A DNA stretch of 64,000 nucleotides from Pollutibacter soli. Its GTDB lineage: Bacteria; Bacteroidota; Bacteroidia; Chitinophagales; Chitinophagaceae. The stretch lies in contig JARJHS010000001.1 of NCBI GenBank assembly GCA_029269725.1, positions 1-64,000 of the forward strand. Reading direction: 5' to 3'. The position numbers and the translations under genes are program-made. Of this stretch, positions 1 through 64,000 are shown one piece after another (position 1 is the stretch's first letter; each line of letters begins with the position of its first letter). The notes under the pieces are model-generated. The model saw nothing but the letters and a program-made list of their open reading frames with translations. It did not search any database and had not been told where the DNA came from.

Positions 1-60
1 TTCCTAACCTCCTTTTTATACAGCTCAATTGTGTATAAACCTATATCCAAAACTGAAAAT

Positions 61-104
61 AAAAAAAGCTGCCTCATTTTACTTTTGAGACAGCCTCTTT
101 TTTC
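61..104 (+). terminator. Intrinsic terminator of a gene upstream of the window
   Basis: A stem pairs 68-76 with 86-94 (one mismatch) around a loop of about 9 bases. It is preceded by seven A and followed by CCTCTTTTTT, so it could stop transcription entering from the left, before the tRNA. Confidence 0.6.
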
Positions 105-168
105 AATTCTTAATAGTCAACCGCATAGTCTCTGTTTCAAATTTCTTAGTTTCCTAACTTTATCTCAC

Positions 169-241
169 GCCAACTTAGCTCAGCTGGTAGAGCATTTCAT
201 TCGTAATGAAAGGGTCGTCGGTTCGAATCCGATAGTTGGCT
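169..241 (+). tRNA. tRNA-Thr, anticodon CGT
   Basis: The 73 bases fold as a full cloverleaf. The acceptor arm pairs GCCAACT (169-175) with AGTTGGC (234-240), the D arm is GCTC/GAGC, the anticodon arm TTTCA/TGAAA encloses loop TTCGTAA with anticodon CGT, and the T arm carries the standard GGTTCGAATCC. No CCA is encoded. The 3' part doubles as the attachment site of the element to its right. Integration kept the tRNA intact because the element carries the same 3' sequence. Confidence 0.95.
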
Positions 242-242
242 C
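194..242 (+). repeat. Left attachment site (49-bp direct repeat, tRNA 3' half)
   Basis: Positions 194-242 are identical to 8672-8720 in the same orientation. The repeat starts in the anticodon stem and ends one base past the tRNA. Bases outside differ on both sides (C193 versus A8671, T243 versus A8721), which fixes the ends. This is the layout left when a tyrosine recombinase integrates into a tRNA gene. Confidence 0.9.
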
Positions 243-286
243 TGCAAAACAAATAAATAGATATAATCGTAGGTTGTTATTTGATG

Positions 287-309
287 TTTGACATACCATT
301 TGCATACTA
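287..309 (+). repeat. Left copy of 23-bp element-end repeat (possible integrase arm site)
   Basis: The segment with core ACATACCATTTGCATAC matches 8527-8549 with one mismatch in the same orientation. Each copy holds two 8-9 bp half units (ACATACYAT and GCATACTA) spaced 11 bp apart. It lies 45 bp inside the left att repeat and overlaps the end of the HEPN gene. Paired short direct units near att sites are typical of arm-type binding sites of lambda-like integrases; binding here is inferred. Confidence 0.55.
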
Positions 310-906
310 TTGCTCGCCAAGCGGTATTTTCTTTAACTTTTTAAATTGTTCGATAAATTCTGCAGTATTAATTCCTGAGACACTATGATAATCAGGATAG
401 GTATACTCCCCGGTCGTTTCTTCAAATTCTCTTACTAAACCTTCAAGTAGTGCAATCATTTTTTGCAATTCATTGTACTCGGAAAGTGTAAATAGTCTTT
501 TAACAAACGGATCAGAATTCGGTGTTCCATCTAAATGCGCAAATTCTTTATCTCGTTTATCTCTTAAAACATGATAGATATTCAAACTTTGAACAAGATC
601 GAAGGTGTCTTTCCAAGATTGGAATTCAAGATAAGGAGGATCTGCTTTTTCAAGATCATTAAGTAAGCCGCCAATTGATGCTGCGTTACTCGTGGGATAT
701 TTTTTACTAGGTGCATCTGTCAACTTACATAATTCCATTATTAGGATGTAAGTAAAGCCAAGGAGATAATGTATAAAAAACGTTCTTTCGGCTAAAGTGA
801 ATCTAGAATCGGCAGTACTTTCTAAAATTTGCTGAGTTTCTTCAAATGCTTTTTTACTCCAATTAAATACAGCTGAAATTGATTCTATACGTTGTTTGAT
901 GGTCAT
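307..906 (-). CDS. HEPN-domain protein, AbiU2-like (defence candidate)
   Basis: The product is a soluble, all-helical protein of about 199 residues. The mid-C region has RDKRDKEFAH, which fits the HEPN motif R-x4-6-H. The preceding helix FIHYLLGFTYILIMELCKL matches the pattern of AbiU2-type HEPN proteins, which are linked to abortive infection and RNA cleavage. I chose ATG 906; the longer start at 939 would add 11 residues and run across a palindrome. It sits alone at the left end of the satellite, where such islands usually carry accessory cargo. There is no antitoxin or nucleotidyltransferase partner next to it. The fold assignment is fairly secure; the antiphage role is inferred from family and location. 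Confidence 0.65.
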   Translation of the reverse strand: MTIKQRIESISAVFNWSKKAFEETQQILESTADSRFTLAERTFFIHYLLGFTYILIMELCKLTDAPSKKYPTSNAASIGGLLNDLEKADPPYLEFQSWKDTFDLVQSLNIYHVLRDKRDKEFAHLDGTPNSDPFVKRLFTLSEYNELQKMIALLEGLVREFEETTGEYTYPDYHSVSGINTAEFIEQFKKLKKIPLGEQ

Positions 907-908
907 AA

Positions 909-925
909 ATTTGTTTGAAACAAAT
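909..925. promoter_or_regulatory. Palindrome just upstream of the HEPN start (operator candidate)
   Basis: ATTTGTTTGAAACAAAT is a perfect 8-bp inverted repeat around one central G, three bases upstream of ATG 906. A repressor bound here would cover the start region. No regulator can be assigned from sequence alone. Confidence 0.35.
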
Positions 926-952
926 CTAATAATTACCAAAATGAATAAAGAA

Positions 953-972
953 CCCCGGCATTTCTACCGGGG
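953..972 (-). terminator. GC-rich hairpin between HEPN and capsid genes
   Basis: CCCCGG (953-958) pairs with CCGGGG (967-972) around an 8-base loop. It lacks a clear U tract, so it may be a weak terminator or an RNA end protector between two same-strand genes. Confidence 0.4.
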
Positions 973-1008
973 CGACCAGAACAAAGAAACCACAAAATAT
1001 TTTTAATG

Positions 1009-1038
1009 AAGCCCCAACCTTAGACAAGGTCGGGGCTT
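1009..1038 (-). terminator. Strong hairpin after the capsid gene
   Basis: AAGCCCC (1009-1015) pairs with GGGGCTT (1032-1038), then ACCTT with AAGGT after one mismatch, with a 4-base loop. It lies 37 bp beyond the capsid stop codon. With the second hairpin at 953-972 it separates the capsid transcript from the HEPN gene. Confidence 0.65.
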
Positions 1039-1074
1039 ATAGTTCACGCTAAAATCTAAACAACGAAAGAAATA

Positions 1075-2106
1075 TTATTCATCACCTCTGACAAAAGCCT
1101 TAGGTGAGTATATCATGATATCCGCACGGCTTTCAGCACGCACGGTTACGTTGTTCTTAATGAAATCGTCACCGGTTTCAGCCGTTCTGATATTGAATGC
1201 TTCAGCTTGTGCAATGGCAGCTTTACCAAAGTCACCTACCCAGACCTTACCAGAAGCAACCAGATTCGATTTAAACACCGGCAAACCTGCTACCATTACC
1301 TGACCGCTGTCAGAAACCTTTACACCTGCCGGCGTGCTGTAATTGCTCGGTGCAGTTTTCAAAATCTTAACCCATGCTGATGGCCTTAATATAACCGCGC
1401 TGGCAGTATAACCGCTGGCCTCCACCTGTGCAACGTAATCCAGAATCTTATCAATTGTTTCCGTTGCCGATGTACTTCCCGTATCTGCTACAGATGTTAG
1501 CGAAGTGAAAAAACTCTGATCTTCAGCAGTTAGATAATCCTCAATCAAAGACTGAGAAATATATGCAGCAAGGAAAGGCAAATCTTCAAGCATTACGCGT
1601 GATACCTTTACCCAGGCAGCCAAATACTGCAGGGTCTGATTGATCATAAGCACGTCGTAATCCATTTGGCTTTTCTCTGTGTTTTCAGCAACACGGGAGA
1701 AAGATCCCTCTGAAATTGTTGTGGGGGTTCTAGGGTAGGCTATGTTACCCGTCGCAGTCTGTACCGTGGTAATCAGATTACGTAAATGAAATTTGTTAGT
1801 TGGTCGCTGTGGCGTGCCTGCATAACTTCGGATACTATCCCCTGTTAGGTTTGATCCTATGGTCATGTTTCCGGCAACCTTTAGTTGCATAACATGCTCC
1901 TGACCTTTTAGAAGTGCCTTAATCTGTGAAGCATTCTTAATAAGTGCTTCAGTTACTTTTGCCTGCAACGTGTAACCTTCTCCGTTACCGCCTAATATGC
2001 GGCCTCCCTTTGCCTGAAGTTCATGCACACGATCTTCTAGCGGCTTAAGCCTGTTGTCTATTTTGTCATTGATCTCATCGATCAATGCAAATGTTTCTTT
2101 TGACAT
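1075..2106 (-). CDS. Phage major capsid protein, HK97 fold
   Basis: The protein has 343 residues. Residues 1-90 are charged and partly coiled-coil, in the position of a delta/scaffold segment. The conserved core follows: N-arm about 95-118, E-loop with NIAYPRTPTTISEGSF (about 121-136), spine helix about 176-200, then the A-domain with ASAVILRPSAWVKILK (235-250) and the closing stretch with GLPVFKSN, KVWVGDF, NNVTVRAESRAD and SPKAFVRGD. These are standard features of tailed-phage HK97-type capsids. Unusually, no portal, protease, large terminase or tail gene is nearby. It is a full-length gene with a hairpin after it, so it looks maintained. It may build small satellite capsids or interfere with helper assembly. 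Encapsulins share the fold but normally lack this phage-type N-arm and neighbours. Confidence 0.88.
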   Translation of the reverse strand: MSKETFALIDEINDKIDNRLKPLEDRVHELQAKGGRILGGNGEGYTLQAKVTEALIKNASQIKALLKGQEHVMQLKVAGNMTIGSNLTGDSIRSYAGTPQRPTNKFHLRNLITTVQTATGNIAYPRTPTTISEGSFSRVAENTEKSQMDYDVLMINQTLQYLAAWVKVSRVMLEDLPFLAAYISQSLIEDYLTAEDQSFFTSLTSVADTGSTSATETIDKILDYVAQVEASGYTASAVILRPSAWVKILKTAPSNYSTPAGVKVSDSGQVMVAGLPVFKSNLVASGKVWVGDFGKAAIAQAEAFNIRTAETGDDFIKNNVTVRAESRADIMIYSPKAFVRGDE

Positions 2107-2304
2107 TTGGATAAATAAATTACTTGTTAAATAATTCAGATTTGCTCCGGCGCAAGACTTAAAACAAGTGGTGGCTTCTTTGGTGCATTATCGGCTCCGG
2201 GGAGGAGTGATGTAGCGAGCTCCGAGTTGATAGCGTTGTGTGGTGGCTATGCCTCTGTTTTACCATACAAAAATACGAAATTTGTAGTTGCAAAACGTTG
2301 TGCT

Positions 2305-2880
2305 ATGCGTGAACAATTAGTTAACCAGATTGAAAGCCTGTTGTCAGGAAAAGCAAAACCGCTGGATACATTACCGCCGGTATTTTGGATGATTGACAAT
2401 GCCACAGGACTATATTACACCAACATAAACGGCAAACGGATTGCCCTGCCACGTGAAAAGATTCAGGCATTCCATGACGCAATGGGAGGTAAGAACTATG
2501 TCGTATTTGTGGAAGAAAGATATTCTGAATCACTAAGCAGTAATGAAGATACCGTACCCAATGACAGCCTGATACTGGCTGCTCCCGGTAAGCCGACCAT
2601 TGTACTTGCATTTGATCAATGTTGTGATGAACTAACAGAGGAAGTGCAGGTATCTGTACCCACCACCACGTTTATTCAGGCTGATCCTGTTCAGAAAAAT
2701 GATGAACAAGAACCATTGCCAGAACTCAGACCACACACAAAGAAATGCAAGTGTAGTGAATGCAACCCACCACCCCCCGAACCGTTGCAGCCGTTATGCC
2801 AAGAAATACGGATATCCGTTTCCGGGAATGCCAGATACAACAATTCCGAGGAAGTGTTTGGTTGGGCTGAATGGTTCTAA
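2305..2880 (+). CDS. Unknown satellite protein with Cys/Pro-rich tail
   Basis: This is the only substantial plus-strand gene in the element. The chosen ATG at 2305 begins MREQLVNQIESLL and gives 191 residues; an upstream ATG at 2227 would add 26 poorly protein-like residues. The first 90 residues look globular (PPVFWMIDNATGLYYTNING). The tail has KKCKCSECNPPPPEP, with the CxC and CxxC pattern of a small metal knuckle. It ends 4 bp into the convergent gene at 2877. A run of six C at about 2773 could shift translation into another open frame that continues to 2923. I do not recognise the family; opposite orientation suggests separately transcribed cargo. Confidence 0.55.
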   Translation: MREQLVNQIESLLSGKAKPLDTLPPVFWMIDNATGLYYTNINGKRIALPREKIQAFHDAMGGKNYVVFVEERYSESLSSNEDTVPNDSLILAAPGKPTIVLAFDQCCDELTEEVQVSVPTTTFIQADPVQKNDEQEPLPELRPHTKKCKCSECNPPPPEPLQPLCQEIRISVSGNARYNNSEEVFGWAEWF

Positions 2881-3068
2881 TTGTGCCTTATGGCTGCGTT
2901 ATAGCGATCCTCAGACAATTTAACGGCCTCCTGCAGCCAATGGAGACGATCGTCCAGTATGCCTGCTATATCGGCCTGTATTACGATTTGCATCGCCTCT
3001 GGTAAAGTGCAGTTCATTACTTCCTGAAGTGTTTGCGCTGTGTTAAGATACTTCTCAATTCTACTCAT
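2877..3068 (-). CDS. Small helical protein coupled to the DUF5681-like gene
   Basis: The product has 63 residues and is predicted to be almost entirely helical (MSRIEKYLNTAQTLQEVMNC at the start). Its ATG overlaps the stop of the upstream gene by 4 bp (ATGA), so translation is probably coupled and the two proteins may act together. I recognise no family. Its place between the packaging-like gene and the capsid gene makes a packaging or capsid accessory role possible, but that is only inferred. Confidence 0.6.
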   Translation of the reverse strand: MSRIEKYLNTAQTLQEVMNCTLPEAMQIVIQADIAGILDDRLHWLQEAVKLSEDRYNAAIRHN

Positions 3069-3427
3069 AACTCAATTTTAATTGTTTCTGATTGTTTAAG
3101 ATTTTCCAGTGCTTTAGTGGTTGCCGCATCAATGATCATTTGTTGCGTCGCTGCCAGCTGATCGTCGGTGAAGTGCTCTATTGAACCTTCGACCTTCATT
3201 GCTGTTGCCTGCAACTTCGGGGTAACATATGCCTGTGCCTCCAAGTAAAAACGTGCTTGCTCCCATGCAGACAGTTCGGATAATATTCGCTCCATGCGTT
3301 TATGGGTGTAGAATCCTTTCAGTAACCGCTCAATGCGGCCTCTGTTGGTTGTAGCAGGATTTTTAAAGCTCGGTTGCCCTTTAGGGTTAGGGCTTTTCAT
3401 CCCTTTCACCCATGCTGGATTTGCCAT
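3065..3427 (-). CDS. DUF5681 / small-terminase-like protein
   Basis: The product has 120 residues. It opens with ANPAWVKGMKSPNPKGQP, the short basic Gly/Pro/Lys motif typical of DUF5681-type proteins that occur beside phage terminases. A basic helical middle follows (RGRIERLLKGFYTHKRMER) and then SAWEQARFYLEAQAYVTPKL, like the segment seen in that family. Small terminases choose the DNA to be packaged, and islands of the SaPI type carry their own copy to redirect helper packaging. No large terminase is present. A partial copy of the element-end repeat lies about 22 bp before the start codon. Family placement is moderately sure; function is inferred. Confidence 0.6.
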   Translation of the reverse strand: MANPAWVKGMKSPNPKGQPSFKNPATTNRGRIERLLKGFYTHKRMERILSELSAWEQARFYLEAQAYVTPKLQATAMKVEGSIEHFTDDQLAATQQMIIDAATTKALENLKQSETIKIEL

Positions 3428-3448
3428 GTATATGAAGTTTGGTATTTA

Positions 3449-3464
3449 AAATAGTATGTCAAAT
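3449..3464 (-). promoter_or_regulatory. Partial copy of the element-end repeat upstream of the DUF5681 gene
   Basis: On the minus strand the 16 bases ATTTGACATACTATTT match the first 16 bases of the copy around 8526-8549. The site is 22-37 bp upstream of ATG 3427. The same sequence before the integrase and before a possible packaging operon suggests a shared operator. Confidence 0.45.
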
Positions 3465-3504
3465 TGTTGATCGTGTTTGTAAGTCAATGTTAACCATTTG
3501 GTTG

Positions 3505-3651
3505 TCAGGTAGTTCCTTTCATTAAGCATGAAAGCGGGAATTGTTTCACGTGTGTTCGCGTGGCGTTGTCGCAGTTGTCACACTGAATAATCCGCTTGTC
3601 TATACAAGCATAATCGTACGAGGTTACGAGGTTCATTTCCTGATTATTCAT
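3505..3651 (-). CDS. Possible 48-aa Cys-containing protein
   Basis: An ATG at 3651 opens a 48-residue frame ending in TGA at 3505. The product contains CIDKRIIQCDNCDNATRTH, with a CxxC pair and two more Cys/His positions that could form a small zinc site. Its first codons overlap two iterons (3617-3633), so the open frame could be accidental. It lies between the primase gene and the DUF5681 operon in the same orientation as both. Confidence 0.3.
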   Translation of the reverse strand: MNNQEMNLVTSYDYACIDKRIIQCDNCDNATRTHVKQFPLSCLMKGTT

Positions 3652-3928
3652 TTGGATTTTTTTGTCTAGGTTTTCATGTTATTATTCTTTCTTTTTTATA
3701 TTTCTCCTAAATAGAAAAGTTAGTTCGTAAGCTCGTAATCCTTTCGAAATCGGCATCCGGCTTGGATTTCCGATACGAGGTTGAAAAAAAGGAGAGCTCG
3801 TGGAAGTTCGTAAAAACGCTTTCATTTTAAAATGACTGTACATTTTCCATCGGTTGCCAGTGTTCAATCTCATCGTTTACGAGGTTGTCAGGCTCGTTTA
3901 CGACCTTCCATTTTTCATAGGCTCGTAA
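3617..3928. other. Putative replication origin: iterons flanking an AT-rich core
   Basis: The short word TACGAGGTT and its inverse (G)CTCGTAA recur, exactly or nearly, at 3617-3625, 3625-3633, 3723-3730, 3731-3738, 3774-3782, 3796-3803, 3806-3813, 3878-3886, 3892-3907 and 3921-3928. The block 3634-3722 between the first pair and the rest is strongly AT-rich. The last copies lie inside the 3' end of the primase-helicase gene. Iterons on both sides of an AT-rich core directly after a rep/primase gene is the known layout of SaPI origins. Function is inferred from architecture. Confidence 0.6.
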
Positions 3929-6292
3929 AATTTCATCCTTGAAATGGTACGCCATCTTACCATTAAAACCATTCGTAGTATCCAGGCTAATTCCCATTTC
4001 TTTACACCACCGGATGACCCATTTGGAAAACGTTTCCACCTTCAGTTTTTCAAAGTCAGGATACATTTCTGTAAACTGCTTCTTAAAGTCTTCCTTAATT
4101 ATTTTGACAGGGATTTTATTCTTTACGGTCATATAGTCCATCCATTCAATAAAATTCCGGTTAGTATCCTGTATAAGCTTCTTCTTGTGGAGATTGATAT
4201 TTTCGGGTTCAATAAGCCCTTCAGACAAGTATAGCTGGATACACTCCACCATATAGTTGTCAAACCGGCACCACTCTGCATTATCCCAGTCATCAAAGAA
4301 TCTATGATGAAAGTGGTCCATCGGCGTGAATGAGCTGCTAAACGTATCCATCAATTCAAGGTCAAATCTTCGCCGTAAGTGGCTGCTTCCGCTGCCCCTA
4401 ATTGCGTAGTTTGTTGTAATCAAAAATTTGGGCGACTCTGAATATGGAATAGTAAATGAAGTTTTGTTTTTCTTTTCCACAGTCAGCCCATCGGTTGTCG
4501 GTGAAAAAAGCGGCTCCAGATCAAAGTTCTTTTCCGCGTCCTCAATTGCAATTATTTGAGTGCCCTCTGAAAACTGTTGAAAAGCAAAACTCTTTTTCGT
4601 GCTGAAGTTTTTCCCATCGACACAGATAATCTTTACGATCTTATCGCAAAATTTAATTAGCAGCCCTTTACCCGTTCCGCCCTGAGGCTCGCTGTCATTC
4701 TGATCAAAGGATGCATCGGTAAAGATAGGTATCCGAGGACTCGCCGGATCTTTGTACGGGTGGCACAAATATCCAATTGCACTCCGGAATGAGTTGAGGT
4801 TTTTCCCCGCAATAAGTTTGATAAACTCTGCGGCATCTCCATTACTTTCACCTGCATGGAATTCTCTATTCTTAATTTGATCCGCCCATATAAGACCATC
4901 CAGATTATCATAAGGTATTAACTCCTGTTTATCTGTGATTTTTAAAGCTCCGTTTTTGTAGAAAACAAATGAAGTCTGGGAAGTGCATCTAAGCATTTGC
5001 GTAATATCCAGGTCTTCCAATAAAGTGATGATACCAACCTTTGAAAATATAGTACTGAGGTTTCGAAGAAAGTGGTTATATACTTTCTCTGTTACGTCGT
5101 TTTTTACAAAATCGCAGAATAATTTTTTTAGTTTGTCGATAGGGAAAATATGCACGACGTTCCCCACAATCTGAACGATTATAAAGTCATCATCCGACTC
5201 TGATCGCCTGAATTTTCTAAATCCAGTTCTTGTTGTCCATTCAGCTATCGCACCGAGATTAATTTCAACCTTGCTAGATTCAGATATTGTATAAAATTCT
5301 GACTGTTCTGAATTGAAAACTCCGAAGCCTGTTTCAGCCAAGTATTTAGCTGCGGCAAATTTATCTCCATCATGTTCAAGATATGCCTTCAGTTTAAATG
5401 CTGAAATGGGTTCCTCATAGGGAAACTCTGTAGACGTGGTGAAGAGGTAAAGTGTATTAGATTCTTTGAATAGCGTCCCAGAACTTTTGGATGAAGCTCC
5501 TGGGCGTCGCAATATAATTCTATCACCATCCTCATTTACGATTGTCCATCCTCTGGTTGTAAGTTGTTCCAACATCCATTCCCAATTGTGCTGCCTGTTG
5601 AAAATTACCCAAGGTGCATCCTCCCGGCTCTGTTGCCTTTTGGATAATCCGACAACTTCAGGTACTTCCACTTGGTTGAATGTTTTACAAATGCCGAGAA
5701 TAATTTGCCTTTCTTCGGGAGTTATCTCAATTATTGATTCAAGATCACCACTATAAAAGTCATAGCCCTTCGATGGTGGCACGGGGGTATAGTCTCCGGT
5801 GCCAAGCAGTTCGATCAGAGGTTTTACTGTATCGCCTTTTGCTCGTTCCTGAGTTGTTGCGGGCCGTTCTGCGAGCTTCTTCTTAGCGCTTGTAACATCA
5901 CATTTGAAGAATAAATGGTAGCCTTTGTTTGGAGTTTTGATAATAAGTAGGCCTTTTATGATATCCGGAAGGGTGTGCTCCAGAATATTCATAAACGTAG
6001 AAAACAGCTTTCCTGTAAGGTCATACTTACAATCAAAGTCAAGACAATTCAATTTAAGCTTCGATTCAATTAAAATTGCGACGCCGTCTGTATTGTCTCG
6101 GAGATAGAAATTAATATTACCAGCATGAAGTGGTAAAGTTTTCGCCTTGTTCACACCGCCCTTTTTAAAACCAGTAGGTTCTTTCCCGGCAATAGGGATG
6201 ACGTTGTATCCTAAGTGCATTAGTTCAATTGCATCACCTATTGTAACTTTGTCTTGAACTTCTCTTACTACGGCTGTCTGTGTGTTACTCAT
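3827..6292 (-). CDS. Bifunctional primase-polymerase / helicase
   Basis: This 821-residue protein has an N-terminal archaeo-eukaryotic-type primase-polymerase domain: LDFDCKYD supplies the D-x-D metal ligands (D85, D87), GYHLFFK the conserved His (H126), and YTPVPPSKG follows. The C-terminal half is a D5-like/SF3-type ATPase: Walker A GGTGKG (538-543), Walker B IIAIEDA (580-586), a sensor Asn in FLITTNY (about 628) and an arginine-finger segment SHLRRRFD. Such proteins prime and unwind their own replicon in satellites and plasmids. It is last in an operon of four overlapping genes, and an iteron cluster overlaps its 3' end, so it probably recognises that origin. Confidence 0.88.
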   Translation of the reverse strand: MSNTQTAVVREVQDKVTIGDAIELMHLGYNVIPIAGKEPTGFKKGGVNKAKTLPLHAGNINFYLRDNTDGVAILIESKLKLNCLDFDCKYDLTGKLFSTFMNILEHTLPDIIKGLLIIKTPNKGYHLFFKCDVTSAKKKLAERPATTQERAKGDTVKPLIELLGTGDYTPVPPSKGYDFYSGDLESIIEITPEERQIILGICKTFNQVEVPEVVGLSKRQQSREDAPWVIFNRQHNWEWMLEQLTTRGWTIVNEDGDRIILRRPGASSKSSGTLFKESNTLYLFTTSTEFPYEEPISAFKLKAYLEHDGDKFAAAKYLAETGFGVFNSEQSEFYTISESSKVEINLGAIAEWTTRTGFRKFRRSESDDDFIIVQIVGNVVHIFPIDKLKKLFCDFVKNDVTEKVYNHFLRNLSTIFSKVGIITLLEDLDITQMLRCTSQTSFVFYKNGALKITDKQELIPYDNLDGLIWADQIKNREFHAGESNGDAAEFIKLIAGKNLNSFRSAIGYLCHPYKDPASPRIPIFTDASFDQNDSEPQGGTGKGLLIKFCDKIVKIICVDGKNFSTKKSFAFQQFSEGTQIIAIEDAEKNFDLEPLFSPTTDGLTVEKKNKTSFTIPYSESPKFLITTNYAIRGSGSSHLRRRFDLELMDTFSSSFTPMDHFHHRFFDDWDNAEWCRFDNYMVECIQLYLSEGLIEPENINLHKKKLIQDTNRNFIEWMDYMTVKNKIPVKIIKEDFKKQFTEMYPDFEKLKVETFSKWVIRWCKEMGISLDTTNGFNGKMAYHFKDEILRAYEKWKVVNEPDNLVNDEIEHWQPMENVQSF

Positions 6293-6572
6293 CGTCAGCC
6301 GTTTTTATTTTCCTCAAGGGAAGTGAAAAAAGTAATGACGTATCGAAAGCAGATTCTTCAGCTCTTTTGCGCCAATAGCGGTAATGTTTAGATGTAAATG
6401 GAAGATGTTCATATTCTGTACCATCAACGGTTAACCATTTCACGCACTCGCTTACGTCGTTAACCTTAAACGCTTCACGCGCCGCCCTACATATTGGGCA
6501 TCCTGCAGGCAGTACATACCTCGAGTTTTTGAAGTGATAGGCGCGAACCGGCAAATAAATTAAATTACTCAT
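6285..6572 (-). CDS. Small Cys-motif protein in the replication operon
   Basis: The product has 95 residues. A single CPICRAA motif near residue 25 could be half of a metal site, followed by a basic helical segment (SKHYRYWRKRAEESAFD). It overlaps the primase start by 8 bp and the upstream HTH gene by 4 bp, so it is co-translated with both. I do not recognise the family. A replication accessory or regulator role fits the context but is not shown by the sequence. Confidence 0.65.
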   Translation of the reverse strand: MSNLIYLPVRAYHFKNSRYVLPAGCPICRAAREAFKVNDVSECVKWLTVDGTEYEHLPFTSKHYRYWRKRAEESAFDTSLLFSLPLRKIKTADDE

Positions 6573-6868
6573 TTGCTCACGCCCCCCTTCGTGTATCGTT
6601 TTCCGTTAGAGCGTATAAAACTATCCAACTCGGATTTAAAAAAGTACAAACGGCGGCCGATCTTATGGGAAGGTATCTTTCGGCTGCTGGCTCCGTTGTA
6701 AAGCGTTTGTTCTGCAATACCGAGGTATTCAGCGGCGGGCTTTAATAAAAGTGCCGATTCTTTTTGTGGTGGTGCTTTTAATGCCTGTAGTTCTGCTTTA
6801 AGTGCAGCAACTTCATTCTGCAACTCTCGAAAAGCAGTGGGCAACGTCTCAAATGTTATGTTAGACAT
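6569..6868 (-). CDS. Helix-turn-helix protein, excisionase/HTH_17 type
   Basis: The 99-residue product begins with a short coiled coil (RELQNEVAALKAELQALKA), which probably mediates dimerisation. A winged HTH of the excisionase/MerR-like class follows: PAAEYLGIAEQTLYNGAS, then KIPSHKIGRRLYFFKSELDSF, the typical wing. Proteins of this kind bend DNA at att sites for excision or act as small regulators. It overlaps its neighbours by 4 and 8 bp inside the replication operon. Confidence 0.8.
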   Translation of the reverse strand: MSNITFETLPTAFRELQNEVAALKAELQALKAPPQKESALLLKPAAEYLGIAEQTLYNGASSRKIPSHKIGRRLYFFKSELDSFIRSNGKRYTKGGVSK

Positions 6869-7058
6869 TTGTAGCCGCCTCCTGTCGGTTGCTATTGGCT
6901 TTCTGCCAACGAGAAATTTCTTCTGGATCGAATGTAACGCGGCCTGAGGGATAGGCCTGAAGGAATGGAATGCGCCCTTGTTTTTTTAACCGGTATATGT
7001 GGGCAATGGAAAGTCCGGTTTGCTTTGCAACGCTTTTTGCGTTAACGTGTTTAATCAC
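6861..7058 (-). CDS. AlpA-like / HTH_17 DNA-binding protein
   Basis: The 65-residue product is almost only a winged HTH: NAKSVAKQTGLSIAHIYRLK as the helix-turn-helix, then GRIPFLQAYPSGRVTFDPEE as the wing and ISRWQ as the closing helix. This matches small AlpA/excisionase-type regulators of satellites, which control integrase expression or excision. It is the first gene of the four-gene replication operon, directly downstream of a good Bacteroidota-type promoter, so it may switch the whole operon. Confidence 0.8.
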   Translation of the reverse strand: MIKHVNAKSVAKQTGLSIAHIYRLKKQGRIPFLQAYPSGRVTFDPEEISRWQKANSNRQEAATNV

Positions 7059-7140
7059 TTCTGTTCATAATAGATAGTGTGCCTTTTAAATTTTGATTTA
7101 ATAAATATCCAAGATGCTACTGAAAACTAATTTACTTATA

Positions 7141-7170
7141 CAAATTTACGCAACGATTTGCAACAATCAA
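7141..7170 (-). promoter_or_regulatory. Bacteroidota-type promoter of the satellite replication operon
   Basis: Read on the minus strand, TTG (7170-7168), a 19-base spacer and TAAATTTG (7148-7141) fit the known -33 TTG and -7 TAnnTTTG boxes of this phylum. A 5' leader of about 75 bases would precede ATG 7058. The spacer has GCAACGATTTGCAAC, with repeated GCAAC words that could be regulator contacts. Confidence 0.55.
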
Positions 7171-7201
7171 CGTTTGTTTTATTAACATAATATGTGAATT
7201 A

Positions 7202-8527
7202 TTATGCGATTCGCAGAATAGGTGCTGGCTTCTTTTCTTCACGGAATGCTGTCAGGTTTGCTAAATACATTTTCATTTCCGCATCATTGTAAGGTGAGGT
7301 ATATTCTTCAGTTACTCCACGTTGTGAGTGGGAGAGTGCTTGTTGTCTTGCGGAAAATGGTACACCTCTTTTTTTCAAAACGTCGGCGGCTGTGTAGCGG
7401 GCATACATAGTTGTAATTTCTTTGCCGATCGTTTCCATTCCCACTATGTGCATCCTCTTATTAATCCACTTGGTGAAGTTTTGCGTTTTGTCTACAAACT
7501 CCTTGTCGCTTTCGTTTCCTGTGACCTTACCAAATACATAAATATTATCACGGCTTCCGTATGTTTCAATGATCCGGGAAATATCATCCGTGACAGGTAT
7601 GCGGGTCTCAATTACTTTGCTTGTCCTGCCTTCGCTCTTTTTTCTTTTAAATACAATAACCTCATCGTTCTCAATATCCGTCCACTTCAGCCGGATCATA
7701 TCAGCTATGTTCATTCCCCCTGTCAAGTATGAGAAAAGCCAGTAATCCCGAGCCTCTGTGTTTTCGCCGTTGTATTTATCCAGTTTTTTCAGTTCGTCCT
7801 CTGATAAATTCCATCCCGTTCGTCTTACCGTCTCAATCTGGAACGTATGGCGGCCTTTTCTTCCCTTATTTCCAAACGGAACCTTTTCTGCAGGATATAA
7901 CCCCTGATGTATTGCATCGTTTAATAAAACCCGAATATTGGCCATATAGGCATGGATTGTTCCTTTACTTGCTTTATTTCCGATCAGCCATTCCTCATAG
8001 TCGCGAATGAATTTAATGTCAATATTGGCGATGGAAAAGGCAGCTGTGTACTTGAAGGTTTTGTTACTGTTATCATACACCACCTTTGCCGGTGAAAGGA
8101 ATTTATCCAGACTTCCCATTAATGCACCATAACGGATATAGCTATTTTGCTTTTTCTCCCGGAGCAGGTATTTCCGGTAATCGTCAATAGCTGCCTTTAT
8201 TGTAAGAACATCAACTTTCATTTTCTTCTTTGGTCTGTCGATCAGCTTCTCTTTAAACTGTCCAGCTTCAAAGGTGCTCATGCCATTGATAATATCCTTT
8301 GCCCGCTTTTCAATTTCATTCAACTTCAGCCGTATATCCTTGAACTTGTCACGCTGCCTGGCTCCCAACTTTTCCCCGTAATCCTCCCATTCTTTTACAG
8401 TCATGGAAATTCCTGTCGGATAGTACAATTGAGTTTTATAATTGGTCACTCTGAGCCGAACAGGGTAGGTATCTGAATCCTTTTTTTTGTATCTGGTATC
8501 GTGGATTAGTTTTGTAGTAACGTTCAT
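7202..8527 (-). CDS. Tyrosine recombinase integrase
   Basis: The product has about 441 residues, the usual length for Bacteroidota integrases. An N-terminal arm-binding domain (PVRLRVTNYKTQLYYPTGI) is followed by a SAM-like core-binding domain (about 105-210) and the catalytic domain. The active-site Arg of box 2 is in TTMYARYTAADVL (about 377), with His in ALSHSQRG (about 400) and Tyr in TEEYTSPY (about 409). The first catalytic Arg is replaced by Asn in TGGMNIADM (about 273), seen in one branch of this phylum's integrases. I chose ATG 8527 (MNVTTKL); ATG 8545 would place the 23-bp end repeat inside the coding region. It lies next to the right att site and surely moves this element. Confidence 0.92.
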   Translation of the reverse strand: MNVTTKLIHDTRYKKKDSDTYPVRLRVTNYKTQLYYPTGISMTVKEWEDYGEKLGARQRDKFKDIRLKLNEIEKRAKDIINGMSTFEAGQFKEKLIDRPKKKMKVDVLTIKAAIDDYRKYLLREKKQNSYIRYGALMGSLDKFLSPAKVVYDNSNKTFKYTAAFSIANIDIKFIRDYEEWLIGNKASKGTIHAYMANIRVLLNDAIHQGLYPAEKVPFGNKGRKGRHTFQIETVRRTGWNLSEDELKKLDKYNGENTEARDYWLFSYLTGGMNIADMIRLKWTDIENDEVIVFKRKKSEGRTSKVIETRIPVTDDISRIIETYGSRDNIYVFGKVTGNESDKEFVDKTQNFTKWINKRMHIVGMETIGKEITTMYARYTAADVLKKRGVPFSARQQALSHSQRGVTEEYTSPYNDAEMKMYLANLTAFREEKKPAPILRIA

Positions 8528-8549
8528 TTGACATACTATTTGCATACTA
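8527..8549 (+). repeat. Right copy of 23-bp element-end repeat, at the integrase start
   Basis: It matches 287-309 with one mismatch in the same orientation and abuts or overlaps the integrase start codon. If the integrase binds it as an arm site, binding would also block integrase expression, giving autoregulation. It lies about 120 bp inside the right att repeat. Confidence 0.55.
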
Positions 8550-8671
8550 AATTAGTAAATATCCGCGATATGAAAAGTAAATGAACATTCGCAAAATATC
8601 ATAAAATTCAGTACCAGAGTGGGTTACAGCCTGATTACTTACTTTTTGCAATTTGCCAGATTCACTGAAAA

Positions 8672-8720
8672 ATTTCATTCGTAATGAAAGGGTCGTCGGT
8701 TCGAATCCGATAGTTGGCTC
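8672..8720 (+). repeat. Right attachment site (49-bp tRNA-Thr 3' duplicate)
   Basis: This is an exact copy of 194-242. Upstream bases cannot form the acceptor or D arm, so it is a tRNA fragment and not a second gene. From 8721 to 9166 no convincing gene is visible; a 60-codon minus-strand frame there has no recognisable features. Confidence 0.9.
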
Positions 8721-9166
8721 AACAGAAAGGCGGTTTTTTACGGCCGGCAGACGAAGTAGTGGTTTGGTTTGAGGTTGACACTGACAGCTGAACGAACAAA
8801 AGATCTCCGCAGCCTTCAAACTTTTCCCTGTTCTTTTCTTTGAATATTTCCCTCCATTTGTCAATTCGTTCCCGCAACTCCGCTTTCGGCCTTTCTTTCA
8901 TTCGGCAGTCATAAGTCGGCCCTTTAACTTTCTTTCATTAGATATTCGGCTTTTTTTCGACTTCGCCCATAAACATTTAAATGACTCTTTGTCACCCAGG
9001 TTATTTCAATACTACCCGCATGGTCAGCTGAAAATGATTAAAACTGCAAATACTTCCGATTGACTGATTTTGGTATTGGTATTGATATTTTTACCTGTTA
9101 CCTGCCGGAACCTGAGCGTGATGGGCATCCGGGATCGATAATCTGGATAGGCGGGCCATAAATCAA

Positions 9167-10123
9167 ATGGAGTACAAAGACTATTATAAAGTTTTAGGAG
9201 TAGATAAAAAGGCTTCGCAGGACGAAATCAAGAAGGCATTCCGGAAACTGGCTATAAAATACCATCCTGACAAGACCCAGGGTGATAAAGAGGCGGAGGC
9301 TATGTTTAAGCAGGTCAATGAAGCGAATGAAGTATTGAGTGATCCTGAGAAGAGAAAACAATATGATCTTCTTGGAGAAAACTGGAACAAATACCAGCAT
9401 GCGGGAAGTCAGCCAGGCGGAAATCCGTTTGAAGGGTTTAATGGATTCGGAGGCGGTGGAGGTTCGTACCACTACGAAGGCGATCTGAATGATTTTTTTG
9501 CCGGAGCGGGCGGTGGCGGCAATAGCGGATCTGGCTTCTCTGACTTTTTCGAAGCATTCTTTGGAGGTGCACGCGGTGGCGCTGGTTCCAAAAAGAAAGG
9601 TAGAGGAAATTCACGATTGAAAGGCCATGATCTCGAAACAGAAATGGAAATATCACTTGAAGAAGCGGCTACCGGTGCGACACGATTGATACAACTCGAG
9701 GACGAAAAATTGAGAATAACATCCAAACCGGGAGCTTACGATGGTCAACGGCTTCGTATCAAAGGAAAGGGTGGTAGAGGAAGTGACAGCAATTCCCATG
9801 GAGATCTGTTTGTAAGAATCAAGGTAAAGCCAAACTATGTGTTTACCCGTCGCGGAGATGACTTGTACAGGGAGCAAAGTATAGATTTATATACGGCAAT
9901 TCTTGGTGGTGAAACGATAGTTGACACACTGACCGGAAAGATCAAACTTAATGTCGCTCCGGGAACACAGCCCGGGAAGCAACTGCGTGCAAAAGGTAAA
10001 GGAATGCCTGTGTATGGCACAAGTAATTTCGGAGATCTGTATGTGGAATTGAAAGTTAAAATTCCCGAGCAGCTAAACGAGGAGCAGAAACAATTGTTTG
10101 AAAAACTGAAAAGCATTTCATAA
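9167..10123 (+). CDS. DnaJ-family co-chaperone, CbpA-like
   Basis: This 318-residue protein has an N-terminal J domain (residues 4-70) with the Hsp70-activating HPD in KYHPDKTQ, then a long Gly/Phe/Ser-rich linker (about 80-145), then two DnaJ C-terminal substrate-binding beta domains (about 155-310). There is no CxxCxGxG zinc region, so it is of the CbpA/DnaJ-B class. It would deliver substrates to DnaK in the cytoplasm. The stop codon TAATG overlaps the ATG of the thioredoxin gene by one base, so the two are co-translated. Confidence 0.92.
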
Positions 10124-10419
10124 TGGAAACGTTCAAAGATATCATCTCTGGTGACAAACCTGTATTAGTGGATTTTCATGCGGAATGGTGCGGTCCGTGT
10201 AAAGCAATGAACCCGGTGATAGCTGCTATCGGAACTGAAGTGCAGGGAAAAGCCAGAGTCTTAAAACTGGATATCGACCGGAACCAGGCAATATCCAATC
10301 AGTTCCAGGTACAGGCTGTACCCACGTTTATGATCTTTAAAAATGGGTCTGTGATATGGCGTCATTCAGGTATGATAGATAAACAACAACTCAAACAAAG
10401 ATTATTATCCTATTCCTGA
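10123..10419 (+). CDS. Thioredoxin
   Basis: The product has 98 residues, slightly shorter than the usual 105. The active-site segment VDFHAEWCGPCKAMNPV carries the canonical WCGPC, and the cis-proline loop is AVPTFMIFKNG. There is no signal peptide, so it acts in the cytoplasm as a disulfide reductase. Its start overlaps the stop of the DnaJ-like gene by one base. This pairing suggests coordinated redox and folding repair of client proteins. Confidence 0.93.
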   Translation: METFKDIISGDKPVLVDFHAEWCGPCKAMNPVIAAIGTEVQGKARVLKLDIDRNQAISNQFQVQAVPTFMIFKNGSVIWRHSGMIDKQQLKQRLLSYS

Positions 10420-10423
10420 GTAA

Positions 10424-10816
10424 TTATTTCTTTTTACGTTTTCCGGTGAAATGTCCTTCACCAAGTGTTCCGTAAACAGATTTCCCCTCCATCCTGTTGT
10501 TTTCATAAGTACCGATGTAATTTACGGTTACAGCCCTGATTGTGTATTTGAAGGCGAAAGCTTTGCCATGAACTACTCCGATCACCGGAGCTTCACCAAA
10601 ATCTCCTTTGTAGCTGCCAGTAATCAGGGTATCATTTTCCTGTTTTAAAACGAAGCGTGGCTTACCATTTCCCTGGTCAGTTTTTACCTTGAGTATCCAG
10701 GTACCACTGATATCTGAAGACTGCGCCCGCAACTGATTAAAAATTCCTGTACCAATTACTGATACAAACAGCAGTGTCAGCTGCAGCATAATCGACCTGA
10801 GTTTTTTATTCTCCAT
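10424..10816 (-). CDS. Secreted lipocalin-like hypothetical protein
   Basis: The chosen ATG at 10816 gives 130 residues starting MENKKLRSIMLQLTLLF, a signal peptide that ends near LRAQS. The mature part is short beta strands (ISGTWILKVKTDQGNGKPRF, DTLITGSYKGDFG, YIGTYENNRMEGKS) ending in GKRKKK. This resembles small periplasmic proteins that report extent of chemical modification or bind small ligands, but I cannot assign a family. It is convergent with the thioredoxin gene, only 4 bp apart. Confidence 0.75.
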   Translation of the reverse strand: MENKKLRSIMLQLTLLFVSVIGTGIFNQLRAQSSDISGTWILKVKTDQGNGKPRFVLKQENDTLITGSYKGDFGEAPVIGVVHGKAFAFKYTIRAVTVNYIGTYENNRMEGKSVYGTLGEGHFTGKRKKK

Positions 10817-11155
10817 CACTATAAAAATAAAAAATCTCCATAAATAAATAGCTGGTTTAAAAGATGCCGGCAGTCCGGCCTTCTGCGCCCGCAAAATATA
10901 AATCGCCATCGACTAAGCTGCATGTGTGTAATTGGCCCAGCTTTTGTATATGGCGGGGTACCGTTTCCTCAAAAAACTACTTCGATTTTTTGCTATCTGA
11001 TTGTCACAGCCATTGCTGTGTTTCGTCTTATCAATATAGATCAGAAAAATATCGAAATGTGAATTAACAATAGGTTAGTTCTTTTTTGAAATTTTTCTGC
11101 AGATCTTGGATAACCGAAAACAACTAATCCATTTACTACCTGACAAAAACTGATT

Positions 11156-11797
11156 ATGAAACGGATACTCTTCACTGCTGCTATCTTCCTGGTTATCGGT
11201 GCCAGTGCTCAATCCGGAAGTATTTCTTTCGAAAATTCATGGAAAAAAGGTTCTGATATAGTATACGTCGGCGTTACCAACGAACTAACGTTAACGGGCA
11301 GGCTTGAGGAAATAAGGAATATCCGTTGCAGTTCAGGTTCGGTTCTGCGTAACGGTGATAAACTCATCATAAAACCTTCTGTCGGAAATATGGGTGGAGG
11401 AGCGATGAAGATTGAAATAGAAACTACAGAAGGGATTGATTCCCTGGTTTTAAACACAGAGCGATTACCCATACCTGAAATATCCATCAGTGGTGGTACA
11501 GGTATGCTGACAGAAATACCGAGAGATAAATTTCTTGAATCGCCTACGCTGAAAGTGTCAGCAAAAAACAGTAAAAACGAAAATATTTTTGAAGGATATA
11601 AACTGCTGACTTACGAGGTAGTAGTAAATAACACCATTTACAAAGAGACCGACTCCGTTTTTTCCAATGAACTCAAGGAAATCATTGCAGCGCTTCCCGA
11701 AGGCAAGACCTTTTCAGTTAATAATATCTCCATGCTCAACCCCGAAACAGGCAAGACTTTTACCTTATCACTGCACAAGGTTTTCCAGCTGAATTAA
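11156..11797 (+). CDS. Secreted protein with GldM C-terminal-like domain
   Basis: The product has 213 residues. The signal peptide is MKRILFTAAIFLVIGASAQS. The first beta domain has SDIVYVGVTNELTL, like the bowl domain that opens the GldM periplasmic half. The second (about 105-213) has PEISISGGTGMLTEIPRDKF and ends in TGKTFTLSLHKVF, which follows the GldM C-terminal domain pattern. Real GldM is about 515 residues with an N-terminal membrane helix and is part of the gliding/type IX secretion motor. Here only the two outer domains are kept, and no gldKLN genes are adjacent. It may be a soluble relative or peptidase-inhibitor-like protein. Confidence 0.65.
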   Translation: MKRILFTAAIFLVIGASAQSGSISFENSWKKGSDIVYVGVTNELTLTGRLEEIRNIRCSSGSVLRNGDKLIIKPSVGNMGGGAMKIEIETTEGIDSLVLNTERLPIPEISISGGTGMLTEIPRDKFLESPTLKVSAKNSKNENIFEGYKLLTYEVVVNNTIYKETDSVFSNELKEIIAALPEGKTFSVNNISMLNPETGKTFTLSLHKVFQLN

Positions 11798-12049
11798 ATT
11801 TTTGTTTTTCCCGACCTTCCGCCTGAGCGTAATTCTATAATTCGTATTTTAATGATATTCAGATGATTACGTGATTGAAATGGGCAGCACACGGGTTGTC
11901 CTGTTATTAGACTGTGGTTGTACGCACAACAGAGATTTTTAAAAAGCGTTTTAAGAAAGTCTGTTTCTGGCCCTGGTGGTTCTATTTTTGCTGAATATTC
12001 AGCTCCGGGCCAAGGAAGGCTGGTGATTTACTGATCTAAATATCCTGCG

Positions 12050-15000
12050 ATGAAAAAAGTATTTCGGATTCTCCTGGTTGTGTTCTGTTTGATTCTCGTC
12101 AGTCTTTTCGTGTTGCCGATGGTCTTTAAGGGAAAAATCCTTGCCATTGCAAAAAAGGAAATGAATTCCAGACTGAATGCAAATGCTGATTTTAAAGATC
12201 TGGATATTTCGTTCTTTCGTTCCTTTCCGAGGCTTTCAGTAAGACTTGAAGATCTTCGCATCACAGGTAATGCTTCTTTCTCAAAAGACACATTAATCGC
12301 TGCAAAAAATATAGATGTTGCAGTTAACATCTGGTCGCTGTTTAATCCGGAGAATATTAAGGTGCATAGTATTTCCCTGGATGAACCAAGAATACATGCT
12401 TTGGTCGATAAACAAGGCAGGGCCAATTGGGATATTGTAAAAGCTGATACGACAACAACGAAGGAACCTACAGATACGGCTTCCGCAAAATTCAATCTTG
12501 ATCTGCATCACTATGCCATCAACAATGGATTTATCGAATACAATGATGAACCTTCGGCTATGTATGCCCGTATTGATGGATTGAACCATGAAGGCAGTGG
12601 TGATCTGGGAGCTTCACTGTTTACGCTTTCTACAAAAACAAAAACAGATGCAGTCAGATTTAATTACGGAGGCATTCCTTATCTCAATGGAATAGCTGTG
12701 AACCTGGATGGTGATTTTGAAATCAATACCGGCACCAGTACTTATAGTTTTAATAAAACTTCACTTTCATTAAATGATCTGAAAATAAACAGCGATGGCG
12801 TTTTCAAAATCGTCAATGACAGCACTTACAATATGGATATAAAATTTGATGCGCCGGCGGCAGATTTTAAATCGATACTAAGTCTTGTACCTGCGATATA
12901 TAAAAATGATTTCAAGAACATCAAAACAGGTGGTACGGCAAAATTTGATGGATTTGTAAAAGGCGACTACAGCCCGGCTAAGATTCCTGCCTATCATGTG
13001 GTATTGAATGTAAACAACGGATCTTTTCAATATCCTGACCTTCCCGGCAGTGTAAAAAATATCAATCTTGACCTTACCGTTGATAACCCTGATGGTGTTA
13101 CTGATAACACCGTGTTGAATTTGTCAAAAGGGCATCTTGAAATGGACAATGCTCCTTTTGATTTCAAACTGCTCCTAAAATACCCGATGACGCGTCAGTA
13201 CATCGATGCAACAGCAAAAGGCGGCCTGGATCTTTCGCAGGTGAGCAGGTATGTGAAACTGGGAGCCGATACCAAACTTCAAGGCAAGTTAAATGCCGAT
13301 ATTGCAGCGAAAGGGGATGTTGCCGTAATCAGTCAGCAAAAGCCGGGCGAATTCAGTGCAAAAGGGTTTATCGATATTGCGGATCTGTTCTATTCCTCCG
13401 ATAGTTTTCCGCAGCCTATTAAAAACACAAGCGCAAAAATTATCATCGAAAATCCTGACGGAATCGCTGATAATACCGTGATAAAAATCCCAGCGGCTCA
13501 CGTGGAAGTTGGCAATGACAAAGCAGATCTTACATTATTACTTCATCATCCTGCTTCAGATCCTGTTTTCAGCGGCACGGCGAAAGGTGGATTTGATCTT
13601 GCCAATGTAAAACAGTTTTATAGTTTTGAACCAGGTACAAGTCTTTCCGGAAATCTTTCGGCAGATGTAAGTTTCGATGGGAAGAAATCATTTATAGATA
13701 AAGAGCAATACGACAAAGTAAAGCTCGCAGGTACGATCGCTGCAAACGGAGTAAAATACCAAACTGCTGAATATAAAGATGGCGCGCTGATCGAGCGATC
13801 ATTGATTACATTCAATCCTGCGACAGTTACAATCAATGAAGTAAAAGGAAGTTTTGAAAAAACAGATTTCACTGCCAAAGGAAGTTTTGATAACCTGATC
13901 GGCTATGCATTGAAAGATGAACCTCTTGCCGGAAAATTGCAATTAACAGCGGGTACTATCGATCTTAATAAATGGATGGGCACTACGGCAACGACTCCGC
14001 AAACTCCCAGTACATCTGCAACCACAACAAATGAAGTTCCATTCGCTGTTCCATCGAATATTCGTTTTGCTGTTGATGCCAACGCTGCGAAACTGCTGTA
14101 CGATAAAGTAGAATATAAAAATTTAACAGCGTCTATGTTGATTCATGACCAGGCTGTTGAATTGAAGAATGTGTCTATGGAAGGTCTGGATGGTAATATA
14201 GCTTTGAGTGGTTTGTACAGTACCAAAGACAATCCACTTAAACCAGTGATTGGTCTGAGCTATGATTTAAAGAACCTTGACGTGCAGAAAACATTTGCAT
14301 CTTTCAACACTGTGCAGGCATTGATGCCCATCGCTAAATTCATTTCAGGTAAACTTTCTACCAAACTGACTTTAAACGGTAGTCTTGAAAAAAATATGAT
14401 GCCCGATCTTGGTTCGCTCACTGGCAGTGGAAACCTCCTGATATTGGAAGGTTTTCTGAGCAAGTTCGCCCCGGTGGAGAAAATGGCGAGCGCATTGAAT
14501 ATAAAACAGCTCGAAAATTTTGCGATGCGTGATGTGAAAACATATTTTGCTGTTAGTAATGGAAAAGTACTGATCAAGCCATTTACTATTAAAGTTGCAG
14601 GTATTGAGATGGAGGTGGGTGGCATGCATGGTCTGGACCAATCGATTGATTATATGGTAAACCTGAATGTTCCCACTTCGATGGTGGGGGATAAAGGAAT
14701 GGCGATGGCGAATAGTCTTGCGAGCCAGGCAGCATCACGCGGATTAAACGTGAAAGTGGCAGAAACTGTTCCATTCCATGTAGGTCTCGGTGGAACGATC
14801 ATCAATCCGCAAATAAAGGTTGATCTGAAAGAAACCACTGCATCACTTGCAGCAGATCTGAAAAAGCAAACACAGGATTTTGTAAAGGCGGCAGTTGACA
14901 GTTCAAAGAAAGCGGCCACAGATACATTGAATGCAGTTAAAAATGAGATCATCAATAATGCAAAAGATGAACTGGCAAAGCAACTTTTAGGTGCCGGCGA

Positions 15001-15115
15001 TACCACCGGGAAAAACAATGTTGCTGACTCCAAAAAGCGCGTGGAAGAAGCGGGGAAAGGATTACTGAAAAACCTGGTCAAGAAGAAACCGAAAGATTCG
15101 ACCAGTCAGAACTGA
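12050..15115 (+). CDS. AsmA-family protein
   Basis: The 1021-residue protein begins with one membrane helix (about residues 5-27, FRILLVVFCLILVSLFVLPM) and then the AsmA signature with SFFRSFPRLSVRLEDLRI. The long body is beta-rich with repeated segments (the NPDGVTDNTV and NPDGIADNTV blocks about 125 residues apart). The C-terminal region (about 740-930) is the AsmA-like C domain. The tail after 930 is Lys/Ala/Asp-rich and helical. AsmA/TamB-type proteins are bridge-like and move phospholipids between the inner and outer membranes. Its function here is inferred from the family. Confidence 0.85.
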   Translation: MKKVFRILLVVFCLILVSLFVLPMVFKGKILAIAKKEMNSRLNANADFKDLDISFFRSFPRLSVRLEDLRITGNASFSKDTLIAAKNIDVAVNIWSLFNPENIKVHSISLDEPRIHALVDKQGRANWDIVKADTTTTKEPTDTASAKFNLDLHHYAINNGFIEYNDEPSAMYARIDGLNHEGSGDLGASLFTLSTKTKTDAVRFNYGGIPYLNGIAVNLDGDFEINTGTSTYSFNKTSLSLNDLKINSDGVFKIVNDSTYNMDIKFDAPAADFKSILSLVPAIYKNDFKNIKTGGTAKFDGFVKGDYSPAKIPAYHVVLNVNNGSFQYPDLPGSVKNINLDLTVDNPDGVTDNTVLNLSKGHLEMDNAPFDFKLLLKYPMTRQYIDATAKGGLDLSQVSRYVKLGADTKLQGKLNADIAAKGDVAVISQQKPGEFSAKGFIDIADLFYSSDSFPQPIKNTSAKIIIENPDGIADNTVIKIPAAHVEVGNDKADLTLLLHHPASDPVFSGTAKGGFDLANVKQFYSFEPGTSLSGNLSADVSFDGKKSFIDKEQYDKVKLAGTIAANGVKYQTAEYKDGALIERSLITFNPATVTINEVKGSFEKTDFTAKGSFDNLIGYALKDEPLAGKLQLTAGTIDLNKWMGTTATTPQTPSTSATTTNEVPFAVPSNIRFAVDANAAKLLYDKVEYKNLTASMLIHDQAVELKNVSMEGLDGNIALSGLYSTKDNPLKPVIGLSYDLKNLDVQKTFASFNTVQALMPIAKFISGKLSTKLTLNGSLEKNMMPDLGSLTGSGNLLILEGFLSKFAPVEKMASALNIKQLENFAMRDVKTYFAVSNGKVLIKPFTIKVAGIEMEVGGMHGLDQSIDYMVNLNVPTSMVGDKGMAMANSLASQAASRGLNVKVAETVPFHVGLGGTIINPQIKVDLKETTASLAADLKKQTQDFVKAAVDSSKKAATDTLNAVKNEIINNAKDELAKQLLGAGDTTGKNNVADSKKRVEEAGKGLLKNLVKKKPKDSTSQN

Positions 15116-15150
15116 GTTGAACGTTCGACGTTTAACGTTTGACGTTAGAC
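15116..15150 (+). repeat. Heptad repeat GTTNNAC x5
   Basis: Five contiguous 7-bp units read GTTGAAC GTTCGAC, GTTTAAC GTTTGAC, GTTAGAC, all of the form GTTNNAC. They start at the stop codon of the AsmA gene. Confidence 0.8.
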
Positions 15151-15194
15151 CCCGGGAAGGCAGGTCGAATGAAGAAGTGCGACTTTCTGAAAAG

Positions 15195-15229
15195 TTCTTA
15201 CTTTTAACTTTTCACCTTTAACCTTCAAC
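15195..15229 (+). repeat. Heptad repeat ending in AC, x5, directly before the gpr start
   Basis: The units are TTCTTAC TTTTAAC, TTTTCAC CTTTAAC, CTTCAAC, all in one phase and all ending AC. The ATG at 15230 follows without a gap, so the 5' leader of the next gene is made of this repeat. Confidence 0.7.
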
Positions 15230-16219
15230 ATGTACACTCCTTCACATAACCGGTATAGTTCTATGAAATACAACCGGTGTGGAAAATCAGGATTAAAACT
15301 ACCGGCTGTTTCTTTGGGCCTCTGGCATAATTTCGGTTCGGTTGATGTGTTTGAAAATGGCCGGCAGATTATTCGTCGCGCCTTTGATCGTGGCATCACT
15401 CATTTCGATCTGGCAAATAACTACGGGCCGGAACCAGGTTCTGCTGAAGCCAATTTTGGAGAAATACTCCGCAAAGACTTTCCGGGCAATCTTCGGGATG
15501 AACTGGTCATTTCAACCAAGGCGGGTTATCATATGTGGCCCGGTCCTTATGGAGAGTGGGGTTCGAGGAAATATCTGCTTTCAAGTCTGGATCAGAGCTT
15601 AAAGCGGATGGGATTGAAATATGTAGATATTTTTTATTCTCACCGGCCGGATCCCGAGACTCCGTTGGAGGAAACGATGCAGGCTTTAGATACAGCAGTG
15701 AGAAGTGGAAGGGCATTGTACGCAGGCCTCTCTAACTATTCCGCAGCGGAATCAGAAAATGCTGTCCAAATACTGAAACAGCTCGGTACGCCATGTCTTA
15801 TTCATCAACCCAAATATTCGATGTTTGAAAGATGGGTGGAAAATGGTCTGCTTGACGTGCTCGAAAAGAATGGTGTTGGATGTATACCTTTTTCTCCTCT
15901 CGCTCAGGGTATGCTGACCAATCGCTACCTGAAAGGGATACCCGAAGATAGCCGTGCAGCGAAGTCTCATGGTTTTCTGCAGAAAAATGAAATTACGAAT
16001 GACCGACTCGAACAAATAAAAAAGCTGAATGATATTGCTGTAAAACGAAATCAATCGCTCGCACAAATGGCATTGGCGTGGATTTTAAAAGACATCAGGA
16101 TTACGACAGTATTGATCGGGGCAAGTAGTGTAAAGCAACTGGATGATAACCTGGATTGTTTGAACAATACCGGTTTTTCGACGGAGGAGTTGGTGACGAT
16201 TGATGGAATCCTGGGATAG
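15230..16219 (+). CDS. gpr: Aldo/keto reductase, L-glyceraldehyde 3-phosphate reductase type
   Basis: The 329-residue protein closely follows E. coli YghZ/Gpr: NRYSSMKYNRCGKSGLKLP at the start, SLGLWHNFG, then ITHFDLANNYGPEPGSAE with catalytic Asp and Tyr, YVDIFYSHRPD, and a C-terminal NADPH-binding end with TTVLIGASSVKQLDDN. The enzyme reduces L-glyceraldehyde 3-phosphate and other aldehydes such as methylglyoxal in the cytoplasm. The family also begins with an NPERYGQM-like stretch, so the upstream ATG at 15230 is preferred over 15263. The E. coli protein is about 17 residues longer at its C end. Confidence 0.92.
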   Translation: MYTPSHNRYSSMKYNRCGKSGLKLPAVSLGLWHNFGSVDVFENGRQIIRRAFDRGITHFDLANNYGPEPGSAEANFGEILRKDFPGNLRDELVISTKAGYHMWPGPYGEWGSRKYLLSSLDQSLKRMGLKYVDIFYSHRPDPETPLEETMQALDTAVRSGRALYAGLSNYSAAESENAVQILKQLGTPCLIHQPKYSMFERWVENGLLDVLEKNGVGCIPFSPLAQGMLTNRYLKGIPEDSRAAKSHGFLQKNEITNDRLEQIKKLNDIAVKRNQSLAQMALAWILKDIRITTVLIGASSVKQLDDNLDCLNNTGFSTEELVTIDGILG

Positions 16220-16368
16220 ACAGCAGGCAACAGATATGGCGCAGTGCGCAGCTTTTTCTGTTTTATTAATCTGTTTCTCAATTAGACGGCACAAGTCAGG
16301 CGCAAGATCATGGCAGTAAGGCTGACGTTCCCGTATCCTGTATTCAGTATTCTTTTCGCTGTTTTGGC

Positions 16369-17502
16369 ATGAATAAAAAATCATCGGTCTCACTTATTAT
16401 TATTGTTTATTCTTTTCTTGCTGCAACAGGGTTTGCACAGAAGCCTGCTGCCCTAATTGATAAAAAGGCGACCGCAGAAACAAAAAATCTCGCAAAAAAC
16501 CTGCACATACTGTCTGCTGATCATATTTTATTCGGGCACCAGCATGCGACCGAGTATGGCCATGGTTGGTCGGGAGATGCAGATCGGTCGGATGTTAAAT
16601 CTGTTACAGGATCTCATCCCGCAGTGATAGGCATCGACCTGATGGGACTTTCAGGCAGGGCAGAAGCTGATATTCAAAAAACGATCATGCAGCTTCAGCG
16701 TAATGTTTCGGCTACATATGACCGTGGTGGCGTGACTACAGTGGCCTGGCATTTTTCAAACCCTGTTTCCGGTGGAGGGTTTTACTGGAAAGACAGTGTG
16801 TCAAAGCCTGCAGTAAAGCTGATCATCCCGGGCGGATCACATCATAGCGAGTACAAAAGCATACTTCGCCATGTAGCTGATTTTGCTAATGGTGCGAAAG
16901 GAAGCGATGGAAAAACAGTGCCGATGATTTTCCGACCCTATCATGAATTTGACGGCAACTGGTTCTGGTGGGGGCGTGCCCATTCTACAGCAGAAGAGTT
17001 CAAACAACTTTGGCGTTTTACCATTGCATTTCTTCGCGATAGTCTGAACGTTCACAATTTCATCTATGCTTTTTCACCGGACAATCTTTTCAACACCGAA
17101 GAAATATTTCTTGAACGCTATCCCGGCGATGAATGGGTAGATATGCTGGGCATGGATAATTACGGCGATTTCGGTCGCAATGGAAAGTATAATCCTGAAG
17201 CAGGATTGAAGAAGCTAAAAATTGTTTCGGACTATGCGGCAAAAAAAGGTAAGCTCGCCGCATTTACTGAAACCGGGCTGGAATCGATACCGCGTACCGA
17301 TTGGTGGACGGAAGTTCTTTTGAAAACAGTGAAGAACAATAATCTCCGTCTTTCATACGTGCTGGTATGGAGAAATGATGTTAATAGTCCGACGCATTAT
17401 TATGCGCCCTTCCCGGGACAAGCCAGTGAAGCAGATTTTTTGAAATTTTACCAGGATGAATTCACTTTCTTTGAGAAGGATCTGAAAAATATTTACCGTT
17501 AG
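16369..17502 (+). CDS. Glycoside hydrolase family 26, secreted beta-mannanase type
   Basis: The protein has 377 residues with a signal peptide (KSSVSLIIIVYSFLAATGFA). The GH26 TIM barrel shows LFGHQHATEYGHGW near the start, the acid/base Glu in FRPYHEFDGNWFWWG (about residue 193) and the nucleophile Glu in FTETG (about 301). GH26 enzymes are mostly endo-1,4-beta-mannanases acting outside the cell or in the periplasm. No carbohydrate-binding module or T9SS tail is visible, and there is no SusC/D pair nearby, so it is not in a recognisable utilisation locus. Confidence 0.9.
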   Translation: MNKKSSVSLIIIVYSFLAATGFAQKPAALIDKKATAETKNLAKNLHILSADHILFGHQHATEYGHGWSGDADRSDVKSVTGSHPAVIGIDLMGLSGRAEADIQKTIMQLQRNVSATYDRGGVTTVAWHFSNPVSGGGFYWKDSVSKPAVKLIIPGGSHHSEYKSILRHVADFANGAKGSDGKTVPMIFRPYHEFDGNWFWWGRAHSTAEEFKQLWRFTIAFLRDSLNVHNFIYAFSPDNLFNTEEIFLERYPGDEWVDMLGMDNYGDFGRNGKYNPEAGLKKLKIVSDYAAKKGKLAAFTETGLESIPRTDWWTEVLLKTVKNNNLRLSYVLVWRNDVNSPTHYYAPFPGQASEADFLKFYQDEFTFFEKDLKNIYR

Positions 17503-17511
17503 GATGTTAAT

Positions 17512-17536
17512 AAAAAACCCCGGACCTGCCGGGGTT
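17512..17536 (-). terminator. Terminator of the histone-like gene
   Basis: AACCCCGG (17516-17523) pairs perfectly with CCGGGGTT (17529-17536) around a 5-base loop. On the minus strand a T run follows. It lies between the convergent GH26 and histone-like genes. Confidence 0.8.
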
Positions 17537-17556
17537 CATCTTATAATCAGATCAAA

Positions 17557-17862
17557 TTATCTTTTCTTAACAGCTTTCTTAGGAGCTTTTTTCGCCACCT
17601 TTTTAACTGCTTTTTTTACCGCTTTTTTTACCGTTTTTTTTGCCACCTTTTTCGGAGCAGCTTTCTTAACAGCTTTTTTAGCTGCTTTTTTTGCTTTCTT
17701 TGCTGCAGCCTTTTTTGCTACTTCTGGTTTCGCAGCTCTTTTGATGTCGGCAGCATGCGCACGTTTGTAAGTCTGAATGTCTTTAAAAGTTCCATCGGCA
17801 TTCCGCACGGCATATAACTTAGTGCCCTTGGAACTGCGCAGCGTTGTACGTTTTGAAGCCAT
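17557..17862 (-). CDS. Histone H1-like Lys/Ala-rich DNA-binding protein
   Basis: The chosen start MASKRTTLRSSKG at 17862 gives 101 residues; the longer frame would add 23 unrelated residues. The first half is a small conserved head (GTKLYAVRNADGTFKDIQTY). The second half is a low-complexity run of KKAxKKA and KKAVKK units, like the tails of bacterial histone H1 homologues (HC1/HC2, AlgP). It would coat and compact DNA through the basic tail. The repetitive coding DNA makes length variation between strains likely. Confidence 0.85.
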   Translation of the reverse strand: MASKRTTLRSSKGTKLYAVRNADGTFKDIQTYKRAHAADIKRAAKPEVAKKAAAKKAKKAAKKAVKKAAPKKVAKKTVKKAVKKAVKKVAKKAPKKAVKKR

Positions 17863-17955
17863 TTGCAGTGAATTTATTGGGTTAATGAATATTTTAAAGT
17901 TAAGATTATTTAGTAACTGCAAAATATACACCAGGCTTTTAGAGTTTTAGGAATT

Positions 17956-18849
17956 ATGCTTTCAAGATATATGACAATCACTGGTCTGCTGCTATTGATT
18001 CATTTGCTGAACAGTTGCAGTAAAAATGAAGAAAAGCCAACACCTGCTGACACTACCGGATACGAAACTGTTCCGGTACAAAAACCGATCACAGCAGGAG
18101 TCATTGATGAAGTTTCCGGTATCGCGCCAGGTTATAACAATGCAGGTAAACTCTGGGCGATAGAAGACAGCGACAGACCGAACGAATTAGGATTGCTTGA
18201 TCCGAATGGTACTCTTCTGAAAAAAGTTGTACTGACTGGTATTGTAAACCGCGATTGGGAAGATATTGCAACAGGACCTGGTCCTGAAGCAGGAGTGAAT
18301 TATGTGTACGTTGCTGAAACAGGAGACAATGCCAGCGTGTATAATGAGTATGCTATATTCAGAATGAAAGAACCGCAATCTGCCGATGTAAAAGTCGATG
18401 CGATTGACAAAATCAGGTTTGTATATCCTGATGGAAGTCACGATGCCGAGGCAATAATTCTTGATCCATCAACAAAAGATCTGTATGTGATCACAAAGAG
18501 AGACGCCAAATCGAAACTGTATAAACTTAGCTATCCATATAAAGTTAATGAGTCGCAGACGCTGACTTTTATTACAGATCTTCCTTACAATTTAGTTACA
18601 GCTGCAAATATTTCTGAAGACGGCAAAGAGATACTGGTGCGTACTTACGGATTGATTTATTACTATACTGTCGCTAATGGTAAATCAATCGGTGAGGTAC
18701 TTTCCGGATCTTTCAAAAACTTACAGCACCAGTCTGAACCGCAGGGAGAATCGATTTGTTTCGCCGGCGATCAGTCTGGCTTTTATACCCTCAGTGAGAA
18801 ATTGTTTAATGCTCCGGTGAATCTGAATTTTTATGCGAAGAAGCCGTGA
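17956..18849 (+). CDS. Lipoprotein with SdiA-regulated/esterase-like beta-propeller features
   Basis: The product has 297 residues. The signal ends in a lipobox (LLIHLLNSC), so it is lipid-anchored. The body carries propeller-like strands, with EVSGIAPGYNNAGKLWAIED, NRDWEDIATGPG, VYVAETGDN and LYVITKRDAKSKLYKL. This pattern recalls SdiA-regulated or phytase-like propeller proteins. The substrate is unknown. It is divergent from the histone-like gene. Confidence 0.7.
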   Translation: MLSRYMTITGLLLLIHLLNSCSKNEEKPTPADTTGYETVPVQKPITAGVIDEVSGIAPGYNNAGKLWAIEDSDRPNELGLLDPNGTLLKKVVLTGIVNRDWEDIATGPGPEAGVNYVYVAETGDNASVYNEYAIFRMKEPQSADVKVDAIDKIRFVYPDGSHDAEAIILDPSTKDLYVITKRDAKSKLYKLSYPYKVNESQTLTFITDLPYNLVTAANISEDGKEILVRTYGLIYYYTVANGKSIGEVLSGSFKNLQHQSEPQGESICFAGDQSGFYTLSEKLFNAPVNLNFYAKKP

Positions 18850-18852
18850 GTC

Positions 18853-18880
18853 GTTAAAAGTTCAACGTTTAACGTTCAAC
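18853..18880 (+). repeat. Heptad repeat GTTNAAC x4
   Basis: Units GTTAAAA, GTTCAAC, GTTTAAC and GTTCAAC follow each other after the lipoprotein stop. They share the word family of 15116-15150 and 48333-48388. Confidence 0.75.
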
Positions 18881-18908
18881 GAAAAAAGTTACTCCTTTCA
18901 GAGTAACT
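18881..18908 (-). terminator. Terminator of the small lipoprotein gene
   Basis: AGTTACTC (18887-18894) pairs with GAGTAACT (18901-18908) around a 6-base loop. On the minus strand the stem is followed by TTTTTT. Confidence 0.8.
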
Positions 18909-18939
18909 CATTAAAAAAGATATTGACTAACGGATATGC

Positions 18940-19068
18940 CTAGCGGTATCCGATCATGTTTTGTGTTGTCTTACATCCGGTTTTAGAACTTGCTCTGGAC
19001 GCGGTGCATGAAGTGATGGTTACAGTAGCTGTAATAATCAAAGCGAGCATGATAAATAAACGTTTCAT
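18940..19068 (-). CDS. Small lipoprotein
   Basis: From ATG 19068 a 42-residue protein is encoded: a signal peptide (MKRLFIMLALIITATVTITS) followed by lipobox Cys, a short Ser/Lys linker and a C-terminal GCKTTQNMIGYR. Tiny lipoproteins ending in a GC-x-GY/R motif are common in this phylum, with no known role. A clear terminator follows at 18881-18908. The 325 bp upstream to 19393 hold no other gene. Confidence 0.7.
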   Translation of the reverse strand: MKRLFIMLALIITATVTITSCTASRASSKTGCKTTQNMIGYR

Positions 19069-19393
19069 CTTTGTGGTATTTAAATGTGAATTTAGGGCAC
19101 ATGGGTAACGGTGGATAAAACCGCTTTTTGGCCAATCAGAGGAGGGGACCACAATGTTATAATAGGTATCGGAGAAAAAGTGAAGTGGTGTAAAATAACT
19201 TCAATATTTCGGAATTTGCAAGTATTGTGCCCTGAAATATTGGACTATGGCTCACTTCCGTAGTTTAACTTCTGCGGTTTCAGGAAGTTATCATCCAAAA
19301 AATTCGGGGGTTCTGATCAACCGTTCGCCAAAGAAATGCTGTCAGTAAACTTTATTTTACGAATTTTATCCTTTTTCATCCACAACTTTCAGC

Positions 19394-20164
19394 ATGAATC
19401 TGAACCTTAGCCGGCCAATTGCTTTCCTGGACCTGGAAACTACAGGCATTAACCTTACAACGGACCGTATCGTCGAAATGGCGATCGTAAAAATATTGCC
19501 TGATGGAGCCCAACAGGTCAAGCGGCGATTGATCAATCCACAGATTCCAATCCCTGCCTCTTCATCGGAGATCCATGGAATTACGGATGAGATGGTGAAG
19601 GATGCACCAACTTTCAGGCAGGTGGCAAATGAAACAAGACAGTTTCTCGAGAATTGCGACCTGGGTGGATACAATTCCAACCGTTTTGACTGGCCGATGC
19701 TGATGGAAGAGTTTTTACGTTCCGGCCTTGATTTCGATGTCAGCGGGCGTAAACTGCTTGATGTGCAGAAAGTTTTTCATCAGATGGAACCGAGGACGCT
19801 GTCCGCCGCATATAAGTTTTATTGCAACAAAACTCTCGAAGGCGCGCATGGTGCTGAGGCAGATGCGTTAGCGACATGGCATGTATTTGAGGCTCAGTTG
19901 GAAAGATATAATCAATTGGGTAATACATTGGATTCAGTGATAAAGGCAATAGGAGACGAACAAATTGTGGATTTCGCGAGGAGAATAATTATGGAAAAAG
20001 GGGTCGAAACCTTTAATTTCGGAAAACACAAAGGCAAACCGGTTGCTGAAGTATTAAAAGCTGAACCCCAGTATTACGACTGGATGATGAAGGGTGATTT
20101 TGCAATGCATACGAAACAGAAATTAACCGAGATCCTGAATCGCTCTTTGTTAAAGAAAGCCTAA
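19394..20164 (+). CDS. DnaQ-like 3'-5' exonuclease
   Basis: The product has 256 residues. The DEDDh exonuclease fold (about 8-175) shows FLDLETTGI with the first two acidic ligands, EIHGITDEMV, GYNSNRFDWPML with the third Asp, and HGAEADALAT with the catalytic His and last Asp. The C-terminal 60 residues (NFGKHKGKPVAEVLKAEPQY) form a small domain found in other DnaQ-like proteins in this phylum. It is not fused to a polymerase, so a proofreading or repair/RNA-trimming role is likely. Confidence 0.88.
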   Translation: MNLNLSRPIAFLDLETTGINLTTDRIVEMAIVKILPDGAQQVKRRLINPQIPIPASSSEIHGITDEMVKDAPTFRQVANETRQFLENCDLGGYNSNRFDWPMLMEEFLRSGLDFDVSGRKLLDVQKVFHQMEPRTLSAAYKFYCNKTLEGAHGAEADALATWHVFEAQLERYNQLGNTLDSVIKAIGDEQIVDFARRIIMEKGVETFNFGKHKGKPVAEVLKAEPQYYDWMMKGDFAMHTKQKLTEILNRSLLKKA

Positions 20165-20253
20165 CCTTGTGATCTCATTCGCTGTTTATCCCTACCCCCC
20201 AGATGAGAATTTGTATTTTTGTATTTGCTTGTCACAACTAAATTATTATCGCA

Positions 20254-21039
20254 TTGGAAAAGCTGGTTGTAATACCAACCTATAACGAAAAGGACAATAT
20301 CCGTGATATCACGGAGGTTGTCTTTGGCCTTAACCAGGGTTATCATATCCTGGTGGTGGATGACAGTTCCCCGGATGGGACAGGCAATATCGTGCGTCAG
20401 CTGCAACGTGAGTATCCTGGTCAGCTTTTTCTTGAAGAAAGAAAGGGCAAAATGGGTTTAGGTACTGCGTATATTCATGGGTTTAAATGGGCCTTAGCCA
20501 ACGGGTATCGCTTCATTTTTGAAATGGATGCAGACTTCTCACACAGTCCTTATGACCTTGAAAAATTATATGAGGCATGCAAATGGGGGAAAGCAGACGT
20601 GGCGGTTGGCTCCAGGTATGTACGCGGTGGAAAGGTTGACAACTGGCCATGGAACCGCAACATGCTTTCCAAAGGTGGTGCTTTTTATACAAGATTGATC
20701 ACCTGGATTCCCGTCAAAGATCCTACAGCGGGTTTTATGTGTTACAGGAGAGAAGTACTTGCAACGATCAACCTTGATGAAGTGACATTCGTTGGATATG
20801 CATTCCAGATAGAAATGAAATTTGCCGCCTGGAAACTTGGCTTCCGGATAAAAGAAGTACCTATCACATTTACTGATCGTAAACTGGGAGTTTCGAAAAT
20901 GAATAAAGGTATTGTCAAAGAAGGTATATTCGGTGTATTATCGATACAATGGCAGAGCATGTTCAAGAATTATCGGCACCGTGTGAAAAACAGGTATGAA
21001 GAAATTGCTCCGCTAATCCAGGAACAGGTAGTACATTAA
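20254..21039 (+). CDS. Dolichyl/polyprenyl-phosphate mannose synthase-like glycosyltransferase (GT2)
   Basis: The product has 261 residues. It begins EKLVVIPTYNEKDNIRDI, the GT-A opening of DPM synthases, and has ILVVDDSSPDGTG, the metal-binding EMDADFSH and the acceptor-side VAVGSRYVRGG. No C-terminal membrane domain is present, so it is the soluble type. It would transfer mannose or a similar sugar to a polyprenyl phosphate at the inner membrane. The start is TTG: an in-frame stop lies 15 bases upstream and there is no ATG before the conserved start. Confidence 0.88.
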   Translation: MEKLVVIPTYNEKDNIRDITEVVFGLNQGYHILVVDDSSPDGTGNIVRQLQREYPGQLFLEERKGKMGLGTAYIHGFKWALANGYRFIFEMDADFSHSPYDLEKLYEACKWGKADVAVGSRYVRGGKVDNWPWNRNMLSKGGAFYTRLITWIPVKDPTAGFMCYRREVLATINLDEVTFVGYAFQIEMKFAAWKLGFRIKEVPITFTDRKLGVSKMNKGIVKEGIFGVLSIQWQSMFKNYRHRVKNRYEEIAPLIQEQVVH

Positions 21040-21062
21040 AATTTAAGTACAGATTTTTTAAT

Positions 21063-21096
21063 AATGATGCTCATGTAATGCAGCATCATTTTTTAT
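21063..21096 (+). terminator. Terminator after the GT2 gene
   Basis: AATGATGCT (21063-21071) pairs with AGCATCATT (21082-21090) around a 10-base loop, followed by TTTTTATTT. Confidence 0.8.
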
Positions 21097-21126
21097 TTCA
21101 TTGAACTGCTGCATGTTTTTTAATAC

Positions 21127-22026
21127 ATGAGAAAAGCTTTTTTTCAGTTACACATCGCTGTTTTCCTCGCCGGGTTTACCGGTATTCTTGGTCGGTTGAT
21201 TACGCTCAATGAGGGGTTACTGGTTTGGTATCGTGTACTGCTGAGTGCAGCAGCTCTTTTTATACTTCGGATGTTTTTTGGCAGCAAAGATTATTTAAAT
21301 AAAAAAGATCTTCTGCAGATTTTAATGGTAGGCGCTACAATCGCATTGCATTGGGTATTCTTCTACGCAAGTATCAAATATGCCAATGTTTCAATAGGTC
21401 TTGTCTGTTTTTCTGCGATCGGGTTTTTCACAGCTGTCTTAAATCCGGTAATGACAGGTAAACGAATCGATTTTTCAGAACTTGCGTTGGGAATACTGGT
21501 GATCATCGGCATTTATTTCATATTTCAGTTTGATGATCAGTTTCGCACAGGAATTATCCTCGGAATTATTTCGTCAGTTCTTGCTGCTGTTTTTACTATT
21601 GCCAACAAGAAATTATTGGCCAGGATTGATTCAGTCACTTTGACAACTTATGAGCTCGCAGCGGGTTGGCTCGTTCTATCTGCCTTGCTTCCATTTTATC
21701 TGAAGGCATTTCCACCTGATCACATTATTCCTACCTGGTCAGACTTCTGGTGGCTGCTTTTCCTGGCATTATTGTGTACAGTACTCGCGGTAAATCTTTC
21801 CATGGCTGCATTAAAAAAGATTTCGCCGTTTACTGTCAACCTCACTTACAATCTGGAACCTGTATATGGGATTCTTATGGCCTTTGTTGTGTACCATGAG
21901 AATAAATATCTGGGCGAAGGTTTCTATATTGGTTTTGCCATCATATTAATCAGTGTTATCATTCAGAGCTGGCGGGTCTGGAAGAAATCAAAACACCAGG
22001 CTTTGAATAAGAGCGCGTTTACTTGA
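21127..22026 (+). CDS. DMT-superfamily EamA transporter
   Basis: The product has 299 residues with about ten hydrophobic membrane spans, arranged as two EamA halves. The first half has FTGILGRLITLNEGLLVWYR and LHWVFFYASIKYANVS, the second ISSVLAAVFTIANKKLLA and SPFTVNLTYNLEPVYGILMA with the conserved Glu-Pro. Members export or import small metabolites such as amino acids or nucleosides; the substrate cannot be read from the sequence. Confidence 0.88.
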   Translation: MRKAFFQLHIAVFLAGFTGILGRLITLNEGLLVWYRVLLSAAALFILRMFFGSKDYLNKKDLLQILMVGATIALHWVFFYASIKYANVSIGLVCFSAIGFFTAVLNPVMTGKRIDFSELALGILVIIGIYFIFQFDDQFRTGIILGIISSVLAAVFTIANKKLLARIDSVTLTTYELAAGWLVLSALLPFYLKAFPPDHIIPTWSDFWWLLFLALLCTVLAVNLSMAALKKISPFTVNLTYNLEPVYGILMAFVVYHENKYLGEGFYIGFAIILISVIIQSWRVWKKSKHQALNKSAFT

Positions 22027-22163
22027 GAACGTTTTTTCGATTTATAAACTAAAAAAGACGAAGGGGACAACGTATTTTTTCACCTGAATAAATAAGATGG
22101 TCATTAAAAGAATCGATCCCAAGCCTGATTTATTATCTTTAAAAAAGTCAAACTTTTCCCTCC

Positions 22164-25055
22164 ATGAAAAATAAGTTTCTTTTCCTTTTACCTATGATGT
22201 TTTGTTTTTTGCTGACACAGGCTCAGAAGAAACCGCTTGATCACACCGTTTATGATGGTTGGCAATCCATCGCTGAAAGAAAGATCAGCAACGACGGAAG
22301 ATGGGTTCTCTATGTGGTCGCAGTGCAGGAAGGAGATAATAATCTTATACTTCAGCATACCGATGGCAGCGGAAAGCAGGTATATGCTCGGGGATATGAC
22401 GCTGCTTTTTCCAACGATAACCGGTATGCATTCTTCAAAATTAAACCGGCCTTTGCAGATACCCGGCAGGCAAAGATAAAAAAGAAAAAGCCGGAAGAGA
22501 TGCCAAAAGATTCACTCGCGATAGTTGATCTGAGCAACCTCAGCATTTTCAAAACAGATAAAATCAAATCCTATAAAACCCCGGAAAAGGGTTCCGGGTG
22601 GATCGCTTATCACAAAGAAAAATCTCCTAAAGACAGTACTGTTGCCGCAAAAGATACACTGCGATTGATCATGGATACTTCAAAAGGAACAATAATTCCG
22701 ATGGAAGAAGGCCGGAAAAAGAAAAAGAAAAAAGGTGACGAAGATGAATTGACTTTTGATCATGCTGATTTCTTTGCTGATGAGCCGGCCAAGGAAGAAG
22801 GCACAACGCTGATTATTCGCAACCTCGCAAATAACCAGGAACAGGAGATAAGAAATGTTGATGACTACCTCTGGAGTGAACAGGGAAATATCCTGGTAAT
22901 CGAAACATCGGCGAATAAAAAGCAAAAGAATTCGAAGGCTGCAGTGCTGATCTGGAGGAGTGTCGAAAATCATATCGATACGATCTGTAAGGCCGGAAAT
23001 GACTTCAAAGGGTTGACAATCGATGAAAAGGGATACCAGGTTGCATTTACTGCGGAGCGCGATAGCAGTGAGAAGGCTTTACAGAAATTTTACAAATTGT
23101 ATTTCTGGCAGAATGGTGACGATACGGCGAGGATCGTGGTGGATAGAAATACACCCGGCATGGAATTGAACTGGACGGTGAGTGAGAACGGAAGAATATA
23201 TTTTTCGAAGTCTGGTCATCGTTTGTTTTTCGGAACAGCACCGGTGCAGAGACCGAAAGACACCACTCTTGTGGAAATGGATCTTGCGAAGGTGGATGTC
23301 TGGCATTACAATGATGACTATTTGCAACCGCAGCAATTAAAGAACCTTGATCAGGAATTGAAGAGATCATACCTGGCTATGCTTGATGTTCCCCAGAACC
23401 GCATGATACAATTGGCTGATGAAGATCTGGCACAGGTGATCGTTTCGGACGAAGGCGATGGCGATCAGTTTGTTGGTATTACCGATAAGGGTAACCGAAT
23501 TGCGAGCCAGTGGGAAGGAACCACAAAAAAAGATGTCTACGCTGTGAATCCGGAAAACGGAGATCGGGTTTTGGTTCGTAAAAGCTTATATGGAACAGCA
23601 CAGATTTCACCAAAAGGAAAGTATATTATTTGGTATGATAGCAAAGCGCGACACTATTTCAGTTGGGCAAATGGTAAAACATTTAATATTTCACAAAAGC
23701 TTCCGGTAAAAGTATATGACGAGTTAAATGATGTACCTGCGGATCCTGGCCCGTATGGAATGTTCCGCTGGCTTGAGCAGGATGCTGCAGTGTTTATATA
23801 TGACAGGTTTGATGTGTGGAAACTCGATCCGGTAGCGAAAGAAAAGCCGGTGAGTATCACAAAAAGTGAAGGCAGAAAAACAAAAACGGTGTACAGGTAT
23901 ATACCGCTGGATCCTGAAGAAAGATTTTTGGTTCCGGGCCAATCAATGCTTTTCCGAATTCAGAATGAGAAAAATAAAAACATGGGCTGGGCCAGGTATA
24001 TCCTTGATGGTAAGGCCGATCCTTATATTACTCAATCCGTTCCTTTTGTATTTGGAAGTCCTCTGAAAGCTAAAGACGCGGACTATTACTGTTATACAAG
24101 AGAGTCATATGTACAAAGCCCGGATCTGTACTCAACCGGTGATTTTACAAAAGAAATCAAGCTGAGCGATCTTAATCCTCAGCAGGCAAACTATACCTGG
24201 GGAACTTCGAAACTTTTTTACTGGAAAGCATATAATGGAAAGGAAGCAACAGGAATCGTGTACAAACCTGAAAATTATGTTGAAGGGAAAAAATATCCAC
24301 TGCTGGTGTATTTCTATGAGACATTATCAGATGGTCTGAACAATTATATTCCTCCTGCGCCTACGCCCAGTCGTTTGAATATTTCATTTTTTGTAAGTCG
24401 AGGTTATATTGTTCTGGCGCCGGATATTTATTATGCAGATGGTCATCCCGGAAAATCCGGTTATGATTATGTAGTCAGCGGCGCGAGGGCACTTGTTCGG
24501 GCAGGCCTGGTGGATAGTACACGTATGGGTATCCAGGGACAAAGCTGGGGCGGGTACCAGGTGGCATGGATCATTACACGGACCCATCTTTTTGCTGCCG
24601 CATGGGCAGGAGCACCCGTGGCAAATATGACCAGCGCCTATGGTGGTATTCGTTGGGAATCCGGATTGAACAGACAGTTCCAGTATGAAAAAACGCAGAG
24701 CAGAATTGGAGCCACGTTGTGGGAAAAACCGCAGCTGTATATCGAAAACTCACCGTTGTTTGCTTTACAGAAAGTAAAAACACCATTGGTAATTATGTCG
24801 AACGATGCAGATGGTGCAGTTCCATGGTACCAGGGCATTGAGATGTTTACAGCAATGCGAAGGCTCAACAAGAAAGTTTGGTTATTGAATTATAATGGTG
24901 AAGCACATAATCTTGTGGAAAGAAGAAACAGGAAGGACATTTCAATCCGTGAGCAACAGTTTTTTGATTGGTTGCTGAGAAATGAAAAGCCTGCCCGGTG
25001 GTTGACAGATGGAGTGCCGGCGACGTTGAAAGGCAAGGATTGGGGACTGGATTAA
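22164..25055 (+). CDS. S9 family serine peptidase (prolyl oligopeptidase/DPP-like)
   Basis: The protein has 963 residues with an N-terminal signal peptide (KNKFLFLLPMMFCFLLTQAQ). A long beta-propeller region (about 40-650) contains a Lys-rich low-complexity insert near 180-200. The alpha/beta-hydrolase domain has nucleophile Ser in GQSWGGYQ (about 793), Asp in SNDADGAVPW (about 881) and His in NGEAHNLV (about 914). The enzyme probably removes peptides from proline-containing substrates in the periplasm. A TATCTTTA box lies about 30 bases upstream of the ATG. Confidence 0.9.
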   Translation: MKNKFLFLLPMMFCFLLTQAQKKPLDHTVYDGWQSIAERKISNDGRWVLYVVAVQEGDNNLILQHTDGSGKQVYARGYDAAFSNDNRYAFFKIKPAFADTRQAKIKKKKPEEMPKDSLAIVDLSNLSIFKTDKIKSYKTPEKGSGWIAYHKEKSPKDSTVAAKDTLRLIMDTSKGTIIPMEEGRKKKKKKGDEDELTFDHADFFADEPAKEEGTTLIIRNLANNQEQEIRNVDDYLWSEQGNILVIETSANKKQKNSKAAVLIWRSVENHIDTICKAGNDFKGLTIDEKGYQVAFTAERDSSEKALQKFYKLYFWQNGDDTARIVVDRNTPGMELNWTVSENGRIYFSKSGHRLFFGTAPVQRPKDTTLVEMDLAKVDVWHYNDDYLQPQQLKNLDQELKRSYLAMLDVPQNRMIQLADEDLAQVIVSDEGDGDQFVGITDKGNRIASQWEGTTKKDVYAVNPENGDRVLVRKSLYGTAQISPKGKYIIWYDSKARHYFSWANGKTFNISQKLPVKVYDELNDVPADPGPYGMFRWLEQDAAVFIYDRFDVWKLDPVAKEKPVSITKSEGRKTKTVYRYIPLDPEERFLVPGQSMLFRIQNEKNKNMGWARYILDGKADPYITQSVPFVFGSPLKAKDADYYCYTRESYVQSPDLYSTGDFTKEIKLSDLNPQQANYTWGTSKLFYWKAYNGKEATGIVYKPENYVEGKKYPLLVYFYETLSDGLNNYIPPAPTPSRLNISFFVSRGYIVLAPDIYYADGHPGKSGYDYVVSGARALVRAGLVDSTRMGIQGQSWGGYQVAWIITRTHLFAAAWAGAPVANMTSAYGGIRWESGLNRQFQYEKTQSRIGATLWEKPQLYIENSPLFALQKVKTPLVIMSNDADGAVPWYQGIEMFTAMRRLNKKVWLLNYNGEAHNLVERRNRKDISIREQQFFDWLLRNEKPARWLTDGVPATLKGKDWGLD

Positions 25056-25365
25056 AAAGGGCGACGGACAATTGCGGAGGAGTTACTTGTAGCGTTTAGA
25101 AGTAAAAAGATAATGAGCAGCCAGCAAGCCGGCAGAGCGGATGATAGCGTAACAGTTGAAAGATAATTCCTGCGAGTATCAGATGCATCGTGAGGGCTAC
25201 ATATCTAACGTTGTGTCCATATAGTGTTACCGATGGAATTTCTGTAAAGACAATGCATGCATTGACTCTACATAGAATCCCTGTACTTTTTGACCTGGCG
25301 ACACGAGATGTCATCCAGATCCCGGAGGAACATCGTTTGTGTACCCCGCCTCGGTTTGCATGGTC

Positions 25366-26076
25366 TTACATATAATTTCCTCCATTAACACAAATCGTCT
25401 GGCCAGTGATATATGATGCAAGTCCGGAGGCGAGGAACATAACGGTGGCGGCTACCTCTTTTGCAGTTCCGGCCCGCTGCATTGGTATGCTTCTGAGTAC
25501 GCTGCTCATCTGATCCGCCGGCACATCGTCCTGCATACTGGTATCAATGATACCCGGAGCGACGGCGTTTACGGTTATACCATAAGGCGCATAAATTTTT
25601 GCTGCTGATTTTGTAAAGCATTCAATTCCTGCTTTACTCACCGCGTAATGGGTACCCGCAATAATTCCACCGACCTTTCCGGCAACGGAGGCCAGACTGA
25701 CTATAGTCCCGGATCCTTGTGTCTTCATATTTTCCACCACCAATTGTGTAAGAAGAAAAACAGAAGTGAGGTTAATGTCCATCAGAAGTTCCCATTCTTT
25801 TCGCGTAATATCCTTCAATGGCGTTCTTAAACAGATTCCTGCACTATTTACCAATACATCGATCCCACCTTCCATGTTAATGATTCTTTCCACCATCGAT
25901 CTGAGAAATGTTACATCAGTTATATCACCCTGGAAATAATTTTCGGACGGCCCAGCGATGATGTCTGTTCCATAAATCCGGGCACCCGTTCTTGTAAACT
26001 CTTCAATTAAACAACTGCCTATACCACCGGCGGCGCCGGTAACCAGCACCACTTTGTTCTGAAAATTCAATTCCAT
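25366..26076 (-). CDS. Short-chain dehydrogenase/reductase, FabG-like
   Basis: The product has 236 residues. The NAD(P)-binding Rossmann motif is TGAAGGIGSCLI near the start, followed by NSAG and the catalytic Ser and Tyr-x3-Lys in SLASVAG and HYAVSKAG. The C end ITGQTICVNGGNYM is typical of 3-oxoacyl-ACP reductase-like SDRs. The substrate is unknown. The 310 bp between this gene and the S9 peptidase hold no recognisable feature. Confidence 0.9.
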   Translation of the reverse strand: MELNFQNKVVLVTGAAGGIGSCLIEEFTRTGARIYGTDIIAGPSENYFQGDITDVTFLRSMVERIINMEGGIDVLVNSAGICLRTPLKDITRKEWELLMDINLTSVFLLTQLVVENMKTQGSGTIVSLASVAGKVGGIIAGTHYAVSKAGIECFTKSAAKIYAPYGITVNAVAPGIIDTSMQDDVPADQMSSVLRSIPMQRAGTAKEVAATVMFLASGLASYITGQTICVNGGNYM

Positions 26077-26294
26077 GTAAGTTTTTTTGTCAGTTTGATT
26101 GGGGAAAATAAAAACGTACGCGCAGTCCGGGATTCGCTGATTTCAAATCAGTCTGGATTAAATATGTGCCATCATATCGGTGTGTTGCTTTTCAGAAAGT
26201 TCCTGAACGTCTGGCATTGATATGATTGCGCCGCATAAAGAAAACGTTTTTGAGCTTTCGTTTCAAAGGCGGGTGCAAAAAAGTTTTTGCAGTT

Positions 26295-27011
26295 TTAAGC
26301 AGCGCTGCCGATGTATTTTACCAGGCATCGTTTAGCAATAGGCAACAAAGTTTCTTCCAGGGGAATGGTCAGGTCCGTTTCAATTCCATATACCGCCGGA
26401 TTGGGCAATTCAGTTCGGTTGCGAATCAGTTCAGATTTGATACTCTCCAGCGTGTTCACAAAATTTCTTTCCCACTGGGCGATAAAGCTTGTACGGATCG
26501 TGCGGTATTTTTCATCATGCTTTTCAAACATACTCATGCGATAATGAAATACTCGCGTGTCTCTTGCATGTCCATCATTCAATAAAAAATAGCCTTCGAC
26601 ATTCTCCAGGGGAATAAGGCCGACAGGAAAAATTCTGAGTTTGTCTTCGATGAATTCATAAATCTGTGTCCCGTCCTGGATAGAGTTACTCATTTTCTCC
26701 AATGCGAAATGCATGATCTCTTCCAGCTCTCTCATCATTTCATCATCGTCTGTAATCTGTTCATACAGCATTTCAAGTTTCTGCATATCCATTTGCGTAA
26801 ATTTCTTAGGGAACTGCTGTTTGAGGAATTCCTTGTTCTGACGAAATGCGCGCATGTTGTTGTAATGAAAGATCAGATCTGCGAGCTGGGGATAAAGTTT
26901 GGTCTCATCGAAATGCCGATGAATCTCCTGCAGATACGAGAGCAGGGTATATTTTTTAAGTTCAAAATCAATATATCCTTCTGCAAACCAGGTTTGGGAC
27001 AGCGTTTTCAT
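26295..27011 (-). CDS. Conserved hypothetical protein of Bacteroidota
   Basis: From ATG 27011 the product has 238 residues and begins MKTLSQTWFAEGYIDFELKK. It is soluble, mixed helical and acidic in the middle (QITDDDEMMRELEEIMHFAL), with a conserved-looking RVFHYRMSMFEKHDEKYR stretch. There is no signal peptide or membrane helix. I recognise no catalytic motif. It lies in the same orientation as the SDR gene, 218 bp upstream of it. Confidence 0.75.
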   Translation of the reverse strand: MKTLSQTWFAEGYIDFELKKYTLLSYLQEIHRHFDETKLYPQLADLIFHYNNMRAFRQNKEFLKQQFPKKFTQMDMQKLEMLYEQITDDDEMMRELEEIMHFALEKMSNSIQDGTQIYEFIEDKLRIFPVGLIPLENVEGYFLLNDGHARDTRVFHYRMSMFEKHDEKYRTIRTSFIAQWERNFVNTLESIKSELIRNRTELPNPAVYGIETDLTIPLEETLLPIAKRCLVKYIGSAA

Positions 27012-27104
27012 AACCGATGAGATTATACGATAATTTACAAAAAAATCCCGGTATGGCAACAACCTAAGGGATAACGCAATAATATGGCAGGTATTTTGGC
27101 GCGA

Positions 27105-27146
27105 CCAGAATACAGAATGCAGAATACAGAAATGGAATACAGGAAA
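27105..27146 (+). repeat. Heptad repeat CAGAAT-type x6
   Basis: Six in-phase 7-bp units (CCAGAAT, ACAGAAT, GCAGAAT, ACAGAAA, TGGAATA, CAGGAAA) occupy the gap between the divergent hypothetical and AraC genes. Confidence 0.65.
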
Positions 27147-27287
27147 AATGAAATCCTGTCGGCAAGCAGGTTGAAAACTGAAACTGGAATTCCGGGAAAA
27201 GGTAGAATCTGGTAAAATCCGCCGGGAGCACTCCGGCGAAAAATAATAACTTCATTAAAGTGTCTATCTTTTAAAGACCTGGACAAA

Positions 27288-28055
27288 ATGATAGCAAGGC
27301 ATCTTCTTCCATCTGAAAAAATATCGGCTTATGTCGATAGAATACTGGTGATCCAGGAAAACCAGGTTGCTACCCCCTTTGTTTTACCATTGTATGCCAA
27401 CGGCGTTCCTACGATTCTGTTTACCTCTGCTAAAGGAAAGCTTAGGAATGGCAGTGCGAATCATCTTCATCTTTTTGGACAAACAATTGTCCCGGACAAC
27501 ATCAGTTTAAAGAAAGAATTTATTCTGATAGCATACTTTTTTAAACCTTATAGTCTCATTTCACTATTTGGTGTACAGGCACATGAACTTACCGACCATC
27601 CATTGGATCTGCATCTTCTTTTTCCAAAGAGAAGCAGGGATCTCGAGAACAGACTGGTTGATTCCGGGGATGCCGGTACAATGATTGAAATGCTCGACGA
27701 GTTTATTTTTTACCTGATCAATCACGCAAAGAATGATTGTGAGCGGATAAAGTATGCCGCAAACAGGATCATGCATGATTATTCAAAAGAGTCGTTGGTT
27801 ACCGTACAGAAAGAGTTACATATTACTGAACGAACCTTTCAGCGCTTATTCGAGAAAAATATTGGCGTCGCTCCGGGAATGTACAGGCGCATCTGCCAGT
27901 TTAATGCATCTTTCACTTCACTCAATAACAGGCGTCACCTGAAGTTATCCGATCTGGCATACCAATATGGGTATGCAGATCAGAGCCATTATATAAGGGC
28001 ATTTAAAGAGTTTACCAACATCACACCAGGCGAGTATTTGAAATTTGGATCATGA
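27288..28055 (+). CDS. AraC-family transcriptional regulator
   Basis: The product has 255 residues. The N-terminal part (about 1-120) is a cupin-like sensor of the DUF6597 type often paired with AraC domains. The C-terminal double helix-turn-helix (about 160-255) has YSKESLVTVQKELHITERTF, LFEKNIGVAPGMYRRICQF and YGYADQSHYIRAFKEFTNIT, the AraC/XylS signature. It probably regulates neighbouring metabolic genes; the ligand is unknown. The VOC gene follows in the same orientation. Confidence 0.9.
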   Translation: MIARHLLPSEKISAYVDRILVIQENQVATPFVLPLYANGVPTILFTSAKGKLRNGSANHLHLFGQTIVPDNISLKKEFILIAYFFKPYSLISLFGVQAHELTDHPLDLHLLFPKRSRDLENRLVDSGDAGTMIEMLDEFIFYLINHAKNDCERIKYAANRIMHDYSKESLVTVQKELHITERTFQRLFEKNIGVAPGMYRRICQFNASFTSLNNRRHLKLSDLAYQYGYADQSHYIRAFKEFTNITPGEYLKFGS

Positions 28056-28132
28056 CGTTTCAATTTTGTCGGGATTGTTCTATTTTAAACTTTCTCCTCG
28101 CTATAGTTTTGAGATCAAATAAAATAATTGCT

Positions 28133-28555
28133 ATGTCAAATCAAATCTATCCTTGTCTTTGGTTCGATGGTAAAGCCAAAGCCGCAGCGGAATATTATTG
28201 TTCGGTTTTTAAGGATTCAAAAATTACGGCCGAAAATCCGATGGTCGTTACTTTTGAGTTAATGGGGAAAAAGTTCATGGCGCTAAACGGAGGTCCTAAG
28301 TACAAATTTTCACCGGCGACTTCTTTCGTGGTGGAGTGCAACACGCAGGAGGAAATTGATTATTACTGGGAAAAACTGGGTGATGGCGGAAGGTATGATC
28401 AATGCGGATGGCTGGATGACAAATTCGGCATGTCCTGGCAGATAGTTCCTGCTGTACTTGGAAAGTTAATGTCCGATCCGCAGAAAGCGCCGAGGGTGGT
28501 AGAGGCGTTTATGAAGATGAATAAGTTTGATATAGCAGCGCTGGAGAACGCATGA
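28133..28555 (+). CDS. VOC-fold protein, PhnB-like
   Basis: From ATG 28133 the product has 140 residues and begins MSNQIYPCLWFDGKAKAAAE. The two beta-alpha-beta-beta-beta modules of the vicinal oxygen chelate fold are recognisable in ITAENPMVVTFELMGKKFMA and YKFSPATSFVVECNTQEEI, ending in WLDDKFGMSWQIVP. PhnB/3-demethylubiquinone-methyltransferase-like VOC proteins have this pattern; the real substrate is unknown. A longer frame starts inside the AraC stop codon, but its added residues are unlike the family. Confidence 0.88.
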   Translation: MSNQIYPCLWFDGKAKAAAEYYCSVFKDSKITAENPMVVTFELMGKKFMALNGGPKYKFSPATSFVVECNTQEEIDYYWEKLGDGGRYDQCGWLDDKFGMSWQIVPAVLGKLMSDPQKAPRVVEAFMKMNKFDIAALENA

Positions 28556-28604
28556 GCAGGCAATAATGAGGAGGCGATAGGCAACAGGGAACATCCATTT
28601 GAAA

Positions 28605-28646
28605 GTTATTTGCAGAGACAAGGCATGCCTTGTCTCTGTAAATAAC
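28605..28646. repeat. 42-bp palindrome (REP-like)
   Basis: The two 21-base arms are reverse complements except for one position. The inner 26 bases (28613-28638, half CAGAGACAAGGCA) are perfect. It lies 50 bp after the VOC gene. It would form a long hairpin in RNA and could act as terminator or mRNA stabiliser. The rest of the 412-bp gap to 28967 holds heptad-like words and no gene. Confidence 0.8.
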
Positions 28647-28967
28647 AGGTAACAGAAAATAGAAGCAGGAAACATGCATAGTGAATATAACGCCAATATT
28701 GCGATCGAATTTCGAAGTTTGTTGGTGCTCGCCTGTTTAACTGAATTTAAAAAAGAGGTTTACAATGCCCGACGAAACACCAACAAATGAAAAACGTTAC
28801 GTTTGTGTTTACCCGGAATACCCGCGATAATTTGGAATTAATCGATTTTACGAAGTACCAACAACAATTTGCCACGGAGATTTATAATCACCTTGCGCAC
28901 CACAGAAAAAAATATTGGTTATACGAACTGCAAAATTTATTCGCGACGTCAAGCTGTTAGCAAATCG

Positions 28968-29369
28968 ATGAACGAAATCATACTAAAAAAAGCAAAGGGT
29001 ATCGCGAGTATCACGATACTAATCGGGATATTATTATACCTGTCAAAATTCTTACGCGTTTATTTCGCAGGAAATCAGGCCGTATTATTTGTTCTGGGAT
29101 TCCTGCCGAACCTGGGCCTGTCGATGGTGATACCATTTATTTACGTTAGCAATCGTTTGCGTCAACGTAAACAACTGAAGCATTTTACTATCGCTTGTGT
29201 TATTTCTTTTTTGCTAATGGTTTTAAATGAAATCAGGGATGTGTATCAAACCGGCAGAGTATTTGACTGGTTGGACATTTTTGCATCTCTGGCAGGAGTT
29301 TTCGTTGCGTGGCAGATTTATCAATTTTCTTTGAAGAAAATGTTTGATTCTACACAAAACTTTGTGTAA
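28968..29369 (+). CDS. Small membrane protein, VanZ-like
   Basis: From ATG 28968 the product has 133 residues with about four membrane spans (ASITILIGILLYLSKFLRVY, VLFVLGFLPNLGLSMVIPFI, FTIACVISFLLMVLNEIRDV, WLDIFASLAGVFVAWQIY). The third span followed by NEIRDVYQTGRVFDWLDI recalls VanZ-type proteins, which have a conserved acidic residue between spans. It stands alone, with CACCAACAAA words on each side. Function unknown. Confidence 0.65.
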   Translation: MNEIILKKAKGIASITILIGILLYLSKFLRVYFAGNQAVLFVLGFLPNLGLSMVIPFIYVSNRLRQRKQLKHFTIACVISFLLMVLNEIRDVYQTGRVFDWLDIFASLAGVFVAWQIYQFSLKKMFDSTQNFV

Positions 29370-29609
29370 AAAAAATCCCACGTACGAAGACGTTTTAGTA
29401 TAATTCAGGAATTTTGTTGATGCTTGCTTTTCTGATTGATATCCAAAAATAATTTCCCCGGCGAAGTGCCAAAATTTAGGCAAAATTCACCACTGAAAAA
29501 CTGAAAACCGGGCCTGATGCCTATTTCCCGATGTTCCGTAATTTATTAAGTATAAAAGAAAATGAAGCGGAACACCAACAAATAGGAACGTTTTATTCCG
29601 CCTGCTACC

Positions 29610-32162
29610 TCACCTTGCACTAATTACCTCTCCAAAGAAAATGGCATTCATCATCAATCTATTTGTGCCGAACCAGAATGCCCTGAAATTGGGATTATCA
29701 CTCATCGAAATCACCCGGCCCTTTCCAATAGCATCAATATTTATTACCGCAGCATTACCAGCCATTGCAGAATACTTTTTATGCAGGTATCCGCTTTGCA
29801 AAGGCTTTGCAGTGAATTTCACCGGTGTATTGTAAGGTGAGTTGTTTTTATCCATGAAAATCGCATTGCTCTTGAAAATGCTGATTTTCTGATTGTGGTA
29901 TCCATAACAGATAGGGTGAGTGAGTTCCAGCTCCGCATCGAATATAGTTCCCGGAATTTCCTCAGCTCTGCGGGCATCTGTGCGTGACGCATACGGCAGA
30001 ACGCTAACCGTATCCATTTTTGTACTGTCCTTTTTGTATCCAACTTTTGTAAACCCATGATTGGATAAATAATTCACTGCATCTTCAATTCCGATCAATG
30101 TGCCTCCATTGCTTACCCAATCACGAAGTTTATCCTGGGATTCTTTATTGAGTGAAGGATATCCACCGGAAGACATAATAATCACCGAATACCTCGATAC
30201 ATCCAGTTGTCCGAAAGAGGATACATCCACCAGGCTCGCAGGAATTTTATATCGTTGATCGAGCAAATGCCATACTTCGCCAACGTCATTTGCCGATGTC
30301 CCTGGTCCTGAAAAAAGCATTACCGATGGTTTTTTAATGAGAGAAAAACTGCTGCTTCCTAAATCAACACCGGATTCAGACAACCCGGAACGAAGTGCAT
30401 ACATTTTCGAAGGTGAAGAACTCTGAAGTTCACTTAGTGCCGAATATAGCTCTGCAGGTGAAATGGTTTGCGATTGCAATGGGATAAGGATGGTGCCATA
30501 GGTAAACTTCCGCGATCCGTCTGTGGTGGATGACTCAAATGGAACAGTAGCCACTTTTGTTTTGATTCCTTTTTGTTGTACCTGGTATAACAATGCCGGT
30601 GCATAATAATCATCCCATTCGATTGCATAAGCATAATCACTCTGTGCAAGAGAATTTTTCTGAGTACTGACCGCGCTTATTTTTTCTCCCGCATTGGAGG
30701 AGTTCCAGCTGCTCAGTTCTGCGAAAGGCAGGTTAAATGCTGATGGCAATGCCCAGGCAGAAATATCATAAAACAGGCTGTCCTTAAACATCAGGGACTT
30801 TTCGAAAATTCCCTTGATCAGTTTGTACTGGGGTTGATCTAACGGAATAGCATAGGCGCTTCCCGGATTAAACCCGATTCCATTTGCTGAAATCGCATTT
30901 TTTAAAGGGTAGACTTCAATCTGGTGACGCAGTAAAATTTTAATAAGCTCCTGGTTTCGGGAAGCATCATAAGAATCGCCAAAAACATATGCTTTAACAC
31001 CGGATGCCTGAGCTTCTTTTTTCGCGTTAACATAGAACTCCCGCTGATAATCCAGCAGGTCTTTCCGCATGTTACGAACGGCTTCCAGCGTAGATAACAT
31101 CGTAGTAAACTGGTTGCGAATAGTGAAAGGGAAAGTCAGCAAACCATTAATGCTTTCCTGCGCGTGTCCACGGGAACTTGCCTGTTCAAAAAGAATCCCG
31201 ATTGAACCATTGATATCCGGATATGTTGAACCTTTGCCGTAATAAAAATCATCATAACCTTCTTTTGTAAAATATAGCGATCCGATTTTATCAAGATAAC
31301 GGGCATGGTAATTCGCGATCTTTCCGGTGAGTTCCTGGTTCTTTACTGGTGTATTCGGATTTACACGTGATGGAACCCCGGGTTGAAAAAAGAAACTTGC
31401 GTTTGTACCCATTTCGTGATGATCAGTCAGTACGTTGGGCTTCCATTGATGATAATACACCAGCCTGTTCTGACTTTCGTTGTGTTGTGCCGGCATCCAG
31501 TCGCGGTTGAGATCAAACCAGTAATGATTTGTTCTTCCGCCGGGCCACATTTCGTTAAACTCTCTCGCATTCGGATCTGTAACAGATGTGAAACTTTTGT
31601 TTGTATTTACCCAGCTGGCAAAGCGGTTAAGGCCATCCGGATTAAATGAGGGATCCAGCAGTATAACAGTGTTGCGGAGAAGACTATCCATCTGTGGTCC
31701 TTTTGCTGCTGCGAGATGATAAGCTCCGAGCATCGATGCATTTGCGCCGCTGGGTTCATTGCCATGAATGCTGCAACCGATCCAGAGTACTGCTGGCATG
31801 TCTGAAGTATTCAGCGTTGCTGATTGAGAAGGGTCAGAAAGTTTGACATGTTCCTGCCGGATTTTTTCCAGGTTCTTGTGATTCTCCGGAGATGTGAAGA
31901 TTAATAACAATTGAGGACGTCCTTCATAGGTTTTTCCTGTTTCGATGAGTATCGCACGATCTGATGCCTGGTCGATCGCACGCATGTACTGCACGAGACG
32001 GTCATGCGTTACATGCCATTCACCAACTTCGTGACCGATAATTTTGGATGGTACCGGTATTGATGAATCGTAACTGAATTCCTTTGGAAGATAGTAGGAC
32101 AGGGGTTGAGCGGAAATTTCTGATCCAATAAAAAAAATAAGCGTTAACCAAAGCAGGCGCAT
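29610..32162 (-). CDS. M14-family zinc carboxypeptidase, secreted
   Basis: From ATG 32162 the product has 850 residues with a signal peptide (MRLLWLTLIFFIGSEISAQ). The M14 domain has the zinc motif HxxE in SIHGNEPSGA (H133, E136), a DLNRDW segment and the third ligand region LTDHHEMGTNASFF. The C-terminal third has a GAT-like/ThuA-type region (SVIIMSSGGYPSLNKES, LRDWVSNGGTLIGIED), often joined to these large Bacteroidota peptidases. It cleaves C-terminal residues from peptides in the periplasm or outside. An upstream ATG at 32210 would hide the signal peptide and is less likely. Confidence 0.9.
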   Translation of the reverse strand: MRLLWLTLIFFIGSEISAQPLSYYLPKEFSYDSSIPVPSKIIGHEVGEWHVTHDRLVQYMRAIDQASDRAILIETGKTYEGRPQLLLIFTSPENHKNLEKIRQEHVKLSDPSQSATLNTSDMPAVLWIGCSIHGNEPSGANASMLGAYHLAAAKGPQMDSLLRNTVILLDPSFNPDGLNRFASWVNTNKSFTSVTDPNAREFNEMWPGGRTNHYWFDLNRDWMPAQHNESQNRLVYYHQWKPNVLTDHHEMGTNASFFFQPGVPSRVNPNTPVKNQELTGKIANYHARYLDKIGSLYFTKEGYDDFYYGKGSTYPDINGSIGILFEQASSRGHAQESINGLLTFPFTIRNQFTTMLSTLEAVRNMRKDLLDYQREFYVNAKKEAQASGVKAYVFGDSYDASRNQELIKILLRHQIEVYPLKNAISANGIGFNPGSAYAIPLDQPQYKLIKGIFEKSLMFKDSLFYDISAWALPSAFNLPFAELSSWNSSNAGEKISAVSTQKNSLAQSDYAYAIEWDDYYAPALLYQVQQKGIKTKVATVPFESSTTDGSRKFTYGTILIPLQSQTISPAELYSALSELQSSSPSKMYALRSGLSESGVDLGSSSFSLIKKPSVMLFSGPGTSANDVGEVWHLLDQRYKIPASLVDVSSFGQLDVSRYSVIIMSSGGYPSLNKESQDKLRDWVSNGGTLIGIEDAVNYLSNHGFTKVGYKKDSTKMDTVSVLPYASRTDARRAEEIPGTIFDAELELTHPICYGYHNQKISIFKSNAIFMDKNNSPYNTPVKFTAKPLQSGYLHKKYSAMAGNAAVINIDAIGKGRVISMSDNPNFRAFWFGTNRLMMNAIFFGEVISAR

Positions 32163-32448
32163 GTATTTTTTGTTTTTAATAGTGAGCGGTATTCCGGTAG
32201 CCGGTGGCAATAACTGCAGTTGAGATCAGGAATTACTAAAATATGGAATTCCGGTTAAGAATGATGAGCTGAAGTGATGCATGATTGGAGATGATAATGT
32301 ATTGCATCAAAACGCCTTCGGCGTGCCCATGGATCGCCTGCGGCGATGAAACAGCCATCACGCGGACTACGCAGAGAAACAGCCCTCGGAGTGCGCGGAG
32401 TGAAGTTCAATTTATAAAGTAACCGGACTGGATGATTGCAGAAACATC

Positions 32449-32677
32449 TGCATAAATCACGTCTGATCTGCGGGAAATTTTTGCCTGCGGATTTTACAGA
32501 AGGGCACAGACTTGAGGGGGAAGGTTACAAATAAAATGATCGATCTGCGTAAATCAGCGCTGATCTGCGGGAAATTTTTGCCTGCGGATTTTACAGAAGG
32601 GCACAGACTTGAGGGGGGAGGTTACAAATAAAATGATCGATCCGCGTAAATCAGCGCTGATCTGCGGGAAATTTTTT
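32449..32677. repeat. 97-bp tandem repeat, about 2.3 copies
   Basis: The unit TGATCTGCGGGAAATTTTTG recurs at 32464, 32561 and 32658, exactly 97 bases apart. Copies 1 and 2 are nearly identical over the full unit and the third is truncated. The array is the main content of the 535-bp gap between the M14 and cupin genes. Part of the rest (32318-32400) is a GC-rich stretch with GCCTGCGGCG-type words, no gene. Confidence 0.9.
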
Positions 32678-32697
32678 CAAATCCAGGACTTATTTAT

Positions 32698-33573
32698 TCA
32701 AATATATTTCTCTGCGTGATGGAAAATCTTCTCTTTCTTATAATTAAACCACCATTCCGGCGCAGTCTTTTTCAGCAGCGTATCTACATTGCGCATTCCG
32801 AAGAGATTCCATGCACCATGTAATTTACCGGGGAGGGAAGCCTGTAATGCACGCAGGCTCATCGCAAAACCAGCTTCAATATATTCCATGTGATGGAAAT
32901 AACTGGCAGGCATGAAAAGTGTTTCACCATGTTCCAGCACAACCTCATATCCTTTCGCTTTACTAACCGCAGGATAACTGGAGTGATCAATTTTACTTTT
33001 TGACGGATCGTGATAATAACTGAAATCCACGAGGCTGAGTACTTCCCATGGCTTGCGATAGAGTTTATGCTGCTCCGAATAAGGAAAAAGCAATACGCGT
33101 TTGCGACCCGCAAACTGCGTATGCATGATATGACTCATGTCGATATCAAAATGCATATGTGTGATACTTCCCGCACCTCCAACAAACAACATCGGGAACT
33201 TCTTTACAAAACCCTTCATCAGGTGTTCGGGCCATGTAAAATCTTCCGTCAGCTTTGGTGCGTGGTCAAAAATATTGAAGAGAAAAATGCGCCATTCAGC
33301 AGGGCCACTGCTGATCATATCAATATACTTACCAAAAGTTGTGTACTCGTCGGCTGTGTTTATAGGAGTAGTACTGTTGCTTTTTATGTTATTGTAAATT
33401 CCAACTTCCTGGTCGCCCACCAATTCCTTAAAGTAGTTCCAGTTCCATTTGTTCATTGCAGGCCATCCGTTCGACAGGTTACGGATAACCACAGGCTTTT
33501 TCGGGAGGTAATAATTCTGAGTAAAATCTTTCTCGGAGATGGAGTCAACCCTGTCCACCGGTTCTAAATGCAT
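32698..33573 (-). CDS. Cupin-like JmjC-domain protein
   Basis: The product has 291 residues. The JmjC/cupin_8 core shows PVVIRNLSNGWPAMNKW near the start, THMHFDIDMSH with the HxD iron ligands (about 140-145) and the second His in PASYFHHMEY. This is the pattern of Fe(II)/2-oxoglutarate-dependent hydroxylases, which modify proteins or small molecules. No signal peptide is present. The stop is about 25 bp upstream of the tandem repeat. Confidence 0.88.
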   Translation of the reverse strand: MHLEPVDRVDSISEKDFTQNYYLPKKPVVIRNLSNGWPAMNKWNWNYFKELVGDQEVGIYNNIKSNSTTPINTADEYTTFGKYIDMISSGPAEWRIFLFNIFDHAPKLTEDFTWPEHLMKGFVKKFPMLFVGGAGSITHMHFDIDMSHIMHTQFAGRKRVLLFPYSEQHKLYRKPWEVLSLVDFSYYHDPSKSKIDHSSYPAVSKAKGYEVVLEHGETLFMPASYFHHMEYIEAGFAMSLRALQASLPGKLHGAWNLFGMRNVDTLLKKTAPEWWFNYKKEKIFHHAEKYI

Positions 33574-33597
33574 CGTAGTTCTGTTTATTATTAAAAT

Positions 33598-35013
33598 CTA
33601 AAATGTTCTGTTGATATCAAAACTCTCCAGTTCTTTTACCACCGCGGTGACAAAACTAGCACCCATCGATCCATCGATGATCCTGTGATCATATGACATC
33701 GATACATACATCATGTGACGGATGGCGATGCTGTCACCCATTTCTGTTTCAACAACAACCGGACGTTTTTTAATCGCACCGGTGGCGAGTATAGCTACCT
33801 GGGGTTGGTTAATCACCGGAGTTCCCATCAAACTTCCAAAAGTTCCTACGTTAGTGAATGTAAATGTTCCTCCGGAAGTATCATCCGGGCGAAGTTTGTT
33901 AGTACGTGCACTGTTGGCCAATCCATTAACCTGTTTCGTCAGGCCCATCAGGCTCAGCTGATCAGCATTTTTAATAACAGGAACAATCAGGTTCCCGGAA
34001 GGCAATGCTGTTGCCATTCCGATATGTATATCTTTTTTAATGATGATCTTGTCGCCTTCAACACTGGAATTTAACCAGGGGAATTTCTTCAGGCAGTGAA
34101 CAATTGCTTCAATAAAAAGAGGAGTAAATGTGATTTTCTCACCTTCTCTTTTTTCAAACTCTTTCTTATTTTTTTCTCTCCATAGTACAAGATTGGTAAC
34201 GTCTGCTTCAGAGAAACTGGTCACATGTGCACTGGTCGCTTTACTTCGAACCATATGTTCAGAAATCAAACGACGCATACGATCCATTTCAATGATCTCC
34301 ACATTTCCGCCGGAAATTGTTGCGATAGGCTGGATCGGTTGGGGTGCCGGTGTTTCTTTTCTTTCAACGGGTTTTGGCGCAGCAGCAGCTGGTTTTTCGA
34401 TGTACTGTGGTTGTGGTTCCGGCCTGGGTTCAGCTTTAGGAACCGCAACTGGCGGCGCGCCATTTCTGCGATGGGCTACATATTCCAGTATATCTCTTTT
34501 GGTAACCCGACCCTCATTTCCTGTACCTGAAATATGTTCCAGTTCCGTCATTGGAATTTTTTCGTTGGCTGCAATATTTAAAACCAACGGAGAGTAAAAT
34601 CTTGCACCTTCTGATTTTACTGTATGGGGAATATGGGATGGAACGTAAGGAATTTCTTCGGCACTTACATCATCTTCCGCAACAACTGCTTTCCTTGTCG
34701 GATGAAATTCAATATGAGCTGATTGCGCAGGAACCTGTACTCTCTCTGCTTCTGCTTCTCTTTCTTCACCAACACCAACTTTAATCCGCGCTATGACCGC
34801 ACCAACAGGAACTACATCATTTTCATTATAAAGCAATTCCTGTATAACACCTTCCGCTGTTGAGGGTACTTCGCTATCCACTTTATCAGTAGCAATTTCC
34901 AAAACGGATTCATCCTGTTTTACAAAATCGCCGGGCTTTTTGTGCCATTTCAACACCGTCGCTTCCATAATACTCTCACCCATTTTTGGCATAACCAGGT
35001 CAACCATGGCCAT
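33598..35013 (-). CDS. 2-oxoacid dehydrogenase dihydrolipoyl acyltransferase (E2)
   Basis: From ATG 35013 the product has 471 residues and starts MAMVDLVMPKMGESIMEATV. It has one lipoyl domain (lipoyl-Lys in EIATDKVDSEVPS), a linker, a peripheral E1/E3-binding domain (NIAANEKIPMTELEHISGTG, GRVTKRDILEYV), an Ala/Pro-rich linker and the acyltransferase core with catalytic SYDHRIIDG near the C end. It forms the core of a pyruvate or branched-chain oxoacid dehydrogenase complex. E1 and E3 genes are not adjacent. The upstream ATG at 35025 would add four residues. Confidence 0.93.
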   Translation of the reverse strand: MAMVDLVMPKMGESIMEATVLKWHKKPGDFVKQDESVLEIATDKVDSEVPSTAEGVIQELLYNENDVVPVGAVIARIKVGVGEEREAEAERVQVPAQSAHIEFHPTRKAVVAEDDVSAEEIPYVPSHIPHTVKSEGARFYSPLVLNIAANEKIPMTELEHISGTGNEGRVTKRDILEYVAHRRNGAPPVAVPKAEPRPEPQPQYIEKPAAAAPKPVERKETPAPQPIQPIATISGGNVEIIEMDRMRRLISEHMVRSKATSAHVTSFSEADVTNLVLWREKNKKEFEKREGEKITFTPLFIEAIVHCLKKFPWLNSSVEGDKIIIKKDIHIGMATALPSGNLIVPVIKNADQLSLMGLTKQVNGLANSARTNKLRPDDTSGGTFTFTNVGTFGSLMGTPVINQPQVAILATGAIKKRPVVVETEMGDSIAIRHMMYVSMSYDHRIIDGSMGASFVTAVVKELESFDINRTF

Positions 35014-35114
35014 AGCGTTCTGCATTTTTACATATGAACAATACAGGAGAAACCTTTCCTCCCGTTTTAATCGGCGGTAAAGGTAAAAGATTTCGAAGAT
35101 ATGTGCTTTCAGGG

Positions 35115-36371
35115 CTACTGGTCGAGGATAAATTTCCGGAGTATATTCAGGCCATACATGGCCGTCATTTCGATATTGCGTTGACGGTCAAACCGGAAAT
35201 AATAACTGTGCGCTTCAGAAGTTTTTCTGGAGGCAACAGCAATCCAGACGGTACCTACAGCTTTTTCCGGAGTTCCACCATCAGGCCCCATAATTCCGGA
35301 AGTAGCAATGGAAAAGTCGCTGCCGGTGTGGCGGAGTACGCCTTCGGCCATTTCTATAACAGTTTCGCGACTGACTGCTCCATAACCTGCCAGCGTTTGC
35401 GGACGAACATCGATGAATTTCTCTTTAAGGTTATTGGAATAGCTAACGACGCCACCTAAAAAAAACTGGCTGCTACCGGGGAATTGTGTTAATGTGTGAG
35501 CGATATAACCGCCTGTGCAGCTTTCCGCTATGGAGAGTGTCTGCTTTTTTTGTTTAAGAAGATCGCCCACCACTTCCTGCATCGTCGTATCCCTATCCGC
35601 AACGAGTACATCAGCGATCTGCTGTTTCAGCATATCGAATTCGGCTTCGAGTTTGGCTGCAGTTTTCGGGTCATTGCCATGTGCAGTAAGGCGAAGCTTG
35701 ACCATTCCATAATTGGGTAGATAGGCCAACTTGATATTTGATGGTAATGTAGATTCAAATTCCTTAATGCGTTCCGCAAGAAATGATTCGCCGATACCAG
35801 CAGTCAATAATGTACGATGGACAATGGGCGGAAGCTGAAACTTTTCCGCAAGTTTTGGAAGAACCGAATGGATCATCATTCCCTTCATCTCGTGTGGCAC
35901 GCCCGGCATACTCATAAAGATCCGGTTGTTTTTTTCGAACCACATGCCAGGTGCCGTGCCTCGTTTATTCTGGATCACAGTACAGGTGTCGGGAACTTCT
36001 GCCTGTTTCAGATTGCGTTCCAGCAGTGGTTTTTTAAGATAAACTTCAAAAATGTGTTTTACATTCTGCAGCGCTTCTGCATTTACTACCAGCTTCCCAT
36101 CAAAGTACTGACACAGCAGTGGTTTGGTGATATCATCAGCAGTAGGACCGAGACCGCCGGTTATTAAAATTACATCAGAAAGCCTGCTTTCTTCTTCCAG
36201 CGATTGCCATATATCTTTCCATACATCGCCGACGGCTAACCGACGATGTACCCATATCCCGATTTTATTTAACTCCTGGGCAATCCATGCACTGTTTGTA
36301 TCAATGGTCTGACCAATCAGGAGCTCATCTCCAATGGTGATAATTGTGGCATTTATATTTCTGGTGGTCAT
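35115..36371 (-). CDS. cinA: CinA, nicotinamide-nucleotide amidase family
   Basis: The product has 418 residues. The N-terminal MoCF-like domain (1-170) has ITIGDELLIGQTIDTNSAWI and LITGGLGPTADDITK. The C-terminal CinA amidase domain (about 255-418) starts LSIAESCTGGYIAHTLT, with the nucleophilic Ser, and ends in GPDGGTPEKAVGTVWIA. It deamidates NMN and hydrolyses ADP-ribose-type compounds in pyridine-nucleotide salvage. It lies in the same orientation as the E2 gene and diverges from dacB. Confidence 0.95.
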   Translation of the reverse strand: MTTRNINATIITIGDELLIGQTIDTNSAWIAQELNKIGIWVHRRLAVGDVWKDIWQSLEEESRLSDVILITGGLGPTADDITKPLLCQYFDGKLVVNAEALQNVKHIFEVYLKKPLLERNLKQAEVPDTCTVIQNKRGTAPGMWFEKNNRIFMSMPGVPHEMKGMMIHSVLPKLAEKFQLPPIVHRTLLTAGIGESFLAERIKEFESTLPSNIKLAYLPNYGMVKLRLTAHGNDPKTAAKLEAEFDMLKQQIADVLVADRDTTMQEVVGDLLKQKKQTLSIAESCTGGYIAHTLTQFPGSSQFFLGGVVSYSNNLKEKFIDVRPQTLAGYGAVSRETVIEMAEGVLRHTGSDFSIATSGIMGPDGGTPEKAVGTVWIAVASRKTSEAHSYYFRFDRQRNIEMTAMYGLNILRKFILDQ

Positions 36372-36418
36372 GTCCAGAATTTTGATATTGGGTTATTTTA
36401 GTGCAATCTACAAAGCTT

Positions 36419-37804
36419 ATGCTAAAACTGACTTTTGTTATCTGTAGTTTAATTAGTATATATAGTATCCGGGCGCAGGATATGCGAAGCCGGGTTAATA
36501 CGCTCGTGTCTGCATTTGAAAAAAGCAGGCAGTTTAAACATGCAATCGTTTCCATATCTATTGCAGAAACTTCAGGGGGTAAGATTGTGTATGAGAAAAA
36601 CAGTCAATCAGGACTTGCACCTGCCAGCTGTCTTAAAATCTTAACAGCAGCAACGGCATTGGATCTTTTTGGAGAAGATTTCCGGTACCAGACAAAGTTC
36701 GGTTATACGGGTACGGTATCAGATGGCATCCTGGATGGAAATATTATCATCACCGGCTCCGGTGACCCAAGCCTGGGTTCGGAGAGGTTTAAAGAGACGC
36801 ATCCCGATAATATCTGCGGTGAACTTCAGCTGCAGCTAAACAATCGCGGTATTGAATCGGTGAGAGGAGTCTGGCAGACGGATCCCCGGCAGACAACGGA
36901 TGTTGAAATCCCAGGAGGATGGATATGGGATGATATCGGTAATTATTATGGTGCGGGTTTTTCCGTTTTCAACTGGCATGAAAACAGTTATCGCATTTTC
37001 ATGAAGCCGGGAAAGAAAGTAGGAGATCCGGTGGTTATCGTTGAAAAACGGCCGCAGAATAATTTTCCCGTCCGCAGTGAAATCACAACGGGAAAAAAGG
37101 GTAGCGGAGATAATGCTTATGTGTATTTCAAGCCTGGAACGGACAGCATGATTTATCGCGGAACCGTTCCCTGTTGTATTGATAGTTTTGATATCGATGC
37201 CGCGATGCCCGATCCTGCACGTCAGATGATCATGCGGTTATCAACCTGTGTCGGTACCGGCAATAATAAAAAAGAAAACTTACCATTAACTGCAGTTACA
37301 TCATTTTACACTCATCGATCGCCAACGCTGGCTGAACTCACCAAACCATTTCTTCAAAAGAGTATAAATCTTTATGGAGAATCGTTTCTTCATCTGATCA
37401 ATACAAAGAACAATTCAAGTGATGCTTCAGGTGATCTGATTTCATTTGTGCAGGAATTCTGGGAGAAGAAGGGAATTGACAAATCGGCGATGCAAATCGA
37501 GGATGGAAGTGGGTTATCTCCCGGGAACAGAATAACAACAGACGCCCTTGTTAAAGTTTTACTTTATGCAGGATCGAGACCCTGGTTTAGTAGTTTTTAT
37601 GATGCTTTGCCGGTGATCAACGGACTCAAAATGAAAAGTGGTTATATAGAGGGAACAAGGTCGTACACAGGATTTATTAAAAGTAAAACTGGAAAAGAAT
37701 ATTGTTTTTCACTGATTGTCAATAATTACGATAAGAGTTTTGCAACTGTTACTGCAAGTATATTTCAGTTGTTGGATCAGTTGAGTAAGTCTGGTCTGGA
37801 TTGA
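36419..37804 (+). CDS. dacB: D-alanyl-D-alanine carboxypeptidase/endopeptidase (PBP4 type, S13)
   Basis: From ATG 36419 the product has 461 residues and a signal peptide (LKLTFVICSLISIYSIRAQ). The active-site SxxK is SCLK in PASCLKILTAATAL (Ser about 70, Lys 73), with SGLSPGN as the SxN region in EDGSGLSPGNRI and KTG in SKTGKEY near the C end. The insert between the first and second motifs is typical of S13/PBP4. It trims peptidoglycan peptide cross-links in the periplasm. A GTG at 36401 is an alternative start. Confidence 0.93.
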   Translation: MLKLTFVICSLISIYSIRAQDMRSRVNTLVSAFEKSRQFKHAIVSISIAETSGGKIVYEKNSQSGLAPASCLKILTAATALDLFGEDFRYQTKFGYTGTVSDGILDGNIIITGSGDPSLGSERFKETHPDNICGELQLQLNNRGIESVRGVWQTDPRQTTDVEIPGGWIWDDIGNYYGAGFSVFNWHENSYRIFMKPGKKVGDPVVIVEKRPQNNFPVRSEITTGKKGSGDNAYVYFKPGTDSMIYRGTVPCCIDSFDIDAAMPDPARQMIMRLSTCVGTGNNKKENLPLTAVTSFYTHRSPTLAELTKPFLQKSINLYGESFLHLINTKNNSSDASGDLISFVQEFWEKKGIDKSAMQIEDGSGLSPGNRITTDALVKVLLYAGSRPWFSSFYDALPVINGLKMKSGYIEGTRSYTGFIKSKTGKEYCFSLIVNNYDKSFATVTASIFQLLDQLSKSGLD

Positions 37805-37840
37805 TAATTACCCGGAATAATTTCAAATAAGTCAGCATTT

Positions 37841-37927
37841 CTATGTGCCTTTGTTTACTATGATTGCTATGTGGTTCAAAAAGAAAGGAGTCATTGTTGA
37901 ACCACATAGTTAACAATAGGCACATAG
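37841..37927. repeat. Long imperfect hairpin between convergent genes
   Basis: CTATGTGCCT (37841-37850) is the inverse of AGGCACATAG (37918-37927), and CTATGTGGTTCAA is the inverse of TTGAACCACATAG nearer the centre. One arm has an extra 8-9 base piece that partly duplicates CTATG. It fills the gap between dacB and doxX and may terminate both. Confidence 0.75.
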
Positions 37928-37965
37928 GATTAGTCCGAAAATTATCAGGTCGAAAAATCTGCCAC

Positions 37966-38373
37966 CTACTTCCCGGCAATTCCATCCAGGCTCGCCTTCC
38001 CGGGACCGCAAAGAAGGATCACAATAAATCCCACGATAAATAAACTTCCATGTTCGCCATCGCCAAAGATAGCACCGCCATGTGCCTGGATAACTGCAAC
38101 AGAAGTGGAGATAATTAATGGAATCACCGCAAAACGAGTGAATAAGCCCATAATGAGAAATGCAGCGCAGAAGAATTCAGAGAATACAACAAGTCCTAAT
38201 GAAATGGAAGAACCCATTCCGAGAAAGTTGATAAAGTTTTTCTTGTATTGTGCGAAATGAACCAGCTTATCATATCCATGTGGTATCATCAGTGCACCAA
38301 GACCAATACGCAAAATGAACATGGATAAATTAAAAGCCCAATCCTTGTATCCGATATTCATTAATTTTTTCAT
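37966..38373 (-). CDS. DoxX-family membrane protein
   Basis: The product has 135 residues with four membrane spans. The first has LSMFILRIGLGALMIPHGYD and the family pattern continues in LVVFSEFFCAAFLIMGLFTR and IIVSTSVAVIQAHG-type loops (PLIISTSVAVIQAHGG). DoxX-like proteins are small quinone- or thiol-linked membrane proteins of unclear function. Confidence 0.9.
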   Translation of the reverse strand: MKKLMNIGYKDWAFNLSMFILRIGLGALMIPHGYDKLVHFAQYKKNFINFLGMGSSISLGLVVFSEFFCAAFLIMGLFTRFAVIPLIISTSVAVIQAHGGAIFGDGEHGSLFIVGFIVILLCGPGKASLDGIAGK

Positions 38374-38403
38374 AGTAGTAATGTTTTGTTTTGGCAGGCA
38401 AAG

Positions 38404-38449
38404 GTAGTAAGAAGTAAGTAGTAAGTAGTAAGTAGTAAGTAGTAAGTAT
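38404..38449 (+). repeat. (GTAAGTA)n heptamer array
   Basis: About five in-phase copies of GTAAGTA follow a degenerate copy, just upstream of the doxX start (minus strand gene). Confidence 0.85.
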
Positions 38450-38533
38450 TAACAGCCCGTGCAAGATAATTCAGTGATCGTATAAGGCAGCGGGCAACAG
38501 GCAGCAGATCACCGCGATCAACGTTTTAGAAGA

Positions 38534-38596
38534 GAATACGGAATACGGAATACAGGATACAGGAAGAAAACTGAAAACTGAAAACCGAAAACTGTC
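38534..38596 (+). repeat. Nine in-phase degenerate heptads
   Basis: The units GAATACG GAATACG, GAATACA GGATACA, GGAAGAA, AACTGAA AACTGAA, AACCGAA and AACTGTC run without a gap. The word changes midway but the 7-bp register does not. Confidence 0.8.
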
Positions 38597-38730
38597 AGAG
38601 CCTTGCCAGGTTAACTGTATAGTATTTACTGCGTGTTGCTGCTGCCTTTAATAAAATCATTTGATTAGTGTCAACGCCGATATCAGTTTGGTGATTTGAA
38701 TTTATCTGCTGCCTGCTTACCGCTGCCTCC

Positions 38731-38807
38731 TAACAACTAACAACTAACAACTAACAACTAACAACTAACAACTAACAACTAACAACTAACAACTAACAAC
38801 TAACAAC
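38731..38807 (+). repeat. (TAACAAC)11 perfect heptamer microsatellite
   Basis: Eleven exact copies of TAACAAC (77 bp) lie about 200 bp upstream of the TPR gene. Copy number changes of 7 bp would alter promoter-region spacing. The 630-bp gap 38374-39003 otherwise holds only related heptad words. Confidence 0.95.
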
Positions 38808-39003
38808 TCTTTAACAAAACATTATCCGCCTCCATTAATCCATCCATTTACTTTGCCGTCAATTTATCCACAGCACTGTTAGTATAGTTTTTGCTGGGTG
38901 CCATAGTCATAAAGTACTTTCGACGTTGGTTTTAACACAATACTATCATTTTTATTAAAATACGATCTGTACGATGTCGTTACTCCTGCAACATGGTCTT
39001 ATC

Positions 39004-42000
39004 ATGAAAAGAACATTTTCAATCATTCTCCTTTCCTTTTCGCTTACAGCGAATGCCCAGGAAACAAAGATCTACGACGATCCGCAACAGAAATTCTGGG
39101 AAGCAAAAGAATACTTTCAGAAAGAGCAATACAGTCTCGCATACCCGATTTTTAAAGAACTCCGGCAGGATCTGCGAAACATCAATCACGCTACTGAAAG
39201 AGCAGTTTCTGCAGAGATTGATTTTTATACGATCGCCTGCGGACTTAAACAAAACGAAGCCACAGCAGCCGAGGCTGCACGTTCATTCATTGCAATGGAC
39301 CGCAACGATGCACTGAATCAGAAAATGGCTTTTCACCTCGCTGAATACTATTTCCGTCACGAGGATTTAAAGAATGCGCAGGTTTTCTATGAGATGACGG
39401 ATATCAGTCAGCTGACAAATGATCAGATTGCTGACATGAAATTCCACCAGGCTTATGCTTATTTTACGAACAAGCAATTCGATAAAGCAAAACCATTATT
39501 TAACAGTATTCGCAGGCTGGATGATTATCCCGGTAAGGAAGATGCCAATTATTACTATGGTTTCATTTCTTACTATGATAAAAATTTCGGAGAAGCAATG
39601 GATGCTTTCCGGAAAGTTGAAAAACATCCGCAGTATGGAAAGGTGGTTCCTTTCTATATTATGAATATTCTATATTTCCAGGGAAAGAAGGATGAGGCTA
39701 TGCGATATGCCGAAGCAAATGTACGTCAGACCTCATCACTTTATGAATCAGAAATGCAATTGATGTTGGGCCATGTGTACTTTGAGAAAAAAGATTATAC
39801 AAAGGCATTACCCTACCTGGAGTCAGTAAAGAAAAGCGGTGCAAAGCTTAATCGTGAAACGACATACGAACTCAGTTATAGTTATTATGAAGCGAAGCAG
39901 TATGCGAAAGCCGTAGATGGATTCAAACAACTGACAGAAGGAAAGGATTCGCTGAGTCAGAGTGCAATGTACCTATTGGGGGATACCTATCTGAAGTTGG
40001 GGCAGAAGTCAAATGCAAGAAACGCGTTTTCATTCTGTGCATCTAACAGCGCTAATCCGCAGCAGAAAGAAATTTCATCCTTTAACTATGCAAAGCTTTC
40101 CTACGAGCTCGGTTTCCAGGATATCGCGATCACTGAATTCAAATCATTTTTGACGAAGTATCCCAATTCAGTGTATGCGAAAGAGGCAAGAGAGCTGATG
40201 GTGGGATTGCTTGCCGGGACGAATAATTACCGCGAAGCAATGACGCTTCTTGAATCTTTAAAAGAGCCATCTGAAGCAGCGAAAAAATTGTATCACAAAG
40301 TAGCGTACGGCCGTGCAATGGAGCTGATGGAAGATCAGAATCTCCGTGGTGCTGAAACGCTGCTGGATAAAGTAATCAAAGATCCCAATGCAGGAAGTCT
40401 GGCTTCACCCGCTTTGTTCTGGAAAGGTGAGATCGGGTACAGGCTGGGAAAAACCGACGAATCAATAAAATCTTTACATAGTTATTTGTCTGGTGAAATG
40501 GTGTCGATGGGTGAAGCGAATCCGACACACGCAAAATATGATCTGGGGTATGGCTATCTCCGCAAAGAGAATTATGGTGTTGCGCTTGGATTTTTCGAGC
40601 AGGTAGCGCGTTCCGTTAAGTTGAATTCTTCTCCGATGGAACAGGATGCATGGCTTCGCGCAGCAGATTGCCATTTCATGACAAAGAATTTTTCCAGAGC
40701 AGGATCGATGTATACGCAGGCAATTGATTACTCCTGGCCGGCTGCCGATTATGCAGTCTATCAGAACGCAATGATCGCCGGAATAAAAAGCCCTTCTGAA
40801 AAAGTTAATCTGCTGAAGACTTTTGAACGTAGATATCCCGCATCTGAATTAACGCCTGCTGTGCAGATGGAAATTGCTAACACATATTTGTCTGAAGAAA
40901 AATACAAAGACGCGATTCCTTATCTCAACCAGGTGATCAAAGCTTCAGGAAATCCGGAAAACGTAAAACCAAAAGCATTGCTTCGTTTGGGTATCGCATA
41001 TTATAATCTGGATAATAATAAAGAGGCACTTGAAAGCTATAAAAAGCTCGTCTCTCAATATCCTGATGCACCGGAAACGGAATCTGCATTGGAAAGTGCA
41101 AAAGCAATTTATGTTGAAGAAGGAAAAACCGGTGACTATGTAGCTTTCCTTCGTTCTACCGGCCGTTCGATTACGCGTAACCAGGAAGATTCACTTTCTT
41201 TTGCAGCGGCAGAAGCGAAGTATGCAGGAAACGACCAGGCTGCAGCACTGAATGGTTTCAATCAGTATCTCCAGCAGTTTCCGGAAGGAGAATTTGCCAA
41301 TGATGCCTGGTTTTACAGAAGTGAAATATACAATACAAAGAAAGACTGGAAAAATGCGGTTGAAGGATATCAGAAAGTTGCTGACCGGGGCACATCCAGG
41401 CACGTTGAGAAAGCTGCCTACCAGGCAGCGCGCATAAATTATTTCGAATTACAGAATTACCCGCAGTCAGAAAAGTATTTCGCACTGACTAAATCGGTTA
41501 GCAGTGATCGTGAGATCAGGCTGGATGCGATGCGCGGATTATTGAGGAGTCAGTACCAGCAGAAAAAATGGTCAGATGCATCGGAAAATGCGCGTGAACT
41601 GATGAAAGAAAAATCCATCAGCGCAGATGATAAAGTGCTGGCGGGAATGGTACAGGCGAAAGCTTTACAGAACGATCAGAAATTCAGTGAGGCAATTCAG
41701 CAATTCCGAACCGTTACCGCAGCAAATTCAGGTTCATATGCAGCTGAAGCCAGGTATGAAATTGCATCTTCTTATCTGCTGTTGAATGATCTGAAGAATG
41801 CAGAAAAAGCAGCGCTCGAAACAATCAATAAATCCGGGTCTTACGACTTCTGGATAACCAAAGCATATATTTTACTGGGCGAGGTGTACTGGAAGCAGAA
41901 AGATTATTTCAATGCAAAAGCTACGCTGCAGAGTGTAGTCGAAAACAGCAAGATTACGGAACTGAAAGAAGAGGCGAATGTGAAACTGGAGCTGGTTACA

Positions 42001-42039
42001 GAAGATGAGCGTAAATCAAGCAATGTTAAAACCAATTAA
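39004..42039 (+). CDS. Large tetratricopeptide-repeat protein, exported
   Basis: From ATG 39004 the product has 1011 residues with a signal peptide (KRTFSIILLSFSLTANAQ). Nearly all the rest is TPR-like helical repeats, for example YPIFKELRQDLRNINHATER, QFDKAKPLFNSIRRLDDY, QDIAITEFKSFLTKYPNSVY, KYKDAIPYLNQVIKASGNPE and GDFANDAWFYRSEIYN-type units. It is probably periplasmic or on the inner face of the outer membrane and acts as a scaffold. The next gene, an outer-membrane barrel, starts 13 bp after its stop, so they likely work as a pair. Confidence 0.88.
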   Translation: MKRTFSIILLSFSLTANAQETKIYDDPQQKFWEAKEYFQKEQYSLAYPIFKELRQDLRNINHATERAVSAEIDFYTIACGLKQNEATAAEAARSFIAMDRNDALNQKMAFHLAEYYFRHEDLKNAQVFYEMTDISQLTNDQIADMKFHQAYAYFTNKQFDKAKPLFNSIRRLDDYPGKEDANYYYGFISYYDKNFGEAMDAFRKVEKHPQYGKVVPFYIMNILYFQGKKDEAMRYAEANVRQTSSLYESEMQLMLGHVYFEKKDYTKALPYLESVKKSGAKLNRETTYELSYSYYEAKQYAKAVDGFKQLTEGKDSLSQSAMYLLGDTYLKLGQKSNARNAFSFCASNSANPQQKEISSFNYAKLSYELGFQDIAITEFKSFLTKYPNSVYAKEARELMVGLLAGTNNYREAMTLLESLKEPSEAAKKLYHKVAYGRAMELMEDQNLRGAETLLDKVIKDPNAGSLASPALFWKGEIGYRLGKTDESIKSLHSYLSGEMVSMGEANPTHAKYDLGYGYLRKENYGVALGFFEQVARSVKLNSSPMEQDAWLRAADCHFMTKNFSRAGSMYTQAIDYSWPAADYAVYQNAMIAGIKSPSEKVNLLKTFERRYPASELTPAVQMEIANTYLSEEKYKDAIPYLNQVIKASGNPENVKPKALLRLGIAYYNLDNNKEALESYKKLVSQYPDAPETESALESAKAIYVEEGKTGDYVAFLRSTGRSITRNQEDSLSFAAAEAKYAGNDQAAALNGFNQYLQQFPEGEFANDAWFYRSEIYNTKKDWKNAVEGYQKVADRGTSRHVEKAAYQAARINYFELQNYPQSEKYFALTKSVSSDREIRLDAMRGLLRSQYQQKKWSDASENARELMKEKSISADDKVLAGMVQAKALQNDQKFSEAIQQFRTVTAANSGSYAAEARYEIASSYLLLNDLKNAEKAALETINKSGSYDFWITKAYILLGEVYWKQKDYFNAKATLQSVVENSKITELKEEANVKLELVTEDERKSSNVKTN

Positions 42040-42052
42040 TTCCCATCGGCAC

Positions 42053-43684
42053 ATGTCCATCAGAATAAAATATTTCAGAAAATCGGTTTTGATTATCGCC
42101 TCGCTTGCATCTGTAATTGGCGTAAGCGCACAGGATGGTAAAAAACAAACGATCGATATCACCTCGTCATTCAAACCGGTATTGCGCAATGCTGCAAAGT
42201 TGAATTTCAATTCATCAACGCCGCCTGCTGATACCAGCCGACCGAGATTGCAATACCAGATCCCGGTACAACCGGTAATGCCGGGCCTGCAACCTATTGC
42301 ATTGAAACCGCTGGCGATGGAAATCGACAGCAACAGTTCATGGGTGAACAGTAATTATGTGAAGGTTGGTTTTGGTAATCTTACAACACCTTATGTGAAA
42401 GCAGGCCTGAGTTTAGGAACGCAGGATACCAGGTTTAATGTTTTTGCTGATCATATTTCATCCCGCGGAAAAATCGATTACCAGGATTATTCACGCACCG
42501 GTTTCTCCGGGCATTTCTTTTCGCATGTAGGAAACAACCTGGAGTTTCATGCGAAAGCAGGATTTAACCAGGATCAGTATTACCAATATGGATTTGATCA
42601 AAGCGCGCATTCCTTTGCGAAGGAAGACCTGAGGCAACGTTTCACGACAACTTCCGGTGAAGCGGGTCTGAGAAATCTTTCTCCGACGGAATTCGGATTA
42701 AGTTTTGCACCGGTGTTAAAAATAAATGGCTTCCGCGATAATAAAGACAACAACGAATTCAATGCGATACTTGATGCTCCTTTAAATAAATCGGTAGGTG
42801 ATAACATGGCCATCATGTTGGGATTGAGGGCAGATATCACAAGATACCAGCCTGCACAATTGAAATCGATCACAAACAATTTATTCAGCGTTCCTGTATC
42901 ATTTATTTACAGCAAACCAAATTTGCGTTTACAGGCGGGTGCAGCTCCTGCATGGGACCAGGGCAAGTTTACTCTGCTACCGGATTTCATGGCTGAATTT
43001 CCTGTTGCAGATGAAAAATGGATCATACAGGCTGGATGGATCAGTTACTTTGATAAGGGGAACTACAAACGTTTTGCAAGTCTGAATCCTTACCTCAATG
43101 CCCCGGATTCATTGCGCAATACAAGGATCACCGAAGTATTTGGAGGATTCAAAGGTGTACTGTTTAGTAAACTTTCCTATAACCTGAAAGTTGGTGGCGT
43201 TGAGTTCAGAAATCTCCCCTTGTTCGTCAATGATAAAGTGAGTGGCAAGTCGTTCGACATTTTATTTGAAGAAAAACTTCGGGCATTCAAGTTCCAGGCA
43301 GAGTTAGGATATACGCTTGGAGAGAACGTTTCGGTACTCGCTGGTTTGACCCTCTACAATTTTGGAAAACAGGTTTATCAACCAAGACCATGGGGTATAA
43401 TCCCAACGGAATTTTACACGCACGTGCGCTGGAAAATCATAAAAGATCTCTGGTTCAAAACAGATCTGTTTATGTGGGAAGGCGCGGTATACCAGAAACA
43501 GGATAATTCAGCAGACAGGCTCCCCGGGGCTTTTGATCTCAATGCTGGTCTTGAATTCAGGGTGATGAAAAACCTCATGCTCTGGGCACAGTTCAATAAT
43601 ATCACCAACTCAAAATACCAGCGCTGGAGTCAGTATGATGTGTATGGGTTTAATATGCTGGGTGGCGTCACTTTTACGTTTTAG
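42053..43684 (+). CDS. Outer-membrane beta-barrel protein, TonB-receptor-like
   Basis: From ATG 42053 the product has 543 residues with an N-terminal signal (FRKSVLIIASLASVIGVSAQ). The body is a run of amphipathic strands ending in aromatic residues (VKAGLSLGTQDTRFNVFADH, NLEFHAKAGFNQDQYYQYGF) and the last strand ends in GGVTFTF, with the terminal Phe typical of barrels. It lacks a clear plug domain, so it is more like a porin or TonB-receptor-like barrel. It overlaps the TPR gene operon and probably forms a complex with that protein. Confidence 0.82.
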   Translation: MSIRIKYFRKSVLIIASLASVIGVSAQDGKKQTIDITSSFKPVLRNAAKLNFNSSTPPADTSRPRLQYQIPVQPVMPGLQPIALKPLAMEIDSNSSWVNSNYVKVGFGNLTTPYVKAGLSLGTQDTRFNVFADHISSRGKIDYQDYSRTGFSGHFFSHVGNNLEFHAKAGFNQDQYYQYGFDQSAHSFAKEDLRQRFTTTSGEAGLRNLSPTEFGLSFAPVLKINGFRDNKDNNEFNAILDAPLNKSVGDNMAIMLGLRADITRYQPAQLKSITNNLFSVPVSFIYSKPNLRLQAGAAPAWDQGKFTLLPDFMAEFPVADEKWIIQAGWISYFDKGNYKRFASLNPYLNAPDSLRNTRITEVFGGFKGVLFSKLSYNLKVGGVEFRNLPLFVNDKVSGKSFDILFEEKLRAFKFQAELGYTLGENVSVLAGLTLYNFGKQVYQPRPWGIIPTEFYTHVRWKIIKDLWFKTDLFMWEGAVYQKQDNSADRLPGAFDLNAGLEFRVMKNLMLWAQFNNITNSKYQRWSQYDVYGFNMLGGVTFTF

Positions 43685-43709
43685 GTTCTAAGTTCTAGGT
43701 GATAAGTTA
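43682..43709 (+). repeat. Heptads TAGGTTC/TAAGTTC x4
   Basis: Units TAGGTTC, TAAGTTC, TAGGTGA, TAAGTTA follow the barrel gene. A second in-phase set at 43822-43849 (ACAACCT, ATAACCT, AAAACTT, ATCACCC) carries related words on the other strand. Confidence 0.7.
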
Positions 43710-43912
43710 GCTTTTGAGTGTACAATACATATTTGATCTGAAAAACAGATTTGTTTTTAAAGAATCATTTCTGTTACTCAGTGCAAATGCGAATCGTATC
43801 TTAAAATTGATAAGTTTACTTACAACCTATAACCTAAAACTTATCACCCACAGGGCATCACTATCCACATCCCGTGTATAATTTTTATGTAATTTTCCGC
43901 TGCTGAATCCTA

Positions 43913-43920
43913 TATCTTTG
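43913..43920 (+). promoter_or_regulatory. -7 box candidate for the CCDC81/HU gene
   Basis: TATCTTTG fits the TAnnTTTG box. It lies 17 bases before ATG 43938, giving a very short leader. No exact -33 TTG is present at the expected distance. Confidence 0.4.
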
Positions 43921-43937
43921 ATTCACATCGGTAGATT

Positions 43938-44603
43938 ATGAAGGCAAAAGAGCTGGCTGACCTCCTGCATCATTTTTTTATCCAGAACTCCTCGTTGAGT
44001 TTGCCAGGGATCGGGACGTTTGATATGTTCCGGATTTCTGCACAAACGGATTTCGCCAATAAGAAAATCATTCCGCCAACATTCAGCATCAGCTACAATA
44101 CCAACCAGGATTCTCCCAATAAGGATCTGTTCGATTATGTTTCCAGGAAGAAGAATATTCCCGAATGGGAAGCGATCAAGATGGTGAATGATTTCGCCTT
44201 TGATCTGAAAAATTCTTTGAAGAACGGAGAAGAAGTAGAGTGGGAGGGAATCGGGTTATTCAAATCGGGATTGAGCGGTGATATCGTTTTTGAACCTCAT
44301 CGCCTGTCTTATGAATTCATTCCGCATGTCGGCGCGAGAAGAGTGATCCGCAGAGAAGAGAATCACCAGGTGATGGTGGGTGATCGGCAGCTGAGCAAAG
44401 AGGAAATGCAACACCTGCTGGCGCATGAAACAAAAGAAATAAGAGATCGGGAAAGCTGGTGGATCTATGCCGCCATCATTACTGCGATTGCTGTAATACT
44501 GATTGCAATACGTTTGTTCACTTCGGATGGAGGATTCGCCACCGGTCGCAAACAACAGATTCGCCCGGAAGACAGTCATTCCACATATTCAAATCTTCCC
44601 TAG
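43938..44603 (+). CDS. CCDC81-type HU-domain membrane protein
   Basis: The product has 221 residues. Two HU-like modules (about 1-75 and 77-150) show the bacterial CCDC81 pattern, with SLSLPGIGTFDMFRI in the first and GEEVEWEGIGLFKSG in the second. One membrane span (WWIYAAIITAIAVILIAIRL) lies near 170-190, with a short outside tail. In this phylum the outside part is often a SPOR domain; here it is only about 30 residues and lacks one. The HU modules would sit in the cytoplasm and may bind DNA or polymers at the membrane. Confidence 0.8.
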   Translation: MKAKELADLLHHFFIQNSSLSLPGIGTFDMFRISAQTDFANKKIIPPTFSISYNTNQDSPNKDLFDYVSRKKNIPEWEAIKMVNDFAFDLKNSLKNGEEVEWEGIGLFKSGLSGDIVFEPHRLSYEFIPHVGARRVIRREENHQVMVGDRQLSKEEMQHLLAHETKEIRDRESWWIYAAIITAIAVILIAIRLFTSDGGFATGRKQQIRPEDSHSTYSNLP

Positions 44604-44612
44604 TCATTGATC

Positions 44613-45521
44613 ATGATCCGATATGAGCGCTGCCCTGTTTGCTCTTCTACCGAAATTTCTACTGAAGGAAATATAACCGACTATTCTGTAACAGGTGAAA
44701 TTTTCCCGATCTGTAAATGTGCCGCCTGCGAATTGATCTTTACACAAACTGTTCCGGATCCTGCATATATCGGAAGATATTATGCTTCGCAGGATTATAT
44801 CTCACACTCGGATACACACGAAGGATTTATCAACAGGATGTACCATCGAGTGCGTAAACTCACGCTGGAGACCAAAAGAAAAATCATTACCGATTTTGTA
44901 CATAAGCAAGCCGGAACCTTACTTGATTATGGTTGTGGCACCGGCGCGTTTTTAAATGAAATGCGCACCTACGGCTGGACGGTAACAGGTCTTGAACCTG
45001 ACGAAGGCGCAAGAAAGAAAGCGAAACAATTGTACAACCTGGTGATCACTCCCGAAACTGATCTTGCATTACAGAAGGATAAATATTTCGATGCGATCAC
45101 GCTCTGGCACGTCCTCGAGCACGTGTACGATTTGCACGAAACAGTAAAACATCTCACACGTATTTCCAATCCGAGCGGGAAAATTTTTATTGCTGTTCCG
45201 AATTATAAGAGTCGTGATGCAGAAATCTATAAAGAGTTCTGGGCTGCCTGGGATGTACCGCGGCATCTGTACCATTTCTCACCGAAGTCGATTGAAACAT
45301 TAATGGATGCGCATGACTTTAAAGTGGTGGATACTTTGCCGATGTGGTTCGACAGTTTTTATGTGAGTATGCTGAGCGAGAAGTACAAAAAATCAAAATA
45401 CCAGATCCCCCGCGCGATCCTCTCCGGTCTGAGATCGAATATCAATGCTTTCTCCAATAAGAATACCTGCAGTTCGCAGATTTATGTTTGTGAACGGAAA
45501 ACCAAACTGCATTTAAGCTAG
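44613..45521 (+). CDS. Class I SAM-dependent methyltransferase with zinc ribbon
   Basis: From ATG 44613 the product has 302 residues. An N-terminal zinc ribbon (RCPVCSS, CKCAACELIF) is followed by a Rossmann methyltransferase domain with LLDYGCGTGAFLNEM as the SAM-binding motif and ALWHVLEHVYDLHETV. The family (Methyltransf_23-like, UbiE/NodS relatives) often methylates sugars or tetrapyrrole-type acceptors. The upstream TTG at 44607 is a poorer start. The 296 bp after it hold heptad words and no gene. Confidence 0.85.
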   Translation: MIRYERCPVCSSTEISTEGNITDYSVTGEIFPICKCAACELIFTQTVPDPAYIGRYYASQDYISHSDTHEGFINRMYHRVRKLTLETKRKIITDFVHKQAGTLLDYGCGTGAFLNEMRTYGWTVTGLEPDEGARKKAKQLYNLVITPETDLALQKDKYFDAITLWHVLEHVYDLHETVKHLTRISNPSGKIFIAVPNYKSRDAEIYKEFWAAWDVPRHLYHFSPKSIETLMDAHDFKVVDTLPMWFDSFYVSMLSEKYKKSKYQIPRAILSGLRSNINAFSNKNTCSSQIYVCERKTKLHLS

Positions 45522-45817
45522 CAGTTATAAGTTTTAGGTTGTCGGGTTTTAAGTCACTGGTTGCAGGTGAAACATTCGGCTACTTCGTTGTTACCTCAAA
45601 AACACAACGTAATCCTGTTACTGCTTTTTCCTGCAGCCTTCTGCCTGCGTACTCCTGCCTGATAAAGGTCCAACCACAAAGGCCTAGAAGAAGGCACGCA
45701 ACGGGAATACAAAGAAGTTTTAAGTTGTGATGTCTGCTTGGCATCCTTTGCTGGCTCCTGACTCCCGTATTCTGTATTCTACACGCTCATCATCAGGCTG
45801 TTCCTGGTGCCTGATGC

Positions 45818-47416
45818 CTATTTATTATTGCCTAATATTGCCTCCGCTTTCCTTATCGCCGGATCGCCTTCATTATTCACCACATAATATCCTTCATTAC
45901 GCCATTGCTGACGTGCCAGCATGCTCTTGAATCGTTTTTTCAGCATCACTGTTTCCTTTTCATTCAGGTTTGGAATGACCAGACTGTCTTTCCTTGCAAA
46001 ATCAATCAACTGATTGATCGCATCATCACTCACTTCATATTCCTTATTGAACTGAACAGGAGTGGCATACTTCGTGAATTGCGTTTTGTTCGCGATATAA
46101 TACCAATACGCAAAATTTCCAATTGAATTTTTCCGGTAGAACAAACTAACGGTAGTATCAATGTTCAATGTATCAAATGCAACAAAAACATCCGGTGAAA
46201 TTCCACCACCGCCATATACTGATTTGCCTGCTGCTGTTTTAAAAGCTTTCCCATTCGCATATACATTACTGTCGGCATTTACAAATGCGCCATGCTGGTA
46301 GCGTTCGAGGATTTCATCATGATACTTGTCAATTCCGTCTTCATAAGGTTTCTGGATACTTCTTCCCAATGGAGTATAATAACGGGCAACAGTCAATCGC
46401 AAAGCTGCGCCATCTTTCAAACCATATTGTTCCTGTACCAAACCTTTCCCAAAACTGCGGCGACCCACAATGGTTGCACGATCCCAATCCTGCAGCGCAC
46501 CCGCGAGTACTTCACTTGCAGAAGCTGATCCTTCATTCATCAACAGCACCAGCTTGCCTTCTTCAAATAAACCGGGCCTTCTTCCTTTATACTCTCTTCT
46601 CGGACTATGTTTTCCTTCGGTATAAACAATCAGTTTATCTCCGGGTAAAAATTCATCGGCAATTTCTACAGCTTCATCCATGATACCACCACCATTATCT
46701 CTTAGATCAAGCACGAGTTCTTTCATCCCTTCTTTCTGGAGCTTCTCCAGGGATGCCATGAATTCCTCATAAGTGCTTTCAGCAAATTTGTTCAAACGGA
46801 TATAGCCTGTTGTATTGTTCAGCATGTATGCTGCATCGAGGGAATACAAGGGTATGAAACCACGGGTGATAGTAAATGGCATTTTCCGGGCACCACGGAG
46901 AATGTTAACCGAAACCTTTGTGCCACGAGGTCCACGTAACAAGCCACGGATTCTGTCGGAGGTAATATTATTTCCGGCAACCACTGAATCACCTACCGTA
47001 ATTATTCTATCGCCCGGAGAAAGTCCGGCCTGGTCACTGGGCCCACCTTTCAGAACCGTAAGGACATGTACCGTATCCTTAAAAATATTAAACTCAACAC
47101 CGATGCCTTCAAACCTTCCGGCCAGATCTTCATTGACACCACGTAAATCTTCTGCCGGAATATAGATGGAATGAGGATCCAGTTTGGTCAGCATTTCCTC
47201 GATGGCCGTATTTCCAAGCGAATCAACACTCACATTATCAACATAGCGCGCGCGGATAAGATCAAGAACTTCACTCAGTGAACCACGGCTCACATTGCGA
47301 AACATATTCCCCGCAATCGGCATATTGGAATGCAACCGATAACCCAGGAATATTCCGACAATAACAGCAAACGCAAACAGCAGGGGTAGTAGGATCTGTA
47401 ATTTTTTATTCTTCAT
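45818..47416 (-). CDS. C-terminal processing protease, S41 (CtpA type)
   Basis: The product has 532 residues with an N-terminal membrane anchor (LLPLLFAFAVIVGIFLGYRL). A PDZ domain (about 85-165) is followed by the S41 catalytic domain with DLRDNGGGIMDEAVEIADEF, nucleophile Ser in NEGSASASEVLAGAL and catalytic Lys in GRRSFGKGLVQ. It trims or degrades periplasmic proteins. Its last codons overlap a heptad-rich stretch (GCCTAAT/ATTGCC words). Confidence 0.92.
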   Translation of the reverse strand: MKNKKLQILLPLLFAFAVIVGIFLGYRLHSNMPIAGNMFRNVSRGSLSEVLDLIRARYVDNVSVDSLGNTAIEEMLTKLDPHSIYIPAEDLRGVNEDLAGRFEGIGVEFNIFKDTVHVLTVLKGGPSDQAGLSPGDRIITVGDSVVAGNNITSDRIRGLLRGPRGTKVSVNILRGARKMPFTITRGFIPLYSLDAAYMLNNTTGYIRLNKFAESTYEEFMASLEKLQKEGMKELVLDLRDNGGGIMDEAVEIADEFLPGDKLIVYTEGKHSPRREYKGRRPGLFEEGKLVLLMNEGSASASEVLAGALQDWDRATIVGRRSFGKGLVQEQYGLKDGAALRLTVARYYTPLGRSIQKPYEDGIDKYHDEILERYQHGAFVNADSNVYANGKAFKTAAGKSVYGGGGISPDVFVAFDTLNIDTTVSLFYRKNSIGNFAYWYYIANKTQFTKYATPVQFNKEYEVSDDAINQLIDFARKDSLVIPNLNEKETVMLKKRFKSMLARQQWRNEGYYVVNNEGDPAIRKAEAILGNNK

Positions 47417-47473
47417 TGCTTACCTTGTACTCTAATGATAAACACGAAATTGCTGAATTAAGTTGAATATTTT

Positions 47474-48331
47474 ATGCCGGTGGTAAAATTGATAGCGGAT
47501 AGCGGTTCTACTAAAGCAGAATGGTGCCTGGTCAAAGGAAAATCCAGAAAGACCATATTATCTCATGGGATCAGTCCCTATTTTCTCAATAAGGATCAGA
47601 TCATACGACTGATCAGTGAAGAGGTGTTACCGTCGATCGAAAAAGATAAGGTGGATGAAGTTTTTTACTATGGTACAGGTTGTTTAAGTAAAACAAATGC
47701 GGCAATGGTGAAGTCGGCTTTAAAAGCTGTTTTTCCCGCTGCTTATATCCGCGTAAATCATGACCTGGCTGGTGCGGCTATTTCGGTTTGCGGAAAAGGA
47801 AAAGGAGTTGCATGTATCCTCGGCACCGGGTCGAATTCCTGTTATTATAATGGCAATAAGATTGTGAAAAATAGTCCGGGCCTCGGGTATGTGCTCGGAG
47901 ACGAGGGTAGTGGCGCCTATCTCGGGAAAAAAGTATTGCAATATTATCTGTATAACACTTTTGATGATGAACTGCGCGCTCTTTTCGATGCGAAATATGT
48001 GACGACACAATCAGAAATTCTTGATCATGTATATAAACAACCGCTGGCCAACCGCTACCTGGCTTCCTATGCAATGTTTCTCGCAGAAAACCGCGGACAT
48101 TATATGATCGAGAATATTATAGAAGATGGAATTAATGACTTCTTCTTTCATCACATCTGTAAGTACAGGGAGAGCTGGACTTCACCGATTCATTTTGTAG
48201 GAAGCATCGCTTTTGGTTTTGCTGATGTGGTGGAGACATTGTGCAGTAATTATGAATTCAAACTGGGAAAGATTTCACGCAACCCGATGGATGGGTTGGT
48301 AGATTATCATATTAAATATGGAAGAGAATGA
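47474..48331 (+). CDS. BadF/BadG-type ATPase, N-acetyl-amino-sugar kinase
   Basis: The product has 285 residues. The actin-like ATPase fold shows IADSGSTKAEWCLVKG (phosphate 1), FYYGTGCLS, ACILGTGSNSCYYNG (phosphate 2) and GYVLGDEGSGAYLGK. In this phylum such proteins phosphorylate GlcNAc, MurNAc or related sugars. It lies 72 bp before murQ in the same orientation, so the pair likely phosphorylates and then splits MurNAc-derived sugars in peptidoglycan recycling. Confidence 0.88.
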   Translation: MPVVKLIADSGSTKAEWCLVKGKSRKTILSHGISPYFLNKDQIIRLISEEVLPSIEKDKVDEVFYYGTGCLSKTNAAMVKSALKAVFPAAYIRVNHDLAGAAISVCGKGKGVACILGTGSNSCYYNGNKIVKNSPGLGYVLGDEGSGAYLGKKVLQYYLYNTFDDELRALFDAKYVTTQSEILDHVYKQPLANRYLASYAMFLAENRGHYMIENIIEDGINDFFFHHICKYRESWTSPIHFVGSIAFGFADVVETLCSNYEFKLGKISRNPMDGLVDYHIKYGRE

Positions 48332-48332
48332 T

Positions 48333-48388
48333 GTTCAACGTTCAACGTTCAACGTTAAACGTTGAGCGTTGAGCGTTGAACGTTAGAC
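48333..48388 (+). repeat. (GTTNNAC)8 heptad array between kinase and murQ
   Basis: Eight contiguous 7-bp units, all GTTNNAC (GTTCAAC x3, GTTAAAC, GTTGAGC x2, GTTGAAC, GTTAGAC), fill the gap between the two genes. The first and last halves are also inverse to each other, so the RNA could form a hairpin within the operon. Confidence 0.9.
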
Positions 48389-48403
48389 CAAACTAATAAT
48401 AAC

Positions 48404-49234
48404 ATGGCATTAAACGGAGACTCAGCGTTTATAAAGGTGACGGAGCAGGATTCAAAATATCATCACCTGGAAAAGATGAGTGTATATGAATTGCTGACGA
48501 ATATTAATAAGGAAGATAAGGAGGTACCGCTGGCGGTGGAGAGAGCTATTCCGCAGATTGAAAAACTGGTGAGTGCAGTTGGGGATAAAGTGCTTGCTGG
48601 CGGAAGACTTTTTTATATCGGCGCGGGTACCAGCGGAAGACTTGCAGTTGTTGACGCGAGTGAATGTCCACCAACATTTGGCGTGCCTCATGGATTGGTT
48701 TTGGGTATAATTGCCGGTGGTGAAAATGCAATGTTCAAAGCTGTTGAATTTGCAGAGGACAGTATAGAAGATGGTTGGAAGGATCTCGAAGCTCATGGTA
48801 TCAGCTCAAAGGATGTTGTTATCGGAATCGCTGCGAGCGGAACCACACCCTATGTAATCGGAGCACTTGAACAATGCAGGAAACGCGACATCATCACAGG
48901 ATCCATCACCTGCAATCCGAATGCGCCGGTATCAGCGGTTGCTGAATTTCCGGTGGAAGTAGTTGTTGGTCCCGAGTTCATTACCGGCAGCACAAGAATG
49001 AAAAGTGGCACCGCGCAGAAGCTCGTGCTGAATATGATTTCCACTTCAGTAATGATCATGCTGGGTCGTGTGCAGGACAATAAGATGGTACATATGTTGC
49101 TGAGTAATGAGAAATTAATTGACCGGGGTGTGCGGATGGTAATGGAAAAACTGACCAATGCAGATTATGCAAAGGCAAAAGAATTATTGCTTCTGCATGG
49201 AAGTGTTAAGAGAGCCATCGAGGCAGGCGTTTGA
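48404..49234 (+). CDS. murQ: N-acetylmuramic acid 6-phosphate etherase
   Basis: The product has 276 residues. The SIS fold shows GAGTSGRLAVVDASECPPTF as the sugar-phosphate loop, then GIAASGTTPYVIGALE and FITGSTRMKSGTAQKLVLNM, all signatures of MurQ. It cleaves the lactyl ether of MurNAc 6-phosphate to GlcNAc 6-phosphate in peptidoglycan recycling. The active-site Glu lies in KAVEFAEDSIEDG. It follows the kinase gene in the same transcription unit. Confidence 0.95.
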   Translation: MALNGDSAFIKVTEQDSKYHHLEKMSVYELLTNINKEDKEVPLAVERAIPQIEKLVSAVGDKVLAGGRLFYIGAGTSGRLAVVDASECPPTFGVPHGLVLGIIAGGENAMFKAVEFAEDSIEDGWKDLEAHGISSKDVVIGIAASGTTPYVIGALEQCRKRDIITGSITCNPNAPVSAVAEFPVEVVVGPEFITGSTRMKSGTAQKLVLNMISTSVMIMLGRVQDNKMVHMLLSNEKLIDRGVRMVMEKLTNADYAKAKELLLLHGSVKRAIEAGV

Positions 49235-49255
49235 AGAAGAAAGAGGTAATTTTGG

Positions 49256-49476
49256 GGCAATAGTGAGAAGGCAATAGGAAGAATACAGAATACATAATTC
49301 AGAATCGGGATATAGGTAAATTTCGAAAACTGAAAACTGGAAAAACAGAACAGTAACTTCCTTTGAACTTTGAACCGGCTGTTTGAACGAACAACGAACA
49401 ACGAACAACGAACAACGAACAACGAACAACTGGCTGTTTCTGACAACTACAATGAACAATGAACTATGAACTAGCA
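49256..49476 (+). repeat. Cluster of heptad arrays, including (GAACAAC)6
   Basis: 49256-49318 holds nine in-phase units (GGCAATA, GTGAGAA, GGCAATA, GGAAGAA, TACAGAA, TACATAA, TTCAGAA and so on). 49389-49430 is six exact copies of GAACAAC. 49449-49476 has ACAATGA ACAATGA, ACTATGA ACTAGCA and runs to two bases before the next ATG. Confidence 0.85.
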
Positions 49477-49477
49477 A

Positions 49478-50044
49478 ATGCACGACATCGAACCATATTA
49501 CAACTGGCGGCATTTATATATGTCGGAAGAAGACGAGCGATCGCCGTTCTATGGTCGCGAGTATAGTGAATTTGAATTTACTCAGACCGTTTATAATTAT
49601 TTTATCCATCCTCAGTGGGATGAATTTGGATCACGCACACTTTACCTGAAATTACTTTTTGTCGACTACGAACAGGGATTTGCGATCATCGAGCTGATAG
49701 GAGAGTGGAACGATGCTATTGAAAATGATATCATGACACTCAAGCGTGAGATCATTGATAAACTCATTTCCGAGGGAATTTATAAATATATCCTGATCTG
49801 CGAGAACGTGATGAATTTTCATAGCTCGGATTCGAGTTATTATGAAGAATGGATTGATGATATCAAAGATGAAGGGGGCTGGATCGTGATGATCGATATG
49901 CCGGAACAAAGTCAGTATGATTTTCACCGGGCGCATATTGACCGGTATGTCGAATTTCTTTCTGTGCAACAATGGAGAACAATGCAACCCATGCATCTTT
50001 TTTCTGCTATCGATAATAAAATGCTTCGGCGTTTGCAAAGCTGA
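49478..50044 (+). CDS. Conserved hypothetical protein of Bacteroidota
   Basis: The product has 188 residues, is soluble and acidic and rich in aromatic residues at the N end (DIEPYYNWRHLYMSEEDERS). The middle has a strand-helix pattern (RTLYLKLLFVDYEQGFAIIE, IYKYILICENVMNFHSSDSS). There is no signal peptide, metal motif or known domain I can name. Its start codon directly follows a heptad array. Function unknown. Confidence 0.78.
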   Translation: MHDIEPYYNWRHLYMSEEDERSPFYGREYSEFEFTQTVYNYFIHPQWDEFGSRTLYLKLLFVDYEQGFAIIELIGEWNDAIENDIMTLKREIIDKLISEGIYKYILICENVMNFHSSDSSYYEEWIDDIKDEGGWIVMIDMPEQSQYDFHRAHIDRYVEFLSVQQWRTMQPMHLFSAIDNKMLRRLQS

Positions 50045-50177
50045 GATGAAAGTATTTGTTACGGCTTTTAACTTTTCAGACTTGAAATTAAATCGTAGAT
50101 TGTTGACACTCTTCTAAAGCACATAGCGTTTTTCCGCATTCGCCATGAACCTTGCCGAAAAAGGAAGAACTAAGAAT

Positions 50178-51248
50178 ATGCTCAATACCGTTATTACGGG
50201 CACCGGCGCTTTTATTCCTGAAACCGTACAATTCAATACAGATTTCCTGAAAGATGTTTTTTACGAAGCGAACGGTTCTCCAATTTTAAATACCACTGCC
50301 GTCACTATCACCAAATTTCATAAAGTTACCGGCATTCGTGAGCGCAGGTATCTTACAGCCGATATTTGTACATCCGACATGGCAGCAGAAGCTGCCAGGA
50401 AAGCAATTGAAAATGCCAGCTGTGATCCGGAATCTTTGGATCAGATTATATTGGCGCATAATTTCGGCGACATATCTCCTGAATCAAATCAATCCAGGAT
50501 CGTACCTTCCTTAGCATCAAGAGTAAAACATCTTCTCGGAATTCGTAATCCCGATTGCGTAGCCTACGACATTATATTTGGTTGCCCTGGTTGGCTGCAG
50601 GGGTTTATACAGGCGCATTCATTTTTATCTTCCGGAATGGCAAAGCGTATTTTATTGATCGGTGCAGAGTCCCTTTCACGTGTAATTGATCGAACTGATC
50701 GTGACAGTATGATATTTGCTGACGGAGCAGGTGCCTGTATTCTTGAATATAAAGAAAATTTAAGTGGAAGCGGTGTTCTCGGATTTTGTTCTCAGTCGCA
50801 TTCAGGCGAAATATTTGATTCAATCAGCATGGGAAAATCTTATGGTCCGGAGAATGGTGCGGAAAAGCTTTTCCTGAAGATGAAAGGGCGCAAGGTCTAT
50901 GAATTTGCCATCCGGCATGTCCCGCAGGCAATGAAAAAGTGCCTTGAAATAAGCAGAGTCGATATCTCCGAAATCAGGAAGATTTTCCTCCACCAGGCAA
51001 ATGAAAAAATGGATGAAGAAATTCTGAGAAGATTTTACGAATTATATGGCATCAGGGAACCGGCATATAATGTTATGCCCATGAGTATTCATTGGCTGGG
51101 CAATAGTTCGGTTGCCACAATTCCTACCCTTTATGACCTGGTAAGCCGTGGTGAAATACCGGAACACAAATTACATGAAGGCGATGCGGTTTTATTCGCA
51201 TCTGTTGGAGCTGGAATGAACATCAATGCGTTGTGTTATCGTATATAA
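50178..51248 (+). CDS. 3-oxoacyl-ACP synthase III (KAS III) family
   Basis: From ATG 50178 the product has 356 residues and starts MLNTVITGTGAFIPE. The thiolase-fold triad is Cys in YDIIFGCPGWLQG (about 136), His in FLHQANEKM and Asn in LGNSSVATIPT. GAESLSRVIDRTDRDSM is a family loop. It may start fatty-acid synthesis or make a branched or special product; the differences from standard FabH (GCPGW in place of the usual ACSG loop) suggest a specialised subfamily. The upstream start at 50145 adds 11 residues. Confidence 0.88.
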   Translation: MLNTVITGTGAFIPETVQFNTDFLKDVFYEANGSPILNTTAVTITKFHKVTGIRERRYLTADICTSDMAAEAARKAIENASCDPESLDQIILAHNFGDISPESNQSRIVPSLASRVKHLLGIRNPDCVAYDIIFGCPGWLQGFIQAHSFLSSGMAKRILLIGAESLSRVIDRTDRDSMIFADGAGACILEYKENLSGSGVLGFCSQSHSGEIFDSISMGKSYGPENGAEKLFLKMKGRKVYEFAIRHVPQAMKKCLEISRVDISEIRKIFLHQANEKMDEEILRRFYELYGIREPAYNVMPMSIHWLGNSSVATIPTLYDLVSRGEIPEHKLHEGDAVLFASVGAGMNINALCYRI

Positions 51249-51261
51249 TACATGCATCCAT

Positions 51262-51299
51262 AAAAAAACCGGAAGCCGACGGGTATCGCTGACTTCCGG
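51262..51299 (-). terminator. Terminator of the RRM protein gene
   Basis: CCGGAAG (51269-51275) pairs with CTTCCGG (51293-51299) around a 17-base loop. On the minus strand the stem is followed by seven T. Confidence 0.8.
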
Positions 51300-51320
51300 A
51301 TTTATGTAATGTGCAATTTT

Positions 51321-51590
51321 TCAGAAACGACTTTTGAAATTAGATTTTGGCTTTTCCCTGGCTTCCGCTACAGAAATTTGCCTGCCACTTAATTCCTGAC
51401 CATCGATACTTTTAATTGCAGTTTCAGCGTCTGCTTTCGACTCCATATCAACAAATCCAAAGCCGCGGCTGGACCCGGTATCTCTATCCATTATAATTTT
51501 TACGGATGTCACAGGTCCGAAGGGTTCAAATAATTTCCTTAATTCAGATTCGCTTGTCTGGTAACCCAGATTTGATACATACAAATTCAT
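51321..51590 (-). CDS. RRM RNA-binding protein
   Basis: From ATG 51590 the product has 89 residues, nearly all of it one RNA recognition motif. RNP2 is LYVSNL and RNP1 is SRGFGFVDM, and the short C end is basic (KPKSNFKSRF). Single-RRM proteins of this kind are common in this phylum and in cyanobacteria, where they may act in cold response or mRNA handling. The 496 bp between it and sdhC hold no other gene. Confidence 0.93.
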   Translation of the reverse strand: MNLYVSNLGYQTSESELRKLFEPFGPVTSVKIIMDRDTGSSRGFGFVDMESKADAETAIKSIDGQELSGRQISVAEAREKPKSNFKSRF

Positions 51591-52050
51591 GTTATAAAAA
51601 TTGAAGTGATGAGAATCAGACAAAAACCCGCAGCGATTAGAACAGAGAAGAAGAAAATGTTACCGGCACCAGGAGTAAAAATTTTACTGGTCAGTCTGAA
51701 AGTTGAAGTGTAATTGCCTGGTTAAATATAGGTTTAATTAATCCAACCAGCGGATTTTTTTGCAGACCTGCTGAAATCGCTATCCTCTCTCAGAAAAAAT
51801 CATCAACATCATCTGTGATAATATTGGCGACAAGATGATAGCGTGCTAAATAGCATTAGAATATTCTGAGAATCCATCTTCAATAAATTCAGAACAGATT
51901 TTAAAACTCCGGTATATCGACTTCTGTTGACTCCATAAAACTAATCGCATTGCGTCTTTTCGCAGTTTTTATTGGAAACAACGTTCGTCAACTGTCTGCT
52001 TTCTGCCGTCTACCGTCTAAAAAAAACTACTATTTTCGGCCATTGTGATT

Positions 52051-52058
52051 TAATTTTG
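52051..52058 (+). promoter_or_regulatory. -7 box candidate for the sdh operon
   Basis: TAATTTTG fits TAnnTTTG and lies 29 bases before the sdhC ATG. A convincing -33 TTG is not seen. Confidence 0.4.
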
Positions 52059-52086
52059 CATATTAGTTCCAAAACGCAACCCAGCT

Positions 52087-52797
52087 ATGAAGTGGAAACA
52101 GGTATTTGCCTCTTCAATCGGTAAGAAGATCATAATGGCGCTTACCGGTCTTTTTCTGATCACCTTTCTCGTTGTTCATGCTTACGTTAATGCCAATGTA
52201 CTCTTTACCAATGGTGAAGAGAATTTTAACCGGGCCGCTCATTTTATGGGCTCCAACATCATTATTCGGATAGCTGAGATCGGGCTTTTTGCCGGTATCA
52301 TTTTACATGTTGTACAAGGCTATATGTTTGAAATTTCCAATCGCGGAAAGCGTGCAAACAAATATGCTGTAAAAGCAGGAAATGCCACGAGTACATGGTA
52401 TTCCCGCTCCATGGCCCTGCTGGGTACATTGATTCTGTTATTCCTGATTGTACATATCGCCCAGTTCTGGGTCCCTTCCCGCTTTGGTGGATTGGAAGAA
52501 GTAACTTACGATGGAAACTTATACCACAACCTGTACGCAAGAATGAAAGCCGTTTTCTCACAGGAATGGGTAATCGCTCTTTATCTGTTAGGTTGTTTCT
52601 CACTGGCCTGGCACTTGCTGCATGGTTTCCAGAGCGCATTCCAGACCATGGGATGGAACGATAAAAAATATTTCCCGGTAATCAGACAGGTAGGTGCCTG
52701 GTTCTCAGTGATTGTACCACTGATCTTTGCACTGATGCCGTTATTTATGTATTTCGGATGGGAAATTCCTTCCGGAGGTCTGACATTCTTATTCTAA
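52087..52797 (+). CDS. sdhC: Succinate dehydrogenase cytochrome b558 subunit
   Basis: The product has 236 residues with five membrane spans (for example IIMALTGLFLITFLVVHAYV, AEIGLFAGIILHVVQGYMFE, LGTLILLFLIVHIAQFWVPS). His residues in these spans (VVHAY, LHVVQ, VHIAQ, AWHLLHG) fit the di-haem b558 type shared with epsilon-proteobacterial fumarate reductases. It anchors the complex and passes electrons to menaquinone. sdhA starts 33 bp downstream. Confidence 0.93.
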   Translation: MKWKQVFASSIGKKIIMALTGLFLITFLVVHAYVNANVLFTNGEENFNRAAHFMGSNIIIRIAEIGLFAGIILHVVQGYMFEISNRGKRANKYAVKAGNATSTWYSRSMALLGTLILLFLIVHIAQFWVPSRFGGLEEVTYDGNLYHNLYARMKAVFSQEWVIALYLLGCFSLAWHLLHGFQSAFQTMGWNDKKYFPVIRQVGAWFSVIVPLIFALMPLFMYFGWEIPSGGLTFLF

Positions 52798-52830
52798 AAA
52801 AGGTTCGCGAACCATTATACAATTTGCAAT

Positions 52831-54804
52831 ATGCTTGACGCAAAAATTCCTGCGGGTCCGCTTGAAAATAAATGGGAAGACTATAAGGCACATGTGCGTT
52901 TGGTAAACCCCGCGAATAAACGAAAACTGGAGGTTATTATCGTTGGCACCGGTCTTGCCGGCGCTTCTGCTGCAGCAAGTCTTGGAGAGCTGGGATATAA
53001 GGTGAAAGCTTTTTGCTTCCAGGATTCGCCGAGGCGTGCACACTCGATCGCTGCACAGGGGGGGATCAATGCTGCAAAAAACTATCAGAATGACGGTGAC
53101 TCTGTATTCCGTTTATTTTATGATACCTTAAAAGGAGGGGATTACCGCGCGCGTGAAGGAAATGTATATCGTCTCGCTGAAGTCAGTGCAAATATCATCG
53201 ATCAGTGTGTAGCACAGGGTGTTCCTTTTGCCCGCGAATATGGCGGATTACTATCCAACCGTTCATTCGGTGGAACACAGGTACAAAGAACTTTTTATGC
53301 TGCCGGGCAAACAGGGCAGCAATTACTGATAGGCGCCTACCAGGCCCTGGAGCGCCAGGTGGCACTCGGGATGGTTGAAATGTATTCCCGGCACGAGATG
53401 CTGGAAATCGTAATGGTTGAAGGCAAGGCGCGTGGTATCATCGCCCGCAATCTGGTGACCGGCGAACTCGAACGCCATTTCGGTCACGCGGTATTGCTAT
53501 GTACCGGCGGGTACGGCAACGTATTTTATCTTTCTACCAATGCCATGGGCTCTAATGTAACTGCAGCCTGGAAAGCGCATAAAAAAGGTGCCTATTTTGG
53601 GAACCCTTGTTTCACGCAGATACATCCTACCTGTATCCCGGTAAGTGGTGATCATCAGAGTAAGCTTACGCTGATGTCAGAATCTTTGAGGAATGATGGT
53701 CGTATCTGGGTTCCGAAAAAGCAAAATGATAATCGTCCGCCGGCACAGATACCTGAAGAAGAAAGGGATTATTATCTCGAAAGAAGATATCCCGCTTTTG
53801 GTAATCTCGTTCCGCGGGATGTGGCATCGAGAGCAGCAAAAGAACGATGTGATGCGGGTTATGGCGTAGGTACTTCGAAACAGGCGGTATATCTTGATTA
53901 TGCCGCAGCTATCCAACGGTATGGCAAGGCCGAAGTCAATAAAAGAAATCTCAGCAACGCATCCGCAGAAGATATTACTAACCTCGGTAAGGATGTCGTT
54001 AAAGAAAAATACGGGAACCTTTTTGATATGTATGGCAAGATCACGGGAGAGAATCCGTATGAAGTGCCGATGCGTATCTATCCGGCGGTGCATTACACCA
54101 TGGGAGGGCTATGGGTAGATTATGAATTGATGACATCAGTAAAAGGGTTGTACGCGCTGGGAGAAGCAAACTTCAGTGATCATGGTGCAAACCGCCTGGG
54201 GGCATCTGCGCTCATGCAAGGTCTTGCTGACGGGTATTTTGTAATTCCGTACACGCTTGGAAATTATCTGGCTGATGAGATCAGTACCAAACCCATTCCG
54301 ACAACTGATCCTGCTTTTGTGCAGGCAGAAAAGGAGGTGGAAGACAGGATCAACAGGTTGATGAATGTCAAAGGAAAACAGACTGTTGAGAGTTTTCATA
54401 AGCGTCTCGGAAAGATCATGTGGGATAAATGCGGAATGGCTCGCAATGCGGAAGGCTTGCGCCAGGCGATACAGGAAATTCGCGCGCTGAAAAAAGAATT
54501 CTGGAGCGACGTAAAAATTCCGGGTTCAATTAAAGAAATGAACACTGAACTGGATAAAGCAGGTCGTGTGGCTGACTTTATTGAACTGGGCGAATTGATG
54601 TGTCTTGATGCTTTGGAAAGAAATGAAAGCTGCGGAGGTCATTTCCGTGAAGAATCGCAGACACCGGATGGCGAAGCACTGAGGCATGATGACAGGTACA
54701 TGTATGTGGCTGCATGGGAACTGCTGGGCGACAGCGACTGGAAGCTGCATATGGAACCCTTGAATTATGAGGTGGTGAAACCGAGCCAGAGGAGTTATAA
54801 ATAG
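52831..54804 (+). CDS. sdhA: Succinate dehydrogenase flavoprotein subunit
   Basis: The product has 657 residues. The FAD-binding fold begins [20 protein letters not shown], the flavin-linking His lies in [18 protein letters not shown], and the active-site region holds HPTCIP, an Arg-rich loop ([10 protein letters not shown]) and [18 protein letters not shown]. It oxidises succinate to fumarate. The gene order sdhC-sdhA is standard for this phylum, but sdhB does not follow directly: two small genes and a heptad array come first. Confidence 0.95.
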
Positions 54805-54873
54805 GGACGAGGCAGGAGTTTGGAGGCGGGAGAGAACAGCCAACGTTGAACGTTCAACGCAAAACGGAAAACG
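54804..54873 (+). repeat. Ten in-phase degenerate heptads after sdhA
   Basis: Units GGGACGA, GGCAGGA, GTTTGGA, GGCGGGA, GAGAACA, GCCAACG, TTGAACG, TTCAACG, CAAAACG and GAAAACG run without a phase break from the sdhA stop (54804) to five bases before ATG 54878. The last words (ACG-ending) match the GTTNNAC family when shifted. Confidence 0.85.
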
Positions 54874-54877
54874 CACT

Positions 54878-55318
54878 ATGGAAACGTTTCAGATCATACA
54901 AATCACATTCTGGGCGGTAACAGCCCTGGGAGTTTGGCTGACCTGGCAAACGTTCAACGCTAACCGAAAAATCAGGCGTGCAGAGTGGCTGAAGAGTTTG
55001 TACGAAAAGTTCTATGAAAATGATCAGTACAAATCCGTGAGGCGATGGATTGATTTTGATACGCTTTCCAGCGAATTGAAGCATGATGGCAGTCACGAAA
55101 AAGAAGAGAAGCTGAGTGATTTTCTGAATTTCTTTGAGTTCATCGCTACGCTGGAAAAAATGAAGCAGCTGAGTGTAATGGAGATACAGGATTTATTTTC
55201 CTATTATCTCACCAGGATCAGGAGTTCGGAAGTGTGTATGAACTACCTGCAGGTGTACGAATTCAGGAACCTGGAAAAACTCTTGTATAAGTCGTTCAAC
55301 AGTGTCAAAAAAAGCTAA
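54878..55318 (+). CDS. Membrane-anchored hypothetical protein between sdhA and sdhB
   Basis: The product has 146 residues. One N-terminal span (IIQITFWAVTALGVWLTWQT) is followed by a basic and then helical cytoplasmic domain (EWLKSLYEKFYENDQYKSVR, LSDFLNFFEFIATLEKMKQL). This is like the DUF4760-type single-span proteins. Its early codons include another copy of the AACGTTCAACGC word (coding TFNA), so the leader repeat runs into the gene. It overlaps the next gene by 17 bp. Function unknown. Confidence 0.75.
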   Translation: METFQIIQITFWAVTALGVWLTWQTFNANRKIRRAEWLKSLYEKFYENDQYKSVRRWIDFDTLSSELKHDGSHEKEEKLSDFLNFFEFIATLEKMKQLSVMEIQDLFSYYLTRIRSSEVCMNYLQVYEFRNLEKLLYKSFNSVKKS

Positions 55319-55802
55319 TCCATACTATCTTTTCGTATATGGAACCCTTCGACAGGGAGTATCAGTTCCTTTTAAAAAGAAGATTGAAGAAGAGATGGAG
55401 TTTGTGGGGAAGTCGCAGATCACGGGAAAGTTATATGATATAGGGGACTACCCGGGAGCAGTAAAAGAAAAAGAGAAACAGAAAACGGAAACAGATGGTA
55501 GAGACAACACACGCGTTGTCCTGGGAAAACAGAAAACAGAAACAGGTAGGAGCGTGATTAAGGGCGAAGTGATTAAAATCAATAACCCTAGAAAAGTGAT
55601 GGCGTTGCTGGACGAGTATGAGGGTTACAATCCAAAGAAGGCAAAAACATCAGAATATTTAAGAGAGAAAGAGCAGGTGAAGCTGGAAGATGGGAAAGAA
55701 GTGGAAGCCTGGGTGTACTGGTACAATTTACCGGTGGAGGGCAAACGAAGAATCCGGCACCGCGATTATCTCGATTATCTAAAAAAGAAAAAACCGGCAT
55801 AA
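55302..55802 (+). CDS. Gamma-glutamylcyclotransferase/AIG2-like protein with in-frame insert
   Basis: The product has 166 residues. The AIG2/GGCT fold is clear: YYLFVYGTLRQGV, KLYDIGDYPGAV, then GEVIKINNPRKVMALLDEYEG with the catalytic-type Glu, and VEAWVYWY. The family normally passes from the YPGAV strand to the GEV strand with few residues. Here about 28 residues (KEKQKTETDGRDNTRVVLGK and a second KQKTETG) are inserted, from a palindrome flanked by 19-bp near-repeats. The insert is in frame and the rest is intact, so the protein may still fold. Confidence 0.82.
   Translation: MSKKANPYYLFVYGTLRQGVSVPFKKKIEEEMEFVGKSQITGKLYDIGDYPGAVKEKEKQKTETDGRDNTRVVLGKQKTETGRSVIKGEVIKINNPRKVMALLDEYEGYNPKKAKTSEYLREKEQVKLEDGKEVEAWVYWYNLPVEGKRRIRHRDYLDYLKKKKPA
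55476..55545 (+). repeat. Palindromic repeat element inside the AIG2-like gene
   Basis: AAACAGAAAACGGAAACAG (55476-55494) recurs at 55527-55545 with one mismatch, 51 bp (17 codons) apart. Between them GACAACAC (55503-55510) pairs with GCGTTGTC (55513-55520), 7 of 8 positions. The GAGACAA word also occurs in the 42-bp intergenic palindrome at 28605-28646. Confidence 0.75.
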
Positions 55803-55808
55803 GCGAAT

Positions 55809-56570
55809 ATGGAGCATTATCACATGAACCTCACACTCAAAGTGTGGCGCCAGAAAAACAGTCAGACCCCAGGGAATTTCGAGACCTACAACGTCAACGA
55901 TGTTTCTTCAGAGATGTCTTTTCTTGAAATGTTTGACGTGCTCAATGAACGACTCATTTCAGAAGGAAAAGAACCGGTGACTTTTGATCATGATTGCCGC
56001 GAAGGCATTTGCGGTGCATGTTCAATGGTTATCGATGGTCGCGCACATGGTCCATGGGGTGGTACTACCACCTGCCAGCTGCATATGCGTGCGTTCAAGA
56101 ATGGTGACACAATTGTTGTGGAGCCGTTCCGTGCAAATGCTTTTCCGGTGATCAAGGATCTCATGGTGGATAGATCTGCCTTTGACAGGATCATCCAGGC
56201 TGGTGGGTTTATTTCCGTGAATACAGGTAATGCTGTAGACGGTAATGCCATTCCGATTGACAAAGATGATGCAGACAAAGCATTCGCTGCTGCGGCCTGT
56301 ATCGGTTGCGGTGCATGCGTTGCGGCTTGTAAAAATTCTTCCGCCATGTTGTTTGTATCTGCAAAGGTTTCCCACCTCGCGCTTTTGCCACAGGGAAAAC
56401 CGGAAGAGAAACAACGCGCGCTTCAGATGATAACGCAGATGGACAAAGAAGGTTTCGGCGGATGTACAAATACTTATGCATGTGAAGCTGAATGCCCGAA
56501 AGAAATTTCAGTGATGAATATCGCGCGTTTGAACAGGCAGTTTTTGAAAGCAAGTATCGAAGAAGAATAG
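55809..56570 (+). CDS. sdhB: Succinate dehydrogenase iron-sulfur subunit
   Basis: The product has 253 residues. The [2Fe-2S] ligands are in [14 protein letters not shown] with the last Cys in TTTCQLH; the two further clusters use [15 protein letters not shown] and the Cys of [16 protein letters not shown]. It links the flavin of SdhA to the b haems of SdhC. The ATG at 55824 (MNLTLKVW) is an alternative start. Only 6 bp separate it from the AIG2-like gene, so all five genes are probably one transcript. Confidence 0.93.
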
Positions 56571-56712
56571 GTTCATGGCCTTGAATGTTTGAAACATTGC
56601 TTTTTCAATAAGCTCGCGTATTTTCTTCGGATGTCAATCTCAACAGATTTGTTGTACCCGATGAAGGGGGATTTATTTTATCTGCAATTTGCGGAAGAAA
56701 AATCGGTTGAAC

Positions 56713-56901
56713 ATGCCAGGTCCAAAACCAATTGGCATAGAGCTTAAATTTGGCCTGATCATCGGGCTGATAGTAGTTTCAACTGCTGTTATCGGCATTT
56801 TTGCAAAATGGGCTGAATTTTATACATTGTTTGCTCCTGATGGTGTATTGCTCAACTGGGGTTTTGTTTTCTTCATCTTAAAAAAGACCGCGACAATTTA
56901 A
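56713..56901 (+). CDS. N-terminal membrane part of a split GGDEF protein
   Basis: From ATG 56713 the frame encodes 62 residues: two membrane spans (IELKFGLIIGLIVVSTAVIG and FAPDGVLLNWGFVFFI) and then LKK before a premature stop. Codons TTA AAA AAG form A AAA AAG, the dnaX-type -1 slippery heptamer. Slipping back one base gives LKKDRDNLRDALKISENE, which joins the GGDEF frame exactly. It is either a frameshifted gene, an error in a 6-A run, or a programmed frameshift. Confidence 0.6.
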   Translation: MPGPKPIGIELKFGLIIGLIVVSTAVIGIFAKWAEFYTLFAPDGVLLNWGFVFFILKKTATI

Positions 56902-56942
56902 GAGACGCGTTAAAGATTTCTGAAAATGAGCGCCTCACCAAT

Positions 56943-57578
56943 GTGATCACCGGTATTCCCAATAGCCGGAGCCTGGAAAAAGATATCAATGATTTTTTCT
57001 CAGCCAACAGGTCCGCAAAAAAAATGCAGTTCATCTTTATTGATCTGAAGGATTTCAGAAAAGTGAATAGCAGATTTGGATTTAATAAAACAAATGATTT
57101 ACTGCGTGCGATTGCACAAACCATTTATAAGCGAATGCGGAGAAATGAGGATATGTATAAATATTCCATCGGTGATAAAATTCAATCTGAGAATTTTTAT
57201 CGTGTCTATCCAGGTGGAGATGAGTTTGTGTTTATTATTGAAGGTGACCAGGCTGATGCTCTTGGTTTTACAAACAGACTGGTATATCAGTTCCAGGAAC
57301 TTTCAAAGAAGACTGTTCAGATTTTAGGAGAACACGTGTATCTTTCTTTTCATTGTGCAGTGGTTGAACTTGATCCGCGCGATTCTTTTACTGATATTTT
57401 CCGTAAAGCAGAAGACTGCTATCGTATTGCCAAAGAGGGAGGCGAAGCATTTACTATTTGTTGGCATCCCAATACTATCGAGTTTCTATTGTCAAAAGAT
57501 CCAAAGAAAAAAGCTGAATACGATAGAACGAGAAGCATTTTTGAAGTAATGACAATAATTGATAAAGACTACGGATAG
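56943..57578 (+). CDS. GGDEF diguanylate cyclase domain (C-terminal part of split gene)
   Basis: The open frame runs back without a stop from GTG 56943 to the slip site near 56880. The domain shows NERLTNVITGIPNSRSLEKD, FIFIDLKDFRKVNSRFGFNK and the intact active-site YPGGDEFVFI. It would make cyclic di-GMP at the inner membrane when joined to the two-span segment before it. No I-site RxxD is obvious just upstream of GGDEF. A GTG start is possible for a soluble form, but the upstream codons are clearly protein-like. Confidence 0.75.
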   Translation: MITGIPNSRSLEKDINDFFSANRSAKKMQFIFIDLKDFRKVNSRFGFNKTNDLLRAIAQTIYKRMRRNEDMYKYSIGDKIQSENFYRVYPGGDEFVFIIEGDQADALGFTNRLVYQFQELSKKTVQILGEHVYLSFHCAVVELDPRDSFTDIFRKAEDCYRIAKEGGEAFTICWHPNTIEFLLSKDPKKKAEYDRTRSIFEVMTIIDKDYG

Positions 57579-57626
57579 CTTTTGCTCTTAAAATTCACTT
57601 TCGGGAAGTTTTCCAAAATAAATCGC

Positions 57627-57662
57627 CCAGGTATCCGATACTTGCAAGTATCGGATACCTGG
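57627..57662. repeat. 36-bp perfect palindrome (REP-like)
   Basis: Two 18-base arms, CCAGGTATCCGATACTTG and its exact reverse complement, meet without a spacer, 48 bp after the GGDEF stop codon. It can form a cruciform or strong RNA hairpin. The remaining gap to 58040 is AT-rich and has no gene. Confidence 0.95.
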
Positions 57663-58040
57663 TGAAATTTTTTGTAATTGCAAAGTTCGCCATTTCAAGC
57701 GCTGCACGATTAGTATTTTTCACGGAATTGAAGAGAATTTTCTTTTTTAATTTGTTGCATTAAATGATGATTGCGTTCATTTTTATCATTCGTTAAACAA
57801 ATGGCAATTAGACCATTCTAATTTCTCTCCTCCGATTTTCGTTTTACATTCGTTGAACATGCATTCATCTTCACCCATATACTTCATTTCTTTATATGCA
57901 AACTTTCGTTGTGCAACGGGTGCTGTATTTCAGTTTTATCCCACACTGAAAGCCTTCGATGCTTAAACCCGGGATTGATTTTGTTTAGTCACCCGGGTGG
58001 TATCCACTAACATTTATTCAGTAGTATTAAATCAAATGAC

Positions 58041-59372
58041 ATGTTCCGAAATCTTAAACAGATTTCGCCGGGCGCTGCTATTATTTTAATGCTTGTGTTA
58101 ATCAATGCAATCATCCTGAAATATAGCTTGACCGGCGAATTCAATATATACTGGCTTCTTTTCATCACAGTACCCTTACTGATCGCAGCGATTATGCTGA
58201 TGAAATATGAACTGTTTTTTACACCGCAAATCAGCACGACATCAATCGATAAAAATGCGGGATCTGTTTTGGTTTATCGTTCAGATGCCGAGAAGCAGAA
58301 CGATGCTTTTGATCTATATGGACACCGTGGTTGGTCCGGCGATCAATGGCAGTCTTATCCAATACGGTCACAGCGTTTTACAGGAGACGATTTACGCGTG
58401 ACTGTCGGGAATGATCAATGTCAGCAGCCCTATTCTGCAAGTATTCTCAATATAGGCGCCAAACATCGCGGGATTTACAGTGAGGCGATTTTCGAGGCCC
58501 TGAACATGGGTGCCCGTGAAGGCAATTTTGCTCAGCATACGGGTGACTTCCGTATCGAATCCCGGCATTTGAAAGGAGGAGATTTGATTTGGCAGGTAAG
58601 CGCAGATAATGCTGAATGCTGTGATGAAAATGACCATTTCGATTTCAGGAAATTCAGAGCAATTGCAGGAAAACCCGAAGTGAAAATGATTGAATTGAAG
58701 TTGTCGGCTTGTAAAAACAGTGAAGGCTCTGCATTCAGAACTGCAGAAGGAGCTTTATTATTCCTGCAATCGATACGTGAGGGTTCTTCAGGTAAGCCTG
58801 TCGGAATCCGAACAAGCGTAGAATGTAAAAAGGATTTTTTTGAAATATGTTATTCCATACACAGGACGGGAATAGTGCCGGATTTTATTACGATTGAAGG
58901 TGGATATGACTTCAGACAAACACCGATTAAATTTTTAAAACATCATTCGATGCCCTTATACGAAGCAATCGCTTTTGTATCAAAAACCATTGAGCATTAT
59001 CGCTTAAAGCACCGGATAAGAATTTTTGTTGACGGGGAATTTAGAAATGGATTCGAAGTAATTAAAGTATTGTCCCTGGGAGCGGATGCATGTTACGGTT
59101 CAGGTACGATGATGCTGGCGGCAGATGATATCCAGATGTTGCGGTATCATTTACCTGTCATTGCCGATTCAAAATCCTGTGTTGCAAATTTCCACGGTGA
59201 AGTCATCAAGGAAACAAAAAGTCTCATGGACGCATTTGGATTCGAAAAGCTTGATGAGATTTCTGTGTCCGCTTTTCTTGGAAAACTAAACCAACCGCGT
59301 GCATTTAGTTCAAAACTGGTAAATGTTACAGGTCAAACCAAAAACAGATTTTATAACCTCGAAATAAATTAA
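58041..59372 (+). CDS. Divergent FMN-binding glutamate-synthase-like membrane protein
   Basis: The product has 443 residues with two N-terminal spans (PGAAIILMLVLINAIILKYS, IYWLLFITVPLLIAAIMLM). The rest follows the glutamate synthase FMN barrel: NIGAKHRGIYSEAIFEALNM, GAREGNFAQHTGDFRIE, GGDLIWQ, VKMIELKLS, PDFITIEGG and RIFVDGEFRNGFEVIKVLSL with GADACYGSGTMMLA. The usual DGGEGGTGAAP loop is changed to EGGYDFRQTP, and the Cys triplet that binds the Fe-S cluster in canonical proteins is missing. FMN binding may persist but normal electron transfer to glutamate looks lost. Confidence 0.72.
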   Translation: MFRNLKQISPGAAIILMLVLINAIILKYSLTGEFNIYWLLFITVPLLIAAIMLMKYELFFTPQISTTSIDKNAGSVLVYRSDAEKQNDAFDLYGHRGWSGDQWQSYPIRSQRFTGDDLRVTVGNDQCQQPYSASILNIGAKHRGIYSEAIFEALNMGAREGNFAQHTGDFRIESRHLKGGDLIWQVSADNAECCDENDHFDFRKFRAIAGKPEVKMIELKLSACKNSEGSAFRTAEGALLFLQSIREGSSGKPVGIRTSVECKKDFFEICYSIHRTGIVPDFITIEGGYDFRQTPIKFLKHHSMPLYEAIAFVSKTIEHYRLKHRIRIFVDGEFRNGFEVIKVLSLGADACYGSGTMMLAADDIQMLRYHLPVIADSKSCVANFHGEVIKETKSLMDAFGFEKLDEISVSAFLGKLNQPRAFSSKLVNVTGQTKNRFYNLEIN

Positions 59373-59377
59373 CGATT

Positions 59378-59776
59378 ATGGATACAGTAAAAACTAAACT
59401 TCTTTTAAAGAGGTTCGACTATGAATTGCTGATGAAGTACATATATGAAAGACTCACACCGTTTTCTGATGATTATCGCAATGCAACTCAACTCTATGAG
59501 GAATTGATGGAAGCCGAAATTGCTGAAGAAGATGATGCAATCCACAATGATGTGGTGCAACTCAATTCCAACGTAACAGTTGAAGATCAGAAGTCAGGAA
59601 AACAGATGAAATTCAAAATCGTTCTGCCATCGCAGGCGAATGTGGGGCAGGGACGGTTATCGATATTTTCTCCCTTGGGAATAGCGCTTATGGGGTACCG
59701 GAAGGGGCAGCTGGTGACCTGGAAAATGCCTTCGGGTGCCAGGGAGTTTTTCATCCGCGATGCATTTCCAGGATGA
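59378..59776 (+). CDS. GreA/Rnk-like C-terminal domain protein
   Basis: The product has 132 residues. The N-terminal 50 residues are helical and acidic (YLTPFSDDYRNATQLYEEL-like). The C-terminal half has VQLNSNVTVEDQKSGKQMKF and RLSIFSPLGIALMGYRKGQL, the GreA/GreB C-terminal fold as found in Rnk. Such proteins bind RNA polymerase or regulate nucleotide metabolism. It follows the GltS-like gene by 5 bp and is probably in the same transcript. A perfect terminator follows. Confidence 0.85.
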   Translation: MDTVKTKLLLKRFDYELLMKYIYERLTPFSDDYRNATQLYEELMEAEIAEEDDAIHNDVVQLNSNVTVEDQKSGKQMKFKIVLPSQANVGQGRLSIFSPLGIALMGYRKGQLVTWKMPSGAREFFIRDAFPG

Positions 59777-59805
59777 TTGTTTTGTTTTGCTTTTTGATGT
59801 TTGCG

Positions 59806-59832
59806 GCAGCATCCTTCGGGATGCTGCTTTTT
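59806..59832 (+). terminator. Intrinsic terminator with TTCG loop
   Basis: GCAGCATCC (59806-59814) pairs perfectly with GGATGCTGC (59819-59827) around a TTCG tetraloop, followed by five T. Confidence 0.9.
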
Positions 59833-59927
59833 CATTGAACAAAACCCTTTAAATGCCAGGGAATGTTGAGCTGTTTCTGCATTCTTCTGGTTTTCAGCCT
59901 GCCTGCCCTGCCTTCCGGACAGGCAGG

Positions 59928-59976
59928 TTTTCAGTTTTCAATTTCGTTTTACCTGTTTCTGTTTTCTCTTTCTGCT
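59928..59976 (+). repeat. Seven in-phase degenerate heptads
   Basis: Units TTTTCAG, TTTTCAA, TTTCGTT, TTACCTG, TTTCTGT, TTTCTCT and TTCTGCT end at the stop of the minus-strand methyltransferase gene. On the other strand these are ACTGAAA-type words like those at 38534-38596. Confidence 0.65.
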
Positions 59977-59978
59977 TA

Positions 59979-60713
59979 TCAAAAAGTCTTGTGCCAGTCC
60001 CATCTTCGTTCGTCTTCACCAACTTTTTCCAAAGCAACACAGTTGGAGTTGATACCGAGTTTATAATCATCTAAGATGACTTCAGGACTAATATACTTTT
60101 GTGATTTCGGGAGGTGGCGTAAAAAGGATACGGCTTTTCTTACTCCTGTGATTTTTTTGTTTTCAGGGTATACACCATACAATTGATAATGCGGAAACTG
60201 TACAAGATATCTAAACAGCTTTCTTATACCAGGAAACATCAGGTCGTCGAAAACGATGACACCACCTGGCTCTAACATCTTATCCAGGTAGAAAAAATCA
60301 ACCATTAACCAATCAAACAGCTTCGTGGAGTCGACATATGCGAAATCAAATTTTCTTCCCTGTTTTAACAGTTCCGGCAGAATGATGTAACAATACTCTT
60401 CATAGAATTCGATTGCATCAGAAAGGCCTGCCATGGACAATAATTCAAGGCCATTCCCGTGCCAGCCGGTATTTTCGAATCGGTCAATAACCACATGCCT
60501 ATGACCGTTTTTTGCAACTTCCTCTGTTATTGCCAAAGTGGAAATCCCAAATGCAAAACCTATTTCAATAGTTTTTGACGCTTTCTTATCCCGGATAATC
60601 TGCTGTAAAAATTTGCATTGATCCCTGTTCGTTTCAGAGTGAACTTTTACCAGTTCTCCTTTGCTGTTGGTAAATGATCTTGCCTTAAAAACTTCATCCA
60701 GTAATTGGCTCAT
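59979..60713 (-). CDS. Class I SAM-dependent O-methyltransferase
   Basis: The product has 244 residues. The SAM site is KTIEIGFAFGISTLAITEEV, with a motif II-like DFAYVDSTKLFDWLMVDFFY and VIVFDDLMFPGIRKLFRYLV, as in the Methyltransf_24/caffeoyl-type group. A metal-binding Asp-Asp pair in FDDLM fits cation-dependent O-methyltransferases. The substrate is unknown. The 467 bp upstream (60714-61180) hold no gene. Confidence 0.85.
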   Translation of the reverse strand: MSQLLDEVFKARSFTNSKGELVKVHSETNRDQCKFLQQIIRDKKASKTIEIGFAFGISTLAITEEVAKNGHRHVVIDRFENTGWHGNGLELLSMAGLSDAIEFYEEYCYIILPELLKQGRKFDFAYVDSTKLFDWLMVDFFYLDKMLEPGGVIVFDDLMFPGIRKLFRYLVQFPHYQLYGVYPENKKITGVRKAVSFLRHLPKSQKYISPEVILDDYKLGINSNCVALEKVGEDERRWDWHKTF

Positions 60714-61180
60714 AATTGGTGTTATTTAAAAATCAGCAAACGTTTAGGTATTGCCGAATCAATGGGGTTAGTTTTCTTTTTTAATAAATGATACGAAACC
60801 TTACGATTAATAAAGTTTTCTTTCTTCAAGCAAGAGACGTTGGTTGAAAAGCGAACAGCATTACAGGTGATAGTTGCCTATTACCTGTCGCGCCGATTAT
60901 TTGTAGGAATAAGTTTGACCGAAAAGTATAAAATTATAAACAATATGAATTCAGATGCTTTTTTTTTAAATCTTTTTCCATTAATAAAATTTAAAGTTTG
61001 TGTCGGATAAAAAGTTCCCATTCTTGATCGCAGCTGCTACGAATGGATTCCCTGCTCTGGTTTTTTCATCATTGATTCCTTAAAAATTCCAGTGTTTAAA
61101 CGGTTATTTCTTCCGACCTAAACAGATAATATTTGTATCTGTGATGCTGATATTCGGAAACACAGACTTCAAAATGAAAG

Positions 61181-61993
61181 ATGAAAATGGGTACGATTAC
61201 AAAAGGAGATTTAGAATTAAAACGATTTGAATTGGAGCAGCAAATACGAATGGAGGAGTTGGAAATCCGAAAAAAGGAACTGGATCTGAAAATCCAGGAA
61301 CAGAAAAGCAAAACGATTTTCACTCCTCTGGTCATTTCTATCGCTGGCGGTCTAATCACACTCATAACAGGAATTGTTTTGAAATATTATGACAGCAAAT
61401 CTATAACTGCTCTGGAGGATAAAAAGTTTCAGTCAACGCTACTTCTTAAAGCAACGGAAGCAAAAAACTATGATGAATTCTCGGACATGCTTTTGGTATT
61501 TCAGGATAACGGAATGCTCTCACTGGATTCGTCAAAAATCAGAAAATTCAGAAAAAAGAAATTCATTTCGGAAAACCTGCTTCCAAAATTAATGGATGAA
61601 AATCTGTCGCCCGGCCTGCAAAAGCAGCAACTGCAAAATATCGATTTTGCTGGCGCAAACTTGATTCAGAAAAACGCGAAAACAGATAGTACTGCGGTGT
61701 CATTGCAGGGTGATTTTTCCTGGACGATTGTAGCTGGCGGTGATTCAAATCTTGAAAGGGCCAAATTTAAGCAGGCAAAATTTACGAAGGCAGGGTTTAG
61801 TAATGTTGATGTTATATTCCGAAACAGGTCATTTAGAACCTGTATTGGAAAATACACGTCATATCAGGATGCTTTGAATGATTTGTTTGAGGTTAAGGAG
61901 AAAATCAAGAATGACGCCTACATAGTCAGATTTGATAACTGGTGTAAATATTTGAATTTTGATAAAACCCTTGGTTATTACATCTGCAAGTAA
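61181..61993 (+). CDS. Coiled-coil membrane protein with SPOR-like C-terminal domain
   Basis: The product has 270 residues. An N-terminal coiled coil (about 10-45, FELEQQIRMEELEIRKKELD) leads to one membrane span (LVISIAGGLITLITGIVLKY, about 50-70). A helical region follows (about 80-150). The last 90 residues read GGDSNLERAKFKQAKFTKAG, then FRTCIGKYTSYQDALNDLFE and AYIVRFDNWCK, which looks like an unusual SPOR-type or similar small beta-alpha domain. Such C-terminal modules occur in sensory and defence proteins of bacteria; no effector domain is present here. Function is open. Confidence 0.6.
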   Translation: MKMGTITKGDLELKRFELEQQIRMEELEIRKKELDLKIQEQKSKTIFTPLVISIAGGLITLITGIVLKYYDSKSITALEDKKFQSTLLLKATEAKNYDEFSDMLLVFQDNGMLSLDSSKIRKFRKKKFISENLLPKLMDENLSPGLQKQQLQNIDFAGANLIQKNAKTDSTAVSLQGDFSWTIVAGGDSNLERAKFKQAKFTKAGFSNVDVIFRNRSFRTCIGKYTSYQDALNDLFEVKEKIKNDAYIVRFDNWCKYLNFDKTLGYYICK

Positions 61994-62051
61994 TTCGTGG
62001 ATAATCTTGAAGATTTAATTTTATACTGTCAAGTTGATTTGGTGTTCAATA

Positions 62052-63590
62052 TCATTTCTTGATTTTCTTTTTCAACTCATCGCTTAATCTCATTGTCAAC
62101 GCAATCAATGTCAGTGTAGGGTTTACTGCCCCCGCTGTGACAAAGTTGGATGCGCCTGCCACATACAGATTTCTTATTCCATGGACTTTACAATTTGCAT
62201 CGGTAACACCCTGCTTCGGATCCTCACTCATACGCGTTGTTCCCATATGGTGCCATCCTCCACCCGTGAATGAAGGCCACTCAGGATCACCATCTTTTTG
62301 CAGATAATCATATATTTTTACACGTCCCATGGATGCGCGACCGACCTCTTGACCAATGATCCTGTTAATATCGCGCAGACTATCTCTCTCCAGGTGCGTT
62401 AATTCCCAATGCAATTTTGCTCTTGGCATTCCCAAAGCATCTTTTTCTGTATCGAGTGTGATCCTGGAATTTGGATTAGGTGCCTGTTCCATTCTCGTAA
62501 ACAACTCATATGCTTTAAAGCCTTTCGGTATATCCAGTTTTGTTGGTTGTTTTTTTGTTTCATCATATTTGGCTATTCCCTTCTTTAATGCATTTTCCTC
62601 ATCCTGCCAGATCTCAATAAATGCCGGCCGGTCAATGGCTATTTCCAAAGGAGTAAGTGAAGATGTGCCATTCAGTATTTTATATTTCTCCTGTAATTTT
62701 TCACCAATAGCGAGTTCTGCACGGGCCTTGGTTTTGCCAAAATCCATTTTGTACAGATTGATATCTGCCGGGTCCGCGACCCATAAACTCGAGGTTTTCA
62801 TCTCCAGGTGTTCCATGAAATTCCTGCCTACCTTATCATGATCATTTCCCAACCCGTTCTTAGCCTGCTTGTTTGACGCAAGCAATAATCGCGCATTCTG
62901 AACGGAACAACAAGCGAGGATAAAATATTTTGCACGCACACGATGTTGTTTGCCCGCAAGATTTTTCACCGTGACTTCCCTGATTGCTGAAACAGATTCA
63001 TCAGCCGCGATATCAACAACGTTTGCATACGTATACAAATGCACATTCCTCGAATTTACAATACTGTCTTTATACTTTTCGCCAAACCGTGTAGGTGGAC
63101 TGAATTGCCACATTTTACTCCAGACTTTTGTTTCGTCCAGCGGAAATGGCTTGAATGATTTGTCTTTTTTCAGCCAGTGGTCAAGCGTAAAATCATCTTT
63201 ATCCACTTCCACATATCGCTGTGCCCGGGGATAAAAGGGGTTGATATCGGCTAACGTTATCGGCCATCCGCTTTGCGGAATCCAGTCGCGCTTTTTAAAA
63301 TCAATTTCGTCAAATACTGCGCACCACCCGGCCCAATGTCCTGTTGTACCGCCGAAATAATGAAGGCGGATGGATTTCATCGGATAATAATGCTGCCCGG
63401 TCGACTTGCCTGCATACAATTCCTGCATCTCATCTTCATATTTGAATCCCCCACCTTCTAACAGGATTACTTTGTGCGGCGTATTGTTCCATTCCATCGC
63501 CATACTGATGCCTGCAGCACCGGCACCGACAATACATATATCTCCCTCGATCAGTGAATTGTTTTCAAGATTTTTTGCATCAATGTGCAT
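62052..63590 (-). CDS. GMC-family FAD oxidoreductase
   Basis: The product has 512 residues. The FAD motif is DICIVGAGAAGISMAMEWN near the N end, followed by LLEGGG and HYFGGTTGHWAGWC. The C-terminal GMC_oxred_C part has GWHHMGTTRMSEDPKQG with the active-site His, and NLYVAGASNFVTAGAVNPTL. These enzymes oxidise sugars or alcohols; in this phylum they often pair with a gluconate-2-dehydrogenase subunit 3-like protein, which is just upstream here. Confidence 0.9.
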   Translation of the reverse strand: MHIDAKNLENNSLIEGDICIVGAGAAGISMAMEWNNTPHKVILLEGGGFKYEDEMQELYAGKSTGQHYYPMKSIRLHYFGGTTGHWAGWCAVFDEIDFKKRDWIPQSGWPITLADINPFYPRAQRYVEVDKDDFTLDHWLKKDKSFKPFPLDETKVWSKMWQFSPPTRFGEKYKDSIVNSRNVHLYTYANVVDIAADESVSAIREVTVKNLAGKQHRVRAKYFILACCSVQNARLLLASNKQAKNGLGNDHDKVGRNFMEHLEMKTSSLWVADPADINLYKMDFGKTKARAELAIGEKLQEKYKILNGTSSLTPLEIAIDRPAFIEIWQDEENALKKGIAKYDETKKQPTKLDIPKGFKAYELFTRMEQAPNPNSRITLDTEKDALGMPRAKLHWELTHLERDSLRDINRIIGQEVGRASMGRVKIYDYLQKDGDPEWPSFTGGGWHHMGTTRMSEDPKQGVTDANCKVHGIRNLYVAGASNFVTAGAVNPTLTLIALTMRLSDELKKKIKK

Positions 63591-63630
63591 GCAGATGATT
63601 TATTCTGATGGATGATTTTAGAATTGCTAT

Positions 63631-64000
63631 TTAAGAGTTGATCAAAGCAAACAATGCACATTGACGTGCTTCGGTTTTCGAAAGAATCCAGCCCTGCACC
63701 ATCACGGTATTCCCATCTGAAAAATCTTTTTTGATCTTTTCGTCGAGATATTGATGTACTGATTTCTCGTCCTTTAGTTCAGCGACAGAATTTTTGTCGA
63801 CAAGTATGCCGACCAGTTTGTCTGGGTTGTTTTCATCGGGATTCTTTTTAAGGTAATCCTGACCCGCTTTTATTATTGTTTCGCGATCAAATAATCGGGA
63901 AAGAAATTTTGGATCGGCCCAGCTTTTCTGAATATTATTTCCTGAGTTGCATGACGACAACAAAGGAAAACTTATGGCCGCAGCAGCAAACGCTGAAAGT
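63631..64000 (-). CDS. Gluconate 2-dehydrogenase subunit 3-like lipoprotein (partial)
   Basis: The frame stays open to the window edge; the true start lies outside. Its visible N end reads LSAFAAAAISFPLLSSCNSG, a Tat- or Sec-type signal with a lipobox (LLSSC). The mature part (LSRLFDRETIIKAGQDYLKK, then VGILVDKNSVAEL) follows the small subunit 3 pattern. It probably exports and supports the GMC oxidoreductase encoded 40 bp downstream in the same orientation. Confidence 0.7.
   Translation of the reverse strand, partial: LSAFAAAAISFPLLSSCNSGNNIQKSWADPKFLSRLFDRETIIKAGQDYLKKNPDENNPDKLVGILVDKNSVAELKDEKSVHQYLDEKIKKDFSDGNTVMVQGWILSKTEARQCALFALINS

Follow-up and report, generated by a model that had tools for sequence, protein, structure and literature searches.

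The 8.5-kb interval from 194 to 8720 of the window (the whole 64-kb stretch of DNA analyzed) is an island in the tRNA-Thr gene of the Chitinophagaceae bacterium Pollutibacter soli, and we consider it very probably a phage satellite. A sequence-only reading of the same DNA had proposed that this Bacteroidota genome carries a compact satellite, and the gene content, the att sites, and a set of related islands support that proposal. With moderate confidence, we suggest for it a complete cycle, i.e., that of a tRNA-integrated satellite with the layout of Gram-negative PICIs (GN-PICIs), with DUF5681 as the small terminase and with capsid co-assembly.

Boundaries and gene content of the island

The exact 49-bp att repeats reported by the sequence-only reading were confirmed as a direct repeat at an intact tRNA-Thr gene, and the right copy corresponds to the 3' 49 nt of tRNA-Thr(CGT); only 168 bp of left flank precede the tRNA, because the window starts at contig base 1. 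The tRNA-Thr 3' end is exactly identical in the congeners G677 and G687 and shows two mismatches in G684, and neither a second copy of it nor an integrase match was found in the compared stretches of these three genomes. The features of the island are listed below.

169 to 242, plus strand: intact tRNA-Thr (CGT), integration site (ARAGORN)
194 to 242, plus: attL, 49 bp, 3' end of the tRNA (exact direct repeat)
287 to 301, plus: 15-bp motif TTTGACATACTATTT, copy with one mismatch (motif scan)
307 to 939, minus: HEPN_AbiU2-like protein, 210 aa (Pfam E = 5.9e-7, 29.6 bits versus a cut-off of 26.8)
1075 to 2106, minus: HK97-fold major capsid protein homologue, 343 aa (Pfam PF05065, 4.6e-23; phrog_10, 5.5e-27)
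2305 to 2880, plus: homologue of the gene after DUF5681 in related satellites, inverted (hhalign)
2877 to 3068, minus: 63-aa ORF, no function assigned (ORF list; Pfam and PHROGs scans)
3065 to 3427, minus: DUF5681-like protein, proposed small terminase (alignments with relatives)
3449 to 3463, minus: TTTGACATACTATTT, exact copy just upstream of the DUF5681 gene (motif scan)
3617 to 3886, plus: proposed origin of replication, with four copies of TACGAGGTT where the primase gene has its 3' end (exact-copy clustering)
3827 to 6292, minus: primase-polymerase/DUF5906 helicase, 821 aa (Pfam Prim-Pol, 4.7e-7, and DUF5906, 4.9e-6; phrog_28855, 5.5e-77)
6285 to 6572, minus: 95-aa protein, no function assigned (Pfam match under cut-off only)
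6569 to 6868, minus: HTH_17 regulator (Pfam, 1.1e-11)
6861 to 7058, minus: AlpA/excisionase-like HTH protein (Phage_AlpA, 4.5e-4, 20.5 versus 21 bits; phrog_66, 8.5e-9)
7202 to 8545, minus: tyrosine integrase with Arm5, SAM_5, and catalytic domains (Pfam)
8527 to 8541, plus: TTTGACATACTATTT, exact copy at the integrase start (motif scan)
8672 to 8720, plus: attR, 49-bp tRNA-Thr 3' fragment (exact direct repeat)

All ten island genes are open, and nine of them lie on the minus strand, the sole plus-strand gene being the ORF at 2305 to 2880, whose frame is open from 2227 and for which 2305 is the chosen start. The integrase expected at one end, with its arm, SAM-like, and catalytic domains, the single HK97 capsid gene, and the small HTH/excisionase genes were all recovered, the last as two HTH genes; the smaller of these, encoding a 65-aa AlpA-like protein near the integrase gene, scores just under the Pfam cut-off and matches an excisionase/regulator family of PHROGs. 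Pfam and PHROGs scans of the ten island proteins recognized none of the phage families for portal, TerL, protease, tail, or lysis, nor any family linked to relaxases or conjugation, nor a match to a Sid/Psu-type head-size scaffold; likewise, they found neither connectors nor HNH in the window island, where no divergent repressor pair was seen.

The claim of a primase-helicase with adjacent iterons was borne out by the Prim-Pol and DUF5906 domains and by the clustered 9-bp repeats at the 3' end of the gene, which we propose as a putative replication origin. In particular, the four exact copies of TACGAGGTT that the 64 kb contain all fall within this region. None of 30 Markov sequences of 64 kb, scored for any 9-mer with four copies within 300 bp, contained such a clustered 9-mer, compared to 22 in the real window, of which all but TACGAGGTT (21) lie in heptamer tandem arrays at 38.4 to 38.8 and 49.4 kb. 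The signal is the clustering of exact copies only; at one mismatch, the 12 sites in the whole window are not above chance (9.2 expected). Furthermore, TTTGACATACTATTT has three sites in the 64 kb at up to two mismatches (0.38 expected; three sites in 0 of 100 shuffles), and it is possible to hypothesize that it represents an integrase-arm or regulator site. A scan for sigma-70 promoters carried no information (19 found versus 20.8 expected).

The HEPN_AbiU2-like gene, which lies between the capsid gene and attL and was missed by the sequence-only reading, encodes an R-D-x4-H stretch at residue 129 and is regarded as cargo, possibly with an anti-phage role. PADLOC gave no match for eight of the ten proteins submitted to it, the window HEPN protein included, and comparison of the latter with solved structures returned nothing below an E value of 0.67.

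The DUF5681-like gene and its cassette

The sequence-only reading had also put forward a DUF5681 protein as a packaging candidate, and the packaging role gained support from adjacency or fusion of DUF5681-like sequences to TerL, whereas the Pfam DUF5681 model finds no match in the window protein. At E ≤ 0.01 this model matches 7 of the 14 aligned members, the window protein not being among them; we retain the name for the latter because it is homologous to the satellite relatives. A DUF5681-like sequence lies directly before TerL, or is fused to it, in all four contigs checked: a DUF5681 domain over the cut-off (37.3 bits) is fused to TerL (Terminase_6N) in L065, and one under the cut-off (22.5 bits) is encoded directly upstream of a TerL over the cut-off in L231. 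In the annotated phages L214 and L215, which were first found by weak tblastn matches (E = 2e-3 and 2e-2) and show no Pfam DUF5681 match, the DUF5681-like gene is directly upstream of TerL and overlaps it, and hhalign values of 96.4 and 96.0, respectively, were obtained against the satellite DUF5681 profile (control, 0.4). We consider it likely that DUF5681 is a small terminase. The DUF5681 alignment retrieved no small terminase among solved structures (best match, a designed protein at E = 0.11), and a dN/dS of 0.90 over 101 codons gives no constraint signal between L049 and L085. The TerS labels assigned by position in L046 and L097 were rejected, with no terminase small subunit detected by Pfam in either, and the L046 gene does not resemble the DUF5681 profile. 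Loci matching this profile also occur outside Chitinophagaceae (L232, L233, L234, L236, and L237).

The block formed by DUF5681, an ORF, and the capsid gene was found in tRNA-gene islands of three more Chitinophagaceae genera, namely, L047 (tRNA-Lys, 48-bp repeat, 8.9 kb), L050 (tRNA-Ser, 25-bp repeat, 9.2 kb), and L049 (tRNA-Leu, 14-bp repeat at the tRNA 3' end, 8.3 kb), with one further copy split by the assembly. In the window, the inverted ORF matches the gene after DUF5681 in related satellites with an hhalign probability of 91.8 (E = 7.4e-7), compared to 0.4 in a control against the window capsid; the 63-aa ORF gave no alignment with the 87-aa ORF of L047. The sequence-only reading had stated beforehand that related islands with portal, terminase, and tail genes at this site would indicate a degraded prophage; no portal, TerL, protease, or tail gene was recognized between the repeats of L047, L049, and L050 by BLAST against a reference set and PHROGs scans, some ORFs of <100 aa being judged by reading alone. 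Moreover, the DNA of L085 and L049 is 94% identical along an alignment of 999 bases that starts within the DUF5681 gene and ends in the capsid gene, whereas their integrases are 24% identical, their primases match over 80 residues only (30%), and no counterpart of the L085 helicase was found in the comparison with L049. These alignments show that the block moves between islands as a cassette.

The capsid homologue and alternative explanations

The island capsid protein aligns over whole HK97-type capsid proteins, and the profile from its 16-row alignment matches the HK97 capsid 3qpr at 8.9e-44. The one piece of the satellite capsid gene that could be compared, the C-terminal 119 codons, shows a dN/dS of 0.08 and is under purifying selection. 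The AU test, on a tree with long branches, rejected the grouping of the satellite capsids in a single clade, so that the same reduced state was apparently reached with different capsids, although one gain and two losses might also account for the three label changes that the tree requires. Pattern scans found no close relatives of the capsid in genome and viral contigs or of the primase in viral contigs; profile searches were required.

That the island is a degraded prophage with most late genes lost might be suggested by its phage-type capsid and integrase and by the inverted ORF, which could be a sign of damage. However, the same reduced complement is found again between repeats at other tRNA genes, accompanied by other replication genes, the cassette moves between islands, the AU test speaks against one capsid clade, and the ten window genes are open, all of which makes this explanation very improbable. 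Integrases at tRNA sites and HTH_17 regulators are common in integrative mobilizable or conjugation-borne islands of Bacteroidota, and the capsid gene could have been gained by chance in an island of that kind, but we give this little credence, considering that no relaxase or conjugation family occurs among the ten proteins and that the DUF5681-capsid cassette recurs.

In the satellite cycle that we favor, a helper phage would induce the element, the integrase and the AlpA-like protein would excise it, and the primase-helicase would replicate it from the repeats at 3617 to 3886. The DUF5681 protein would then guide the large terminase of the helper onto satellite DNA. The satellite capsid protein would co-assemble with the helper capsid protein and portal, biasing assembly toward small heads with room for about 8.5 kb, as for Ccm of SaPIbov5; portal, protease, TerL, and tail would come from the helper, and the HEPN gene would shield the host from other phages. 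The use of the capsid protein for co-assembly and size redirection is, in our judgment, evenly poised; counting against it, an E. coli PICI did not need its capsid gene for transfer, and deletion of the gene left interference unrelieved (PMC10111431 and PMC6092414). The satellite could instead build the whole shell from its own capsid and borrow only portal, protease, TerL, and tail, in agreement with the whole-length alignment to HK97-type capsids and with the own heads described for cf-PICIs and Streptomyces satellites (PMC10690885); this is rather unlikely, since portal, protease, and connector are missing from the window island and were not recognized in L047, L049, and L050, and a foreign shell must fit the helper portal and protease. 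Less likely still, the capsid homologue could mainly interfere, poisoning helper heads or acting as a decoy, with the satellite traveling in helper-sized heads. The HEPN gene adjoins the capsid gene, and EcCICFT073 has a capsid homologue yet apparently full-size heads (PMC6893505); however, the capsid gene moves together with DUF5681 as a single cassette, and the E. coli deletion that left interference unrelieved (PMC6092414) speaks against this reading.

Relation to known satellites and significance

The idea of an unprecedented content did not hold, as lone-capsid satellites are already known: a frequent lone capsid gene, along with the gene order, is described for GN-PICIs (PMC10111431 and PMC6092414), 21 of 29 reference elements carrying one major capsid gene (PMC10111431), and SaPIbov5 carries the homologue Ccm, which occupies pentamers and makes small heads (PMC8569155) and is 23% identical to the capsid protein of its helper (PMC6893505). 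GN-PICIs such as EcCICFT073 and PmCI172 have int, an AlpA (or MerR) regulator next to it, a primase with a downstream origin, and a largely uniform gene orientation; many carry a single major capsid gene, some have terS, and accessory genes, including presumed phage-resistance genes, also occur (PMC6092414, PMC10111431). The island resembles them in this layout, the AlpA-like regulator and the origin being candidates. In line with it, we observed an integrase with att sites, a primase whose 3' end bears the repeats, nine of ten genes in one direction, and no structural or lytic set beyond the lone capsid. The island differs in its host phylum, in its size (8.5 kb versus 10 to 20 kb), in the AlpA-like match just under the cut-off, in having DUF5681 in the proposed small-terminase role, and in the DUF5681-ORF-capsid cassette.

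P4-like satellites have a tRNA site and origin repeats. An AlpA-like (Vis) regulator, a candidate one in the island, and a primase-type replication protein are further traits in common with them (PMC6092414), whereas the island has a capsid homologue instead of a Sid/Psu-type match. SaPIbov5 shares the single capsid homologue and relies on helper capsid proteins, as is predicted for the island; different from the island, it is a cos-type element of staphylococci that carries an Stl repressor, whereas the island has a small-terminase-like gene and no divergent repressor pair was seen. The comparison with capsid-forming PICIs did not hold beyond an HK97 capsid gene in a satellite: of their protease, portal, connectors, HNH, TerS, and TerL (PMC10690885), the island has a TerS-like gene only. 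Like the satellite capsids here, those of cf-PICIs are distributed over several clades when placed in a tree of phage capsids (PMC11389934). EfCIV583 was dropped as a comparison, having no capsid gene (PMC6893505 and PMC3675006), and the Charybdis elements (PMC12324425) and a protein-language-model paper (PMC10187409) were set aside as unrelated.

No helper phage was found in the host genome by portal, phrog_2 TerL, and capsid searches. In particular, the Pfam portal model has no match over the cut-off, the two weaker portal matches and the only two TerL (phrog_2 type) matches belong to a further two islands of satellite-like appearance, and the window capsid matches itself alone. The genome holds four satellite-type tRNA islands with complementary parts, i.e., one with the capsid, two with portal and terminase (one of them with a tape-measure-like gene), and a fourth with a defence gene; these islands might even assist each other in building particles. 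A broader and doubtful hypothesis is that of a Bacteroidota satellite family in which an exchangeable slot after the DUF5681 small terminase holds one helper-virion part (in some members the capsid, in the remaining ones a tape-measure-like or a different virion protein), with sister elements carrying TerS plus TerL or TerS, TerL, and portal; each satellite would exchange a single part for a version of its own.

Our literature search, with subscription journals mostly outside its coverage, found no title or abstract on such elements in Bacteroidota. If the proposed reading is correct, lone-capsid PICI-type satellites would extend to this phylum, DUF5681, a Pfam family whose function is not known, would emerge as a small-terminase family, and a packaging-plus-capsid cassette would be seen to move among satellites with unrelated integration and replication genes. 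The islands would provide a natural series for comparing head-size control by capsid homologues with that by SaPIbov5 Ccm, and they mark candidate satellites in Chitinophagaceae, a family of environmental bacteria.

Structure of the island and proposed role of its DUF5681 gene

The window begins at base 1 of contig C1 in a genome of 6.1 Mb, and ten genes were counted between the two att copies of the island, nine of them on the minus strand. The exact 49-bp att repeats and the iterons by the primase that the sequence-only reading had described were both recovered:

169-242, tRNA-Thr(CGT)
1075-2106, minus strand, capsid gene
2305-2880, gene corresponding to the one that follows DUF5681 in related satellites
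3065-3427, minus strand, DUF5681 gene
3617-3886, cluster of four exact TACGAGGTT copies, lying over the primase 3' end and shortly beyond it
8672-8720, right att copy, exact repeat of the last 49 nt of tRNA-Thr

By Pfam and PHROGs, the named products are an integrase, an HTH_17 regulator, an AlpA/excisionase-like HTH protein, a Prim-Pol/DUF5906 replication protein, an HK97 capsid protein and a HEPN_AbiU2 protein; the last of these was overlooked in the sequence-only reading. In the HEPN protein we could notice an R-D-x4-H stretch, which is typical of HEPN RNases. None of the ten proteins matched portal, large terminase, protease, tail, lysis or conjugation families in Pfam or PHROGs. A 15-bp motif has three sites (0.38 expected in 64 kb): one close to attL, a second upstream of the DUF5681 gene and a third where the integrase starts. 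Elsewhere, the window holds a 97-bp tandem repeat (32446-32676; 2.4 copies, 96% matches) and five heptamer tandem arrays with differing units (38404-38452, 38566-38594, 38730-38808, 48333-48384 and 49386-49430).

The DUF5681 name rests on the satellite homologues, with 7 of 14 aligned ones matching the Pfam entry at E<=0.01; the window protein itself had no Pfam match. In the IMG/VR contig L065, the DUF5681 domain, over the Pfam cut-off, forms the N terminus of the large terminase, and in contig L231 a DUF5681-like gene under the cut-off overlaps the start of the large terminase gene. In the annotated phages L214 and L215, a pre-terminase gene overlapping the terminase was found by weak tblastn (E 2e-3 and 2e-2); these genes had no Pfam match, and their comparison with the satellite DUF5681 profile gave a probability of 96 (E 1e-9 and 4e-9), versus 0.4 for a control, the gene before TerL in locus L046. 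The family conserves an N-terminal GRPKG, which resembles an AT-hook. We read DUF5681 as a putative small terminase. According to PMC6092414, a small terminase is how some PICIs redirect packaging. In related satellites a small gene directly follows DUF5681; its window counterpart (profile comparison probability 91.8, control 0.4) is inverted, unlike in all eight aligned relatives.

Relatives with and without the capsid gene

Of 294 genomes of the family, 10 gave a match to the window capsid, the host among them, and the capsid surroundings were inspected in all ten. In five of them, namely, the window, L047, L050, L049 and genome G134, the capsid lies in a satellite-type island. L047, L050 and L049 have one gene order: first the integrase, then a regulator, a replication gene, DUF5681, the small ORF(s) and, last, the capsid. 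For replication, the window and L047 carry a Prim-Pol gene; L049 and L050 have an ATPase together with a primase-like gene. In G134, the capsid gene is interrupted at the end of locus L085, and locus L082 starts within a capsid gene; a second DUF5681 island, L086, is likewise cut by a contig end. The remaining five genomes (L046, L048, L051/L084, L052 and L053) have a head protease adjoining the capsid, as identified with PHROGs for L046, L048, L051 and L084 and with BLAST for L052 and L053.

A capsid-profile search of IMG/VR gave 431 relatives. Among the best 80 of these 431, the available piece contains a TerL, portal or protease match in 66 and capsid, connector or tail matches only in 14, and a reference-set match to an integrase or DUF5681 occurs in none. 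Because of these neighbours, the satellite capsids can be assigned to a phage capsid family.

Some DUF5681 islands have no capsid. A four-row DUF5681 profile was positive in 14 of 394 family genomes, and a 14-row profile in 9 of 385 phylum genomes, the host included. No capsid match was found in L088, L091, L093, L094, L095 and L039.

tRNA-gene islands in other genomes (locus; tRNA gene; repeat; remarks)
L047; tRNA-Lys; 48 bp; capsid
L050; tRNA-Ser; 25 bp; capsid
L049; tRNA-Leu; 14 bp, at tRNA 3' end; capsid
L088; tRNA-Val; 47 bp; no capsid match
L094; tRNA-Leu; 43 bp, extending into tRNA; no capsid match
L039; tRNA-Arg; 47 bp; primase search, no capsid match
L238; tRNA-Thr; 46 bp; 14-row profile search, 5 kb
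L235; tRNA-Arg; 18 bp; 14-row profile search

In the 2.9 kb around the integrase, the satellite-type islands L089 and L090 are 97% identical; they carry differing large genes after DUF5681, both with a best PHROG of unknown function; weaker matches are to tape-measure proteins in L089 (5.6e-7) and to a virion structural protein in L090 (1.4e-9). Locus L035 has TerL and a gene weakly resembling a packaging protein, without a capsid. In Fodinibius roseus (Balneolota), L097 (6590-12766) combines, over a short distance, an integrase, an HTH gene and a replication initiator with a single capsid gene and a TerL, the last two verified. Having no recognised portal, it is perhaps another capsid-carrying satellite; no att repeat was found for it.

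Capsid origins and cassette exchange

The capsid tree comprised 28 capsids, five of them from satellites (window, L047, L049, L050 and L097). A single clade was rejected both for the five (AU p 2.5e-44) and for the four without L097 (AU p 5.8e-55). On the tree, the five require four label changes, at least three of which are forced by well-supported branches, and repeated capture from phages is the simplest reading. Identity to phage capsids is about 57% for the L047 capsid and at most 36% for that of the window, and the L049 and L050 capsids are 38% identical.

The cassette of DUF5681, ORF and capsid also appears in different backbones. The DNA of L085 and L049 is 94% identical across 999 aligned bases that start within DUF5681, cross the following ORF and reach into the capsid gene. 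L082 shows 87% identity across 666 bases to the end of the L049 capsid and the sequence past it; the integrases of L085 and L049, in turn, are 24% identical, their primases align over only 80 residues (30% identity) and their helicases do not match. The capsid is under constraint, since dN/dS in the capsid part is 0.08 (119 codons); the value is 0.40 for the ORF after DUF5681 (173 codons) and 0.90 for DUF5681 (101 codons), where constraint is not evident from the pair compared.

Host genome, proposed working and novelty

The host genome contains three further tRNA-gene islands:

L032, C33 25538-36455, tRNA-Val; OloB-like defence protein (PADLOC 2.3e-107) and a relative of the window primase-helicase
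L185, C33 199862-215713, tRNA-Lys; TerS, TerL, portal and a tape-measure-like gene
L186, C32 114875-129898, tRNA-Arg; TerS, TerL and portal

L185 and L186 are mutually related (15-16 kb) and have no capsid match. Because a portal (PF04860) or a phrog_2-type TerL was found nowhere else in the host genome, these searches give no sign of a helper prophage. In three congeners, the stretch retrieved around tRNA-Thr has a single copy of the tRNA 3' end and no integrase match; this is supportive only, because their flanks are not orthologous to those of the window.

In layout, the island matches Gram-negative PICIs, which, according to PMC10111431 and PMC6092414, have int, AlpA, a primase with the origin downstream and late genes, in one direction; 21 of 29 reference Gram-negative PICIs carry a capsid gene. 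The comparison with capsid-forming PICIs drawn in the sequence-only reading does not survive, as the island lacks required cf-PICI genes among those listed in PMC10690885. In SaPIbov5, the capsid homologue Ccm sits in pentamers and produces T=4 heads, as described in PMC8569155. Given the PICI-like layout and the Ccm precedent, we favour by analogy a mechanism in which the satellite capsid protein would co-assemble with the helper capsid and the satellite DNA would be packaged via the DUF5681 protein. Less probably, the satellite may build its own shell from its capsid protein, or the capsid homologue may act by interference.

Satellites with a lone capsid are already known, and the kind of element is therefore known. 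The literature searched gave no earlier Bacteroidota lone-capsid satellites, though the 2023 satellite census or the 2023 cf-PICI paper may mention them; the string 'Bacteroid' is absent from the main text of PMC6092414 and PMC10111431, and the only match for DUF5681 concerns a Salmonella phage. As far as these searches go, what is new is the Bacteroidota host, DUF5681 in the putative role of small terminase and the swapped cassette.
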